A DNA stretch of 64,000 nt from Oxalicibacterium flavum (GTDB taxonomy: Bacteria; Pseudomonadota; Gammaproteobacteria; Burkholderiales; Burkholderiaceae_D). The DNA lies in assembly GCF_014635065.1 (NCBI RefSeq), contig NZ_BMCG01000001.1:682001-746000 (forward strand). Direction: 5' to 3'. The notes under the pieces are model-generated. The model was not told where the DNA came from and made no database searches. It was given only the letters and a program-made list of their open reading frames with translations. Below are positions 1 through 64,000 of the stretch, one piece after another (position 1 is the stretch's first letter; each line of letters opens with the position of its first letter). Both the position numbers and the translations under genes were made by a program.

Positions 1-531
1 CAATCCGAAGATCAGCGCCCACCCGATCAGATTGCGTGCCGGCGGATAGAGATTCGAGAAGGAACCGAGAAAGGCCGAGAAGAAGAAGGTACTCAGACTC
101 ATCAGAGTCACGAATGCCGGAACCACGGCCAGAACATCCCAACGCAACCTGAAATCAAATGCCACAAGCAGAATGAGAAAGGTCAGCAACGACGACACGA
201 TCCAGCCCAAGGCCCAGATCGACATCCTGCCCATGATTGCCGGTGCCAGATTGGCCGGTGCGATCACCAGCAGCGGGTAAGTCCCGTCATAGCGATCCCA
301 GGCCGCTGCCGCAATTGCCCACGAGCCCATGCCGGCCGTCGCTGCGTTGCCGATCAGGAGGTAGTAGAGAATCTCTTCCGAACCGAGCAGGCGTCCGACC
401 AGAACCCATATCAATACACTGGTCAGGATGCGCAGCATCCATCCGCCAAGCCAGATCTTTCAGGTCCAGAACACGGAAAAATCGCGCGCCCCGACCAGCA
501 ACCCATAGCGAAACACGCGCAAGGCTTTCAT
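1..531 (-). pseudogene. ABC-2 type permease, interrupted by in-frame TGA (3' end off window)
   Basis: The reading frame starts at ATG 531 (MKALRVFRYGLL...) and meets a TGA at 460-462 after 23 codons. The same frame then stays open to the window edge and encodes hydrophobic permease-like sequence (for example IWLGGWMLRILT, LLGSEEILYYLLIGNAATAG). The residue expected after the FWT motif would be Trp, so the change looks like TGG to TGA. The start overlaps the stop of the upstream permease gene by the ATGA at 528-531, as in a translationally coupled permease pair. It could be a true nonsense mutation or a base-call error. Selenocysteine is unlikely in a permease. No ATPase partner is visible in the window. 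Confidence 0.75.
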
Positions 532-1298
532 GTCAGCCCCAATCTGCCGTTTTGTCTGAGTTGATCGAGCATGCGATTCATCGTCACCGCGCCCAGCACT
601 GCCGATACGCAGCCGATGAGAATCAGCATGCCGACCTGAAAGACAGCATCCACCGGCTCGGCGGCCGCAAAAGACAAGCGCACAATCTCGGCAGACCAGT
701 AAAAGAAGAACAGTGGCGACAATACCTGCAACCATGCCGGCAAGAACGCAATGGGAACCAGCACACCGCTCATCAGATAGAACGGTCCATAGACGGCGTT
801 CTGTATCGTGCGCGTCTGCCGCGCGAGGCTGAACAACGCAGCCGTCAAAACGGCCGTTCCCGCTCCAGCAAAGGCAGTGGCCAGAAGTGCAAATGCGAGA
901 GTCGCAGGATGATGGACTTCAATCGATATGTCGAAGACAAGCTTTGCCAGCAGCCACGCTTCGAAAAAACCCGCCAGTCCAAGAAAGGAAACGACAAATG
1001 CGCGTGAAGCGAGAATGACCGGATACGATGCAGGCGTGGCCACCAACAGTTCAAGCCGCTGATGACTGCGATCGTTCGATACGATTTCGCTCGATACTGC
1101 GAAGCACATCTGACCGATGGAAAACAGCAACGCCGCCGTCAATGCATAACTCGCGAGATCGGCCCGATTGGAAGCAATGAAGATGGCAAGAGCCGGCAAG
1201 ACCTGCAACGGCATCGCGAGTACGGGTGTCAGAACGCCCCAGTCTCGAACCGACAATTTGAACTGAGTCTGCAACGTAACCAGCACAAGCCTGAACAT
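528..1298 (-). CDS. ABC-2 family transporter permease
   Basis: A 256-residue integral membrane protein with about six hydrophobic segments (LTPVLAMPLQVLPALAIFIAS near the N-terminus, FYLMSGVLVPIAFLPAWL near residue 190, VGMLILIGCVSAVLGAV near 230). The layout fits the membrane subunit of an ABC-2 exporter; the substrate cannot be read from sequence. It is followed with a 4-base overlap by a second, broken permease, so the pair probably formed one heterodimeric exporter. The ATPase gene is not in the 457 bases upstream, where the AT-rich island begins; it may lie off the left edge or have been lost. If the partner is really dead, this gene may no longer be functional. Confidence 0.7.
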   Translation of the reverse strand: MFRLVLVTLQTQFKLSVRDWGVLTPVLAMPLQVLPALAIFIASNRADLASYALTAALLFSIGQMCFAVSSEIVSNDRSHQRLELLVATPASYPVILASRAFVVSFLGLAGFFEAWLLAKLVFDISIEVHHPATLAFALLATAFAGAGTAVLTAALFSLARQTRTIQNAVYGPFYLMSGVLVPIAFLPAWLQVLSPLFFFYWSAEIVRLSFAAAEPVDAVFQVGMLILIGCVSAVLGAVTMNRMLDQLRQNGRLGLT

Positions 1299-1755
1299 GG
1301 CGGCAATCTATTTCGCGAAGCCATCTAGAGTAGCTTTCTGCCTTGCTGCAAGCAAACAAGAAATAATGCTGACGATATACGCAGGATTGCTTTAGGGAGG
1401 ACCAGGTATCACGTAAGGTAAACAGGATTTTTCGTAATCCCACTCGCAATGAAAAGCAGTGAGCATGGGAGTTACCCTGTTATGAATGGTGGAAATAATA
1501 ATGCTGTTAAATCGAATCGAGTCAGTCATTTTGTTTGTGTATTACTTCCAACGTCGGAAATTGAAGCGGGGCTACGTCTAGAATATTTATCTCATATTTA
1601 TGGGATACCGTCATTCCCCCGGATTCAGGCCTAATGCTCAGTTGCAATAACTTCATAGTTTAGAGCATTAATAGAAATGCACCCTGAGGTTGCGCCATAA
1701 CTATCTCGCGGTATCGATCTAGCCCAAAACGAAAATAGTAGAGTGAGCCGCCATA
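1299..1755. other. Intergenic region at the left boundary of the DRT3 island
   Basis: No convincing gene is seen. The stretch becomes AT-rich from about 1340 and should carry promoters for the leftward permease genes and for the rightward RT operon. A 61-codon open frame at 1449-1634 has no ribosome site or recognisable features and is not annotated. No ACACAC-type motif is present here, unlike the region downstream of the RT genes. No mobile-element ends or tRNA fragment could be identified. Confidence 0.5.
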
Positions 1756-3102
1756 ATGCTTGATCAAATGTTCACTACGGAAAATTTCCGTCGCATTTAT
1801 GATTCTGAGAATCGCAAGGGTATCGACTTAGCTACCCGCTATTTCCCCACGCTTGAGCCGCTTACATCCGCCGTGCGCGACAAGGTTCAGGAAATTCGTA
1901 ACTTACGGAAAATCGAAGTCTCCCTAAAGGCTGATGAGTTTGATGCAAAGCTGCTTACGCTGAAAGCGGAACTAACGAGCTTAAAAGCAACCAAGTCATC
2001 TGCAATTGATTCTTTATTGGATGGTATAAGTCAAAAAGTACTCAAGCAGAGCTTCAAAATTGGGCTTTCCCAGAAAATTGGCCCAAAAGGAAAGCCTGTT
2101 TTTTGTATCGATGCCGAGCCTGAAACTTTTTTTGTCATCAAACAACTCCAAAGCAATATCCATCGCATATATGGTGTAAAACAAGCGAACCGTCACGACT
2201 TGGTTTGCCAGCTTCGCGATACATTAGGAAGCAAGTTTCCTTTCGAACTTGTGCGCACCGATATCGCCTCATTTTATGAAAATATTGATCGTGAGCGTTT
2301 AGTTGAAAAAATTGATCGCGATCAGTTATTAAGTCCAGCATCAAAGAAGTATGTCAAACAAATTCTCAATTCCTACGGTGCACTTTCCGGCTCCACAACT
2401 GGGATTCCCAGAGGGGTTGGCATCAGCGCTTATTTGGCGGAACTGTATCTAAGGCGGATTGACAACTCGATCAGAAAAATCGCTGGCCTAGTCTTGTATT
2501 GTCGGTTTGTTGATGACATCGTAGCCGTCTTCGCACGACCGCCAATCGGTAAGGACTTAGGGTCGTATAAAGATCTGATTATCAAGATCTTGAACGATGA
2601 GGGACTCACACACAACACAGCTAAGACAAGGGAGCTCAAACTGGCCGATAGCAGCCCGAAGAAGTTCGAGTATCTAGGTTATCGTTTTCATCTCACGCCC
2701 GCTGGGATTGCGCTTAGCCCTAGCGCAGCGAAGGTAGTGAAATATGATGAGCGGATGAGTACAACTTTCGCGGAGTATTGGCGAGAACGCCCCGTCAATC
2801 CCAAGGGCGCATATAGAAAATTAGTCGCCCGAATAAAATTTTTGACGGGTAACACACGGCTCTCTAATAGTAAGTCATCCGCTGTCACCGGCATTTACTT
2901 CAATAATTCAATTGTGACTGACTTAACTAGTTTCAAGCGTCTTGATAGACGCCTAAAAATACGTATTGCAGAACTCAAGCGAAGCAGCCTACAAAAGCAA
3001 CTGAAACGCTTGAGTTTCACAACGGGTTTTGAGCAACGTCGATATCATAATTTCAGCACTAGAGAACTTCAGATGATCGTAAAGGCATGGAAACATGGCT
3101 AA
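1756..3102 (+). CDS. drt3a: Defence-associated reverse transcriptase, probable Drt3a
   Basis: A 448-residue protein with reverse transcriptase palm motifs: VRTDIASFYENI (motif A, Asp169), GIPRG at 216-220 (motif B region), FVDD at 251-254 in place of YxDD (catalytic aspartates), and KKFEYLGYRF near 303-312. The first 120 residues are a helical, non-RT extension. There is no maturase, integrase or endonuclease domain and no flanking intron or retron structure. It overlaps the next RT gene by 8 bases; two adjacent RT genes of about 450 and 690 codons is the arrangement of DRT type 3 (UG3 plus UG8) anti-phage systems. Base composition is clearly more AT-rich than the chromosomal neighbours, which suggests transfer. 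RT activity is firm; the DRT3 class is an inference from gene pairing and size. Confidence 0.82.
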   Translation: MLDQMFTTENFRRIYDSENRKGIDLATRYFPTLEPLTSAVRDKVQEIRNLRKIEVSLKADEFDAKLLTLKAELTSLKATKSSAIDSLLDGISQKVLKQSFKIGLSQKIGPKGKPVFCIDAEPETFFVIKQLQSNIHRIYGVKQANRHDLVCQLRDTLGSKFPFELVRTDIASFYENIDRERLVEKIDRDQLLSPASKKYVKQILNSYGALSGSTTGIPRGVGISAYLAELYLRRIDNSIRKIAGLVLYCRFVDDIVAVFARPPIGKDLGSYKDLIIKILNDEGLTHNTAKTRELKLADSSPKKFEYLGYRFHLTPAGIALSPSAAKVVKYDERMSTTFAEYWRERPVNPKGAYRKLVARIKFLTGNTRLSNSKSSAVTGIYFNNSIVTDLTSFKRLDRRLKIRIAELKRSSLQKQLKRLSFTTGFEQRRYHNFSTRELQMIVKAWKHG

Positions 3103-5167
3103 GCGGCGGGTCTCTCTCACTCATAGAAAACAACGATCCGTATTAACGGACATGCTGCCTTTCGAGGTACCTCCGACATTTTCGAATCGTGGTTACTATC
3201 GCTTTTTAAGAAACAATGGCGTGGAAATCGAAAAGGGCAAGTTGCACTGGAATTGTGAAACGAGTGCTCTTGATGAAACAATGCGTCTACTATTCGGCAT
3301 TAAATCTGGCACCCCAATTTCCACCGATGTCGTAATTGAATGGGGCAAGAAGAGAGAACGCCGCTCCGTACCTCTTCGCAGATGCGAGATGGCAACCATT
3401 CCGTTCAATTTCCGTGTCGCTCACAATCTCGATGGGCGCACGCTAAGTGTTGTGCATCCTCGCAATCAGGTAGAAGTTGCGAGCTTCTATGCGACTCACA
3501 GCGCACTGATCATTTATCACACCTCCGCCAGTGAGTTTTCCATACGTCGGCCTGTATCAGTTTCGCGCTATGTCTACTTCAAGGATAGGCTTCACGACGA
3601 GCGCATGGATGCTGCTACTGGCGTGGAAGAGGAAGATCGTGAGTACGAGCAAATCGGTTCCTATTTCGTTTACCGTAAGTATCGGAATATTCATCGTTTT
3701 TTTGAATCGCACGAGTATCATCGTAGCGAGAAAAAATACGATGCTTTGGTTCAGATTGATGTAAACAAATGCTTTGACAGCATCTACACACACTCACTTC
3801 CCTGGGCAATTTTGGGAAAAGATCAGACGAAGTTCGGTCTGGAGGAATCGAAAAATACTTTTGCTGGGCGATTCGATGCGCTTATGCAAAATCTAAACCA
3901 TAAGGAAACCAACGGTATCGTTATTGGACCAGAATTTTCTCGAATTTTCGCCGAAATTATTTTGCAATCTGTCGACGCTGAACTCCTTCAAAAATTGGCC
4001 GATAGAGATAATCTGATTCATAAAGTCGATTATGAGATTTTCCGGTACGTAGATGATTTCTTTGTTTTCTATAATATGGAAACCACCCAGTTAAAGATCT
4101 TCGAGACTCTTCAAGAAATCCTCAAGTCCAAAAAACTGAGTATCAACACAGCGAAAATTAAGCACTACCAAAAGCCGATCATCACCGAGATTACGATCGC
4201 CAAAGAGCGCATCTCAAGTCTTTTGAATGAAGAGATCGATCCGGTGTGTGAGGAGGAGGCTTCAACCGCCCCACCTACTCCTCCTAAACAACATCTTGTT
4301 TGCGTTATAAACGCGAATCGATTGATTGTCAGGTACAAATCCGCACTTAAGGAGTCCAACGTAACCTATGGCGATTTACTGAATTACACTTTCGCTATAG
4401 TTGAAAGTAGAATTGAAAAGCTGTTCAAAGCATATATTTCGAGCGATAAATCAGATCGTGACCGTAAGCGCCTTTCTAACGCCTTGCTCGCGATCATGGA
4501 ATTTGCTTTTTTCGCGTATTCGGCAAGTCCAAAGATCAATCACACAATCCGGCTCTGTCGGATGATTACTATCTCTGTAAACTTTCTTCATGCTCAGGTA
4601 ATGCCTTATGAGCTGAAGCACTTGCTGTTTAAGTACGTCCACGATAACGTCATGCAGCAGCTCGAAAAAACGACGATGAGTATTCATCGAGAAGTGGAGA
4701 GCCTCTATCTTCTTATTTGTCTTTCGCAAATAGGTCGAGAATACTGGCTTCCCGAATCGGTCCTCCTCCGTCATTTCTTAATCAAAACGGAAGCCAGCAC
4801 TGGAGAGTATGTTCGTCCTGTTGGCTTCATGAGCCACTTCTCGATCACAATACTACTGTCCTATATCAAGGGAAAAGTTCGTTATACCAAGTTGAAAACA
4901 TTTGTTGAAACACACCTCGTCGCCAAAACCGAGTACATGAAGGCTCACTGTCCCGATGATGCTGAGACCCTAATCATGTTGCTCGATCTCATTGTTTGCC
5001 CTTACATCACGGCCGAAACTAAAGAAGAAATCGGAAAGATTTTTGGTCTAGATACAGTTAGCCTTGCATCTGTTCAGTCGTCTAATGATCAATGGTTTAC
5101 GGCTTGGGGCGATAAATTCAACCTTGGGAAAGAGCTAGACGCGAAGCGCAGTCGCGAGGTATATTAG
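3095..5167 (+). CDS. drt3b: Defence-associated reverse transcriptase, probable Drt3b
   Basis: A 690-residue protein with an RT core: VQIDVNKCFDSIY (motif A, Asp222), IVIGPEFSRIFAEIIL near 275-290 (motif B region), and FRYVDDFFVF with catalytic YVDD at 318-321. About 200 residues precede the palm domain and about 340 follow it; the C-terminal part is mostly helical, without a domain I can name. The ATG lies inside the end of the upstream RT gene, so the two are probably translated together. As I recall recent work on DRT3, one RT copies an ACACAC template in a non-coding RNA to give poly(GT), while the partner makes the complementary poly(AC) strand. Which protein does which is not shown by this sequence. 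An AT-rich foreign-looking gene. Confidence 0.8.
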   Translation: MAKRRVSLTHRKQRSVLTDMLPFEVPPTFSNRGYYRFLRNNGVEIEKGKLHWNCETSALDETMRLLFGIKSGTPISTDVVIEWGKKRERRSVPLRRCEMATIPFNFRVAHNLDGRTLSVVHPRNQVEVASFYATHSALIIYHTSASEFSIRRPVSVSRYVYFKDRLHDERMDAATGVEEEDREYEQIGSYFVYRKYRNIHRFFESHEYHRSEKKYDALVQIDVNKCFDSIYTHSLPWAILGKDQTKFGLEESKNTFAGRFDALMQNLNHKETNGIVIGPEFSRIFAEIILQSVDAELLQKLADRDNLIHKVDYEIFRYVDDFFVFYNMETTQLKIFETLQEILKSKKLSINTAKIKHYQKPIITEITIAKERISSLLNEEIDPVCEEEASTAPPTPPKQHLVCVINANRLIVRYKSALKESNVTYGDLLNYTFAIVESRIEKLFKAYISSDKSDRDRKRLSNALLAIMEFAFFAYSASPKINHTIRLCRMITISVNFLHAQVMPYELKHLLFKYVHDNVMQQLEKTTMSIHREVESLYLLICLSQIGREYWLPESVLLRHFLIKTEASTGEYVRPVGFMSHFSITILLSYIKGKVRYTKLKTFVETHLVAKTEYMKAHCPDDAETLIMLLDLIVCPYITAETKEEIGKIFGLDTVSLASVQSSNDQWFTAWGDKFNLGKELDAKRSREVY

Positions 5168-5333
5168 CCTCGGCGCTCCGCTTTACCCTTAATGGCTGTT
5201 GGCAGCCCACACACAAGCGCCCACTCTTCTCCTATATCAATTGGGGGTTGAGTAATCAGACGGTAGGAGCGGGCCGTCTTTCTTCCTGATGTGACTAGAA
5301 TGTAAAAAAGCCCTGCAATGCAGGGCTTTTTTT
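5168..5333 (+). ncRNA. Candidate DRT3-associated non-coding RNA with ACACACA segment
   Basis: The region directly after the second RT gene has no open frame but has structure. A perfect 5-bp hairpin (GGCTG, TTGG, CAGCC; 5194-5207) is followed after one base by ACACACA at 5209-5215. A 6-bp stem AGACGG/CCGTCT (5258-5263 with 5274-5279) follows. CGCTCC at 5174-5179 can pair with GGAGCG at 5266-5271, which would close a large loop around the ACACACA; this competes partly with the previous stem. A strong Rho-independent terminator at 5304-5333 would define the 3' end. The 5' end is unknown and could lie within the RT gene. The match to the ACACAC template expected for DRT3 is the main argument; the RNA itself is inferred. 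Confidence 0.55.
5304..5333. terminator. Bidirectional Rho-independent terminator
   Basis: An 8-bp perfect stem AGCCCTGC/GCAGGGCT (5309-5316 with 5320-5327, 3-nt loop) is flanked by a run of A on the left and a run of seven T on the right. It can end the RT operon on the plus strand and gyrB transcription on the minus strand. Confidence 0.88.
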
Positions 5334-5406
5334 ATCACCGTCTAAGAAGTTGCTCAAATACTGAGAAAAAGTTCATGTATTTTGAGAACCTACATAGTTT
5401 CTAAAT

Positions 5407-8292
<2,886 letters not shown>

Positions 8293-9399
8293 TTAAATGC
8301 GCATCGGCATGACGACGTACTTGAAGTCCGGGTTGTCCGGCACGGTGATCAACGCCGAGGAGTTGGCGTCGCCAAGAGCGATATTGATGTTGTCGCCCTT
8401 GAGGTTGTTGAGCACGTCGAGCAGATAGGTGACGTTGAAGCCGATATCGACGCTGTCGCCGCCGTAGTCGATTTCGATCTCTTCCACCGCCTCTTCCTGG
8501 TCGGCATTGGTGGAACTGATCTTCATGCTGCCGGGACTCATGATGCAGCGCACGCCCTTGAACTTGTCGGACGTCATGATGGCGGCGCGTTGCAGCGAAC
8601 GCAGCAACTGGTCGCGGCCGATCGTGAAGTTGTTCTTGTAGCCCTTGGGAATCACGCGCGTGTAGTCAGGGAACTTGCCCTCGACCAGCTTGGAGATCAG
8701 TTCGATGTCGCTGAAGGTCAGCTTGACCTGGTTGTTGGCGATTTCCAGATCGACGGTCTGGTCGGTTTCTTCCAGCAGGCGCTGCAGCTCGATGATGGTC
8801 TTGCGCGGGATGATGACTTCCTGGCGCGCGAATTCCTGCTCGGCCTCGACCTGGCAGAACGCCAGGCGGTGACCGTCGGTGGCGACCGCGATCACGTTCT
8901 TGCCGTCAACCACCAGCAGCAGGCCGTTCAGGTAGTAGCGGATGTCCTGCTGCGCCATCGAGAAGTGCACCATGTTGAACAGGTGCTTGAGCGTCTTTTG
9001 CGGCAGCGTGACCTTGGCGTTGTATTGCTCGGCCTGTGCCACGGTCGGGAATTCCTCGGCAGCCAGCGTCTGCAGCGCAAAACGCGACTTGCCGGACTGC
9101 ACGCTCATGCGCTTGTTGGCCAGCGTCAGCGACACGTCGCCGGAATCGGGAAGCGCACGCAGGATGTCCAGCAGCTTGCGCGCAGCAACCGTGGTCGAGG
9201 CCGTGTCGTTGCCGCTGCCGACCTGTGCATGCGTGGTGATCTGCACTTCGATGTCGGTCGAAAGAAAGGAAACGCGCTCGCCATCCTTGCGAATGAGGAT
9301 ATTGGCCAGAATCGGCAAAGTGTGCCGACGCTCGACAATACCACTCACAATTTGCAACGGACGGAGCAGCGCGTCACGTTGGGTTTTGACCAATTGCAT
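8293..9399 (-). CDS. dnaN: DNA polymerase III beta subunit (sliding clamp)
   Basis: A 368-residue protein of normal length for the beta clamp, which encircles DNA and tethers polymerase III. The N-terminal MQLVKTQRDALLRPLQIVSGIVERR and the C-terminal YVVMPMRI are characteristic. The three clamp folds occupy about residues 1-120, 128-245 and 250-368. It is transcribed with dnaA and gyrB on the minus strand. The 357-base gap to dnaA is large for this pair and holds the DnaA boxes. Confidence 0.98.
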   Translation of the reverse strand: MQLVKTQRDALLRPLQIVSGIVERRHTLPILANILIRKDGERVSFLSTDIEVQITTHAQVGSGNDTASTTVAARKLLDILRALPDSGDVSLTLANKRMSVQSGKSRFALQTLAAEEFPTVAQAEQYNAKVTLPQKTLKHLFNMVHFSMAQQDIRYYLNGLLLVVDGKNVIAVATDGHRLAFCQVEAEQEFARQEVIIPRKTIIELQRLLEETDQTVDLEIANNQVKLTFSDIELISKLVEGKFPDYTRVIPKGYKNNFTIGRDQLLRSLQRAAIMTSDKFKGVRCIMSPGSMKISSTNADQEEAVEEIEIDYGGDSVDIGFNVTYLLDVLNNLKGDNINIALGDANSSALITVPDNPDFKYVVMPMRI

Positions 9400-9756
9400 A
9401 GTTGGATCCTTATCGATGAGTGATGGTTAAACAGATCAAATGCGTGGATACGGTATCCGGTAAAGCCAATACTGATGCAACGCAACGACTTGCTCGCCAA
9501 CCGAAGCCGGCCATGCTGCGTGCCGATCGATTTGCCGTCCTGTCAGAAAACGAGTCACGCCGGTTCGCGACGCGCTTGCTTCCTCACTATGGGCGGGACG
9601 ACAACACCCTGTATTTTGACAGAAACATCCGACAAGCGACCCGATTGGACGCGATTTTCTGACCGCCGGTCGGACTGTCGCAACTTATCCACGCTCTATT
9701 CACCGCTTATCCCACGGATTTCCACAAAGTTATCCACAGGCGCGTAGGCAGCACGC
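9400..9756. other. dnaA-dnaN intergenic region, candidate oriC or part of it
   Basis: There is no convincing gene. The dnaA-proximal end (9686-9739) carries clustered DnaA-box-like 9-mers and the middle is moderately AT-rich around 9600-9625 (CTGTATTTTGACAGAAAC). Such clustering beside dnaA is typical of a replication origin or of dnaA-dnaN autoregulation. The other candidate, the dnaA-rpmH gap, has only one perfect box. Without GC-skew data the origin cannot be fixed. Confidence 0.5.
9686..9739. promoter_or_regulatory. Cluster of DnaA boxes
   Basis: Three 9-mers are seen on the plus strand: TTATCCACG at 9686-9694, TTATCCCAC at 9708-9716 (weaker) and the perfect consensus TTATCCACA at 9731-9739, with an additional TTTCCACAA-like site just before the last. 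They sit immediately downstream of the dnaA stop codon. Confidence 0.75.
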
Positions 9757-11139
9757 TCAACCCTTCAAGGTCTGTTCCAGCACGTGCAGTTCGTGGTTGC
9801 ATTCCGGACTCTTGCCGCGGTCGGCGGCGATCTTGCGGACCGCGTGCAGCACGGTCGTATGATCACGGCCACCGAACAGTTCGCCAATTTCCGGCAGGCT
9901 CTTTTGCGTTAGTTCCTTGGCAAGATACATCGCGATCTGGCGCGGCCGAGCAATGTTGGCCGGACGCTTTTTCGAGTACATATCGGCAACTTTAATGTTG
10001 AAAAAGTCGGCCACGGTCTTCTGGATGTTCTCGACCGAGATCTGGCGGTTCTGTACAGACAGCAGGTCTTTCAATGCATCCTTGACAACCTCGATCGTGA
10101 TGTCCTTGCCGTGGAAACGCGAATAAGCCAGGATCTTACGCAGCGCGCCTTCGAGTTCGCGCACGTTGGAACGCAGGTGCTTGGCAACGAAAAAAGCCAC
10201 GTCGTCGGAGAAGGTCACGCCTTCCTGTACCGCTTTTTTCAACAGGATCGCAACCCGCATTTCGAGCTCGGGAGGTTCAACGGCCACCGTCAGACCGGAG
10301 TCGAAACGCGAAATCAGACGATCGTCCATACCCGTGATTTCCTTGGGATAGGTGTCGCTGGTGATGATGATTTGTTTCTTTGCTGCAATCAATGCCTCGA
10401 ACGCATAGAAGAATTCTTCCTGCGTGCGGCTCTTGCCGCCAAAGAACTGGATGTCGTCGATCAGCAACAGGTCGAGCGAATGGTAGTAACGCTTGAAGTC
10501 GTCGAAACCCTTGCGTTGGTAAGCAGTCACTACGTCGCGAACATATTGCTCAGCGTGGATGTAGCGAATCTTGGTATCTGGATTGTCGGCCAGCACCTGG
10601 TTGCCGATGGCGTGGATCAAGTGCGTCTTGCCGAGGCCAACACCACCATACAAGAACAGCGGATTGTAGGAACTGCCCGGGTTGTTGGCGACCTGGATTG
10701 CAGCGGCGCGTGCCAGTTGGTTGGCCTTGCCGGTGACGAAACTCTCGAAGGTCAGCGCGGTATTGATGCGACTCTGGTCGCGGCGCGGCGTGGCTTCGGC
10801 CGGGTTGGACGGGATGGGTTCCAATACATTGGAAGGTACGTCGTCGGCCTGGGCGCCGGCCGGCGCGCTGGCCGCGACCGGGCGCCGCGCGGCGGCCAGC
10901 CGCGGGTCGAGCACGAACTGGACATTGACCGGTTCTTCCCAGAATTCCGCCGCCAGGGTGGTGATGCGGCCGGCAAACTGGGTCTTGACCCAGTCGAGCT
11001 TGAAACGGTTGGGCGCGGCGATGCGCAGGGTGCCTTCTTCATAGTCGAGCGGCGTCAGCGGCTTGATCCACGCACTATATTGTTGCGGCGTCAATTCCCG
11101 TTCGAGCTGGGCGGAGCAGGTCTGCCAGAAATTTTCCAT
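9757..11139 (-). CDS. dnaA: Chromosomal replication initiator DnaA
   Basis: A 460-residue initiator ATPase that binds DnaA boxes and opens oriC. Domain I is at the N-terminus ([21 protein letters not shown]), followed by a short Ala/Pro-rich linker at about 82-120. The AAA+ domain has Walker A GGVGLGKT (165-172) and Walker [10 protein letters not shown] (225-233). The C-terminal DNA-binding signature [10 protein letters not shown] is near residue 424. Start ATG 11139 is the expected family start. It is divergent from rpmH across 362 bases, the classic arrangement near bacterial origins. Confidence 0.98.
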
Positions 11140-11501
11140 GAAGGTCTTCTACTCGGTCTTTATTATGCGAAGGGTGGATGGTCCCTTGGGTGGTCTTTGA
11201 AGCGTGAAAGGGCCGGGTCCGGCACCCTTCCGCTCGCCACGCGGAGCGCCTATTCTACCCTCGGCCCGCCAAGTTATCCACAGGCGCATGATTTATTTTG
11301 CGTGCCGCCATGCCGCGCAAACTGTGCTAAGTAATTGACAGAGAAGCGGAAAGTACTGTCTAATTCAGGGTTCACTACCCACGATGTTGGTCCGTTGTGT
11401 TGCCGCCCTCCAGGCATCAGCGCATGCGCCAGCGGCCCGAAAATTTTGGCGATGGGCGCGTGATGTTCCGATTCAATTTCTGCTGATTAGCGAGACCAAA
11501 C
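11140..11501. other. dnaA-rpmH divergent intergenic region
   Basis: The 362 bases hold no gene. They contain one perfect DnaA box, TTATCCACA at 11274-11282, next to a short AT-rich tract, which suggests DnaA autoregulation or an origin element. A good sigma-70 promoter for rpmH is present on the right side. The leftward dnaA promoter was not pinned down. Confidence 0.6.
11335..11364 (+). promoter_or_regulatory. Sigma-70 promoter of rpmH-rnpA-yidD-yidC
   Basis: A perfect -35 TTGACA (11335-11340), an 18-base spacer and a -10-like TCTAAT (11359-11364) lie about 140 bases before the rpmH start, pointing rightward. Confidence 0.7.
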
Positions 11502-11636
11502 ATGAAACGTACTTACCAACCTTCCGTCGTTCGCCGCAAGCGCACCCACGGCTTCCGCGTCCGCATGGCAACCCGCGGTGGCCGCGCTGTGCTCAATGCA
11601 CGCCGCGCCAAGGGCCGCAAGCGCCTCGCTGTCTAA
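11502..11636 (+). CDS. rpmH: 50S ribosomal protein L34
   Basis: A 44-residue, very basic protein of the large ribosomal subunit. It starts [19 protein letters not shown] and ends KGRKRLAV, the standard L34 sequence and length. It is the first gene of the rpmH-rnpA-yidD-yidC cluster and its stop lies 9 bases before the rnpA start. Confidence 0.98.
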
Positions 11637-11645
11637 GCGAATGGC

Positions 11646-12041
11646 GTGACCGGCGATCGTTCGCTCGACTTTGCACGCGATCGGCGGATCGTTAAAACGG
11701 ATGAATTTTCATCCGTTTTTCGTTTGCGCCCCGCGTATCGGACCGCGCATTTCGTCCTGTACGTCCGCAACACCGATCTGCCGCACGCCCGCTTGGGCGT
11801 GGTCGCCGCCAAGCGCCTGGCACCTCGCGCCGTGACACGCAATACGATCAAGCGCGTGACACGCGAACTGTTCCGCCAGACGGCGTTGCCGTCCATCGAT
11901 TGCATCGTTCGCCTGTCGCAGCCGGTCAATGCCAGAAAAGGTCCGGCCACGTCCGCCGGCCTCAAGGCATTGCTGCGTGAGGAACTGACTCGCTTGTTCG
12001 CCTCGCAGGCCGTGGCCGGCAAAGCCGGAGCCGGCCGATGA
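11646..12041 (+). CDS. rnpA: Ribonuclease P protein component
   Basis: A 131-residue basic protein that assists the RNase P RNA in 5' maturation of tRNA. The core [19 protein letters not shown] continuing into TIKR contains the family RNR-type motif (here TRNTIKR). The start is GTG at 11646: the only nearby upstream ATG (11641) is out of frame and closes at once, and the family sequence begins around [15 protein letters not shown]. The last codons overlap yidD by the ATGA at 12038-12041, so translation is coupled. Confidence 0.95.
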
Positions 12042-12298
12042 AAAAGATTCTGTTGTTGCTGGTGCGCGGCTATCAGCTTTGCATCAGCCCCTTCCTCGGA
12101 CAAAACTGCCGCTTCTATCCAAGCTGCTCAAGTTACGCCGCCGAAGCGATCGAGGAACATGGCGCCCTCAAGGGCAGCCTGCTGGCGACCCGCCGCCTGT
12201 GCAAATGCCATCCGTGGCATCCGGGCGGCGTCGATCCGGTCCCCAAGAAAGCATCATCTCCATCCAAATCAACTGCTTGCGGTTGCCGCCATTCCTGA
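12038..12298 (+). CDS. yidD: Membrane protein insertion efficiency factor YidD
   Basis: An 86-residue protein of the YidD (DUF37) family, peripheral to the inner membrane and helping YidC-dependent insertion. The signature is [20 protein letters not shown], followed by the conserved Cys-rich [15 protein letters not shown]. The C-terminal tail ([15 protein letters not shown]) is variable. It sits between rnpA (4-base overlap) and yidC (18 bases), the standard order. Confidence 0.96.
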
Positions 12299-12316
12299 TG
12301 ACTGATTAAGAGACTT

Positions 12317-14008
12317 ATGGATATCAAACGTACCGTCCTCTGGGTAATCTTCTCGTTCTCGCTGCTGATGCTGTGGGACAACTACAACCGCTATACCGGT
12401 CAGGATTCGATCTTCTTCGGCAACGCAGGCAAGAAGGAGCAGGCCGCCGCTACCGCTGCGGGCAACGATGCGCCGCCGGCTGCTGCCGCCAATACGGACG
12501 TGCCGACCGCTTCCGCACCGGCTGCCAATTCCGCCATTCCCGGCGCGCAGGCCCCGGCCAAGAGCGAGCTGGTCACGATCACCACCGATCTGATCAAGGC
12601 CGACATCGACACCGTGGGCGGCGAGATCCGCCGCCTCGAACTGCTGCAGCACAAGGAAAACGAGCACAGCGACAAGAACGTCGTGCTGTTCGACGCCACG
12701 CCGCCGCGCACCTATCTCGGCCAGACCGGCCTGACCGGCGGCGAGTATCCGAACCACCGCTCGCTGTTCAAGGTGGTGCCGGGCGCGCGCGAACTGGGCG
12801 ACAAGGATCAGGTGCAACTGGTGATGGAAGCCGAGCAGCAGGGCGTCAAGCTGGTCAAGACCTATACCTTCACGCGCAACGACTACAAGATCGACATCAA
12901 GCACGACATCGTCAACAACACCAACGCGCCGATCTCGCCGTCGGTCTATCTGCAACTGGTGCGTGACGGCGGCAAGCTGGCCGAGTCGATGTTCTACAGC
13001 ACCTTCACCGGTCCGGCGGTCTATACCAACGAAGAGAAATTCCAGAAGGTCACCTTCGACTCGATCGAAAAGGGCAAGGACGAGCACATCAAGAAAGCCA
13101 ACGACGGCTGGATCGCGATGGTGCAGCACTACTTCGTCTCCGCGTTCGTGCCCAAGACCGACGAGCCGCGCGAGTTCTTCACGCGCAAGCTGGCCACCGA
13201 TCTCTATGCAGTCGGCACCGTGATCCCGGTCGGCAGCGTGGCGCCGGGCGAGACCAAGTCGCTGGACGCGACCCTGTTTTCGGGTCCGCAGGAATCCAAG
13301 CGCCTCGACGCCGTGGCGCCGGGCTTCGACCTGGTCAAGGACTACGGCTGGCTGACCATCATCGCGCGCCCGATCTTCTGGGCCATGGAACACATCCACG
13401 CCATCCTCGGCAACTGGGGCTGGACCATCATCGTGCTGACGATCCTGATCAAGCTGATCTTCTTCCCGCTGTCGGCCGCCAGCTATCGCAGCATGGCCAA
13501 GATGAAGCTGGTCACGCCGAAGATGACCGAGATCCGCACGCGCTACAAGGATGAGCCGCAGAAGATGAACGCGGCCATGATGGAGCTCTACAAGAAAGAG
13601 AAGATCAACCCGCTCGGCGGCTGCATGCCGATCCTGATCCAGATCCCGGTCTTCATCTCGCTGTACTGGGTGCTGCTGGCCAGCGTCGAGATGCGTAACG
13701 CGCCATGGCTGTGGATCGCCGATCTGGCCGCGCCCGACACGCTGTTCGGCGCCTACAACATCTTCGGCTTCCATCTGACCATCGGTATCCTGCCGATCCT
13801 GATGGCGATCTCGATGTTCGTGCAGACGCGCCTGAATCCGACGCCACCGGACCCGGTCCAAGCCAAGATCATGCTGTGGATGCCGATCATCTTCTCGCTG
13901 ATGTTCTTCTTCTTCCCGGCCGGCCTCGTGCTGTACTGGGTGGTCAACAACGTGCTGTCGATCGCGCAGCAGTGGACCATCACGCGCAAGATGGGCGTCA
14001 AGACCTGA
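12317..14008 (+). CDS. yidC: Membrane protein insertase YidC
   Basis: A 563-residue inner-membrane insertase that works alone or with SecYEG. One N-terminal membrane anchor (TVLWVIFSFSLLMLWDNY) is followed by a low-complexity Ala-rich linker (about 37-85), the large periplasmic domain (about 90-350) and the conserved core of five membrane segments. The core includes GWTIIVLTILIKLIFFPL, the cytosolic loop with NPLGGCMPILIQIPVF, and FFPAGLVLYWVVNNVLSI near the end. Length and order fit the Gram-negative type. The ribosome site AAGAGA precedes ATG 12317. Confidence 0.98.
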   Translation: MDIKRTVLWVIFSFSLLMLWDNYNRYTGQDSIFFGNAGKKEQAAATAAGNDAPPAAAANTDVPTASAPAANSAIPGAQAPAKSELVTITTDLIKADIDTVGGEIRRLELLQHKENEHSDKNVVLFDATPPRTYLGQTGLTGGEYPNHRSLFKVVPGARELGDKDQVQLVMEAEQQGVKLVKTYTFTRNDYKIDIKHDIVNNTNAPISPSVYLQLVRDGGKLAESMFYSTFTGPAVYTNEEKFQKVTFDSIEKGKDEHIKKANDGWIAMVQHYFVSAFVPKTDEPREFFTRKLATDLYAVGTVIPVGSVAPGETKSLDATLFSGPQESKRLDAVAPGFDLVKDYGWLTIIARPIFWAMEHIHAILGNWGWTIIVLTILIKLIFFPLSAASYRSMAKMKLVTPKMTEIRTRYKDEPQKMNAAMMELYKKEKINPLGGCMPILIQIPVFISLYWVLLASVEMRNAPWLWIADLAAPDTLFGAYNIFGFHLTIGILPILMAISMFVQTRLNPTPPDPVQAKIMLWMPIIFSLMFFFFPAGLVLYWVVNNVLSIAQQWTITRKMGVKT

Positions 14009-14040
14009 TGCCGCAGACGGGGACGCATGCCGTCCCCATG

Positions 14041-14083
14041 AAAAAAAGCCCGTGGGTTGCGATGGCACTCACGGGCTTTTTTA
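14041..14083 (+). terminator. Rho-independent terminator after yidC
   Basis: Arms AGCCCGTG and CACGGGCT (about 14048-14055 with 14070-14077) are flanked by A7 on the left and T6 on the right. It ends the rpmH-yidC transcription unit ahead of mnmE. Confidence 0.88.
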
Positions 14084-14134
14084 CGGTCTCTTGGTTTATG
14101 CTCTCCCTATACCGATAACGATAAAATCCAATTC

Positions 14135-15532
14135 ATGAATCTCGATTCCTCCCCCATCGCCGCCATCGCCACCGCACCGGGACGCGGCGGCATCGGCGTC
14201 GTCCGTATCTCCGGCAAGAACATTTCCTCCATCATCGATGCCGTCTGCGCCATGCACGGCAAGCCGCTGCAGGCGCGCCACGCCACGCTGGTTGACTTCG
14301 TGCGGGCCGACGGCAGCGTGATCGACCGCGGCCTGGCGATCCACTTCAAGGCGCCGCATTCCTATACTGGCGAAGACGTGCTCGAACTGCAGGGCCACGG
14401 CGGCCCGGTCGTGCTGCAGATGCTGCTACAGCGCTGCCTCGAAGCCGGCGCCGAGATCGGCCTGCGGCTTGCGGAACCTGGCGAATTCACGCGCCGCGCC
14501 TTCCTCAACGACAAGCTCGATCTCGCGCAGGCAGAAGCCGTGGCCGACCTGATCGAAGCCTCGACCGAAGCCGCCGCGCGCTCGGCCTCGCAGTCGCTGT
14601 CGGGCGCCTTCTCGAAGACCGTGCAGGAACTGGTCGATCGCATCACCAACCTGCGCATGCTGGTCGAAGCGACGCTGGATTTTCCGGAAGAGGAAATCGA
14701 CTTCCTCGAGCAGTCCGACGCGCGCGGCCAACTGGCCGGTATCCGCGAAGCGCTGACCGCCGTCTTCACGCAGGCCGCGCAGGGTGCGCTGCTGCGCGAA
14801 GGACTCAACATCGTGCTGGCCGGTCAGCCCAACGTCGGCAAGTCGTCCTTGCTCAACGCACTGGCCGGCAACGACGTCGCTATCGTCACACCGATCGCCG
14901 GCACCACGCGTGACAAGGTGATCGAAACCATCCAAGTCGAAGGCATTCCGATCAATGTGATCGATACTGCCGGCATCCGCACCGTGGAAGAAGCAGTGGA
15001 CGAAGTCGAGCGCATCGGCATCGAACGCACCTGGGCCGCAGTGCAGAAGGCCGACGTCATCATCCACATGCTCGACGCCGCACGCGGCCCGACGCGCGAG
15101 GACGAACAGATCTGCGCGCGCTTCCCGGAAAGCATCCCCGTCATCCGCATCTGGAACAAGATCGACCTGTCCGGCCACAATCCCTCGGTGGACCGCATGC
15201 CGGACGCCACGCACATCTATCTGTCGGCCGCCGAACTGGCCGGAATGGACCTGCTGCGCCAGGAACTGCTGCGCCTGATCGGCTGGCAGCAGACCGGCGA
15301 GTCGCTCTACCTCGCACGCGAACGCCACCTGATCGCACTCAAGTCGGCACACGACCACCTCGAACTCGCGGCCCAGCACGCCGCGCACGACAGCGAAGCG
15401 ACGCATCCGGCGCTCGACCTGTTTGCAGAGGAACTGCGGCTGGCGCAGGATCGGTTGTCGAGCATCACGGGCGAGTTCACGTCGGACGATTTGCTGGGAG
15501 TGATCTTCAGCAGGTTTTGTATTGGGAAATGA
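14135..15532 (+). CDS. mnmE: tRNA uridine-5-carboxymethylaminomethyl modification GTPase MnmE (TrmE)
   Basis: A 465-residue GTPase that acts with MnmG on the wobble uridine of tRNAs. Start ATG 14135 gives [21 protein letters not shown], the family N-terminus; the open frame extends upstream into the yidC terminator and was trimmed. The formyl-THF-binding N-domain (1-120) precedes a helical domain that holds the G domain: GQPNVGKSS (P-loop), DTAG and NKID. The protein ends in the required FCIGK. Downstream the chromosomal core is interrupted by a restriction island. Confidence 0.97.
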
Positions 15533-15578
15533 CGCAGTAATATTTATAAGACTAACAAACAATGAACAGGGAGTTCAG

Positions 15579-16568
15579 ATGGCACGCATGTGGATGGTGC
15601 GGAGTGAAGGCGGCAGTCTATACGACGCCTTTCGCGAAAAGGGCGTTGCAGCGATTGGCTGGAGCAAAATCGCTGCCCACGCAAAGCCTGGTGTGAGCAG
15701 AAAGGAATTGGCGGCGTTGTATCAGGCCGCCGATCCGCAAGCGAAACAAGGTACCGTCATTTCCAGCGCGTCCCAAGTCTGGCGTTTCGTCAATGAAATC
15801 CAGAATGGCGATTGGGTTATCACCTATTCTCCTGCCAACCGTCTTTACCTGATCGGCAAAGTACTCGGGGCAAACGAATACCGTGAAGAATGGGTAGAAC
15901 AGGACATGCCGTTGACGCGCAAAGTGCAGTGGCATCCGCAAGAACTGTCGCGCGACAATCTCAGCGTGAGCACCAAGAACAGTCTAGGTTCCATCTCCAC
16001 GATCTTCGAAGTTCCTCCATCTGCGATGGAAGAAATTTTAGCGGCCTCAACGGGCAAACCGATGCCTGCAGATGAAGCCGCCGTAGAAGAATCTGTTGAC
16101 CCTCTCGCCGATATCGAATCTCAAGCAGTGGAACGTATCAAGGACTTGGTCAACGAACTCGGTTGGGATGATATGCAACAACTCGTCGCAGGCATCCTGC
16201 GTGCGATGGGGTATAAAACCCAGGTTTCCCCGCCGGGCTCCGATCGAGGCAAAGATATCGTTGCATCTCCTGATGGCTTTGGCTTTGAGCATCCACGTAT
16301 CGTGGTTGAAGTCAAACATCGCAAAGGCCAAATGGGCAGCCAGGAAATTCGTAGCTTTCTGGGTGGTCGCCATAAAGACGACCGAGGCTTGTATGTCAGC
16401 ACCGGGGGATTTACGAAGGACGCGCAGTACGAAGCAGATCGAGCGTCCATCCCACTGCAAATGTGGACTTTGGATCATGTGGTTCGCGCCTTGATCGAGC
16501 ATTACGATCAGACAGACGCCGAGACCAAACGCATCGTACCGCTGAAAAGATTGTATTGGCCTGCTTAA
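15579..16568 (+). CDS. Mrr-type restriction endonuclease-like protein
   Basis: A 329-residue protein. The C-terminal half has an Mrr_cat (PD-(D/E)xK) pattern: GWDDMQQLVAGILRAMGYKT, GSDRGKDIVASPDG and IVVEVKHRKGQMGSQEI with the ExK of the nuclease centre. The N-terminal half (MARMWMVRSEGGSLYDAF, VAAIGWSKIA, IQNGDWVITYSPANRLYLIG) resembles the N-terminal module on many predicted Mrr-like and modification-dependent endonucleases. ATG 15579 was chosen because an AACAGGGAG ribosome site precedes it; the frame is open further upstream into mnmE. It stands just before hsdM and probably belongs to the same defence island, perhaps as a modification-dependent nuclease. The substrate is not known. Confidence 0.8.
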   Translation: MARMWMVRSEGGSLYDAFREKGVAAIGWSKIAAHAKPGVSRKELAALYQAADPQAKQGTVISSASQVWRFVNEIQNGDWVITYSPANRLYLIGKVLGANEYREEWVEQDMPLTRKVQWHPQELSRDNLSVSTKNSLGSISTIFEVPPSAMEEILAASTGKPMPADEAAVEESVDPLADIESQAVERIKDLVNELGWDDMQQLVAGILRAMGYKTQVSPPGSDRGKDIVASPDGFGFEHPRIVVEVKHRKGQMGSQEIRSFLGGRHKDDRGLYVSTGGFTKDAQYEADRASIPLQMWTLDHVVRALIEHYDQTDAETKRIVPLKRLYWPA

Positions 16569-16630
16569 CCAAGGTACTTACTTTGTCTGCTACGCCGACG
16601 GTCAACGCTTAACCGCATCAAGGTATCTAA

Positions 16631-18346
16631 ATGAGCAACATCGAACAACAGTTCTTCAACGACCTGGAAAAGAAACTCTGGACCGCTGCCGACAAATTGC
16701 GCTCCAACCTAGACGCTGCCGTGTACAAGCACGTCGTGCTCGGGCTGATTTTCCTCAAGTACGTTTCCGATGCCTTCGAAGAACGGCAACGCGAACTGCG
16801 CGAACAGTTCACCAACCCAGACCATGACTACTACATGGACCCGACCGAATACGGCGGCGCGGGCACGCATGAATACGAAGACAACATCGCCGCCGAGCTG
16901 GAAGTTCGCGACTACTACACCGAGAAGAACGTGTTCTGGGTGCCTGTGGAAGCCCGCTGGCAAACCCTGCGCGACTGCGCGCAACTGCCGCCCAAGGCGG
17001 CGCTGCCGTGGAACAAGTCGGGCAAGGACGAGCCGGAGGAAATGCGCTCGGTCGGCTGGCTGATCGACAACGCAATGGAAGCCGTCGAGCGCGAGAACGC
17101 CCGCCTGAAGAACGTGCTCAACAAAGATTTCGCCCGCGTACAGCTCGACTCCAGCAAGCTGGCCGGGCTCATCAGCCACTTCTCGGATACCGACTTTGCT
17201 GCCCGCGAGTACAAGGGCCAGCCACTGGACCTGAAATCCAAGGATATCCTTGGCCACGTTTATGAATACTTCCTCGGCCAGTTTGCCCTGGCCGAAGGCA
17301 AGAAGGGCGGCCAGTACTACACCCCCAAGAGCATCGTCACCCTGATCGTGGAAATGCTCCAGCCGTTCAAGGGCCGCGTCTACGACCCAGCCATGGGCTC
17401 CGGCGGCTTCTTCGTGCAGAGCGAGGAGTTCATCGAACAGCACGGCGGCAAGGCAGCCAATGGCAAGAGTGGACAGATCAGCGTCTACGGGCAGGAGAGC
17501 AACCCCACCACTTGGCGGCTGGCCGCGATGAACATGGCCATTCGCGGTATCGACTTCAACTTCGGCAGCGGCCCGGCCGACACCCTGCTCAACGATCTGC
17601 ACCCGGACCTGCGCGCCGATTATGTGATGGCCAACCCGCCCTTCAACATGAAGGAGTGGTGGAACGAAAAGCTCGCCAACGACCCCCGCTGGATCGCCGG
17701 TACACCGCCGCAGGGCAACGCCAACTTTGCCTGGTTGCAACACATGCTCCATCACTTGGCGCCCACCGGCAGTATGGCGCTGCTGCTGGCCAACGGCTCC
17801 ATGAGTTCCAACACCAACAATGAAGGCGAAATCCGCAAGCGGCTGATCGAGGACGACTATGTGGAATGCATGGTCGCGCTGCCCGGCCAGCTGTTCACCA
17901 ACACCCAGATTCCGGCCTGCATCTGGTTCCTGACCCGCGACAAGCAGAACGGCTTCGCGCTGGACAAGAGGAAGCGCGACCGGCGCGGTGAGTTCCTGTT
18001 CATCGACGCCCGCCAGATGGGCTACATGAAAGACCGCGTACTGCGCGATTTCACGGTGGAAGACATTCAGAAGATCGCCGATACCTTCCATGCTTGGCAG
18101 CAGGGCGAAGGATACGAGGACGTGCCTGGTTTCTGCTATTCCGCCAAGCTGGAAGATGTGCGTAAGCATGAGCATGTGCTCACGCCGGGGCGCTATGTGG
18201 GCGCGGCAGAACAGGAAGACGACGGCGAACCCTTTGCCGAGAAGATGCAGCGGCTGACGACGCAATTGGCGGAACAGTTTGCGGCAAGTGCGAAGCTGGA
18301 GGCGGAAATCAGGAAGAATTTGGCGGGGTTGGGTTATGCAATCTAA
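16631..18346 (+). CDS. hsdM: Type I restriction-modification system methyltransferase subunit
   Basis: A 571-residue N6-adenine methyltransferase. The helical HsdM N-domain ([17 protein letters not shown]...) covers about 1-150, the SAM-binding motif DPAMGSGGF is at 252-260 and the catalytic NPPF at 335-338. With HsdS it methylates the recognition sequence, and with HsdR it forms the restriction complex. The ribosome site AAGG stands before ATG 16631. The stop overlaps the start of hsdS by 11 bases. Its GC-rich codon use contrasts with the AT-richer hsdS target domains. Confidence 0.96.
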
Positions 18347-19739
18347 ACCCTTCAAAGATCTGTTTGCTATTCCGCTCCGTAATGGATTGACGAAGCCCAA
18401 AGCGGTACGAGGTGCAGGAACAAAGATGGTCAATATGGGGGAGCTTTTTGCTAACCCACGGATGAAAAATGTCACAATGGACCGTGTCCCGCTAAATCAG
18501 GCCGAACGAAATTCCTCGCTTCTCAAAGCTGGCGACCTATTGTTTGCGCGACAGTCACTAGTACTTGCAGGTGCTGGAAAATGCTCGATCTTCGTTAATG
18601 ACGACGAGGAGGTTTGCTTCGAGTCCCACGTGATTCGATGTCGCCTCAATCGTGATTTGGCTGACCCGGACTTCTACTTCTATTTTTTTAGTAGCTCCAC
18701 TGGGCGGAAATTGATCGAATCAATCGTCGAGCAAGGTGCAGGAGCGTCTGGTATCCGAGGGTCAGACTTGGCTGAGCTTCAAGTTCCGTGGGTCGACTTG
18801 GCAATACAAATTCGAGTCGCTGCTGTACTAAGACATCTCGACGACAAAATCGATCTAAATCGCCGCATCAACCAAACCCTCGAAGCCATGGCGCAAGCCA
18901 TCTTCAAATCCTGGTTTGTCGATTTCGACCCAGTCAAGGCCAAGATCGCCGCCATCGAACAAGGCCAAGACCCGCTACGCGCCGCCATGCGCGCCATCAG
19001 CGGCAAAACCGATGCAGAACTTGACCAGATGCCCCGCGAGCACCACGACCAACTCGCCGCCACCGCAGCGCTGTTTCCCGAGGCCATGGAAGAGTCGGAG
19101 TTGGTGGAGATTCCGAAGGGGTGGGCAGTGAACACACTAGGTAGCGTCACAAATTATCTGAGCAGAGGTATTTCTCCAAAGTATCTGGAGAATGGTGGCA
19201 TTCTCGTTCTCAACCAAAAGTGCATTCGTGATTTCAGAGTGGATGAGTCGAAGGGTCGGCGGCATGATTCAACTCAAAGGAAAATTGATGGTCGAGCACT
19301 CGAATTGGGAGATGTGCTCATTAATTCAACCGGAGTCGGCACGTTGGGTCGAGTTGCACAAGTGCTTTGTTTAAATGAACCAACGATTGTGGACTCTCAC
19401 GTTACAGTTGTTCGAGCAAGTCACGAGCTCAATGCCTCATATCTGGGCCAATACATCAATTGGAAGCAACCCAATATTGAGGCCATGGGAGAGGGTTCTA
19501 CAGGTCAAACCGAACTATCAAGAGTGAAACTTGCTGAGTTGCTTGTTCTGACACCGCGTGAGAATGTATTGAAGGTGTTTGATAATCTGATTTCACCACT
19601 AAACAATGAAATTTCGGCAAATGATCGTGAATCAGTGAAGCTCGCCAAACTGCGCGATACACTCCTCCCCAAGCTCCTCTCTGGTGAGCTGTCTGTCAGT
19701 GACGTGGGTAAACTTTCTGATACCACCGGAGCTGCCTGA
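18336..19739 (+). CDS. hsdS: Type I restriction-modification specificity subunit
   Basis: A 467-residue protein with two target-recognition domains (about 1-155 and 255-400), separated by the conserved helix [20 protein letters not shown] continuing into [18 protein letters not shown]. It ends with the second conserved helix ([19 protein letters not shown]). The two domains set the two halves of the bipartite target. ATG 18336 ([10 protein letters not shown]) inside the end of hsdM was chosen over a longer open frame. The target domains are more AT-rich than hsdM, as usual for exchangeable domains. The stop shares its last base with the ATG of the SIR2 gene (TGATG). Confidence 0.95.
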
Positions 19740-20899
19740 TGGACATCAAGAAGCTCCGCGAAAACAAACTTATAGTCGATAAAGTTGAGGAAGCTTTGCA
19801 GGCGGCGTACTCATCCAACGGAGATTTCAATGCGGTGCTGGATGAAGCGGAGCCGATTGCATTCACGAGCTTGAAAGATCCCGAGCATCAATACGCCTAC
19901 CCAATCAGCGAGGTGTTGTACTGGACAGATAGGGATGCCTATCTGGACGAACTTGACCAGTGGGAAGGCATTTGTCAGATCAGTCAGCATGACGCTGCAA
20001 TCCGCTTCATTAAGCAGTCTGATCAAGTGGCAGTGTTCCTCGATCTGGTAGACGCCGTTCGCTTAGGGCGAATTTCTCCTTTTGTAGGAGCTGGCATCTC
20101 GAAAGCGTGTGGCTACCCAATGTGGGGCGAGGCCCTGCGCAAAATAGCGCTAAAGCTCAATGGTATTGAAGTGCAAGATATCGAGCCTTTGATGGCGAAA
20201 TATGATTATCTGCAAGCTGCACAGCTGCTATACGAAGCAGCAGCAGATCAGGTGAAACACTTCATAAAAACGGAATTCCGTCAGCGGGCAGGCGCAATTG
20301 CAGGGCCAGTTCTTTTACTGCCTGATTTGGCCCAAGGTTGTATCGTCACGACCAACTTTGACTCAATGATCGAAGATCTTTTCCAACAGCGTGGCCAGGC
20401 GTTGGATGGATACATGTATGGAATGCAGCCTGGCAATGCTTTTGTTCAGCGCTTACTTCGTGGTGAGCGCTGCATCTTAAAGCTGCATGGCGATGCGCGC
20501 CAAGACAACACATATGTATTTACACAAGAGCAATACCGGATTGCCTACGGCGAGCCCCTTTCATTCCAAAATCAATTGCCACGGGCACTGCGCCAGATTT
20601 TCATCAGCCATTCCTTCTTGTTCCTAGGTTGCAGTTTGGAGCAAGACAAGACGCTTGATCTGTTCAAATCAGTCGTTGATGAGGCTGCATTCGAAATACC
20701 TGATCACTTCGCCCTACTCAATGAGCCTGCTACACCGCAAGAGCGCGCTCAAAAAGAAGCTCGATTACTACAATTGAAGATTCGGCCGATATGGTATTCA
20801 ACATCTGTAGCTGATGATGGAAGCCACGATCACAGTCTGTTGGAACAAATTTTGAGACTTGCTATTGCTGTGTCGCGCCGGCAAGTAGCATTTGAATAA
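19739..20899 (+). CDS. SIR2-family (SIR2_2-like) protein inside the type I RM operon
   Basis: A 386-residue protein. The NAD-binding and catalytic motifs of the SIR2 fold are seen: ISPFVGAGISKACGYPMW with GAGIS at 117-121, VTTNFDSMIED with TTNFD at 204-208, KLHGD with His250, and FLFLGCSLEQDKT near 290. The first about 100 residues form an extra helical domain with no family I can name. Many SIR2-like proteins in defence loci degrade NAD+ to abort infection. The gene starts on the last base of the hsdS stop and ends 23 bases before hsdR, so it is embedded in the RM operon and probably works with it. NADase activity and coupling to restriction are inferences. Confidence 0.82.
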   Translation: MDIKKLRENKLIVDKVEEALQAAYSSNGDFNAVLDEAEPIAFTSLKDPEHQYAYPISEVLYWTDRDAYLDELDQWEGICQISQHDAAIRFIKQSDQVAVFLDLVDAVRLGRISPFVGAGISKACGYPMWGEALRKIALKLNGIEVQDIEPLMAKYDYLQAAQLLYEAAADQVKHFIKTEFRQRAGAIAGPVLLLPDLAQGCIVTTNFDSMIEDLFQQRGQALDGYMYGMQPGNAFVQRLLRGERCILKLHGDARQDNTYVFTQEQYRIAYGEPLSFQNQLPRALRQIFISHSFLFLGCSLEQDKTLDLFKSVVDEAAFEIPDHFALLNEPATPQERAQKEARLLQLKIRPIWYSTSVADDGSHDHSLLEQILRLAIAVSRRQVAFE

Positions 20900-20922
20900 G
20901 TCACTCAAACATAGGTTTTCCC

Positions 20923-24072
<3,150 letters not shown>

Positions 24073-24113
24073 AGGACAGCAGTTCAGTGCACATTATGCC
24101 GATGCTCTTAGAT

Positions 24114-24145
24114 AAAAAAGCCGGATCGATGATCCGGCTTTTTTA
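24114..24145. terminator. Bidirectional terminator between hsdR and cfa
   Basis: A 10-bp perfect stem AAGCCGGATC/GATCCGGCTT (24118-24127 with 24131-24140) has a three-base loop, an A-run before it and six T after it. It ends the RM operon rightward and cfa leftward. Confidence 0.92.
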
Positions 24146-24158
24146 CTGGAACAAAGGT

Positions 24159-25322
24159 CTAAACAACCGGGCGTCGATATCCGCCCTTGACCCCTTCGCG
24201 CGACAACACCCACTGCCACAACTGAATATCGCGCGCGCGGAACGCGCCGGCGCACGACAGCAGGTAGTACTTCCACATGCGATAGAACCGCTCGCCCAGG
24301 CGCTCGGCAAACATCGGCCAGGCACGGTCGAAGTTCTGGTACCAGGCCATCAGCGTCTTGTCGTAGTCGGCGCCGAAGTTATGCAGGTCTTCGACCACGA
24401 ACAGATTGTCGGCAGCGTCGCCGATCTGGCCGACCGAGGGCAGGTCGCCGTTGGGGAAGATGTACTTGTCGATCCACGGATCGGGCGCCGAGTGGCGCGC
24501 GTTCTTGCCGATGGTGTGCAGCAGGAACAGGCCACCCGGAATGAGCGTGCGGTGCGCCACTTCCATGTAGGTACGGAAGTTCTTGCGGCCGACGTGCTCG
24601 AACATGCCGAGGCTGGCAACCGCGTCGAAGCGTTCGTCGAGCTCGCGGTAGTCCTGCAGGCGGAAGTCGATCGGCAGATGCGCATAGCGTTCCTGCGCCA
24701 GCGCGATCTGCTCCTTGGAGATGCTGACGCCCACGCCTTCCACGCCGTACTTCTCGACCGCATACGACAGCAGGCTGCCCCAGCCGCAACCGATGTCGAG
24801 CAGGCGCATGCCGGGCTTGAGCTGCAGCTTGCGGCAGACCATATCGAGCTTAGCTTCCTGCGCCTGCTCGAGGTTCTCTGCATGCTCCCAATAGCCACAG
24901 GTGTAGGTCATGCGCGAATCGAGCATCTGCGCATAGAAATCGTTGCCGAGGTCGTAGTGCACCTCGCCGACCTTCTTGGCGCGTTTGACGTTCTGCAGGT
25001 TGAGCAGCTTGGCCGCCAGCACGTGACCGAGCAGGCGCAGCGGACGGATCTGGTCGGTCAGTCTTGTGCCCAGCAGGCGCGCAAAGAATTCGTCGAGTTT
25101 TTCGGCATCCCAGTCGCCATCCATATAGGCTTCGCCCAGACCGAGGTTGGCCTGGGCCATGGCGCGTTCGAGCACATGCGGATCATGCAGCTGCATGTCC
25201 CATGGATTGGGTCCGTTGATGTCGATGGAAGCCTGCTGGAGCAGTTTGAGCGCCGCATCATGCACGCCCGAATGCTTGGGCGGCGGCGGATGATTGAAAG
25301 GCGAGAAGGTATTTGTATGCAT
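24159..25322 (-). CDS. cfa: Cyclopropane-fatty-acyl-phospholipid synthase
   Basis: A 387-residue SAM-dependent enzyme that adds a methylene group across double bonds of membrane phospholipid acyl chains. The motifs are VHYDLGNDFY, MTYTCGYW, the SAM site LLDIGCGWGSL, and FEHVGRKNFRTYM. The length matches the family. Divergent from icd across 384 bases. It is presumably expressed in stationary phase or under acid stress as elsewhere, but no control site could be named. Confidence 0.96.
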   Translation of the reverse strand: MHTNTFSPFNHPPPPKHSGVHDAALKLLQQASIDINGPNPWDMQLHDPHVLERAMAQANLGLGEAYMDGDWDAEKLDEFFARLLGTRLTDQIRPLRLLGHVLAAKLLNLQNVKRAKKVGEVHYDLGNDFYAQMLDSRMTYTCGYWEHAENLEQAQEAKLDMVCRKLQLKPGMRLLDIGCGWGSLLSYAVEKYGVEGVGVSISKEQIALAQERYAHLPIDFRLQDYRELDERFDAVASLGMFEHVGRKNFRTYMEVAHRTLIPGGLFLLHTIGKNARHSAPDPWIDKYIFPNGDLPSVGQIGDAADNLFVVEDLHNFGADYDKTLMAWYQNFDRAWPMFAERLGERFYRMWKYYLLSCAGAFRARDIQLWQWVLSREGVKGGYRRPVV

Positions 25323-27935
<2,613 letters not shown>

Positions 27936-27950
27936 CGGGACCGAAAACAA

Positions 27951-27991
27951 AACCGGCTTCGCTGCGCAATGCACCGAAGCCGGTTTTTTTA
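27951..27991 (+). terminator. Rho-independent terminator after icd
   Basis: Ten-base arms AACCGGCTTC and GAAGCCGGTT (27951-27960 with 27976-27985) are followed by seven T. The A-rich left flank may let it also act for the leftward gene at 28012. Confidence 0.9.
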
Positions 27992-28011
27992 TTTACCTGC
28001 TTATTTTTTGA

Positions 28012-28413
28012 TCAGCGCAGCTTGCCCAGCAAACCCAGCAGGGACGAAACATCGAAGGAATTCGATGCCGGCGTGTTGCCGCCCTGCGTCAGTTGATCCA
28101 CGATCTGCGGCAGCAGGCCGGTCAGCGCGCCGAGCACCGCCGGTTTGTCCTGTCCGCTTTCTGCTGCAATGCCATCCACCGTGGAGGGCGCCAGCACCGC
28201 ACCCAGTTGCTCCGCCGTCACCGGCAGGTTGGCGCCCTGGCCAATCCACGACTGCACGATGTCGCCAAGGCCACCTTGTTGAAAACTGCCGATCAGCCCC
28301 TGCAGGCCACCCGGATAGTTCGCCAGTTGCTTGAGCACGATCGGCAACAGATCGGAGCCGCCTTTGCCCAACGCGCCGGCAGCGATATTTGTCAGGTTAT
28401 CCAGCAATCCCAT
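28012..28413 (-). CDS. YidB-like DUF937 protein
   Basis: A 133-residue Gly/Leu/Gln-rich soluble protein starting MGLLDNLTNIAAGALG with a QGGLGDIVQSWIGQGANLPV segment, the pattern of the YidB/DUF937 family. That family has no settled function. The strong AAGGAG ribosome site stands before ATG 28413. It is transcribed leftward toward the icd terminator and is apparently a single-gene unit. Confidence 0.88.
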   Translation of the reverse strand: MGLLDNLTNIAAGALGKGGSDLLPIVLKQLANYPGGLQGLIGSFQQGGLGDIVQSWIGQGANLPVTAEQLGAVLAPSTVDGIAAESGQDKPAVLGALTGLLPQIVDQLTQGGNTPASNSFDVSSLLGLLGKLR

Positions 28414-28501
28414 GTTTCACTCCTTGTCTGAGAATCCAAAAGCCCGGCGGTCGCCAGACCGGATTCCATTGTACTGATGCCAGAGTAAACGATTGCAAAT
28501 T

Positions 28502-29473
28502 TTACAAGCGCCCCGGAGGTGGTCCGCGACGGCCATCCGGCGGAAGACCGGGCGGCGGTCCGCCGAATCCGCCCGGACCGCCAGGACCACCATGTGCACC
28601 GTCCTTCACCGAACACGTTGCCTGATCGGACCCGGTACGCACCGTCACGGTCTTGGACGCAATCATCACGCCCTCGACCTGCTGCACGTCGAACAGATAC
28701 GGCGTGTGGTCCGATTCCCCGCCCATCACGTTGTCGTTCGACAGCAGCGTATCGGGCAAACCCAGTTCGCGATACAAGGGCTCGTTGCCGAAGATCGCCG
28801 CGTTGAGCGCATCGGTGAACACCAGCTGCGACACCAGCGTCGCTGCCGCGCGATCGTCGGCATCGTAGGCGCCGGTCATGATGCGGAAATGCACATGATT
28901 GACGCGACCGCGATACCAGCCGGGAAAGCAGCTGTCGAAACGCACCACGCCATCGGCATCGGTGCGCTGGTAGCCTCGGAAGAACTGCTTGTCGAGATCG
29001 GCCTGGTCGTTGTTGCACATGGCCTCGATGCGCCCCGAATAGCCGCCCGTGTGATTGGTGTGCCAAATCTCCACGATCGCATCCGGCACCGGCTTGCAGC
29101 CCGTATCCACCACGCGCAGCAGCAGGCGCATCGGGATGCCGTCCCAGCCGTCGCTGACGTCGGTCCGCTCTGGCGAAGTCGTGTGGCAGGGACCGATGGT
29201 TGCCTCGCAGGTCAGCGTACAGCTCGTACCCAGTCCGGCCGCGAACGGATCGATGGCGCGCGCGGCAGCCGTGATGGCACGCGTACCGCCCTGCAGCCAG
29301 CTGCCGGCTGGCGGAATGTTGGCCGACGCAGCCGTTGCTGTAGTCGCACTACGCGTGCTGCAGGCGCTCAACAACAGGGAAGGCGGCACCGCCAGCAGGC
29401 CGGCAAGGCGCAGGAATTTGCGGCGCGCAGTGGCAAACGATGAAATCGGCGCCTTTGGATCGGGGGTATTCAT
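28502..29473 (-). CDS. Intradiol ring-cleavage dioxygenase-like lipoprotein
   Basis: A 323-residue protein. The N-terminus carries a Tat-like ARRKFLRLAG followed by a lipobox LLLSAC (Cys37), so it is probably exported and lipid-anchored. The core resembles the catalytic domain of protocatechuate/catechol dioxygenases: IWHTNHTGGYSGR with Tyr145, FPGWYRGRVNHVHFRI with Tyr187, His193 and His195 as the non-haem iron ligands. The C-terminal 35 residues are a Gly/Pro-rich tail. ATG 29473 has AGAAGG at good spacing. A secreted intradiol enzyme lies outside the usual cytoplasmic aromatic-degradation setting; the substrate is unknown, and no aromatic catabolic genes are near. Confidence 0.85.
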   Translation of the reverse strand: MNTPDPKAPISSFATARRKFLRLAGLLAVPPSLLLSACSTRSATTATAASANIPPAGSWLQGGTRAITAAARAIDPFAAGLGTSCTLTCEATIGPCHTTSPERTDVSDGWDGIPMRLLLRVVDTGCKPVPDAIVEIWHTNHTGGYSGRIEAMCNNDQADLDKQFFRGYQRTDADGVVRFDSCFPGWYRGRVNHVHFRIMTGAYDADDRAAATLVSQLVFTDALNAAIFGNEPLYRELGLPDTLLSNDNVMGGESDHTPYLFDVQQVEGVMIASKTVTVRTGSDQATCSVKDGAHGGPGGPGGFGGPPPGLPPDGRRGPPPGRL

Positions 29474-29690
29474 GAGCATCCTTCTGTTGCGGCACAAGCG
29501 TGCAATGTTCATGATGGTATGCCCGCCATGCATCGCCATGACGGGCAATGCGTAAAGTTAGGTAAAGCAACCGAAAACTCCAGTAAAACCGTTGTCGGCC
29601 GGCCACCCGCTTCGTGCGGCGCACAGCATGATGGCTGGCAATTGAGTAAAATCTCCACCACTCAATCAGTCATCCCATCCGGCCACCGAC

Positions 29691-30593
29691 ATGATCAAAT
29701 GGACGCTCATCACGCTGTTTCTCGCCAGCGTGCTCTATACCCACTATCGCGGCAAGGTTCGTCACAAATGGCTGCGGCAATCGACCGACCATTCGACCTT
29801 CATGGCGCCGATCAACGCGTTCATGACGCTGTTCTCGAGCCTGCCGGACAAGCCTTACCATGACGTCGGCAGCTATCCTGAACTCAAGAAGCTGGCCGAC
29901 AACTGGGAAATCATCCGCGACGAAGCCGTGGCGCTGCAGAGCGAAGGCGCGATCAAGGCATCGGAAAAGATGGACGATGCCGGCTTCAACTCCTTCTTCC
30001 GCCGCGGCTGGACGCGTTTTTATCTGAAGTGGTACGGCGACAGCCATCCGTCGGCCGTGCAGCGCTGCCCCAGGACGGTGGCTCTGCTCGACTCGATCCC
30101 GAGCATCAAGGCCGCGATGTTCGCGCAACTGCCGCCGGGCGGCGACCTCGGAAAGCATCGCGATCCTTATGCCGGCTCGCTGCGCTATCACCTCGGGCTC
30201 GTCACGCCCAACGACGACCGCTGCTTCATCAACGTCGATGGCATCGACTACAGCTGGCGCGACGGCGAGGCCGTGATCTTCGACGAGACCTACATCCACT
30301 TTGCCGCCAACAACAGCGACAGGAACCGCATCATCCTGTTCTGCGACGTCGAACGGAAAATGAAATGGGGCTGGGCGCAGGCCTTCAACCACTGGTTCAG
30401 CAACACCGTCATGTCGGCCACGGCCGCGCCCAACGACATGCAGGACCGCACCGGCGGCGTCAACCGCGCCTTCAAGAGCATTTACCAGATCCGCGCCAAC
30501 GGCAAGAAGCTCAAGGCCTACAACCGGCCGCTCTACTATTTAGTGAAGTGGGGCATTTTGCTCGGCATCGTCGCCTTCATCGTACTGATCTGA
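29691..30593 (+). CDS. Aspartyl/asparaginyl beta-hydroxylase family, LpxO-like lipid A hydroxylase
   Basis: A 300-residue Fe(II)/2-oxoglutarate oxygenase-type protein. An N-terminal membrane helix (WTLITLFLASVLYTHY), the GKHRDPYAGSLRYHLGL core with iron ligands His156 and Asp158, and a distal His203 (DETYIHFAANNSDRNRII) are seen; a second membrane helix closes the protein (VKWGILLGIVAFIVLI). This fits LpxO, which 2-hydroxylates lipid A acyl chains at the inner membrane. The general family is sure, the LpxO role is probable. A terminator follows at once. Confidence 0.85.
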   Translation: MIKWTLITLFLASVLYTHYRGKVRHKWLRQSTDHSTFMAPINAFMTLFSSLPDKPYHDVGSYPELKKLADNWEIIRDEAVALQSEGAIKASEKMDDAGFNSFFRRGWTRFYLKWYGDSHPSAVQRCPRTVALLDSIPSIKAAMFAQLPPGGDLGKHRDPYAGSLRYHLGLVTPNDDRCFINVDGIDYSWRDGEAVIFDETYIHFAANNSDRNRIILFCDVERKMKWGWAQAFNHWFSNTVMSATAAPNDMQDRTGGVNRAFKSIYQIRANGKKLKAYNRPLYYLVKWGILLGIVAFIVLI

Positions 30594-30621
30594 CCCTGCG
30601 CCGATTGTGCAATCGACCGAA

Positions 30622-30646
30622 AGCCCGCCTCGCGCGGGCTTTTTTG
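30622..30646 (+). terminator. Rho-independent terminator after the LpxO-like gene
   Basis: Arms AGCCCGC and GCGGGCT (30622-30628 with 30634-30640) are followed by six T. Confidence 0.88.
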
Positions 30647-30784
30647 CTGGCACCTGCCGACATGCGCACTCCCGTTTTCTTACAGCAAGATGCGCAGGAT
30701 GCCGATAGGCATCACCATGCCGCGTCGCTAACATGCTCGACATCGGCACTTCGCCAACCAGACATGTCGAACACGGGAGATTTC

Positions 30785-30910
30785 ATGCAAAAATTTTCGA
30801 CGCTGGGCCTGATCACTGCAGCGGCCGCCATCAGCTTTTTGTGCGCCACCGCCGTGCATGGGGACGACACCAGCGGACGCGATGTCATCGTCGTCGCAGA
30901 GTCGCGCTAA
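30785..30910 (+). CDS. Small putative secreted peptide
   Basis: A 41-codon open frame beginning MQKFSTLGLITAAAAISF has a typical signal peptide, with a predicted cleavage after AVHG or nearby. That would leave a mature peptide of about 16 residues (DDTSGRDVIVVAESR end). A good GGGAGA ribosome site is placed 4 bases before the ATG and a terminator follows 60 bases after the stop, so it has the layout of a real gene. Family unknown to me. It could also be the degraded start of a longer secreted protein. Confidence 0.55.
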   Translation: MQKFSTLGLITAAAAISFLCATAVHGDDTSGRDVIVVAESR

Positions 30911-30968
30911 ACAGGCGGGACAGTGAGGAGAATCGGCGATCGCATCACGATAACCGAATAATAAAAAC

Positions 30969-30998
30969 AGAAACGGCCTGAGCAATCAGGCCGTTTTC
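30969..30998. terminator. Bidirectional terminator
   Basis: Arms AACGGCCTGA and TCAGGCCGTT (30972-30981 with 30986-30995), a GCAA loop, with A- and T-rich flanks. It separates the small secreted ORF from the leftward Lar-like gene. Confidence 0.85.
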
Positions 30999-31016
30999 AT
31001 TCAGGAGCGGCGCACA

Positions 31017-31241
31017 TCAGTGCATGGCCGGAATCTGTTCACGCTGATTCCACGCGGTGACGGCGTCCTGGCTGTTCCTGTCTTCGCTGCCGCCGCTGAA
31101 ATGCGCAGAGTTCGTATGGAGGGAACACTCTGGATTGACACAGCGCACATAGCTGTAAGGCAATTCGGATTCGAGATAATGGGCCTGCTTCAGCTCTGCC
31201 TTGCTGCCGCAGAACGGACATGCTTTCAATGCTTTTTCCAT
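31017..31241 (-). CDS. Lar-like zinc-ribbon protein (restriction alleviation family pattern)
   Basis: A 74-residue protein with two Cys pairs, ACPFCGSKAEL (8-12) and CVNPECSLHT (34-39), and the closing DAVTAWNQR motif. This CPFCG ... C.xC ... A..AWN.R layout is that of the Lar restriction-alleviation family, first known from the Rac prophage, where the protein dampens type I restriction. Many such genes are phage- or plasmid-borne with no proven activity. The ribosome site GAGGAG is strong. A type I RM operon lies about 7 kb to the left, so self-protection or a phage remnant are both possible. Confidence 0.72.
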   Translation of the reverse strand: MEKALKACPFCGSKAELKQAHYLESELPYSYVRCVNPECSLHTNSAHFSGGSEDRNSQDAVTAWNQREQIPAMH

Positions 31242-31424
31242 TTTTTTCTCCTCGTGTTGATTTGCTTGCGCTTTCTCGACGATGCCAGTTGTTGGATCGT
31301 CTGTTGCCGCCAGAGTTCTGCCGTTCCTCCCGATTCGTTATGCGCAGCCCGGAATGGACTGTCCTGTTTCCGATTCTAGTACAAAAAAATGAAGCGGGTT
31401 AACGAACATCGCTTCACGCTTTCT

Positions 31425-33257
31425 TCACGGTTTGCAGTCCGCCTGCTCGTCGCCCCATGGCTGCACATGCAGGCGTCGCCCGCCTGCTTCCAGATCCCTG
31501 AACGACGGCGCGACGGCGCGATACTGGCCGTCCTTCAATGCCTGCGGCACCTGCTTGCAACCGTAACCGATATCCATCGCGCCCACCGAACGCCACTGGC
31601 CTTGCGCATCGGTGGAGAACAGAATCAGTTGCCGATTGGGTTCGACCTCGCCGATCAGGATGTCGGCATGGCCATCGTCATTCATGTCGAGCAGATAGGC
31701 ATCGCATCGCTTGTCCGCCTGCCGCAGGCAATCCGGAATCTTGTAGGGCCGATCGTACGCACTCCAGTCCTGCGCCAGGAAACCTTCCGGAAGTGCTGCC
31801 TGTGCCGGATGCACATGGATATTGGCGGCCCGTGTTTGCGCAGTCGCTGCCGGCTGGCTGGGACGTTCCCATCTGTTCTTGCTGGACAGCGCAGCCCTGG
31901 CCTGCGTGCTGATCGTTTCGGCATGCTCTCCCTCGGATCGCGCCTGCAAGGAGTGCAACGCGGTATCGCCGTAACGTGCGCCTTCGAAACGCAGATAATG
32001 GAAATCGAATTGCGCCGGCAATGTCTTGCCGCTTTCCAGCCGTGCCATCTGACTGGCGACCGACAGTCGCGCCGGATCGGCCAGCGGCGTGAACAGCGAC
32101 AGCAGAATCGCCAGCAACAACAGCGCGGTCACGATATTGGTCTGCGCGATGCGCATCAGCCAGCTGCCGCGCTCCAGTGCAGCCCACAGATAGCCGGTCG
32201 CATAACAGGCGGCGACCAGCAGACAGGCGGCAGCGCGGATGCGGTCGGCGGTCCAGCCATATTGCTGCACGCGCAAGGCCAGCGCATAGACGGCAATGCC
32301 GGCAATCGGCAACAGCATCAGGCAGGCAGCCCTGGCAGCCACCCGCAGCACGCGCGCCACTTCGCCCGCCACCTCGCCGCTCTGGAAGGCGGCATTGATC
32401 AATACCACCAGCACCGCCGCTGCACCCAGCAGCACGGACGTGGCCTGGCGCGTGGCCCACAGCGGCTCCAGTCCGGCAAACGGCAGGCTGACCAGAAAGC
32501 CGCCGACGATCAAGGCCGCCACCGGCAGCAGCCATGACATCAGCACCAGCAGCAGGCTGCGAATGCCGTGCACGATGCGCGGCCGCACATCGGTCACATG
32601 CAGCGCGGTCGATAGCGCAAAGGTCAGCACCGGGATCACGAACCACGACTGGTCGAGCAGGCGGCGCAGGAAGTCCAGCTTGACCAGCATGAAGAGGGCG
32701 GCGCCCAGCCACAGGATCAGCCACAGCACGCCGACAAACAGGATGGCGAACATGATCTGGATCGCCAGCTTCCATGCCGTTTCGAAATAGGTGGCATAGG
32801 AGGCGATGCGTCGCTGGTCGCGCGCACCGGCCAGCACGAAGACATGCGCGATGAAGAAACCGAGCGCCGACAGCGCCACCATCCAGCCGGACGGCATGAA
32901 GCGCGTCAGGTTGTCGCGTTCGCCTTGCCAGTTGCCCGCAAAATCCAGGCGCCAGATATCGTGCACACCGAGCGCGATGCAGATCGCCATCGCGGCCAGC
33001 ATCCATTTCCACAGCAGACGTTTTTCGAGATGGCCGAGCGCCGAGATGAAAAGAACCGGCACGAACAGGCAGATCAGCAGCAAGGGCGCGAACAGATAGC
33101 CGTTCGTCGCCGGCCACAGCGCGTGGCGCGCCGTATAGTAGAGCGCATACAGCAGCACACCCTGCAACAGGCCGCTCAACAGGCGCAACCGCGCAATGCG
33201 GCTGGTGACAATGGCACGTGGAATGGAAAGATTTTCTTCTGCTGCTGCCGTCTGCAT
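31425..33257 (-). CDS. DUF4153 family membrane protein
   Basis: A 610-residue protein with about eleven to twelve hydrophobic segments in residues 25-420 (for example GLLQGVLLYALYYTARHALW, FAPLLLICLFVPVLFISAL, QIMFAILFVGVLWLILWLGA). It ends in a soluble C-terminal domain of about 190 residues that contains a Ca-binding-like DMNDDGHADILIGE. The membrane part matches DUF4153; function unknown. ATG 33257 (MQTAAAEENLSIP) was preferred because GAGGAG stands 7 bases before it, although the frame is open to 33308. Confidence 0.82.
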   Translation of the reverse strand: MQTAAAEENLSIPRAIVTSRIARLRLLSGLLQGVLLYALYYTARHALWPATNGYLFAPLLLICLFVPVLFISALGHLEKRLLWKWMLAAMAICIALGVHDIWRLDFAGNWQGERDNLTRFMPSGWMVALSALGFFIAHVFVLAGARDQRRIASYATYFETAWKLAIQIMFAILFVGVLWLILWLGAALFMLVKLDFLRRLLDQSWFVIPVLTFALSTALHVTDVRPRIVHGIRSLLLVLMSWLLPVAALIVGGFLVSLPFAGLEPLWATRQATSVLLGAAAVLVVLINAAFQSGEVAGEVARVLRVAARAACLMLLPIAGIAVYALALRVQQYGWTADRIRAAACLLVAACYATGYLWAALERGSWLMRIAQTNIVTALLLLAILLSLFTPLADPARLSVASQMARLESGKTLPAQFDFHYLRFEGARYGDTALHSLQARSEGEHAETISTQARAALSSKNRWERPSQPAATAQTRAANIHVHPAQAALPEGFLAQDWSAYDRPYKIPDCLRQADKRCDAYLLDMNDDGHADILIGEVEPNRQLILFSTDAQGQWRSVGAMDIGYGCKQVPQALKDGQYRAVAPSFRDLEAGGRRLHVQPWGDEQADCKP

Positions 33258-33384
33258 GGCAAGACTCCTCGGGTCGGCGGGAACGGCAAGATGTTGCCGT
33301 CCTGTCATGCGCCATCATGCCCGATCTTCGGTGGTCCTGTCTTTCTCGCAACAGTCGTGCGCCAAACTCGGGCTTTACCATGAA

Positions 33385-33409
33385 CAACGGCCGCGCAAGG
33401 CGGCCGTTG
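33385..33409. terminator. Perfect 10-bp hairpin downstream of the asparaginase-like gene
   Basis: CAACGGCCGC and GCGGCCGTTG (33385-33394 with 33400-33409) with a five-base loop. There is no T-run on either side, so it may be a weak terminator or an mRNA 3'-end stabiliser. Confidence 0.55.
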
Positions 33410-33427
33410 CGGTGGATGCGATCCGCT

Positions 33428-33913
33428 TCACGTGGTTTCGAATACGCCTTCCATGCGATTCTTGCGCACGTTGTCCCAGGTGAATATCTTGGCGTTCATC
33501 GCGATATAGACACCGTGCGGCAGCGTCTGCGCGATGCCGCAGGCAAAACCGAAGTTGAACAGCGCATCCGAATGCTGCACTTCGTAGGGAATCATCGCGC
33601 CCGTCAGCACGATGGTCTTGCGCAGCTGCGCCGCGCCGAGCACGGCGGCGGTCTTCTGCATGGTGTCGGTGCCGTGGACCACGACGATGCTCTTTTCGTC
33701 GGCACGCAGGCAGCTCGCGCAGATGCGCTGGCGGTCGGCGTCGTTCATGTCGAGCGAGTCCAGGAAGGGCAGCTGTTCGAGCTGGATCGGCACCGTGATC
33801 CGCGCGCGGCGGATGATTTCGGGCAGGTGCCCGTTACCGAATGACAGCGAGCCTGTCAGTTCATCGTAGTGCTTGTCGAACGTGCCGCCGGTGGCAATGA
33901 TGCGTAAGCTCAT
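33428..33913 (-). CDS. Small asparaginase-like protein (N-terminal domain only)
   Basis: A 161-residue protein that matches only the N-terminal domain of bacterial L-asparaginases: motif 1 IIATGGTFDK with Thr11, and motif 2 VVVHGTDTM near 78-86, followed by TIVLTGAMIPYE. The usual second domain (about 120 more residues) is missing, but there is a clean start and stop and no sign of decay after 33428. Short stand-alone proteins of this type occur in related bacteria. Whether it hydrolyses asparagine is uncertain. Confidence 0.85.
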   Translation of the reverse strand: MSLRIIATGGTFDKHYDELTGSLSFGNGHLPEIIRRARITVPIQLEQLPFLDSLDMNDADRQRICASCLRADEKSIVVVHGTDTMQKTAAVLGAAQLRKTIVLTGAMIPYEVQHSDALFNFGFACGIAQTLPHGVYIAMNAKIFTWDNVRKNRMEGVFETT

Positions 33914-34046
33914 CTGGATCGCATGCAGGAGAAAATTGTCGTCACATCATAGCGCGAGCATGGGCAACCGTGAAGAGCGTGCAGGTTGCCTGCCGACAAG
34001 CTGCACGATGGTGCCGACGAACGGCATGCGTACCGCCCTGCATGGA

Positions 34047-36617
34047 TCAGGCCGCCATCTTCATCGCCGCATCGATCGGAATGTCCTCGCCGTTGAGCAC
34101 GGCGAACAGATGATCGACATTGATTGCCTGGATCAGCAGATCGCCGCGATTGGCCTGGATGACTTCGGTCACCAGCATGCCGGTGCTGGGCGCGGCCAGC
34201 GGCGTCGGCACGATCTGCGACGGCTGGAACTCGGGCACGCCATGCAGCTCGCTAACCAGCAGGCCGATCGCATGCTCGCCACGGCGCACGATGATGACCT
34301 GGCTGCTGCTGTCGATCTCGGACTTGCAACCGCGCATCAGATGACCGAGGTCGAATACCCAGACGAAGCGCTTGGCATCGTTGTCCGCATTGCTCTCATG
34401 CCTCAACGCGAGGATGCCGATGCGTTCGGCGCGGCTGCCCATCGACATCGGCGAAATCTCCGAAGCCGGCAGGGCTTCCGACACGTGCTGCGCATCGATC
34501 GCGAACAGGCCGCCATCGACAAAGAAGGTAGCGAACTCGCGGCCCGCCGGCGCACCGGGGTCGGTTTGGATCAGCGTATGCACGCCCTGGTGGTGGCCGG
34601 CCTGCTGGCGTTCCTCGCCGAATGACTTGTAGACGATTGCCAGCACGTCCTCGCGATAACCGTCCGAGGTCTTGAATTCGCGGTAGCCGTGCGAGACGGT
34701 GCAGCCGAGGATCGCATAGTGACCGTCATGGACGACGATGCGCGAAGTGCTGCTGCCGTTGGGCAACTGCAGCAGGGCGGGATCGATCTCCAGTGTGGCG
34801 CCGATCGGCCGTTTGGGATCGGTGCTGGAAATGACGCGGCCGCTGCGATCGATGAAAAGCGCGTTGATGTCGGTCTTGTCACCCAGCGCGCCTTGCAGCA
34901 TCGCCGAGAACTCGGGTTCCGAGTCGAACACGATGCCGATCCCGCCAACCACCTGCATGGCATTGTCGGGATGACGGATCGCCGCATGATAGACATAGGT
35001 CGGACGCTCGCCATACAACGGTGTCGGCTCGAACGGCGTGACGTGATACTGCTGGTCGCTGCCCAGCCCGCGCACGTGGCCGAGCGTGCGTTCGTCAACC
35101 GACCAGCCGACCACATCACGGCCGTCGCCGCCAAAATCGGTGCTGGCGATGATGATACCTTCCTCGTCATAGACGAAGATGCGCGTATAGACCGTGTAGA
35201 GCGAGTTGATGTAGCCGAGGATTTCCGCGATGCGCGCCACGGTGTCTGCCGAGCGTTGCGGATCGGCCAGCGCGACCTGCAGTTCCGGCGTCAGCGCCCA
35301 CCAGCGGCAATCGTCCGAGCGTTCGTAGAGATTGCGGTCGAGCAGATCGACCATCAGGTGCGAGACGAATTCCGAATCGCTGAGCGAGGATGACAGTACG
35401 GTTTCGTACAGGTCGCGGATCGATTGCGAGAACAGCTCGTTGCTGCGCGCGCCGGTCTCGCTGATCTGCTCGAGGATGGTCTTGAGCTTGAGCAGTTCGC
35501 CGTTCTGGCCGGCCGTCATGACCTGGCCGTTCCAGACCACGCGGCGGATGGTTTCGGCCGCACTCATGATCTCGAACAACGGCGGGCAGAAACTCTGCGC
35601 ATGCGACAGCAGGCCGTCAGTCACGCTCGGATCGAGCGATGCCAGTGCGGTGGTGGTCATGCCGGTAAAACCGAGTTCGACCGGGATCATGACCTGCCCC
35701 TGCCAACCCGGCGGCCCCGGGTAACCCTGGTAGCCATCGGCCGAGAACGTGCGCGCCAGGTATTCGCGGCCGCCATAAACCACCAGACGCGGATCGGCAT
35801 TGCGATTGACAGGCACGGTGGTGCCGGTCGGAATCCAGAGCGGATCGGCGCTGGCGATGACGCGGTTGTCCTTGTCGAGCAACAGCATGTTGGCACGCTG
35901 CGCCGGATCGCGGTGCGAACGGAAGATGCCGGCCATCTCTTCCTCGAAGTGAAAGCACAGGCACAGCACGCCGACCACCGCATTGGTTTGCGGATGGTGC
36001 ATGCGGCGCGAATAGATCAGCGCCTCGTGCTTGCCGGGCCGCAGGTCGGTGGCGCGGAAGGTTTCGACATAGGTGTCGGACGCCAGCGTCTCGTGCAGCA
36101 GCGGATCGGTACTGCCCTCGATCGGCGTGGTCTCGTCGATCTGCACCAGCACGTTGCCGGCGGTGTCGAGCAGGATGATCTCGTCATAGACCGTGTATTT
36201 GTTGCGGTAGGCGCGCAGGCGCGCGCGGATCATGTCGGTGTCTTCGTGCAGGCCGGCGACGAAGGTGCACAGTTCGCGGTCGGTGGCGAGAAAGCCGACG
36301 TCGGCCGTACGCTCGTAGAGATTGCGCACCACGATGTCGATCACGTATTGCGCCTTGGTGCCGATTTCCTCGAGCACGTTGGCGACCTTTTCGCGGACCA
36401 GGCTGGTGACGAGTTCCTCTTCCAGGCGATTGAAGCCGGCGCGCGTGGCGGCCATGGTCGGCAGGATCGCCTTGGCTTCGACCGGGCAGTTCATCTTGGC
36501 GGACGCTTCGATCATGCGCCACATCAGGTTCAGTTCGCGCAGCGACTGTTCGCAGCGGCTGACGTCGCGCATGTAAGGGAGAAAAGTGTCGATTTGCAGG
36601 GTAGTGTGGCTGCTCAT
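34047..36617 (-). CDS. Tandem cache-domain protein with C-terminal CheW domain
   Basis: An 856-residue protein without a signal peptide or membrane segment. Two homologous sensor units follow each other: VVRNLYERTADVGFLATDREL with YTVYDEIILLDTAGNVLVQID (about 96-160), and DLLDRNLYERSDDCRWWALTPE with YTVYTRIFVYDEEGIIIASTD (about 424-494). Each is followed by a second repeated block (LLLDKDNRVIASADP; LFIDRSGRVISSTDP). The last about 160 residues (FATFFVDGGLFAIDAQHVSEALP, VFDLGHLMRG, VRRGEHAIGLLVSELHGVPEF) form a CheW-type domain that should bind CheA or a receptor. ATG 36617 gives MSSHTTLQID. It probably feeds a cytoplasmic signal into a chemosensory array; no other che genes are near. Confidence 0.85.
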   Translation of the reverse strand: MSSHTTLQIDTFLPYMRDVSRCEQSLRELNLMWRMIEASAKMNCPVEAKAILPTMAATRAGFNRLEEELVTSLVREKVANVLEEIGTKAQYVIDIVVRNLYERTADVGFLATDRELCTFVAGLHEDTDMIRARLRAYRNKYTVYDEIILLDTAGNVLVQIDETTPIEGSTDPLLHETLASDTYVETFRATDLRPGKHEALIYSRRMHHPQTNAVVGVLCLCFHFEEEMAGIFRSHRDPAQRANMLLLDKDNRVIASADPLWIPTGTTVPVNRNADPRLVVYGGREYLARTFSADGYQGYPGPPGWQGQVMIPVELGFTGMTTTALASLDPSVTDGLLSHAQSFCPPLFEIMSAAETIRRVVWNGQVMTAGQNGELLKLKTILEQISETGARSNELFSQSIRDLYETVLSSSLSDSEFVSHLMVDLLDRNLYERSDDCRWWALTPELQVALADPQRSADTVARIAEILGYINSLYTVYTRIFVYDEEGIIIASTDFGGDGRDVVGWSVDERTLGHVRGLGSDQQYHVTPFEPTPLYGERPTYVYHAAIRHPDNAMQVVGGIGIVFDSEPEFSAMLQGALGDKTDINALFIDRSGRVISSTDPKRPIGATLEIDPALLQLPNGSSTSRIVVHDGHYAILGCTVSHGYREFKTSDGYREDVLAIVYKSFGEERQQAGHHQGVHTLIQTDPGAPAGREFATFFVDGGLFAIDAQHVSEALPASEISPMSMGSRAERIGILALRHESNADNDAKRFVWVFDLGHLMRGCKSEIDSSSQVIIVRRGEHAIGLLVSELHGVPEFQPSQIVPTPLAAPSTGMLVTEVIQANRGDLLIQAINVDHLFAVLNGEDIPIDAAMKMAA

Positions 36618-36895
36618 GTTGCATTCCCGAGGCATGATTGGAGTCGTGTGGTTTTCCCTCCATGAGATAGCAATTAGCAGGCCATCGATTGCCGCACGGA
36701 AATGAATGCCGGGTCGTGAAACCGTTACAGATCTCCGTAAGGGCGACACATTGTTGCGCCATTGCAGAGCGCGATGCCTGAAGCACTCTCGTTCCGCACA
36801 CTTGCGGTGCATGACGGCCCGTAGCCACGGCCGATGAGCATGCGGCAAATGCCTTACACTATCGCTCTCAGTCGCATAATCTGCACGCCACTTTC

Positions 36896-37681
36896 ATGAA
36901 ACCCATCGCTCCCGGCACCGTCATCTTCCATCGCCATCGCGGCTATGGCGTGATCACGGCCGTCAATCTGATGACGGGATGGATTTCGGCGCGCTTCGGC
37001 AGCGAGATGCGCACGCTGGACCTGAATCTCTCGACCGACGAAGTGCAGCATGCCGACGGCGAACCCATCCTGTTTCGCCGCGAGCCGCCGGACCAGATGC
37101 CGCACGCGCGGCTGATGGCAATGGTGCGCCAGCTGCATCGCGCCGGCTATCAGCGGCTTTATCTCTACAGCTGGCCCAAGCCGTCCGGACTGCACTGGCG
37201 CTGGCATCTGTTCACGGGGCCGCGCAACTGGATGGAACGGCCGTGGCGCGAAGGCTGGTACGGCTCGGGCGCCGACTACATCTTCAATCCGGTGATGGGC
37301 TGGGGCGATGCGCCGGGCGAAACCACCGAGGAACTGGCCAGCACGCTCGCGCAGTTCGATCCGACCGGCATGGCGCAGGCGCTCGGGCGCGACGAGGATC
37401 ACACGCTGTGGTTCGAGACGGTGTGCGAAGCGCTGCTGCCCGACTACACGTTCTCGCTCGGCTGGGACAAGCACGACGGCCCGATTCCCGATGCACTGCC
37501 GATCATCCCGGTGCGGCGCGGCGTGCCGCCGTATGCGGGTCCGCCGCTGCCATGGCCACCCGGTTGGGCCAAGCTGTGGATCGGCACGCACCTGGCAACG
37601 ACCACGGCCACCTTGCTGCCCAAGACCTCCGGCAAATCTAAAAAAGGTCCGGCTGGCGCCGAGTCCGACGCCGTTCGCTGA
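36896..37681 (+). CDS. Conserved-looking hypothetical protein
   Basis: A 261-residue soluble protein I do not recognise. The N-terminus (GTVIFHRHRGYGVITAVNLM) resembles a small beta-barrel of the kind seen in CarD- or SH3-like domains, but that is only a pattern. The middle is rich in Trp (LYLYSWPKPSGLHWRWHLF, RNWMERPWREGWYGSG, NPVMGWGDAPGET). The last 44 bases of the gene overlap the 3' end of the convergent MOSC gene. Codon use is that of the host. No ribosome site is evident before ATG 36896. Confidence 0.7.
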   Translation: MKPIAPGTVIFHRHRGYGVITAVNLMTGWISARFGSEMRTLDLNLSTDEVQHADGEPILFRREPPDQMPHARLMAMVRQLHRAGYQRLYLYSWPKPSGLHWRWHLFTGPRNWMERPWREGWYGSGADYIFNPVMGWGDAPGETTEELASTLAQFDPTGMAQALGRDEDHTLWFETVCEALLPDYTFSLGWDKHDGPIPDALPIIPVRRGVPPYAGPPLPWPPGWAKLWIGTHLATTTATLLPKTSGKSKKGPAGAESDAVR

Positions 37682-38234
37682 ATTCCGCCACCGTTTCGTT
37701 GCGCACACCAGGCAGCAACACGATTGCGTCGCCAGCCTCCATGCTGCCTTCCTCGATCACCTTCAGATAGAAGCCGGTCGCGCCGCTTTGCCACATCAGC
37801 TTGCTGGCCTGCGCAAACCCCATGCGGATGTTGAACTTGAAGCACGGCTGGCGCGGCTCGGTCACTTCCAGCAGCACGCTGCCGATCCGCAGGCGGTCGC
37901 CTATCCACACCGCATCTTCCGTCAAACCCGTCATCGTCAGGTTCTCGGCCAGCGCGCCGTAGGGCAAGGCATCGTCGCGCCGCGTCGCGGCCTGCCGCCG
38001 CTCCTGCCAGAACGCGTAGTGTTCGAGCGGATAAGCATAGACCGCCTTGTCGATGCCGCCATGCACATTGCGGTCCGCCTGTTCGTCGCCGACGATGCCT
38101 AACTGCCGCACCTGCACCGCGCCCGCCACGCCGCGCTTGTCGTAGGCGCTCGGAATGCGGCGCATGCCTTCGTCGTCGTTGACGAACAGATTGCCGATGG
38201 TGGCGACGTTGATGCTGACGACCTGCATGCTCAT
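37638..38234 (-). CDS. MOSC domain protein (YiiM-like)
   Basis: A 198-residue protein with the MOSC fold pattern: GDEQADRNVHGGIDKAVYAY, PYGALAENLTMTGL, VWIGDRLRIGSVLLEVTEPR and the conserved Cys in QPCFKFN. MOSC proteins handle sulfur or molybdenum-cofactor-linked detoxification; YiiM-type members reduce N-hydroxylated bases with Moco. ATG 38234 overlaps the stop of the upstream dehydrogenase by ATGA, so the two form an operon. Its 3' end runs 44 bases into the convergent gene at 36896-37681. Confidence 0.88.
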   Translation of the reverse strand: MSMQVVSINVATIGNLFVNDDEGMRRIPSAYDKRGVAGAVQVRQLGIVGDEQADRNVHGGIDKAVYAYPLEHYAFWQERRQAATRRDDALPYGALAENLTMTGLTEDAVWIGDRLRIGSVLLEVTEPRQPCFKFNIRMGFAQASKLMWQSGATGFYLKVIEEGSMEAGDAIVLLPGVRNETVAEFSERRRTRRQPDLF

Positions 38235-39214
38235 GCCTGCGGCAGGGCCAGCACGTTGCGCGGCGTGCCGGCCGCGTAGTCGAGGATGTTCTGAAAGGCG
38301 CTGCGGAAATACAGTTCGTAGCTGTCCTGCTCGACATAACCGAGGTGCGGCGTGGCGAGCACGTTCTCCATGCGCAGCAGCGGCGAAGTCGGCAGCAGCG
38401 GTTCGCTCTCGAACACGTCGAGCGCGGCAAAGCCGGGACGGCCCGCTTCCAGCGCAACTTGCAAGGCATCGGGCGCCACCAGTTCGGCGCGGCTGGTATT
38501 GACGAACAGGGCGTCCGGCTTCATGCGCGCGAGATCGTCGGCGGTGACGATGCCGCGCGTGTCGTCGTTGAGCCGCAGGTGCAGGCTCAGTACGTCGGCC
38601 TCGGCAAAGAATGCCTCGCGCGATGCCGCCGCGCGCAAGCCGTCCTGCTGCGCCGCCGCCAGACTGGCCGGCCGCCCCCACACCATCACGTCCATGCCGA
38701 ACGCCTTGCCGTAGCCGGCCACCAGCCGCCCGATGCGGCCGTAGCCCCAGATCGCAAGCGTGCGACTCTTGAGCTTGCGGCCCAGCGTGTTCTTTTCCCA
38801 CGACATCGATGCGGTCTGCCACAGGCCGTCGCGCAGGTTGCCGGCGTAATGCGGCAGCTTGCGCGTGGCCGCCATGATCAGTGCCCACGTCAGTTCGGCC
38901 GGCGCAATCGGATCGCCCGCGCCCTCGACGATGGTGATGCCGCGCTCGGCCGCGGTGACCAGGTCGATGTGACCGGACACCTTGCCGGTCTGCGAGACCA
39001 GCCTGAGATTGGGCAGGCGCAGCAGCAGGGCGCGCGACAGCGCGGTGCGCTCGCGGATCAGCACCAGCGCCTCGAAATCGGCGAGGCGCACCGCCAGTTG
39101 TCCGGCACCGCGCGCGGTATGGGTAAAGACCTTGACCTCGTGATCCTTCAGCATGGAAAAGCAATCCAGGCGACGGACGACGTCCTGATAATCATCGAGT
39201 ACCGCAATCTTCAT
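38231..39214 (-). CDS. D-isomer-specific 2-hydroxyacid dehydrogenase family protein
   Basis: A 327-residue NAD(P)-dependent oxidoreductase. Seen are the nucleotide-binding loop LAIWGYGRIGRLVAGYG, VLSLHLRLNDDTRGIV, the catalytic-region FVNTSRAELV (Arg), VFESEPLL (Glu) and VLATPHLGY (His). The substrate cannot be told from the sequence. ATG 39214 with AAGGAA upstream gives MKIAVLDDYQDVV; a 15-residue longer frame was discarded. First gene of a two-gene operon with the MOSC gene. Confidence 0.9.
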   Translation of the reverse strand: MKIAVLDDYQDVVRRLDCFSMLKDHEVKVFTHTARGAGQLAVRLADFEALVLIRERTALSRALLLRLPNLRLVSQTGKVSGHIDLVTAAERGITIVEGAGDPIAPAELTWALIMAATRKLPHYAGNLRDGLWQTASMSWEKNTLGRKLKSRTLAIWGYGRIGRLVAGYGKAFGMDVMVWGRPASLAAAQQDGLRAAASREAFFAEADVLSLHLRLNDDTRGIVTADDLARMKPDALFVNTSRAELVAPDALQVALEAGRPGFAALDVFESEPLLPTSPLLRMENVLATPHLGYVEQDSYELYFRSAFQNILDYAAGTPRNVLALPQA

Positions 39215-39331
39215 GCGCGTTTTTCCTTGGAGACATGCAGCAAAACAGGTGGTGTGCACACCGTCCTCAAGAATACCCGTTTTGCGCCGCGCGCAGAGTA
39301 CGCCTGCCGTCTTTACGAAGGCTGGCGACGA

Positions 39332-41107
39332 TCACATATCTGCGCCGCCGCGCGCGAGGTCGATGACGATGGCCGTCGCGTTGTCCGGCGCGCCCAGCCG
39401 CAGCACCGCCTCGATCAGCGCGTCGGCCGCATCCTGCACCGAGTCCGCGCCGCTCACGATGTCGAACATCGCCTGCCGATCAAGGAAATCGAATACGCCG
39501 TCGGAACCCAGCACCAGGTAACGATCGTCTTCGCACCGCGCGAGACTAACCGTCTCCGGCACGCTGCTTATCGCCGGCTTGAAGGGAAACAACCCCAGCG
39601 CCCGCGACAGCGCGATGCCGGTCTTGCCCATGCGGTCCGGAACGAACACGCGCGCCGGGCCGATGGGGATGGTCTCGCCATTGTCGAGCCAGCGCTGCTC
39701 GCGCGCCACCGCGCCGCCTGCGGCTGCGACGCGCAACGCTTCGTCTTCGCGGTCCGGATGATGCGGCACGACGAGATCAAGCGCGGTGTATCCGGCCGCA
39801 TCGTCGCTCCTGCGGAACAGGCAGGCGGACGAGTCGCCCAGCCACGACACCAGCAGGTCGTCCTCACGCAGCAGGGCGACCACGGCGGTGCTGCCGCAAT
39901 CCGTCGCCGGGTCCAACGTTTCCAGCGCCGCCTCGACAAGCGCGAACGCGGTGCGCATGGCCGCTTCGGCATCGCCGCCGTTTTCGTCGAGCGCGGCGGC
40001 AAGCGCCATTGCACACCGCCGCGCGGACAGCGCGCTGGCGTGCGTGCCGCGCAAACCGTCGAACACGCCTGCGATGACCGCCTGTGCCGTTTGCAGCACG
40101 CAGGCCGCGTCTTCCATCCTGGTCCGCTGCCGGCCGATGTGGCTGGCCATGCCAACAGGGCGGTGTGCGCTTTTCTTCGGTTGATCCGCCTCGTGCCCTG
40201 CGACGGAGCAGCTCGGCAAACCCGATTGCAACATTTCGCAGATCTCCGCGAATTCCGGTCGCTGTTCCGGATCCCGCGCCCAGCATCTGGCAGCCAGTTC
40301 GCGCAAGCCGGCATCGTCGAAACGCCACGTCGGCCGGAAATCCTCATGCACGACCTTCTGCACGAACTCCGTGCGCGAGAGCGAGTCGGGCATGCCGTTG
40401 CCCACGTTCGCATACGGCGTCGCACCGCCATGGGCGACTTCATACATGAGGATGCCGAACGCATAGACGTCGATCTTCCGGTCGTGACGTTCCCAGGCCA
40501 GCAGTTCCGGCGCCATGTGGAACAGCGAGCCGACCGGCTCTTCCAGCGCCTCGCCGCGCCCGAGCGTCACCGCGCGGTCGAAATCGGCCACCTTGACGCG
40601 TACCGTCTGCCAGCGTGCAGCATCCGCCTGCTCATCGAATACCAGGATGTTCTCCGCCTTGAGGTCGCGATGCACGATGTTCAGCGCATGAATGTCGCGC
40701 ATGGTCTGCGCGATCTGTGCCAGCACCGAGCGCACGAGCTCCGGCGCAATCCCGTCCGCCTGGTTTCTCGACGCATCGAACAGGAACCGGTCCAGCGCGC
40801 CCCGGCGCGAGCGCTCCATCTTCTCGACCAGGTGGGTCGGCGTGCCGGCAACACCCAGCAGCCGGACGATGCCGCTCCGGTCCGCCAGCGCATCGAGCCG
40901 CGCATAGGTATCGATCTCGTTCCACGACAGCGACGATTTTTCCCACGGCACGAATTTGTAGAGCAGCGAGGGCGTCGCGTCGTCCGTCACGATGATCGTG
41001 CCGTTCGGCAAGCGGTAGCCGGCCGGGGATGGCGGATGGTCGAAATAGGGCAGATCGATGGGATGCAGCGTGCCGGGAATGCTCAGCCGGAGGCGTGGGA
41101 GAGGCAT
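39332..41107 (-). CDS. Serine/threonine protein kinase fused to a PP2C-type phosphatase
   Basis: A 591-residue protein. The kinase half (about 30-300) has Lys51 in LLYKFV, HRDLKAEN at 146-153, DFD at 175-177 where DFG is normal, and GSLFHMAPELL. The phosphatase half (about 320-590) has the PP2C pattern RMEDA near 330, VFDGLRGTHAS near 348, LVSWLGDSSACLFR and VLGSDGVFDFL. Both activities in one chain would allow switching of a common target. The Gly to Asp change in DFG and Leu-Arg in place of the usual His-Gly after the PP2C Asp-Gly may alter activity. The start (ATG 41107) is uncertain; no good ribosome site was found. Single gene, no obvious substrate gene nearby. Confidence 0.85.
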   Translation of the reverse strand: MPLPRLRLSIPGTLHPIDLPYFDHPPSPAGYRLPNGTIIVTDDATPSLLYKFVPWEKSSLSWNEIDTYARLDALADRSGIVRLLGVAGTPTHLVEKMERSRRGALDRFLFDASRNQADGIAPELVRSVLAQIAQTMRDIHALNIVHRDLKAENILVFDEQADAARWQTVRVKVADFDRAVTLGRGEALEEPVGSLFHMAPELLAWERHDRKIDVYAFGILMYEVAHGGATPYANVGNGMPDSLSRTEFVQKVVHEDFRPTWRFDDAGLRELAARCWARDPEQRPEFAEICEMLQSGLPSCSVAGHEADQPKKSAHRPVGMASHIGRQRTRMEDAACVLQTAQAVIAGVFDGLRGTHASALSARRCAMALAAALDENGGDAEAAMRTAFALVEAALETLDPATDCGSTAVVALLREDDLLVSWLGDSSACLFRRSDDAAGYTALDLVVPHHPDREDEALRVAAAGGAVAREQRWLDNGETIPIGPARVFVPDRMGKTGIALSRALGLFPFKPAISSVPETVSLARCEDDRYLVLGSDGVFDFLDRQAMFDIVSGADSVQDAADALIEAVLRLGAPDNATAIVIDLARGGADM

Positions 41108-41301
41108 GGGTTTGTAATCGCTGGATGTCAGCCTGCCGCCGCTGTGACGGGCCGGTTCATCCGTTGCAGGAAAATTCGCTATCCGACGATCTTCATGCGG
41201 ATGGCCTCTTCCGTCCAATGATTTGGGCTGATGAAGCCATAGCCGGAGGTTATGCCCCCGGGATTTCTCTACGATATATCTGAAAGGAAATAATGAATGG
41301 C

Positions 41302-41535
41302 TTACAGCGACTGTGCCGCGTGGCCGTCGGACACGGTATTGCGTCGCGATTCGATGCGGGCGCGAATCTTGTCCCAAGCCTTGTCATGCAAGGGCAGCAA
41401 GGCCACGTTGCAGATCGGCTCCACCACGGCCGCCACGCCGCCCAGCGCCACCGAGCCGGTGAAGGCGTACATGACGACAAATGCCACACTCATGTGCATG
41501 CCGACCTGACTGACGGTTCTTGCTGCGGTGACCAT
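41302..41535 (-). CDS. DUF2061 family small membrane protein
   Basis: A 77-residue protein with two hydrophobic segments (MSVAFVVMYAFTGSVALGG, AAVVEPICNVALLPLHDKAW). The T-Q-V-G-M-H...TGS...E...HDKAW pattern is that of DUF2061, short inner-membrane proteins of unknown role. A Fur-box-like sequence lies 41 bases upstream of the start, so expression may respond to iron. Separate from its neighbours. Confidence 0.82.
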   Translation of the reverse strand: MVTAARTVSQVGMHMSVAFVVMYAFTGSVALGGVAAVVEPICNVALLPLHDKAWDKIRARIESRRNTVSDGHAAQSL

Positions 41536-41575
41536 GATCGCTTCCTTTCTTCATTCACTATGCGGATGAAGCAAA

Positions 41576-41590
41576 GGATAATCATTCTCA
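41576..41590. promoter_or_regulatory. Fur-box-like operator upstream of the DUF2061 gene
   Basis: GGATAATCATTCTCA matches the 7-1-7 Fur core (TGATAAT n ATTATCA) at 12 of 14 positions. A further perfect 6-6-6 inverted repeat TATCAA/TTGATA lies at 41611-41628. Placement in front of the leftward gene suits repression by iron-loaded Fur. Confidence 0.6.
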
Positions 41591-41784
41591 ATCAATAAAT
41601 GAAATTGAATTATCAAAATCTATTGATAGCCAATTCCTAAACCAGCAAAAGCAGCGAGGTTCGGACGGCCTGATCGAGAGAGTGCCTTCCATCGCAGCGC
41701 AATATCGTGGTTGGCGATAGCGCCTGCTGCACGCCGGGGATTACGGGATATCCGCGGTGGTGTTGCCCATGCAGCGATTGATGC

Positions 41785-41994
41785 TCAGTGAAGGGTGCCG
41801 ACCTTGACTTCGCCCAAAGGCAGCACTTCTATGCCCAGACCGTAAGTCATCAATGCCTGCGTTTCCGGACTCTTGGATTCATCCGCCGGACGATGCTTGT
41901 ACGCTTCTTCGAATGCGGCTTCGGCAGTTTTCCTGTCAAGCCCGTTGTGCACCAGACTGTCGATCCACCGATCACGCCAATACTTGTCGCTCAT
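41785..41994 (-). CDS. Small conserved protein, paralogue of the gene at 47230
   Basis: A 69-residue soluble protein, MSDKYWRDRWIDSLVHNG continuing with KTAEAAFEEAYKHRPAD and SKSPETQALM. It aligns along its first 50 residues without gaps to the protein at 47230-47436 (YWKDRW, AEAAY, PADYSKSPEIQAFM). The family is not known to me. ATG 41994 has an AGAAGGAA ribosome site; the frame is open further upstream without one. Confidence 0.75.
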   Translation of the reverse strand: MSDKYWRDRWIDSLVHNGLDRKTAEAAFEEAYKHRPADESKSPETQALMTYGLGIEVLPLGEVKVGTLH

Positions 41995-42131
41995 TTTTTC
42001 CTTCTGACCCAATAAGTAAGTACGATTGTTAGATCCCGCTATCGATAAAGCTGCGGGCGATATGAATGCCGCGACGCAAGCGTGGGCTTGCCGTCGCAAA
42101 ACCAAGGGCAATTACCACAATTCCATGATTT

Positions 42132-42398
42132 TCAGAGGGCGAAACGCTCGTTGAGCCCACGCAGGGAGGCGCAGAACTGTTCGCCGTTGAGCGGCATGGA
42201 TTCGTCGATTGCGACCTTGACGATGCGCGAGGCGCGCAAGGCGGCCTCGTGCGGCGTGGGCGCCTCGCCTTCCAGCACGCCGGCGATCGGCGCGCCGACA
42301 CGCGCAGACATCACACGGTAGCGCGCACCCCAGTACCCGGCTTCCAGCTGCGCGGGCGTGATGGTGATCCGGCATTCCTTGTATTCGATTCTTTCCAC
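42132..42398 (-). CDS. Small conserved protein, paralogue of the gene at 58389
   Basis: An 88-residue protein beginning MERIEYKECRITITPAQLE. It resembles the 92-residue protein at 58389-58667: IEYK.(Y/C)RI at the start, GV.EG.AP..(H/Y)EA in the middle and R.VK.AID then the ending NERFAL versus DERLVF. Function unknown; the pattern suggests a small alpha/beta fold. Same strand as the short gene at 41785, 137 bases away. Confidence 0.7.
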   Translation of the reverse strand: MERIEYKECRITITPAQLEAGYWGARYRVMSARVGAPIAGVLEGEAPTPHEAALRASRIVKVAIDESMPLNGEQFCASLRGLNERFAL

Positions 42399-42527
42399 GG
42401 CTGTCTCCTTGGCATCGCCCGGGCAAACCGGATGAATGCCATCGATTCTGACGACCGACAGATGGCACCACCCGGAAGCGGGATGGTAAGAATGTTGCGA
42501 ACGGCGGTCTAATCTTTTTGACGAATC

Positions 42528-42552
42528 GCTTGATAAGCGCCGCTTATCAAGC
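42528..42552. repeat. Perfect inverted repeat across the tesB stop codon
   Basis: GCTTGATAAGC and GCTTATCAAGC (42528-42538 with 42542-42552), 11-bp arms with a three-base centre. The tesB stop codon lies inside the right arm. It is probably an mRNA 3'-end hairpin; no T-run follows on the minus strand. Confidence 0.7.
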
Positions 42553-43428
42553 CGTGGGAATGTTGTCTTTTTTTCTTTCCCGCAGACGGATCAGCCCTTC
42601 CTGCGTGACCGTCGCAACCAGTTCGCCCCGCTGATTGTAGATATGTGCGAAGCACAGGCCGCGTCCGCCCGAGGCATTCGGGCTTTCCATCGAAAACAGC
42701 AGCCATTCGTCCATGCGGAATGGGCGGTGGAACCAGATCGTGTGGTCGAGGCTGGCGATCTGCAGGCGCGGATCGCTGATGCGCACCTCGTGCGGCTGCA
42801 GCGCGGTCCACAGCAGACCGTAGTCCGAGGTGTAGGCGAACAGGCTTTCGTGCAGCAGCGGGTCGTCCGGCAGCGGGCCCGGCGCGCGCGTCCAGACCTG
42901 CTTCAAGGCGGCATTGCCCTCGGCGACGGCAGCCACCGATTCGCGGTCGATGCGGAAATCGACGGGTGTCGGATGAAACGGCCGGCCGTCGGCCACGCCG
43001 CGTTCGCGCCATTGCGCGAGCGAGGACGGCAGCGTGTCCGGATCGCGGTGCGGCGGCATCGGTTTCTGGTGCGACAGCCCGTCCTCGACGGTCTGGAACG
43101 AGGCGGACATGACGAACATGCGCCGCCCTTCCTGCGTGGCGACCACGCGCCGCGTGCTGAAGGAGCCGCCGTCGCGCACGCGTTCGACCTCGTATTCGAT
43201 CGGCAGCTGGTGATTGCCCGGCAGGATGAACAGCGCGTGCAGCGAATGCGGGCGGCGCTCGGGCACTGTCAGGCCGGCGGCGTACAGCGCCTGGCCCAGC
43301 GCCTGACCGCCGAACACATTTGGGCTGCCCATGAAATGACTCTGGCCGATGAAACGGTCGGATGCGACCTGTTCCAGCGCCAGCAGGTCCAGCACTTCCT
43401 GCGTGTTGAAGAGGGTCGGGTCGGACAT
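42547..43428 (-). CDS. tesB: Acyl-CoA thioesterase II
   Basis: A 293-residue double-hotdog thioesterase that hydrolyses medium/long-chain acyl-CoA. Seen are FIGQSHFMGSPNVFGGQALGQ, the SLHALFILPG region, GGSFSTRRV, and the second-domain LDHTIWFHRPFRMDEWLLF, with family-normal length. The ribosome site GGAG stands before ATG 43428. It follows a flavin-type monooxygenase gene by 33 bases, so the two may be co-transcribed. Confidence 0.94.
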   Translation of the reverse strand: MSDPTLFNTQEVLDLLALEQVASDRFIGQSHFMGSPNVFGGQALGQALYAAGLTVPERRPHSLHALFILPGNHQLPIEYEVERVRDGGSFSTRRVVATQEGRRMFVMSASFQTVEDGLSHQKPMPPHRDPDTLPSSLAQWRERGVADGRPFHPTPVDFRIDRESVAAVAEGNAALKQVWTRAPGPLPDDPLLHESLFAYTSDYGLLWTALQPHEVRISDPRLQIASLDHTIWFHRPFRMDEWLLFSMESPNASGGRGLCFAHIYNQRGELVATVTQEGLIRLRERKKDNIPTA

Positions 43429-43461
43429 GGAAACTCCGTGACGAAAGAGGCAGGTTGCAGG

Positions 43462-44463
43462 TCAACCGCGCCAGACGTCGGCCACGATCTCGTAGGAACG
43501 GCGACGCGCGGCGTGGTCGTGCACCATGCTGTGGATGATGATCTCGTCGGCCTGCGTGGTGTCGAGGAAATCCTGCAGGCGTTCGGCGACGATGTCGCGG
43601 TCGCCGATGATGGAGGCGCGCAGCATGGATTCGACCGAGATCTGCTCGTGCGGCAGCCAGTGGTTGTCCATGGTGTCGATCGGCGGCGGCAGCTTGCCCG
43701 GCGTACCGCGCACCAGGCTCAGGTGCATCTGCTGCTGCGAGGTTGCAAGCCGCTGCGCCTCGTCTTCGCTGTCGGCCGCGAACACGTTGACGCCGACCAT
43801 CGCATACGGCTTGTCGAGCACGGCCGACGGCGTGAAGGTGTGGCGGTACAGCTGCAGCGCGGTCAGCATGTAGTCGGGTGCGAACTGGCCGGCGAACGCG
43901 AACGGCAGACCCAGGTGGCCGGCCAGTTGCGCGCTGTAGCCGCTGGAGCCGAGCAGCCAGATCGGCACGTTCAGTCCTTCACCTGGCACCGCGCGTACCT
44001 GCGCATGCGCGGCACTCGGCTGGAAGAAGGCGCGCAGTTCGTTCAGCTGGCGCGGGAATTCGCTGCCGTCGTCGCTGATCTCGCGCCGCAGCGCGCGGGC
44101 AGTGGCCTGGTTGGAGCCGGGCGCGCGCCCAAGGCCGAGATCGATGCGGCCCGGATAGAGCGATTCCAGCGTGCCGAACTGCTCGGCCACCACCATGGGC
44201 GGATGATTGGGCAGCATGATGCCGCCCGCGCCGACGCGGATCGTCGAGGTGCCGCCGGCGACGTATCCGATCACCACCGCCGTCGCCGCGCTGGCAATGC
44301 CCGGCATGCTGTGATGCTCGGCCAGCCAGAAGCGGTGGTAGCCGAGCTGTTCGACGTGCCGCGCCAGATCCAGCGAGCGATGCAGCGCATCGGCCGCGTC
44401 GCCGCCGACCAGAATCGGCGACAGATCGAGCACGGAAAGGGGAATGTCTTTCAAGGGTTTCAT
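43462..44463 (-). CDS. Luciferase-like (LLM class) flavin-dependent monooxygenase
   Basis: A 333-residue TIM-barrel protein of the bacterial luciferase-like family: [56 protein letters not shown] and [16 protein letters not shown]. The AEHH and LGRAPG motifs fit the MsnO8-type subgroup. The substrate is unknown. ATG 44463 ([14 protein letters not shown]) is the family-like start; 37 extra upstream residues in the open frame were dropped. Confidence 0.9.
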
Positions 44464-44670
44464 GATGGAACGGCATCCTTCTGCAACTGCCGGCGCAAGG
44501 AACGCATCGGCAGGAACCACAGAATAGCGTGAATCGCCGATTCGTTCCGGCGCCGGGCCGCTGCCGCGCGGCAATGTGACGGCGCCATCATCTTATGTGG
44601 GTTACAGCACTGTTCATGGACAAGGGCGATTACTACAATGACAGCACGCCATTTCACAATGAGGCTCGCC

Positions 44671-44832
44671 ATGTCTGTGCTACGTCTGCTGCTGGCCCCG
44701 CTGCTGGTCGCCACCGTTCTGACGGCGTGCGAGAAACCGCCACAAGCCCCGCCCGCACCCAAGCTGGAGCAGGATCGCGCCGCGCCGCCCTTGCCACGCA
44801 CCGAGATGCCGGCGCCATCGCGGTCACGCTGA
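44671..44832 (+). CDS. Small lipoprotein
   Basis: A 53-residue protein with a signal peptide MSVLRLLLAPLLVATVLTAC ending in a lipobox (LTAC). The mature part is a short Pro-rich tail of about 33 residues. The start was set at ATG 44671 because GAGG stands 6 bases before it; two in-frame ATGs further upstream (44638, 44659) are possible. It precedes mgtC-like by 15 bases, so the two may be one unit. Family unknown. Confidence 0.65.
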   Translation: MSVLRLLLAPLLVATVLTACEKPPQAPPAPKLEQDRAAPPLPRTEMPAPSRSR

Positions 44833-44847
44833 TCGGAAAGTCCGACG

Positions 44848-45345
44848 ATGACGATGGAAACCTGGTGGATGGCGGTACTGCAGACGCTGCGCGAAGAATT
44901 CTCCGATATCAACGACGTCACGCAAGTCACGCGTGTCTGCATCCGCCTGCTGGTGGCGGTGATTCTCGGCGGGCTGCTCGGCTACGAACGCGAGTCGCGC
45001 GGCCGCTCGGCGGGCTTGCGCACCCACATGCTGGTGGCGCTGGGCTCGGCGCTGTTCGTGCTGGTGCCGCTGGAAGCCGGCATCCAGCCGGCCGATCTGA
45101 GCCGCGTGCTGCAGGGCGTGATCGCCGGCATCGGCTTCCTCGGCGCCGGTGCCATCATCAAGCTCAACCAGGAACAGGAAATCAAGGGGCTGACCACTGC
45201 CGCCAGCATCTGGATGACGGCCGCCATCGGCATCGCCGCCGGCATGGGGCGCGAATCGACGGCCATTCTCAGCACCGTGTTCGCGCTCTTCATCCTTGCC
45301 GTGCTGCGGCGGGTCGAGGCCAGAAACAAGCCGCACAAGGCTTGA
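44848..45345 (+). CDS. MgtC/SapB family membrane protein
   Basis: A 165-residue protein with four membrane segments in the N-terminal 130 residues. The family pattern is seen in RLLVAVILGGLLGYERE, SAGLRTHMLVALGSALF and VIAGIGFLGAGAIIK, then GLTTAASIWMTAAIGIAAGMG. The soluble C-terminal domain of virulence MgtC is missing, as in the short SapB type. A role in magnesium stress or envelope homeostasis is known for relatives; here it is only inferred. Confidence 0.93.
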   Translation: MTMETWWMAVLQTLREEFSDINDVTQVTRVCIRLLVAVILGGLLGYERESRGRSAGLRTHMLVALGSALFVLVPLEAGIQPADLSRVLQGVIAGIGFLGAGAIIKLNQEQEIKGLTTAASIWMTAAIGIAAGMGRESTAILSTVFALFILAVLRRVEARNKPHKA

Positions 45346-45429
45346 ACCAGGCAACCGCCATCTCCTTCCTACGTACCCCCCGACTACCGGGGCGAACGCA
45401 TTCTCGCCGCTCTTTTTGTGACGATTAAG

Positions 45430-45460
45430 TTGACGACCTCTTAACAATTTGGGGTATAGT
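45430..45460 (+). promoter_or_regulatory. Possible sigma-70 promoter of the Sel1 lipoprotein gene
   Basis: TTGACG (45430-45435) and TATAGT (45455-45460) in an AT-rich stretch about 95 bases before the ATG. The spacer of 19 bases is longer than ideal. Confidence 0.4.
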
Positions 45461-45554
45461 CACAAACGAAAATTACTATCAGTTAAAAAACAATCGTCGA
45501 TTTTCGAAATTTTCAGGGAGGCTTGAGCGCATATCCGTGCGTTCAAGAGCGTAT

Positions 45555-46139
45555 ATGAAATGGATTGCCTGTCTTCTTGCAGCGGCAGCGCTGAGTGCGT
45601 GCGCGTCGCCCAATCAGCGAAGCGAAACCGTCCGCATCTGTGATGAACAGGGATGCAGCGATCGGCCTCGCAATTCCTCCACCTTCGTTCCCGAAGATTC
45701 CATCAGTCCCGCCGAAGCGGAAAAAATCGCCAAGCTGACGGCGCTTGCCGAGAACGACCCGCGCGCAGCCTTCGACCTCGGCCTGCGCTATTTCCGCGGC
45801 GACGGCATCACCAAGAATTCTTACGAAGCGCTGAACTGGATGCGGCATGCCGCCGAACGCGGCGACGTCGAGGCGCAACTGGCGGTCGGGCGCTTCTATC
45901 TCATGGGGCTCGAAGAAATGGGCTCGGACCCGGCCGAAGCGGAAACCTGGCTTTCGCTGGCTGCCAGTCGAGGCAACGCGGAAGCCGCGAAGCTTCTCAA
46001 GCAGGCTCAACAGGCCAAGAAAGATGAGATCGAATACCGGCGCTGGGTCAATGCACATCGCCTGTACTGGTACGGGTACTGGGCAAACGGATACGTCTAT
46101 CGCGGCTATTGGCGCGATACCGCGTGGTATTTCCGCTAA
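45555..46139 (+). CDS. Sel1-repeat lipoprotein
   Basis: A 194-residue protein. The signal peptide MKWIACLLAAAALSAC has a lipobox (LSAC). Sel1/TPR-like repeats follow: PRAAFDLGLRYFRGDGITKN, YEALNWMRHAAERGDVEAQL and AETWLSLAASRGNAEAAKLL. The C-terminus is Tyr/Trp-rich (RLYWYGYWANGYVYRGYW). It is presumably membrane-anchored on the periplasmic side, acting in protein-protein contacts. It stands 43 bases before the CsgG-like gene and may form a unit with it. ATG 45555 places the signal peptide correctly. Confidence 0.85.
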   Translation: MKWIACLLAAAALSACASPNQRSETVRICDEQGCSDRPRNSSTFVPEDSISPAEAEKIAKLTALAENDPRAAFDLGLRYFRGDGITKNSYEALNWMRHAAERGDVEAQLAVGRFYLMGLEEMGSDPAEAETWLSLAASRGNAEAAKLLKQAQQAKKDEIEYRRWVNAHRLYWYGYWANGYVYRGYWRDTAWYFR

Positions 46140-46182
46140 CCGCCAGGGTTTCCCTTCTGTCATTCAATAATAAGGACCAAGC

Positions 46183-47019
46183 ATGTTCATCAAAAAAACG
46201 TTTGCCACCGCAGCACTGCTGCCTTTCGTTCTCTCGGGTTGCGTCGCGACCGGCGGTTCCGGTCTGGGAGGAATGCTGAGCACCGGCTCTTCGCCAACCG
46301 CAGCCTCGGGTGCGGCAGCCGGCGGCACCAGCGCCAATGCGAGCGACAATCTGGAACGCTGCGCCAAGCCGCTGGGCACGATCGCCGTTGACGATGGCCG
46401 CAACAAGGAATGGTTTGCCAGCTTTGGCGCCGCTACCAAGGTGACCAGCATCGAACCGCTGCTGCGCCTGGCCGTGCAGCAATCGAACTGCTTCGTCATC
46501 ACCGCGATCGGCAACAATCGCACCGATGCCCGCATTTCCGCCATCACCGACAAGCAGCGCAATTCGGGTGAATTCCGCGCAGGCTCCAAACAGCAGAAAG
46601 GTCAGCGCGTCGCCGCCGACTACTTCCTGGAGCCGGCCATCATCATCGACAACGACTCGACCGGCAAAGTGGCTGGCGCACTGGGTGGACTGATCGGCTC
46701 GAACGTGGGCAGGCTCGCCGGCTCGCTGGAATCCAAGGTCTCCGTCGTGACGCTGACGCTGTATGACATCCGTTCGTCGGTACAGATCGCCATTTCGGAA
46801 GGCAATGCCACGGCAACCAATTACGGTGCTGCGCTTGGCGCGTTCGGCGGTGGCGCCGCCGGCAGCCTGGGCGGCTTCTCGCGCACGCCGGAAGGCAAGG
46901 CGACGGTCGCGGCGTTTGTCGATTCCTACAACCAGATGGTCGTTGCACTGCGCAACTACAAGGCGCAGGAAGTGGAAGGCGGCCTGGGCCGCGGCGGCAA
47001 GCTCAAGGTCGGCAAGTAA
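46183..47019 (+). CDS. CsgG/HfaB-like lipoprotein
   Basis: A 278-residue lipoprotein: signal MFIKKTFATAALLPFVLSGC with lipobox LSGC, a Gly/Ser/Ala-rich linker (about 22-55), then a domain like the CsgG/HfaB family (PLLRLAVQQSNCFVITAIG, ADYFLEPAIIID, VSVVTLTLYDIRSSVQIAIS). Relatives form outer-membrane secretion or adhesion complexes, but curli genes are absent here. The ribosome site AAGGA precedes the ATG. A terminator follows. Probably paired with the Sel1 lipoprotein just upstream. Confidence 0.82.
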   Translation: MFIKKTFATAALLPFVLSGCVATGGSGLGGMLSTGSSPTAASGAAAGGTSANASDNLERCAKPLGTIAVDDGRNKEWFASFGAATKVTSIEPLLRLAVQQSNCFVITAIGNNRTDARISAITDKQRNSGEFRAGSKQQKGQRVAADYFLEPAIIIDNDSTGKVAGALGGLIGSNVGRLAGSLESKVSVVTLTLYDIRSSVQIAISEGNATATNYGAALGAFGGGAAGSLGGFSRTPEGKATVAAFVDSYNQMVVALRNYKAQEVEGGLGRGGKLKVGK

Positions 47020-47045
47020 CGACCTCGCCGTCTGCAGTAACGACA

Positions 47046-47075
47046 GGGCGCGTCCTTCGAGAGGCGCCCTTTTTA
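47046..47075 (+). terminator. Rho-independent terminator after the CsgG-like gene
   Basis: Arms GGGCGC and GCGCCC (47046-47051 with 47064-47069) followed by five T. Confidence 0.82.
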
Positions 47076-47167
47076 TTTCCTCGCCTCGATCGCGAATTCT
47101 TGCAAAGCGGCGCGAGCGAATGTCGCAACCACCCGGTGCAATACGCCCGTTTTGACCGGGCAAAAGA

Positions 47168-47187
47168 AAACCCGCCGCAGCGGGTTT
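47168..47187. terminator. Terminator-like hairpin for the leftward small gene
   Basis: AAACCCGC and GCGGGTTT (47168-47175 with 47180-47187), CGCA loop, with an A-rich left flank that reads as a T-rich tail on the minus strand. It lies 42 bases past the stop of the gene at 47230. Confidence 0.78.
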
Positions 47188-47229
47188 ATCTGATTCTCCT
47201 GGCCGGCTGTTGCCGACAGAAGCACTTGC

Positions 47230-47436
47230 TTAGTGTGCAGCGCGCTGCTGCGTGCTCGCCGGCGCGCTGTTCTGCACCAGTGGCGAATGCATGAATGCCT
47301 GGATTTCCGGGCTCTTGGAGTAATCGGCAGGTTCGGTCTTGTAGGTCATGGCGTACGCCGCTTCGGCAGCGCTTTGCTCGACGCCGCTTTGTACCAGAGC
47401 CGCGATCCAGCGGTCTTTCCAGTATTGTGCACTCAT
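47230..47436 (-). CDS. Small conserved protein, paralogue of the gene at 41785
   Basis: A 68-residue protein, MSAQYWKDRWIAALVQSG with AAEAAYAMTYKTEPADYSKS and PEIQAFM. It shares the YW(R/K)DRW, AEAA and PAD.SKSPE.QA.M blocks with the protein at 41785-41994; the last 15 residues differ. Family unknown to me. It has its own terminator. The ribosome site GGAAG stands before the ATG. Confidence 0.75.
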   Translation of the reverse strand: MSAQYWKDRWIAALVQSGVEQSAAEAAYAMTYKTEPADYSKSPEIQAFMHSPLVQNSAPASTQQRAAH

Positions 47437-47654
47437 TGCTTCCTCTTCCTTTTCACGATGACGGGATGTCGGATTTCCGATCGGACCAGCCCTCTTCTAG
47501 GGAACATTGTCGCGCTGCCGTCAATGAACAGATCGGCAGCAAACCGGTAATCACAAACTTTTCAACCGAAAATTATAGCGTGCAATGGCGACAAAAGCCC
47601 TGGTTTTGCATGATTTGCAAGCCGAGTGCCCCATCCGGCTCGCTGCGGCCATGT

Positions 47655-49706
47655 TCAGGCCAGCAGGCGCACGGTGAATTCGGTGCCCTTGCCCGGCTCG
47701 CTGGCAACCGTGATGGTGCCGCCGTAGCGCGCCACCAGCGTGTAGCTGATCGACAGACCCAGGCCCGTGCCCTGCTGGCGCTTGGTGGTGAAGAAGGCGT
47801 CGAAGATGCGCGCCTGGTCTTCCTTGCGGATGCCGGCACCAGTGTCGCGTACGGCGATGGTGATGCCGCTCTTGCCGTCCTCGTTCCAGTCGGCGGTGCG
47901 GATGGTCAGCCTGCCGCCGTCCTTCATCGCATGGATCGCGTTGGTGAAGAGATTGATGAGTACCTGCTGCAGTTCGCCGGCGTTGAACGGGATCGGATTG
48001 CCGGCACCCTTGTCATGCGTCACGGCAATGCCGTTCTGGTTGAGAAGATGGCGCACCAGCACCAGCGAATCGGCGACCACGTCATCGACATGGATGGTAT
48101 CCACATAGCCGGCGAAGTCTTCGGGACTGGCAAACTGCAGCAGCTTGGAGACGATGGTATTGATGCGGTAGATCTGCTGATCCATCAGCTGCAGTTCGCC
48201 GGCCACCGGCGCCGCATGCGCGCCGAGTGCGTCGCGCAGCACGTCGAGATTGCCTTGCAGGACCGCGATCGGGTTGTTGATCTCGTGCGCGACACCGGCT
48301 GTGATCTCGCCGATGGACGCGAGCTTCTCGGCCAGTACCAGCTGCTTCTGCGTCTGCTGCAGCAGGGCGTTAGCCCTCTCGAGTTCCGCGGTGCGCTCCA
48401 TGACCTTGCGGTCGAGCTGGTCGCCCCACGCCTTGAGCTCGGCATTCTGCGCGGCGATGGTGTCGAGCAGTTCATCCAGGTGCAGCGACAGCTTGCCGAT
48501 CTCGTCGCCCAGCACGGCGCTGCCGGTGCGCGCATGCAGGTCGCCCTGCTGCACTGCCGTCATGGTGCGGTTCATGCCGGCCAGCGGCAGATAGATGCCG
48601 CGTGCCACGCGCAGCGAGAAGAACACGCCGACGATGCAGATGCCGCCGAACAGCGCCGCCAGCAACAGGATCACGGCCTGGCGCGCGGCGCGGAACGGCG
48701 CTTCCAGATAGCCGACGTAGAGCATGCCGATGCGCTCGCCGAAGCTGTCGGCAATCGGTTCGTAGGCCGAGATGTACCAGTCGTGCACGACGAAGGCGCG
48801 GTCCAGCCAGGTGCGGCCTTCGCCGAGCACGTGGTTGCGCACGATCTGTGAGGCGCGCGTGCCGAGCGCGCGCTGCTCGCCGAACAGACGCACGTTGGTG
48901 GCGATGCGCATGTCGTCGATGAACAGCGTGGCGGTGCCGTCGCTGCCGGCCGGCAGCGAACCCGGCGCATAGACGAGACTGTTCATGGTATCGACGAAGC
49001 CGAGATTCTGGTTCAGCAGCACGCCGCCTTCGAGCACGCCGAGCAGACGACCATTGGCATCGCGCACCGGCGTGGCGGAATGGATCACCATGCCGCTGTC
49101 GATGACGGTCTTGGTCGTCGGCTCGGCATTGTCGGTCGGGACCAGTTCGATGTGCGCGCGCTGTGCGAGGCTGTGGTCGATGGCCTTGAGCTGGATGCCC
49201 GAGTACAGGTCGATGTCGGTCTGCGCGCGCCCCTGCAGGGCAGACGCCACCACCGGCCAGAATGCGTGATCGGCGAGCATGCCGCCTTCGCCCGGATGCG
49301 AGCTGGCCTGCACCGTCCCGCGCGCGTCCAGCAGGTTCAGAAAGTCGAGATTCAGTTCTGCCTGCTTGCGCTGCAGCAGTTGCTGCAGGCTTTGCCGATC
49401 GCCGCCGTCGATGGTGACGACCAGCGCATGCGCGTCGCCGAGGCTGGCGACGTCCGAACCCACACGCTCCTGCACGTGATTGAAGTATTCGTGCGCCACC
49501 GCAAGGTCGCTGCTGACCTTGAACGTCAGCAGGCGGTCGTAGTAGGCCAGGCCCCAGTAGAAGATCAGAAAGAACAGGATCGGCAGCACGGTGAGAAAGG
49601 GCACCAGCGCCACCAGCAGCAGCTTGGTGCGCACCGAGGCATTGCGCAGCGGGCGCCATGCGCGCCACGCCTGCCACGCAGGAACGTGATCAGCCGACAT
49701 GACCAT
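47655..49706 (-). CDS. Membrane sensor histidine kinase
   Basis: A 683-residue protein. Membrane segments at about 28-52 (LLLVALVPFLTVLPILFF) and 344-366 (VILLLAALFGGICIVGVFF) enclose a periplasmic double-cache-like sensor domain (about 55-340). A HAMP linker (367-420), a coiled coil and the HisKA motif EITAGVAHEINNPIA with His474 follow, then the ATPase boxes NLFTNAIHAMKDGG, RDTGAGI and QGTGLGLSI. It phosphorylates the adjacent NtrC-type regulator, whose stop lies 6 bases before this start. With the oxalate/formate transporter upstream, a carboxylate is a plausible signal, as in DctB-type kinases. Confidence 0.93.
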   Translation of the reverse strand: MVMSADHVPAWQAWRAWRPLRNASVRTKLLLVALVPFLTVLPILFFLIFYWGLAYYDRLLTFKVSSDLAVAHEYFNHVQERVGSDVASLGDAHALVVTIDGGDRQSLQQLLQRKQAELNLDFLNLLDARGTVQASSHPGEGGMLADHAFWPVVASALQGRAQTDIDLYSGIQLKAIDHSLAQRAHIELVPTDNAEPTTKTVIDSGMVIHSATPVRDANGRLLGVLEGGVLLNQNLGFVDTMNSLVYAPGSLPAGSDGTATLFIDDMRIATNVRLFGEQRALGTRASQIVRNHVLGEGRTWLDRAFVVHDWYISAYEPIADSFGERIGMLYVGYLEAPFRAARQAVILLLAALFGGICIVGVFFSLRVARGIYLPLAGMNRTMTAVQQGDLHARTGSAVLGDEIGKLSLHLDELLDTIAAQNAELKAWGDQLDRKVMERTAELERANALLQQTQKQLVLAEKLASIGEITAGVAHEINNPIAVLQGNLDVLRDALGAHAAPVAGELQLMDQQIYRINTIVSKLLQFASPEDFAGYVDTIHVDDVVADSLVLVRHLLNQNGIAVTHDKGAGNPIPFNAGELQQVLINLFTNAIHAMKDGGRLTIRTADWNEDGKSGITIAVRDTGAGIRKEDQARIFDAFFTTKRQQGTGLGLSISYTLVARYGGTITVASEPGKGTEFTVRLLA

Positions 49707-49712
49707 GCACCG

Positions 49713-51095
<1,383 letters not shown>

Positions 51096-51154
51096 GGCGC
51101 GGGAACGCGGATACGCATCATGGAAGTCGCTGGACTGTCATGTTCGCACAAAAG

Positions 51155-51180
51155 AAAGAGGGGCATATGCCCCTCTTTTT
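51155..51180. terminator. Bidirectional terminator
   Basis: A 24-base perfect palindrome with arms AAAGAGGGGCAT and ATGCCCCTCTTT (51155-51178), followed by a T-run. It ends the transporter operon and separates it from the regulator genes. Confidence 0.88.
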
Positions 51181-51198
51181 GCGACAGGTGACTACCTG

Positions 51199-51348
51199 TC
51201 AGGAGAACAGTGCCATCGCCTTTTGCAAGGTGGACCAGACGCCCCACGACAGCGGCACGCCGACGAACAGCCAGAACAGCACGACTGCGAATGCGGGAGT
51301 GCGCGATACGGTTTCCTGGGCGTCATGTTGCATGGTGGTGGTATTCAT
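51199..51348 (-). CDS. Small membrane companion of the oxalate/formate MFS transporter
   Basis: A 49-residue protein starting MNTTTMQHDAQETVSRTP, with one membrane helix (AFAVVLFWLFVGVPLSWGVW). It has a perfect AAGGAG ribosome site and follows the transporter stop by 18 bases. Short proteins of this kind are found next to OFA-family transporters in related bacteria and may be a small subunit; that role is an inference. It is followed by a terminator, so the pair is one operon. Confidence 0.82.
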   Translation of the reverse strand: MNTTTMQHDAQETVSRTPAFAVVLFWLFVGVPLSWGVWSTLQKAMALFS

Positions 51349-51366
51349 GTGTGTCTCCTTGGTTGA

Positions 51367-52779
51367 TCAGCGGGCGCCGGCGGGCTGCATGCCGCCGACG
51401 GATACGGATGGGGAAGGCGCAGCCGGCTTGACGGCATCTTCCTGCATGTAATGTTTGGCGTTGACCGGACGGATCGCCAGATTGCACAGGAAGCCGATCA
51501 GCAGCAAGCCGGCCATGATGTACATCGTCACGGTGTAGGCGTCGCCGGCCGGCACGCCCTGGCCGATCTGGTATTCGCGGATGTAGTTGACCAGCACCGG
51601 ACCCAGCACGCCGGCCGTGGCCCAGGCCGTCAGCACACGACCGTGAATGCCGCCGACGTACTTGGTGCCGAACAGGTCGGCCAGGTAGGCCGGCAGGGTC
51701 GAGAAGCCACCGCCGTACATGCTGATGACCAGCGCATAGAAGGCGACGAACAGACCGATGCTGCCGATGTGTCCCATGTAGGGCACGGCGGCATACAGGG
51801 CGGCGCCGACCACGAAGAAGATGAAGTAGGTCATCTTGCGGCCGATGTAGTCCGAGGCCGACGACCAGAACAGGCGGCCGCCCATGTTGAACAGGCTCAG
51901 CAGGCCGACGAAGCCGGCGGCAGCAGCCGGCGTCACCGCGCCCTTGAAGGTTTCCTGGATCATCAGCGACGCCTGACTCAGCACGCCGATGCCGGCGGTC
52001 ACGTTCAGACACAGCACGATCCACAGCAGATAGAACTGCGGCGTCTTCATGGCCTGGTCGATGTGCACGTTGGCCTTGGTGATCAGCTTGTTCTGCACGG
52101 CCGGCGGCGTCCAGCCTTCCGGCTTCCAGTCGGCGGCCGGAATGCGGATGCTGAAGGCACCGATCATCATCGAGATGAAATAGATGACGCCCATGATGAC
52201 GAAGGTTTCGATCACGCCGACCGAGGTGGCCGACTTGAAGTGGTCCATCAAAAAGACGGCCAGCGGTGCGCCGATCATCGCACCGCCGCCGAAACCCATG
52301 ATGGCCAGACCGGTGGCCAGACCGCGACGGTCCGGAAACCACTTGATCAGGGTCGAGACCGGCGAGACATAGCCAAGACCGAGACCAATGCCGCTCAGCA
52401 CGCCATAGCCCAGATAGACCAGCCAGATCTGGTGCAGATGCACGCCGAGCGCGGCGACGAGGAAACCGCCGCCGAAACAGCAGGCGGCGACGAACATGGT
52501 CAGGCGCGGGCCGACCTTTTCCAGCCACTTACCGCCGAAAGCGGCCGACAGGCCGAGGAAGAAGATCGCGATGCTGAAGATCCAGCCCAGCGTGGTGAGC
52601 TTCCAGTCATCGGGCGCCGGGCTGTCGACGCCGATGACCTTGGACAAGGGACCGTTGAACACACTGAAGGCATAGGCCTGGCCGATGCACAGATGCACCG
52701 CCAGCGCCGACGGCGGCACCATCCAGCGGTTGAAGCCGGGGCGAGCGACGCTGTTTTCTTTCGCTAGGAAGCCGAACAT
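51367..52779 (-). CDS. OFA-family (oxalate/formate antiporter-like) MFS transporter
   Basis: A 470-residue protein with twelve membrane segments. N-terminal FNRWMVPPSALAVHLCIGQA continuing into YAFSVFNGPL, GYGVLSGIGLGLGYVSPVST with KWFPDRRGLATGLAIMGFG, and a long central loop with PEGWTPP are typical of the OxlT/OFA group. It may exchange oxalate for formate or carry a related monocarboxylate. ATG 52779 has AGGAG; an upstream frame of 13 codons was dropped. The perfect sigma-54 motif upstream and the NtrC-type genes downstream suggest induction by its substrate. Confidence 0.88.
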   Translation of the reverse strand: MFGFLAKENSVARPGFNRWMVPPSALAVHLCIGQAYAFSVFNGPLSKVIGVDSPAPDDWKLTTLGWIFSIAIFFLGLSAAFGGKWLEKVGPRLTMFVAACCFGGGFLVAALGVHLHQIWLVYLGYGVLSGIGLGLGYVSPVSTLIKWFPDRRGLATGLAIMGFGGGAMIGAPLAVFLMDHFKSATSVGVIETFVIMGVIYFISMMIGAFSIRIPAADWKPEGWTPPAVQNKLITKANVHIDQAMKTPQFYLLWIVLCLNVTAGIGVLSQASLMIQETFKGAVTPAAAAGFVGLLSLFNMGGRLFWSSASDYIGRKMTYFIFFVVGAALYAAVPYMGHIGSIGLFVAFYALVISMYGGGFSTLPAYLADLFGTKYVGGIHGRVLTAWATAGVLGPVLVNYIREYQIGQGVPAGDAYTVTMYIMAGLLLIGFLCNLAIRPVNAKHYMQEDAVKPAAPSPSVSVGGMQPAGAR

Positions 52780-52893
52780 GGATATCTCCTGAAGTCGGTT
52801 CACGACGTCTTGCGTCATGACGTTTTAAAGCGATGCATGGCTGCATCGTCGTTATCGAATTGAGCCGGCCCGATTGCCGGTGGGGTCTTTAAC

Positions 52894-52908
52894 GCAATCG
52901 ATGTGCCA
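52894..52908 (-). promoter_or_regulatory. Sigma-54 promoter of the OFA transporter
   Basis: On the minus strand the sequence reads TGGCAC, five bases, TTGC, a full match to the -24/-12 sigma-54 consensus. It lies 115 bases before the transporter ATG. The neighbouring NtrC-type regulator is the natural activator. Confidence 0.85.
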
Positions 52909-52970
52909 GTTATGACAAAACGGTTAAATGCTTGATATATATGGATTTTCTATTTCAGATATTCAGCAGC

Positions 52971-53012
52971 GGCGGGACAAATTGACGCGAACGACGGACA
53001 AAATGTCCCGCC
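52971..53012. promoter_or_regulatory. Inverted repeat, candidate activator site for the NtrC-type regulator
   Basis: GGCGGGACA (52971-52979) and TGTCCCGCC (53004-53012) form 9-bp perfect arms, with an inner palindrome GGACA AAA TGTCC at 52996-53008. The distance of about 60-120 bases upstream of the sigma-54 motif is typical of enhancer sites. Confidence 0.55.
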
Positions 53013-53066
53013 ACCCGGAAGAAGGGAACCGCAGCCGGTAGCGCGGAAACCACACACGCCCACAAT

Positions 53067-53095
53067 TTCGCTATGTAGTTCAAATATATAACGCT
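53067..53095. promoter_or_regulatory. ModE (molybdate) operator-like box 1
   Basis: TTCGCTATGTA, 7 bases, TATATAACGCT. Against the Mo-box consensus ATCGCTATATA-N6/7-TATATAACGAT this matches 19 of 22 positions. It lies immediately before a possible -10 (TATACT), a position suited to repression. Confidence 0.7.
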
Positions 53096-53116
53096 TATAC
53101 TCTCGCCTTTTCGCCA

Positions 53117-53144
53117 ATCGCTATTGCCTTTTGGATATAGCGAT
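53117..53144. promoter_or_regulatory. ModE (molybdate) operator-like box 2
   Basis: ATCGCTATTGC, 6 bases, GATATAGCGAT. The outer arms ATCGCTAT and ATAGCGAT are perfectly inverted. It matches the Mo-box consensus at 17 of 22 positions and lies 36 bases before the TonB receptor ATG. Confidence 0.68.
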
Positions 53145-53179
53145 CGAGGTCAACACCGCAACAGAGAAAAGGGAGTGAA

Positions 53180-55189
53180 ATGAAGAACACGCTGTCCCGC
53201 ACCGCCATTGCCGCATCGCTGATGCTGGCATTCGGTGCCGTCCATGCCGCCGAGTCGGAATCCAACGTCTTCACGCTGGGAGAAATCCAGGTTGCCGGCA
53301 GCAACAACGCCGTGCCTGCCACCGGCGGCACCAAGGTCACGCGCGAGGACCTCGACGACTTCAACCGCGAAACCGTGGTCGATGCGCTCAATCTGATGTC
53401 CGGCATCACCACCACTGGCGGCGGACAGCGCAACGAACGCATGGTCTATGTGCGCGGCTTCGACAGCCGGCAGGTGCCGGTCTTCATCGACGGCATTCCC
53501 GTCTACATTCCCTATGACGGCAACGTCGATCTGGCGCGCTTCACGACCTACGACCTCGCATCGATCGAAGTCGCCAAGGGCTTCAGTTCGGTACTGTACG
53601 GCTCCAACACCATTGGCGGCGCCATCAATCTGGTGACGCGACGTCCGGTCAAGGCCTTCGAAGGCAACGTCGGCGTCGGCGTGCGCAGCAACGACAAGTT
53701 CGACGGCAATGGCACCAGCACCCACGTCAATCTCGGCACCAACCAGGGCATGTGGTATGCGCAGCTTGGCCTGTCGTATCTGGACCGCGACAGCTACACC
53801 CTGTCGCGCGATTTCATTCCCGTACCCGATCAACCGGACAGGGAACGTCGCAATACCTACAACACGGACAAGAAGATCAATATCAAGGTCGGCCTGACGC
53901 CCAACGCGACCGATGAATACTCGATCAATTACATCAACCAGAAAGGCGAGAAAGGCAGCGCTCCTTATGCAGGCACAGAGAATGTCACCGCCCGCTACTG
54001 GCAATGGCCGGCATGGGACAAGGAAAGTCTCTACTTCATTTCCAACACGGCCATTGGAGATGTCTCCTATCTCAAGGTCCGCGCCTACTACGACAAGTTC
54101 AAGAATCGCCTGAGCTCCTTCGACGATGCGACCTATTCGACCGTAACCAAAGGCTATGCATTTCACAGCTTCTACGACGACCATACCTATGGCGGTAGCG
54201 TGGAATACGGCACCAAACTGTCGGACGCGAATACGCTGAAAGTCGCCCTGCATCTGAAAGAAGACGTTCACAAGGAACACAACCTGGGTGAACCGGAGCA
54301 GCGCTCCGAAGACCGTACGACGTCCATCAGCATCGAGGACACCCATCGCCTGACGGAAAAGCTCGACCTGATCGTGGGCGCCAGCTACGACAAGCGCAAG
54401 GAAAAAGGCGCTCAGAAGTACGACAAGACCCGCGGCCTGTACGACTTCCCGGTGAAGGATTCGTCCGCATTCAATCCGCAGGCCGGGTTGATCTATCACA
54501 CGTCGGAAACCGGCAACGCGTATTTCACCATCGCCCGCAAATCGCGCTTCCCAACCATCAAGCAACGCTACTCCGGCGGGCTGGGAACGGCGATTCCCAA
54601 TCCCGATCTCAACGTCGAGCGTGCCGTCAACTATCAGTTGGGCTTCTCCGAAAAACTGAACCCGAAAGTTCGTGTCGATGCCGCGATCTTCTACAGCGAC
54701 ATCACCGACATGATGCAATCGAATGAAGTGCCGGGAACGGTTTGCGACAAGGGAAATCTCTGCACCCAGATGCAGAACGTGGGCAAGGTCTCGAGCAAGG
54801 GCATCGAGCTTGGCGTCACTGCAGCCGTTACCAATACGCTGGAACTCGGCGGCAACTACACCTATCTCGACCGGAAGAACAAGTCCGATTCGAAATTCCT
54901 GACCGATGTGCCCGCGCACAAGCTGTTCACCTACGCCAGATGGGCAGCCACGCCGAGCCTGAACGTCATCGGCAATGCGGAATACAACTCCAAGCGTTAC
55001 ACCAACGACAGCGGCACGCGCATCGCGGGCGCCTACACGCTGGTCAACGCAAAACTCAGCTACACGCTGCAGAAAGATGTGACGCTGGAAGCCGGCGTCA
55101 ACAATCTGTTTGACCGCAATTACGCCTATACCGAAGGCTATTATGAAGAAGGCCGCAACTTCTTCGCCAACCTGAACTACCGCTTCTAG
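53180..55189 (+). CDS. TonB-dependent outer-membrane receptor
   Basis: A 669-residue receptor: signal peptide MKNTLSRTAIAASLMLAFGAVHA, plug domain with EDLDDFNRETVVDALNLMSG, YVRGFDSRQVPVFIDGIPV and LYGSNTIGGAINLVTRRP, then a 22-strand-type barrel ending in the outer-membrane signature FFANLNYRF. Such receptors bring metal chelates or other large solutes across the outer membrane with TonB energy. No Fur box was found, but two ModE-type boxes precede it, so the substrate may be molybdate or a molybdenum chelate. First gene of a three-gene operon; the next start is 13 bases away. Confidence 0.93.
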   Translation: MKNTLSRTAIAASLMLAFGAVHAAESESNVFTLGEIQVAGSNNAVPATGGTKVTREDLDDFNRETVVDALNLMSGITTTGGGQRNERMVYVRGFDSRQVPVFIDGIPVYIPYDGNVDLARFTTYDLASIEVAKGFSSVLYGSNTIGGAINLVTRRPVKAFEGNVGVGVRSNDKFDGNGTSTHVNLGTNQGMWYAQLGLSYLDRDSYTLSRDFIPVPDQPDRERRNTYNTDKKINIKVGLTPNATDEYSINYINQKGEKGSAPYAGTENVTARYWQWPAWDKESLYFISNTAIGDVSYLKVRAYYDKFKNRLSSFDDATYSTVTKGYAFHSFYDDHTYGGSVEYGTKLSDANTLKVALHLKEDVHKEHNLGEPEQRSEDRTTSISIEDTHRLTEKLDLIVGASYDKRKEKGAQKYDKTRGLYDFPVKDSSAFNPQAGLIYHTSETGNAYFTIARKSRFPTIKQRYSGGLGTAIPNPDLNVERAVNYQLGFSEKLNPKVRVDAAIFYSDITDMMQSNEVPGTVCDKGNLCTQMQNVGKVSSKGIELGVTAAVTNTLELGGNYTYLDRKNKSDSKFLTDVPAHKLFTYARWAATPSLNVIGNAEYNSKRYTNDSGTRIAGAYTLVNAKLSYTLQKDVTLEAGVNNLFDRNYAYTEGYYEEGRNFFANLNYRF

Positions 55190-55202
55190 GCAGGAACGCT
55201 TC

Positions 55203-56558
55203 ATGATTCGCGCACCGCATTCTCTTCATCGACGGCTTGTTTCCTTTCTCTCCGCAGCAGCACTGGCGTTATGCGCGCTGCATGCCGCAGCGGCGGAGAC
55301 GACGACCCGCAAGGTCGTCGTCATGACCAGCTATCCTGAAGAAGTGGTGTCGCGTTTCGAAGCGGCGTTCGAAAAAGCGCATCCAGGCATGCGCGTGGAA
55401 ATCAACTGGCGCCGCTCGGGCGATGCGACGACCTGGCTGCAGAACAATCCGGGCCATACCGACGTGTATTGGACGCCCGCGCAGCGCGGCTTTGCGATGC
55501 TCGCCAGGAGTGGCGCATTCAAGCCGCTGCCGGTCGACATGACGGGCCTGCCCAACAAGGTCGGAGGCTTTCCGATCTCCGATCCCGACCTGCTTTACGT
55601 CGCCACCGAGATCGCCGGCTTCGGCTTTGCCGTCAACACGCAACGCCTGCAGGACAAACATCTGCCGCTGCCCGCGCAGTGGACCGACCTGACCGATCCA
55701 CGCTGGCAGGACGAACTGATTTTTCCGGTGCCGAGCAAGGTCGGCTTCGCACCGCCGCTGATCGAAATCCTGGCGCAGGGCTATGGCTGGGAGACAGGCT
55801 GGGCGCTGCTGCAGCGTATCGCCAGCAACGCGCAGCTGCTGGGCGAAGGCGGTCCCGGTATTGCAGAGGAAGTCGCCAGCGGCCGTGCCGGCCTTGGCGT
55901 CTCCATCGATTTCTTCATCAATTCGGCCATCGCCAACGGTGCGCCGATCTCCTTTATCCATCCGGGCGTGACCGGCTATTCGCCAGCACACGTCGCCGTG
56001 TTCAAGGACGCGCCCAATCCCGAAGGCGCACAGGCCTTCGCACAGTATGTGCTTTCCGAAGAAGGACAGAAAATCCTGTTCCATCCCGATATCCGCAAGC
56101 TGCCGGTGCGGCCCTCGGTCTATGCCGACAGGCCGGCCGGCTACTACGATCCGTTCGCAGCAGCCAAGGCCATGCCCTTCACCTTCGACACCGAGCGCGC
56201 CCTGCGACGCCAGGGCGTGAACAATGCGCTGTTCGATGTCATGGTGACCGAACAGCATGAACGCCTGCGCGATACGCTGGCGGCACTGGCCAAGGCGGAG
56301 CAGGCAGCCGGCAGCAACCACGCCCTGCAGGCAAAACTCGACCGCGCACGCAAACTGGTCACGCAGTTGCCGATCAACGAAAAGCAGGCCGACGATCTGG
56401 CCGGACGCTTCGTTTCAAATTTCGAGATCGATGCCACGCCGGACGCCAATGCCACCCTGCTGCGCGCCTGGTCCGACAAGGTCACCGCCAATCGCCGGCA
56501 AGCCGTGGAAATTGCCCGGCAGGTGATCGCCGCAACCCAAGGGAGAAGCAGCCGTTGA
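55203..56558 (+). CDS. Periplasmic substrate-binding protein, ABC type (family 1 / iron-like)
   Basis: A 451-residue secreted protein with a signal peptide (LVSFLSAAALALCALHAAAA). The fold pattern of extracellular solute-binding proteins is seen: KVVVMTSYPEEVVSRFEAAF, INWRRSGDATTWLQ, GFGFAVNTQRL, WTDLTDPRWQDELIFPVPSK and FVQYVLSEEGQKI-like AQYVLSEEGQKILF. After about residue 340 it has an extra helical tail of about 110 residues that ordinary Fe(III)-binding proteins lack. No ABC permease or ATPase gene is adjacent. It is between the TonB receptor and the di-heme protein and should bind the cargo in the periplasm. Cargo unknown; the ModE boxes point to molybdenum. Confidence 0.85.
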   Translation: MIRAPHSLHRRLVSFLSAAALALCALHAAAAETTTRKVVVMTSYPEEVVSRFEAAFEKAHPGMRVEINWRRSGDATTWLQNNPGHTDVYWTPAQRGFAMLARSGAFKPLPVDMTGLPNKVGGFPISDPDLLYVATEIAGFGFAVNTQRLQDKHLPLPAQWTDLTDPRWQDELIFPVPSKVGFAPPLIEILAQGYGWETGWALLQRIASNAQLLGEGGPGIAEEVASGRAGLGVSIDFFINSAIANGAPISFIHPGVTGYSPAHVAVFKDAPNPEGAQAFAQYVLSEEGQKILFHPDIRKLPVRPSVYADRPAGYYDPFAAAKAMPFTFDTERALRRQGVNNALFDVMVTEQHERLRDTLAALAKAEQAAGSNHALQAKLDRARKLVTQLPINEKQADDLAGRFVSNFEIDATPDANATLLRAWSDKVTANRRQAVEIARQVIAATQGRSSR

Positions 56559-57943
56559 AATGGCGACGCCCGATCGCGAGCCTGCTTGCCGCGATTGCCA
56601 TGCTGGGCCTGAGCGGCGCCGATTCGACTGACACGCGCCTCCTGAGCGCCGGTAGCTCAACGGTGTTCGACAGCACGCGCAACGCGTACTCGCTGCCGAG
56701 TCCGGCCATGGACGAGGACAACGCCAACGCCTTCGCGCGCGGGCGCACGATGTTTCGACAATCATGGGTGATCGCGCCGGCCAATGACCGCGCGGCCGGA
56801 CTGGGACCACTGTTCAACCGCATCTCGTGCATCGCCTGCCATGCGCGCAACGGCAAGGGTCAGGCGCCCGAAGGACCAAATGGCACCATGCAGGCCATGC
56901 TGCTGCGCCTGAGCGTGCCCGGCATCAATGCGCACGGCGGACCGAAGCCGCACCCGGCCTACGGCGACCAGTTCAACGAGCGCGGCATCCCCGGCGTGCC
57001 CGGCGAAGGCATCGGCTACCTGCTGTACGAGGAACATGTCGAAACCTTTGCCGACGGCACGCAACTGATGCTGCGCAAGCCCTCGGTGCATTTCAAGGAA
57101 CTCGCTTACGGCGCGCTCGGCGACGACATCATGGTCTCGCCGCGCATTGGTCCCGCCGTCTATGGCCTCGGTCTGCTCGAGGCGATTTCCGACGAGACCC
57201 TGCTCGCCTTGCAGGCGCAATCCAAACCCGATGGCATACGCGGCCGCGTCAACATCGTGTGGGACACCATCGATCGGAAGGAATCGATCGGCCGCTTCGG
57301 CATGAAGGCCAACGTGGCGACATTGACGGAGCAGGTGGCAAACGCCTTCAACGGCGACCTCGGCATCACCACGCCCGCCACGCCGCATGAGAACTGTACT
57401 GCCGTGCAGACCGCGTGCCAGAAGGCGCCGTCCGGTCACGCCTCCGAATTCGAGCCAACCGAACTGTCGCAGGGCGATCTGTTCGCCACAGTCTTCTATC
57501 ACCGCACGCTGGCCGTTCCGGCGCGGCGCGACGTCGACGACCGCCAGGTCCTGCGCGGAGAGCAGCTCTTCGCCCAGGCGCGCTGCACGAGCTGCCACAT
57601 TCCGGAACTGCGCACGCGCAAGGATGCTGTGCTGCCGTCGCTGTCCAACCAGTTGATCCGTCCCTACACCGACCTGCTGCTGCACGACATGGGAGAGGAA
57701 CTGGCCGACGGTCGTCCCGACTATCGCGCCAGCGGCCGCGAATGGCGCACGCCGCCGCTGTGGGGCATCGGCCTCGCGCAAAAGGTCAATCCGGATGCCG
57801 GTTTCCTGCACGACGGCCGCGCCCGCACGCTGCTCGAAGCCGTGATGTGGCATGGCGGCGAAGCGGCCGTCTCGCGCGAGGCAGTGCGCGCCATGTCGGT
57901 CGAGGACCGGGCGGCGCTGGTGCGGTTTCTGGAATCGCTGTGA
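56555..57943 (+). CDS. Di-heme cytochrome-c-type oxidoreductase (DUF1111)
   Basis: A 462-residue exported protein with a short signal segment (IASLLAAIAMLGLSGA) and two heme-c sites, CIACH near residue 91 and CTSCH near 345. The pattern (GLGPLFNRISCIACHARNGKG, RGEQLFAQARCTSCHIPEL, HDGRARTLLEAVMWHGGEA) is that of the DUF1111 di-heme family, related to cytochrome c peroxidases and sometimes called thiol oxidoreductases. The start is TTG 56555, overlapping the TGA of the binding-protein gene, with AGGGAGA upstream. It may do redox chemistry on the metal or chelate taken up by the first two proteins; this is inference. Confidence 0.87.
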   Translation: MKWRRPIASLLAAIAMLGLSGADSTDTRLLSAGSSTVFDSTRNAYSLPSPAMDEDNANAFARGRTMFRQSWVIAPANDRAAGLGPLFNRISCIACHARNGKGQAPEGPNGTMQAMLLRLSVPGINAHGGPKPHPAYGDQFNERGIPGVPGEGIGYLLYEEHVETFADGTQLMLRKPSVHFKELAYGALGDDIMVSPRIGPAVYGLGLLEAISDETLLALQAQSKPDGIRGRVNIVWDTIDRKESIGRFGMKANVATLTEQVANAFNGDLGITTPATPHENCTAVQTACQKAPSGHASEFEPTELSQGDLFATVFYHRTLAVPARRDVDDRQVLRGEQLFAQARCTSCHIPELRTRKDAVLPSLSNQLIRPYTDLLLHDMGEELADGRPDYRASGREWRTPPLWGIGLAQKVNPDAGFLHDGRARTLLEAVMWHGGEAAVSREAVRAMSVEDRAALVRFLESL

Positions 57944-58175
57944 TGCATTGGGCCGCATGAGGATAACCCCGGTAATCCCGCCGGGCCGGGCCGCATCTGC
58001 ATGTCCATGCCATACGCATGACGGGAAATGACGCATCAGGCAACCCGGTTGGCGTGTTGTTGACTTTCGGCGGAGGATTTCCGGTTCGCAATGACGTGAT
58101 CGTCCGCTGAATTCGCTTTCGTTTGGCGCGCGTGCGTGCAACACTGTGCCTTATTGCTGACAAGGAAAGCGCATC

Positions 58176-58373
58176 ATGGCCAAGAAGGAAGAACTCGACC
58201 CGGAAACCAAGGCCATCCTCGACTGGTGCATCGAAGTCGAACACTGCCTGGTAAAAGCCGGCGCCACGCGGGCAGAAGCGCAGGATCATATCGAGGAACA
58301 GATCGAATGGTTCACCGACCTGTTCTATGAAGGGCTGACGCCCGAGGAAGCGGCCAAGGAAGCGCTGGCCTGA
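58176..58373 (+). CDS. Small acidic conserved-looking protein
   Basis: A 65-residue, acidic, helical soluble protein, MAKKEELDPETKAILDWCIE with VEHCLVKAGATRAEAQDHIE and EEQIEWFTDLFYEGLTPEEA. The ribosome site AAGGAAAG stands before ATG 58176. No domain known to me. It converges with the small gene at 58389, with only 15 bases between the stops. Confidence 0.75.
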   Translation: MAKKEELDPETKAILDWCIEVEHCLVKAGATRAEAQDHIEEQIEWFTDLFYEGLTPEEAAKEALA

Positions 58374-58388
58374 AAGACCTCCACCCGC

Positions 58389-58667
58389 TCAGAACACCAG
58401 ACGTTCGTCCGGATGCTGCAATGCCGAACGCAGATGCTCGCCCGAGCGACGAATGGCATCGTCGATGGCGAACTTCACCACGCGCAGCGCCTTCCTTTCC
58501 GCCTCGTAGGCGGAAGGCGCGCTACCTTCGACCACGCCCTGGATGGGCTCCGGATTGTCCGTCTGCCAGATGCGATAGGCGCCGTTCCACTCGCCAAAGG
58601 CGAAGCCCCACGTCTGTTCCAGCGCGGATACTGAAATCCGGTATCCCTTGTATTCGATCAAGGACAC
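58389..58667 (-). CDS. Small conserved protein, paralogue of the gene at 42132; probably Mo-regulated
   Basis: A 92-residue protein, MSLIEYKGYRISVSALEQTW with GVVEGSAPSAYEAERKALRV and VKFAIDDAIRR. It resembles the protein at 42132-42398 (IEYK.YRI, EG.AP, VK.AID, DER.VF end). The start is GTG 58667, chosen because GAGGAGGAAT precedes it. A ModE-type box is 56-83 bases upstream, so this copy, unlike its paralogue, may respond to molybdate. Function unknown. Confidence 0.75.
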   Translation of the reverse strand: MSLIEYKGYRISVSALEQTWGFAFGEWNGAYRIWQTDNPEPIQGVVEGSAPSAYEAERKALRVVKFAIDDAIRRSGEHLRSALQHPDERLVF

Positions 58668-58722
58668 GATTCCTCCTCACTCGTTCTGTCCGATGCTTCA
58701 ACAATGCACGTGGCACGCCGCC

Positions 58723-58750
58723 ACCGTTATTCAAATAAAGATATAACGAT
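58723..58750. promoter_or_regulatory. ModE (molybdate) operator-like box upstream of the gene at 58389
   Basis: ACCGTTATTCA, 6 bases, GATATAACGAT. The right half matches the TATATAACGAT half-site at 10 of 11; the left matches its inverse at 8 of 11. It lies between the small gene (leftward) and the terminator of the ModE-like gene. Confidence 0.6.
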
Positions 58751-58770
58751 GGCCGGCGAGAGGCAAGAAA

Positions 58771-58795
58771 AACCCGCGTCTGCGCGGGCTTTTTG
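58771..58795. terminator. Bidirectional terminator downstream of the ModE-like gene
   Basis: CCCGCG and CGCGGG (58773-58778 with 58783-58788), TCTG loop, A-run to the left and T-run to the right. On the minus strand it ends the gene at 58821. Confidence 0.85.
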
Positions 58796-58820
58796 TTTTC
58801 CGATGTTGCAGAAACGCGAG

Positions 58821-59240
58821 TCAGGCCTTGGACGGTTTCGCTGATTTTCCCCCGGCCTGTTCGGCGTCGCTCCGGTCGGCCAGCAGTTTGCTGAAAACGG
58901 AAAAGTCGCTGACGATGGCCTCAGCCGCCTTGCGTTCCATGGCGCGGTAATGCTCGACCACACCGCGGCCGAAATCGGTGACGATCGCACCGCCGCCGCC
59001 GGCGCCGCCGGTGGCTGTCACTACCAATGGCTCGATGAAGGCGGCGTTGGTGGATTCGATCAGCAGCCATGCGCGCCGGTAGGACATCTTCATCTCGCGG
59101 CCGGCGGCCGAGATCGAGCCGGTGCGCGCGATCGCGTCGATCAGGTCGGCGCGGCCCGGTCCCATGGCGGTCATCTCGCCCATCAGGATGCGGACGCGCG
59201 GAACGCGGCGGACAGGCGGGCGGGGCGGTTTCTTGGGCAT
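58821..59240 (-). CDS. ModE-like winged-helix regulator, DNA-binding domain only
   Basis: A 139-residue protein with the ModE/LysR-type helix-turn-helix of molybdate regulators: LIDAIARTGSISAAGREMKM then SYRRAWLLIESTNAAF, and the Gly-rich GGAGGGGAIVTDFGRGVVEHYR. The molybdate-binding Mop domains present in the full-length protein at 62700 are absent, so it cannot sense molybdate in the usual way. It may be an apo-type regulator or a competitor at ModE sites. ATG 59240 has GGAAGA upstream. Single gene with its own terminator. Confidence 0.86.
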   Translation of the reverse strand: MPKKPPRPPVRRVPRVRILMGEMTAMGPGRADLIDAIARTGSISAAGREMKMSYRRAWLLIESTNAAFIEPLVVTATGGAGGGGAIVTDFGRGVVEHYRAMERKAAEAIVSDFSVFSKLLADRSDAEQAGGKSAKPSKA

Positions 59241-59477
59241 GGCGATCTTCCGGTAAGCGAGGCATCTATTTTCGCCTACTTTCCGTCCGGGAAAAAGCCG
59301 TGCGCAATCCGCCAGGTGCCTCGCGCACCAGTCGTACCGACGCCGACCTGCAGGCCTGCACCTCGCTTTCCTTGGTGTGATGCCAGAGCGGCACCAGCGG
59401 AGGATTGAGTTCGGGGAAATAACCAACCATCAATCGTCATGTGCACCGCGTCGATGCACACACGATCGCTCGGCGTG

Positions 59478-59987
59478 TCACCAGTACAGCGGATATTTCT
59501 TCTTGCGCACGAAGTTGTTGTAGATCAGCGCGACCAACACCAGCAGCACGGCGCCGCACAAGGTCGGGAACAGCAGGAAGCTCCAGCCGGGCATGCCGAG
59601 AAAGACGATGACCGGGTTGGAGCCAGCCGGCGGATGCACGGTACGCGTCAGCATCATGATCGCGATCGCGGTGCCGACAGCCAACGCCAGCGACCACCAG
59701 TGCGGGCCGAACGCATACAGATAGACGAGGCCGGTCAGGCTGCTCAGGAAATGGCCGGCGATCACATTGCGCGGCTGTGCCAGCGACGTGTCCGGCAATG
59801 CAAAGACGATGACGCACGACGCGCCGAAGGAACCGAGGATCAGGATCGCCTGCGTGAAGTCGGCGACCAGTGCAATGGTGGCGATCGCGCAGAAGCCACC
59901 GAGGCCGGCGAGCAGAATGGTGGTCAGCGGTGCGCGCGGCGGCACCGGCATGTCGCTTTCGAAGAATTTGCTGTTGTTGTTCGACAT
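59478..59987 (-). CDS. HPP family membrane protein
   Basis: A 169-residue protein with four membrane segments and the defining motif TRTVHPPAGSNPVIVFLGMP. HPP proteins have been linked to nitrite transport in plastids and cyanobacteria; bacterial roles are mostly unproven. Seen are also FGASCVIVFALPDTSLAQPRN with the downstream GHFLSSLTGL. The C-terminus is basic (RKKKYPLYW). It stands between the short ModE-like gene and the formate dehydrogenase gene, same strand, but a terminator separates it from the latter. Confidence 0.9.
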   Translation of the reverse strand: MSNNNSKFFESDMPVPPRAPLTTILLAGLGGFCAIATIALVADFTQAILILGSFGASCVIVFALPDTSLAQPRNVIAGHFLSSLTGLVYLYAFGPHWWSLALAVGTAIAIMMLTRTVHPPAGSNPVIVFLGMPGWSFLLFPTLCGAVLLVLVALIYNNFVRKKKYPLYW

Positions 59988-60033
59988 TGGAAGAATGGAT
60001 TGAATCGGCCTTGCGCAACACGCAGGGACAAGA

Positions 60034-60062
60034 AAAAAACCGGCGCACAGGCGTGCGCCGGT
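60034..60062 (-). terminator. Rho-independent terminator after formate dehydrogenase
   Basis: ACCGGCGCAC and GTGCGCCGGT (60039-60048 with 60053-60062), AGGC loop. On the minus strand seven T follow. Confidence 0.9.
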
Positions 60063-60124
60063 ATCAAAAGGTCCCGTTCACCAGACCGGACCGGCCATCC
60101 ATGAACGGGGTGAGACAACAGGGA

Positions 60125-61333
60125 TTACTGTTTGACGGCCTTGAACTTGGCTGCTTCTTCCGAACCGCCGGTGGCGTTACCGTCGCTGTAGGAGTGAGCA
60201 CCCACGCCTGCCAGCTTGCCGCCCTGGACGATCAGGTATTCGTCGCGGATCGGACGACCTTCGAAGTAGCACTCGAGGATCTCGCGGGTACCTGCTGCGT
60301 AACGCGCTTGCGCGGTCAGGCTGGTGCCGGAGATGTGCGGGGTCATGCCGTGGTGCGGCATGGTGCGCCATGGGTGATCGGCCGGTGCCGGTTGCGGGAA
60401 CCAGACGTCGCCTGCGTAGCCGGCCAGCTGACCGCTTTCGAGTGCGCGCACGATGGCATCACGGTCACACAGCTTGCCGCGTGCGGTGTTGATGATGTAC
60501 GAACCACGCTTGAAGTATTTCAGCGTTTCGTCGTTGATCATGTGTTCGGTTTCCGGGTGCAGCGGGCAGTTCAGCGTGACCACATCGACAGCGGAAGCAA
60601 GGCTCTTCAGCGTGCTGTGATAGGTCAGGTTCAGTTCCTTCTCGACCGATTCAGGCAGACGGTGACGATCCATGTAGTGCAGCTTGACGTCGAAAGGCTT
60701 CAGCAGGCGCAGCACGCGCAGGCCGATACGGCCGGCAGCGACGGTACCGACACTCATCGCTTCCAGATCGTAGGAACGCGAGACGCAGTCGGCGATGTTC
60801 CAGCCGCCCTTGACGACCCAGTTGTACGACGGGATGTAGTTACGCACCTGCGACAGGATCATCATCACGACGTGCTCGGCCACCGAGTGGCTGTTGCAGT
60901 AGGTGACTTCGGCGACGGTGATGTTGTGCTTGTTGGCGGCTTGCAGATCGGTGTGATCGGAACCGATGCCGGCCGTCACGATCATCTTCAGCTTCTTGGC
61001 GCGGGCGATACGCTCGGCCGTCATGTAGGCAGGCCAGAACGGTTGCGAGATGATGATCTCGGCGTCAACCAGTTCCTTGTCCAGCACACTGTCGGCGCCG
61101 TCCTTGCTCGAGGTCACGACCAGCGTGTGGCCGTTCGATTCGAGGTATTTGCGCAGGCCGAGTTCGCCCGACACGCTGCCCAGCAAGTGACCAGGCGTGA
61201 AGTCGATGGCCTTGGGCGTCGGCAGGGTCTGACCATCAGGATAGATGGAAGGTTGCGCAACTTCGTCGCGCGCGTAGGTTTTTGGGTAACCGGTAACGGG
61301 ATCGTCGTACAGGACGCAAAGGACTTTAGCCAT
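60125..61333 (-). CDS. fdh: NAD-dependent formate dehydrogenase (metal-free type)
   Basis: A 402-residue cytoplasmic enzyme (formate plus NAD+ to CO2 plus NADH) of the D-hydroxyacid dehydrogenase superfamily. The typical features are QPFWPAYMTAERI, NAD loop VGTVAAGRIGLRVL, TLNCPLHPETEHMIN, INTARGKLCDRD with the catalytic Arg, and MTPHISGTSL with the catalytic His. Length and motifs match the methylotroph enzyme. It needs no molybdenum, unlike the other formate dehydrogenases, so it may cover formate use when molybdate is short. A LysR regulator lies upstream. Ribosome site GGAGAAG. Confidence 0.95.
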   Translation of the reverse strand: MAKVLCVLYDDPVTGYPKTYARDEVAQPSIYPDGQTLPTPKAIDFTPGHLLGSVSGELGLRKYLESNGHTLVVTSSKDGADSVLDKELVDAEIIISQPFWPAYMTAERIARAKKLKMIVTAGIGSDHTDLQAANKHNITVAEVTYCNSHSVAEHVVMMILSQVRNYIPSYNWVVKGGWNIADCVSRSYDLEAMSVGTVAAGRIGLRVLRLLKPFDVKLHYMDRHRLPESVEKELNLTYHSTLKSLASAVDVVTLNCPLHPETEHMINDETLKYFKRGSYIINTARGKLCDRDAIVRALESGQLAGYAGDVWFPQPAPADHPWRTMPHHGMTPHISGTSLTAQARYAAGTREILECYFEGRPIRDEYLIVQGGKLAGVGAHSYSDGNATGGSEEAAKFKAVKQ

Positions 61334-61482
61334 GATGCTTCTTCTCCAGGATAGATGAGTGCAATGAGTTGCTACAGCGAATCGAAAATTGCGGGCGTTT
61401 GCTGAATTTTCTTTTTCTTCTGCACACCGACACTGGGGAATCAGTGCGGCGGAATCATCTTAGGAAAGGAAGCAGGCAGGGT

Positions 61483-62421
61483 CTAATCGTTTGATGTGAT
61501 GGGTTGATAGGTTCCCGTTATGTACGCATCGAAGCGCGCCTGCAGATCGATCTGCGCGGCAATGTTTCTGGTCGCGGTCACCACCGGCGAACAAGGATCG
61601 TGCGCCAGCGAGATCAGGCCGATCGAACGGCTCAGCTCGGGCACCAGCGGGATCGCCACCATGTCGTCGCGCAATTCGTAGAGGCACAGCAGACTGTGCG
61701 GCACCACGCTGAACAAACCCGCATGACGCACGTGGGAATAAACAGCAAAGGTCGAATCGGTTTCGGTCACCACGTTGGGTTGCGCATCGGCACCGCGAAA
61801 ACCCGCGTCGACGATGCGGCGATTCTGCATGGGTGCGGCAAGCAGGCACAACGGTAGTTCGGCTGCTTCCTTCCAGCCGATCTCGGTCTTGCCGCCGAGC
61901 GCGGCGCGATCACGCGCCAGCAACATGTAGCGCTCCTGGTAAAGCGGCTGCACATGAAAGCCGTTCAGCCGCTGGTCTTCCAGATAGGTCATGCCGACGT
62001 CGAGTTCGAAGGCATCGAGCCGACGCATGATCTCCTCGGTACTCAGCGACAGCACGAGTTGCCGCAGTTCGGGATGGCGCGTGCGGCAGGCGCCCGTCAG
62101 CAGCGACACGATCGGCATGGTGGTCGGGATCGCGCCGAGCCGCAGCGTACCGCTCAGCTTGTCGAGCGACATCGAGGCTTCCTGCTTCAAGCCCTCGAGC
62201 GCGGCCAATGTCTGGCGTGCCCAATCGAGGATGCGCTCGCCTTCGGGTGTGAAGCCCTGAAAGCGCTGGCCGCGCTGTACGATCGCCACGCCGAGTTCGT
62301 TTTCGAGATTGCGCACGGCGGCGGACAACGCCGGCTGCGAGACGCAGCAGACTTCGGCGGCGCGCGCAAAGTGTTTTTCGCGCGCGAGGGTGACGAGGTA
62401 ATCGAGTTGACGTACGAACAT
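61483..62421 (-). CDS. LysR-family transcriptional regulator
   Basis: A 312-residue regulator with the LysR N-terminal winged helix (LDYLVTLAREKHFARAAEVC, VSQPALSAAVRNLENELGVA) and an effector domain of normal length (GTLRLGAIPTTMPIVSLL onward). It stands 149 bases upstream of the formate dehydrogenase gene and reads the same way, so it probably controls that gene, perhaps in response to formate or oxalate. No effector can be named from sequence. Confidence 0.93.
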   Translation of the reverse strand: MFVRQLDYLVTLAREKHFARAAEVCCVSQPALSAAVRNLENELGVAIVQRGQRFQGFTPEGERILDWARQTLAALEGLKQEASMSLDKLSGTLRLGAIPTTMPIVSLLTGACRTRHPELRQLVLSLSTEEIMRRLDAFELDVGMTYLEDQRLNGFHVQPLYQERYMLLARDRAALGGKTEIGWKEAAELPLCLLAAPMQNRRIVDAGFRGADAQPNVVTETDSTFAVYSHVRHAGLFSVVPHSLLCLYELRDDMVAIPLVPELSRSIGLISLAHDPCSPVVTATRNIAAQIDLQARFDAYITGTYQPITSND

Positions 62422-62594
62422 CGTGGCAATCCGCTTGGTGGTTGAAGGGCTGACGACGGCTGGCGGGCGCTGGCCTTCTCATGGTAGTCGCTTCTATCCG
62501 GGTTTTCCGAATGTCCATGGCGCGAGTAGGGAAGTCGGCCAGCCAGACGGGAAAGAGGCAACCCATCTATAAAATGAGCATCCGAGCCTGTTTT

Positions 62595-62619
62595 CGATAT
62601 GTCGTTTAAAGTTATATCG
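62595..62619. promoter_or_regulatory. Inverted repeat upstream of modE
   Basis: CGATAT (62595-62600) and ATATCG (62614-62619) are inverted with 13 bases between, in the AT-rich leader 81 bases before the modE start. It is only loosely like a Mo-box (shorter arms), so autoregulation by ModE is possible but not shown. Confidence 0.35.
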
Positions 62620-62629
62620 TGTATCATAG

Positions 62630-64000
<1,371 letters not shown>

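Follow-up and report, generated by a model that had tools for sequence, protein, structure and literature searches.

We analysed a 64,000-nucleotide stretch of the Oxalicibacterium flavum genome, here called the window, which represents bases 682001-746000 of contig 1 in a genome of 3.2 Mb. The locus of interest is a plus-strand operon (53180-57943) of three genes, which code for a TonB-dependent outer-membrane receptor (53180-55189, 669 aa), a periplasmic solute-binding protein (SBP; 55203-56558, 451 aa), and a di-heme oxidoreductase of the DHOR/DUF1111 type (56555-57943, 462 aa), the last overlapping the SBP stop codon. These assignments, made previously in a sequence-only reading of the window, held when the proteins were scanned against Pfam: the receptor matched plug and beta-barrel families, the SBP matched SBP_bac_6, and DHOR matched PF06537 with an E-value of 6e-95. 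No permease gene is present in the operon of the window. The AlphaFold model of the receptor (mean pLDDT 85.2) has a fold like those of PirA, the copper receptor OprC, Cir and catecholate receptors, a resemblance that does not identify the cargo. Residues 31-39 of the receptor contain a partly conserved FxLGEIxVT segment, which by eye may be a TonB-box-like segment. The DHOR sequences contain two CxxCH heme motifs in 19/19 aligned cases; note that L059, and for DHOR a fragment from L058, were omitted from the SBP and DHOR alignments where they were truncated.

The AlphaFold model of the SBP (mean pLDDT 91.5) confirms the unusual helical tail that had been proposed for this protein, with helices over residues 337-450 forming a C-terminal tail of approximately 110 residues. 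A search with six SBP tails for a known domain yielded Pfam matches only below the curated scores. The nearest solved folds were those of the glucose-6-phosphate binder VcA0625, AfuA, and the PLP binder P5PA, followed by ferric-binding proteins of the FbpA types, and the Y195A and Y196A mutants of FbpA were named among the matches. Tyr195 and Tyr196 are the iron-ligand pair of Haemophilus FbpA. Upon alignment to Haemophilus FbpA, these positions correspond to F237 and F238 of the SBP, with Phe found in 23/23 sequences at the first and in 22/23 at the second; the FbpA-type tyrosine pair is absent from the SBP.

The leader of the receptor gene had been reported to contain two Mo-boxes. As a yardstick for such sites we used the ModE consensus CGNTATATA-N6/7-TATATANCG, with 16 specified positions, which we take to be that of the E. 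coli literature. Both boxes are present with the correct N7 and N6 spacing: Mo-box 1 (53069-53093) reads CGCTATGTA-N7-TATATAACG and matches 15 of the 16 positions, and Mo-box 2 (53119-53142) reads CGCTATTGC-N6-GATATAGCG and matches 12 of the 16. A -10-like hexamer, TATACT (53096-53101, plus strand), follows the end of Mo-box 1 after a gap of 2 bases and is kept in an alignment of four genus members, and is not accompanied by a recognisable -35. Since a strict sigma-70 scan gave no promoter at the receptor gene and no canonical -35, the receptor promoter is a predicted one. With respect to this promoter, box 1 sits immediately before the -10 and box 2 would lie downstream of the transcription start, a layout that would suit repression. 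As in ModE regulons, Mo-boxes are found where the operon has its predicted promoter. No known RNA family was found at gathering score between 47000 and 64000.

Box 1 is the best match to the ModE consensus, with either N6 or N7 spacing, in the 3.2-Mb genome. With the N7 pattern it was the sole site in the whole genome at two or fewer mismatches (it has one), and with the N6 pattern the minimum was three mismatches, found at two loci, one of which (58725-58748) adjoins a second ModE-family gene described below. As an independent measure we used a sequence model (R2) trained on 15 sites of other genera, these being N6 sites; R2 was preferred over a second model, R1, which included sites from the window and was thus circular. 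Across the genome, R2 reported two sites at E≤10, 58723-58750 (E 0.077) and 53117-53143 (E 0.71), the latter being box 2; box 1 was not reported by this model. We reject chance as the source of the boxes on the basis of the genome-wide rank of box 1, conservation in relatives, and the R2 model. We also searched the leader with a 19-mer that we take to represent the Fur consensus. The best match had 8 mismatches (P 0.69 in shuffles), in agreement with the previous statement that no Fur box is found there.

The minus strand downstream of the operon codes for a 92-aa open reading frame (58389-58667), a short regulator here called modE2 (58821-59426), an HPP protein, an NAD-dependent formate dehydrogenase of the 2-hydroxyacid dehydrogenase type (60125-61333), and a LysR regulator; these are followed on the plus strand by modE (62703-63494), which codes for an HTH domain and two TOBE/Mop stretches. 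The modE2 product is a ModE-family regulator with the HTH only and no TOBE/Mop match (TIGR00637, E 6e-22). Its score of 77.5 bits is below the curated TIGR00637 cut-off of 98.5, as is the score of the full-length ModE of the window. Mo-box 3 (58725-58748, N6) lies between modE2 and the 92-aa frame, and a box is found at the same place in the loci L032 and L033. Mo-box 4 (62595-62619, N7) precedes modE and is probably autoregulatory. The start of modA was placed by eye at approximately 63536, with the gene running past the window end; the sequence-only reading had put modE and modA 9.5 kb away from the boxes. Partly or wholly beyond the window, the order after modE was read by eye as modA, modB, modC, a regulator, fdsG and fdsB, and modB was confirmed by TIGR02141. 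We presume the fdsG/fdsB formate dehydrogenase to be molybdenum-dependent. The regulator between modC and fdsG (L038:3051-4163, minus strand) has a ModE/LysR-type HTH together with a domain like those of periplasmic binding proteins. The 92-aa frame lies behind the best R2 Mo-box of the genome. There are three matches to it in the O. flavum genome and several relatives within the genus; it belongs to no Pfam family and shows no clear tie to molybdenum.

We examined the occurrence of the operon in other bacteria. A scan of one genome per species across 84,980 species yielded 21 loci; a hit had to contain either of two peptide patterns derived from the SBP alignment, so that diverged relatives would be missed. 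These came from Oxalicibacterium, Herminiimonas, Sideroxydans, Gallionella, Gallionellaceae, Methylophilaceae, Methylobacillus, Methylophilus, Thiobacillus, Parasulfuritortus, Azoarcus, and a Burkholderiaceae MAG, all of which we take to be Betaproteobacteria; the closest relatives among the retrieved loci were one Oxalicibacterium MAG and two Herminiimonas genomes. A receptor match preceded the SBP in 21/21 loci (partial in L055) and DHOR followed it in 19/21, the other two (L049 and L052) ending at a contig edge. Recurrence of the module in many betaproteobacteria goes beyond what the sequence-only reading had proposed. In a sample of 145 genomes of the family, an SBP match was found in four of eight genus members, all four with the whole operon; the absence from the other four indicates that the operon is not essential for molybdenum nutrition and counts against the molybdenum reading. 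A class-wide search detected the SBP at E≤1e-45 in 10 of 369 genomes: the genome of the window, two with a receptor (L070 and L071), and seven without a receptor. L071 has neither a Mo-box nor DHOR. SBP paralogues with 31-34% identity (L072-L078 and L035-L037) lack a receptor match and Mo-boxes, and those of L072-L074 are found near ModB- or ModC-like genes. In Methylobacillus gramineus (L059:7905-8965) the SBP and DHOR genes look truncated, and the receptor is full-length and has a Mo-box with 2 mismatches.

Conservation of the boxes at orthologous loci, the point on which the sequence-only reading had proposed to be judged, was found. Of 23 loci, 14 had a box at four or fewer mismatches within the 370 bases preceding the receptor, compared to 0.73 expected from dinucleotide shuffles; these 23 loci include close relatives and so are not independent, and L055 was excluded because its receptor start is missing. 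Boxes at this threshold were found in 0/43 upstream regions of SBP and DHOR from the same loci and in 0/11 upstream regions of the receptor-less paralogous SBPs. The shuffles represent the fairer control because most of the sequence upstream of SBP and DHOR is itself coding. Within the genus, the position of box 1 is kept in four members with 1-5 mismatches (4-5 in L031, L032 and L033), followed by TATACT. An N7 box before modE was found in 4/4 genus genomes, with TGTAT after it in three of them and TGTAG in the fourth, and the same four genomes have an N7 box before the receptor; the receptor promoter thus resembles the modE promoter in its layout. Box 2 has 4 mismatches in the window and in L039 (L031 in the genus alignment) and is degenerate, with 6 mismatches, in two of the four genus members (L040 and L041; L032 and L033 in that alignment), which counts against it. 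Paired boxes with 4-5 mismatches, at positions similar to those of the genus pairs, were found in the Methylophilus loci L054, L056 and L057. The sites with 5 mismatches in five loci (L041, L045, L057, L058 and L070) do not individually reach significance. Also counting against conservation, the best sites have only 7-8 mismatches in L049, L051 and L071 and directly before the second receptor of L043; the loci L049 and L051 have a G+C content of 71-73%, and ModE is present in both genomes.

The genes adjoining the operon in related loci were surveyed by listing 114 flanking ORFs and identifying 18 chosen proteins by Pfam scan. The modE-modABC genes are divergent from the operon in three Gallionellaceae loci (L042, L044 and L047), and in L045 the upstream region contains fdsGB, a short modE, and modABC-like genes. 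DHOR is followed directly by a porin gene in L042, by a SulP permease gene in L046, and by a TonB gene in L044, and ABC-importer genes are found upstream in the Azoarcus loci L052 and L053. In the part of the flanks surveyed, we recognised no genes for chelator biosynthesis. A ModE HTH match at E≤1.1e-24 was found in 21/22 of the other receptor genomes, 8 of the 22 scoring above the curated cut-off. The one exception is genome G476, the source of L071, where the best match is 2.4e-8 in a 367-aa frame and where box and DHOR are also lacking. ModB scored above cut-off in 23/23 receptor genomes, yet it also did so in 8/14 control genomes, so that its presence proves little. Two porin genes in these loci have boxes of their own: one in a Gallionella MAG (L047:10674-12056) has two Mo-boxes upstream, and a Porin_O_P gene, of the phosphate-selective type (L056:3883-5633), has one, whereas a porin gene of this type in L054 has none. 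The locus L043 contains a double module behind one Mo-box, in which a box with 2 mismatches is followed by receptor, SBP, DHOR, TonB, receptor, SBP and DHOR; the upstream module, at 30-5927 with the TonB gene, is a second and divergent one, and the double module has its own energy transducer.

The regulatory link of the operon to molybdenum is strong, and from the sequence features ModE-family proteins very probably control it. Molybdenum accounts better than iron for the content of the operon, for its divergence from modE-modABC in three loci, for the ModE HTH match in 21/22 of the other receptor genomes, and for Phe where FbpA has its tyrosine pair. Based on the computed boxes and their conservation, the composition of the operon, its linkage to mod genes, and the lack of both Fur-site enrichment and the tyrosine pair, we consider it likely that this is a TonB-dependent operon, repressed by ModE-family proteins, for the acquisition of molybdenum as molybdate or a molybdenum chelate; we infer the binding and repression by ModE, the cargo, and the roles of the SBP and DHOR. 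The previously proposed active transport of molybdenum across the outer membrane under predicted ModE control is thus supported. According to this model, ModE-family repressors would keep the operon off when molybdate is plentiful, and the operon would be turned on when molybdenum is short. With energy from TonB, the receptor would bring molybdate or a chelate of molybdenum into the periplasm, where the SBP would capture the cargo and the di-heme DHOR may help to free the metal by redox chemistry. Molybdate could then enter the cell through ModABC or another inner-membrane permease. A chelate would be the more likely cargo, because the receptor is accompanied by a second SBP in addition to ModA and by a redox enzyme.

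ModE-type switches between molybdenum and molybdenum-free enzymes are known for nitrogenases, and control by molybdenum could serve the import of a different substrate (iron, copper, tungsten or an organic cofactor) that the cell requires once molybdenum-free enzymes replace the molybdenum enzymes. The NAD-dependent formate dehydrogenase between modE2 and modE (60125-61333) would be an example of such a replacement, and the receptor and SBP folds are common to iron and copper systems. However, the region upstream of this formate dehydrogenase has no box at five or fewer mismatches, and the enzyme was matched only in L041 among the 21 loci, within flanks of 8 kb or less. In addition, the operon adjoins modE-modABC, porin or SulP permease genes in several loci, and the SBP lacks the FbpA tyrosine pair. 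We regard import of another cargo as unlikely, although tungsten is a possible one, and import of molybdenum as the better reading of the same control.

The presence of two ModE paralogues raises the question of which one acts at the boxes. Six Methylobacillus and Methylophilus genomes with the operon have strong ModE matches only in open frames of 116-152 aa. Sideroxydans, Gallionella and the Gallionellaceae MAG have a strong ModE match only in a long open frame, from which the boxed operon diverges. TATG half-sites made up 9/10 of those in the long-ModE-only genomes versus 1/20 in the short-ModE-only genomes, a comparison that involves a small sample of sites picked after inspection and is confounded by phylogeny, since the short-ModE-only genomes are, as we take it, all Methylophilaceae. 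This measure assigns box 1 and the modE box to the long type and boxes 2 and 3 to the other, TATT/TATA type; two sites with one TATG half each depart from the pattern, namely box 2 in L039 and, in L040, the site next to the 92-aa frame. The boxes might serve only the HTH-only ModE2, with a signal that is not necessarily molybdate, the operon answering another cue. The six genomes with short ModE frames, and the lack in boxes 2 and 3 of the TATG half-sites typical of the full-length-only genomes, are consistent with this. Such an explanation is opposed by box 1 and the modE box, both of which are N7 with a TATG half in the genus, and by the boxed operons divergent from a long modE, and we find it quite improbable.

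Returning to control by molybdenum, the sequences suggest that perhaps one box serves full-length ModE and the other the short ModE2; that the HTH-only second ModE may be involved also goes beyond the sequence-only reading. A more elaborate version of the molybdenum model, which we put forward as a tentative possibility, is that the receptor, SBP and DHOR constitute a self-contained TonB-dependent molybdophore system whose promoter is shared by two ModE paralogues. The receptor would import a molybdenum chelate, the tailed SBP would hold it, and DHOR would strip the metal by redox chemistry for ModABC. Of the two boxes, the TATG-type one adjacent to the -10 would be used by full-length ModE, and the TATT/TATA-type one after the start by ModE2, which has the HTH only; one paralogue would sense molybdate directly and the other would add a second input of molybdenum status.

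The operon could also be an ordinary ferric-chelate uptake operon with Mo-boxes by chance, as the gene names alone suggest and as would fit a DUF1111 gene that occurs, in P. aeruginosa, in an imelysin operon regulated by Fur (PMC3143127), but this is very improbable given 14/23 boxed loci against 0.73 expected, the agreement of the independent R2 model, Fur-like sites at six or fewer mismatches in 2/23 receptor loci against 1.06 expected, and Phe at the iron-ligand positions. The Fur-like sites are not enriched, although the 6-mismatch match in L070, taken alone, has a P of 0.01 and counts against the molybdenum reading. We rejected an iron-uptake identity of the operon on the basis of the Fur-site count, the Phe residues, and the gene context. 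In PMC3143127, other relatives of DHOR are linked to iron uptake; that paper assigns EfeB to DUF1111 and puts IcmP (PA4370) and the EfeB homologue PA4371 in one operon under Fur control.

Passage of molybdate across the outer membrane is usually regarded as passive, by way of porins. To our knowledge, ModE regulons contain no TonB-dependent receptor. Among the matches listed in searches of the open literature, none described a ModE-controlled TonB receptor, and none treated a ModE regulon together with TonB. The operon is like a ModE regulon with ModABC in its Mo-box operators, in a ModE with two TOBE/Mop stretches, in the adjoining modABC, and in the N7 box before both modE and the receptor, but differs in adding an outer-membrane receptor, an extra tailed SBP, and a di-heme protein. 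A dedicated outer-membrane step for molybdate has been proposed for the T6SS-ModA-IcmP system of P. aeruginosa (Wang et al. 2021, as cited in the available parts of PMC8602904 and PMC11734730), which also resembles the present case in the DUF1111-type protein PA4371 beside IcmP. In contrast, IcmP is imelysin-like and its operon is described as Fur-regulated, and a TonB-dependent receptor or Mo-box is not described there in those parts. The IcmP/PA4371 operon is an intriguing but unproven link between DUF1111-type proteins and molybdate.

Molybdophore uptake in Azotobacter is similar in that complexed molybdenum is scavenged when molybdenum is low, but the accessible portions of PMC3440940 and PMC3627308 name no ModE-controlled receptor for it, and chelator biosynthesis genes, as noted above, were not recognised in the surveyed flanks of the operon. 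The receptor shares its fold with OprC, which imports copper (TM 0.73-0.79 on query length), and shares with MnoT, for manganese, the active import of a scarce metal across the outer membrane (PMC8602904, in the part available); it differs from both in its regulator and in its linked SBP and DHOR, and has only 14-16% identity to OprC. Similarly, the SBP has the two-lobed periplasmic binding fold of AfuA/VcA0625, the P5PA binders and FbpA, but differs from these in its extra helical tail, in the missing tyrosine pair, and in belonging to an operon with a TonB receptor and no permease gene. If the proposed role is correct, some freshwater, iron-oxidising and methylotrophic bacteria spend energy on the import of molybdenum across the outer membrane, and molybdenum limitation, formate oxidation and nitrogen metabolism would be tied to one testable gene set. 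Receptors of this kind would also be spared annotation as iron siderophore receptors.

A final observation concerns the gene divergent from the receptor, which codes for an MFS transporter with the L-lactate MFS transporter as its best NCBIfam match. A promoter common to this gene and the receptor is unlikely, as the MFS gene has its own sigma-54-like site and inverted repeat. The sigma-54-like site, TGGCAC-N5-TTGC (52894-52908, minus strand), was found by eye and is probably for the MFS gene; a conserved 14-nt inverted repeat at 52971-53012 probably serves the same gene, and an NtrC-type regulator gene is found nearby.
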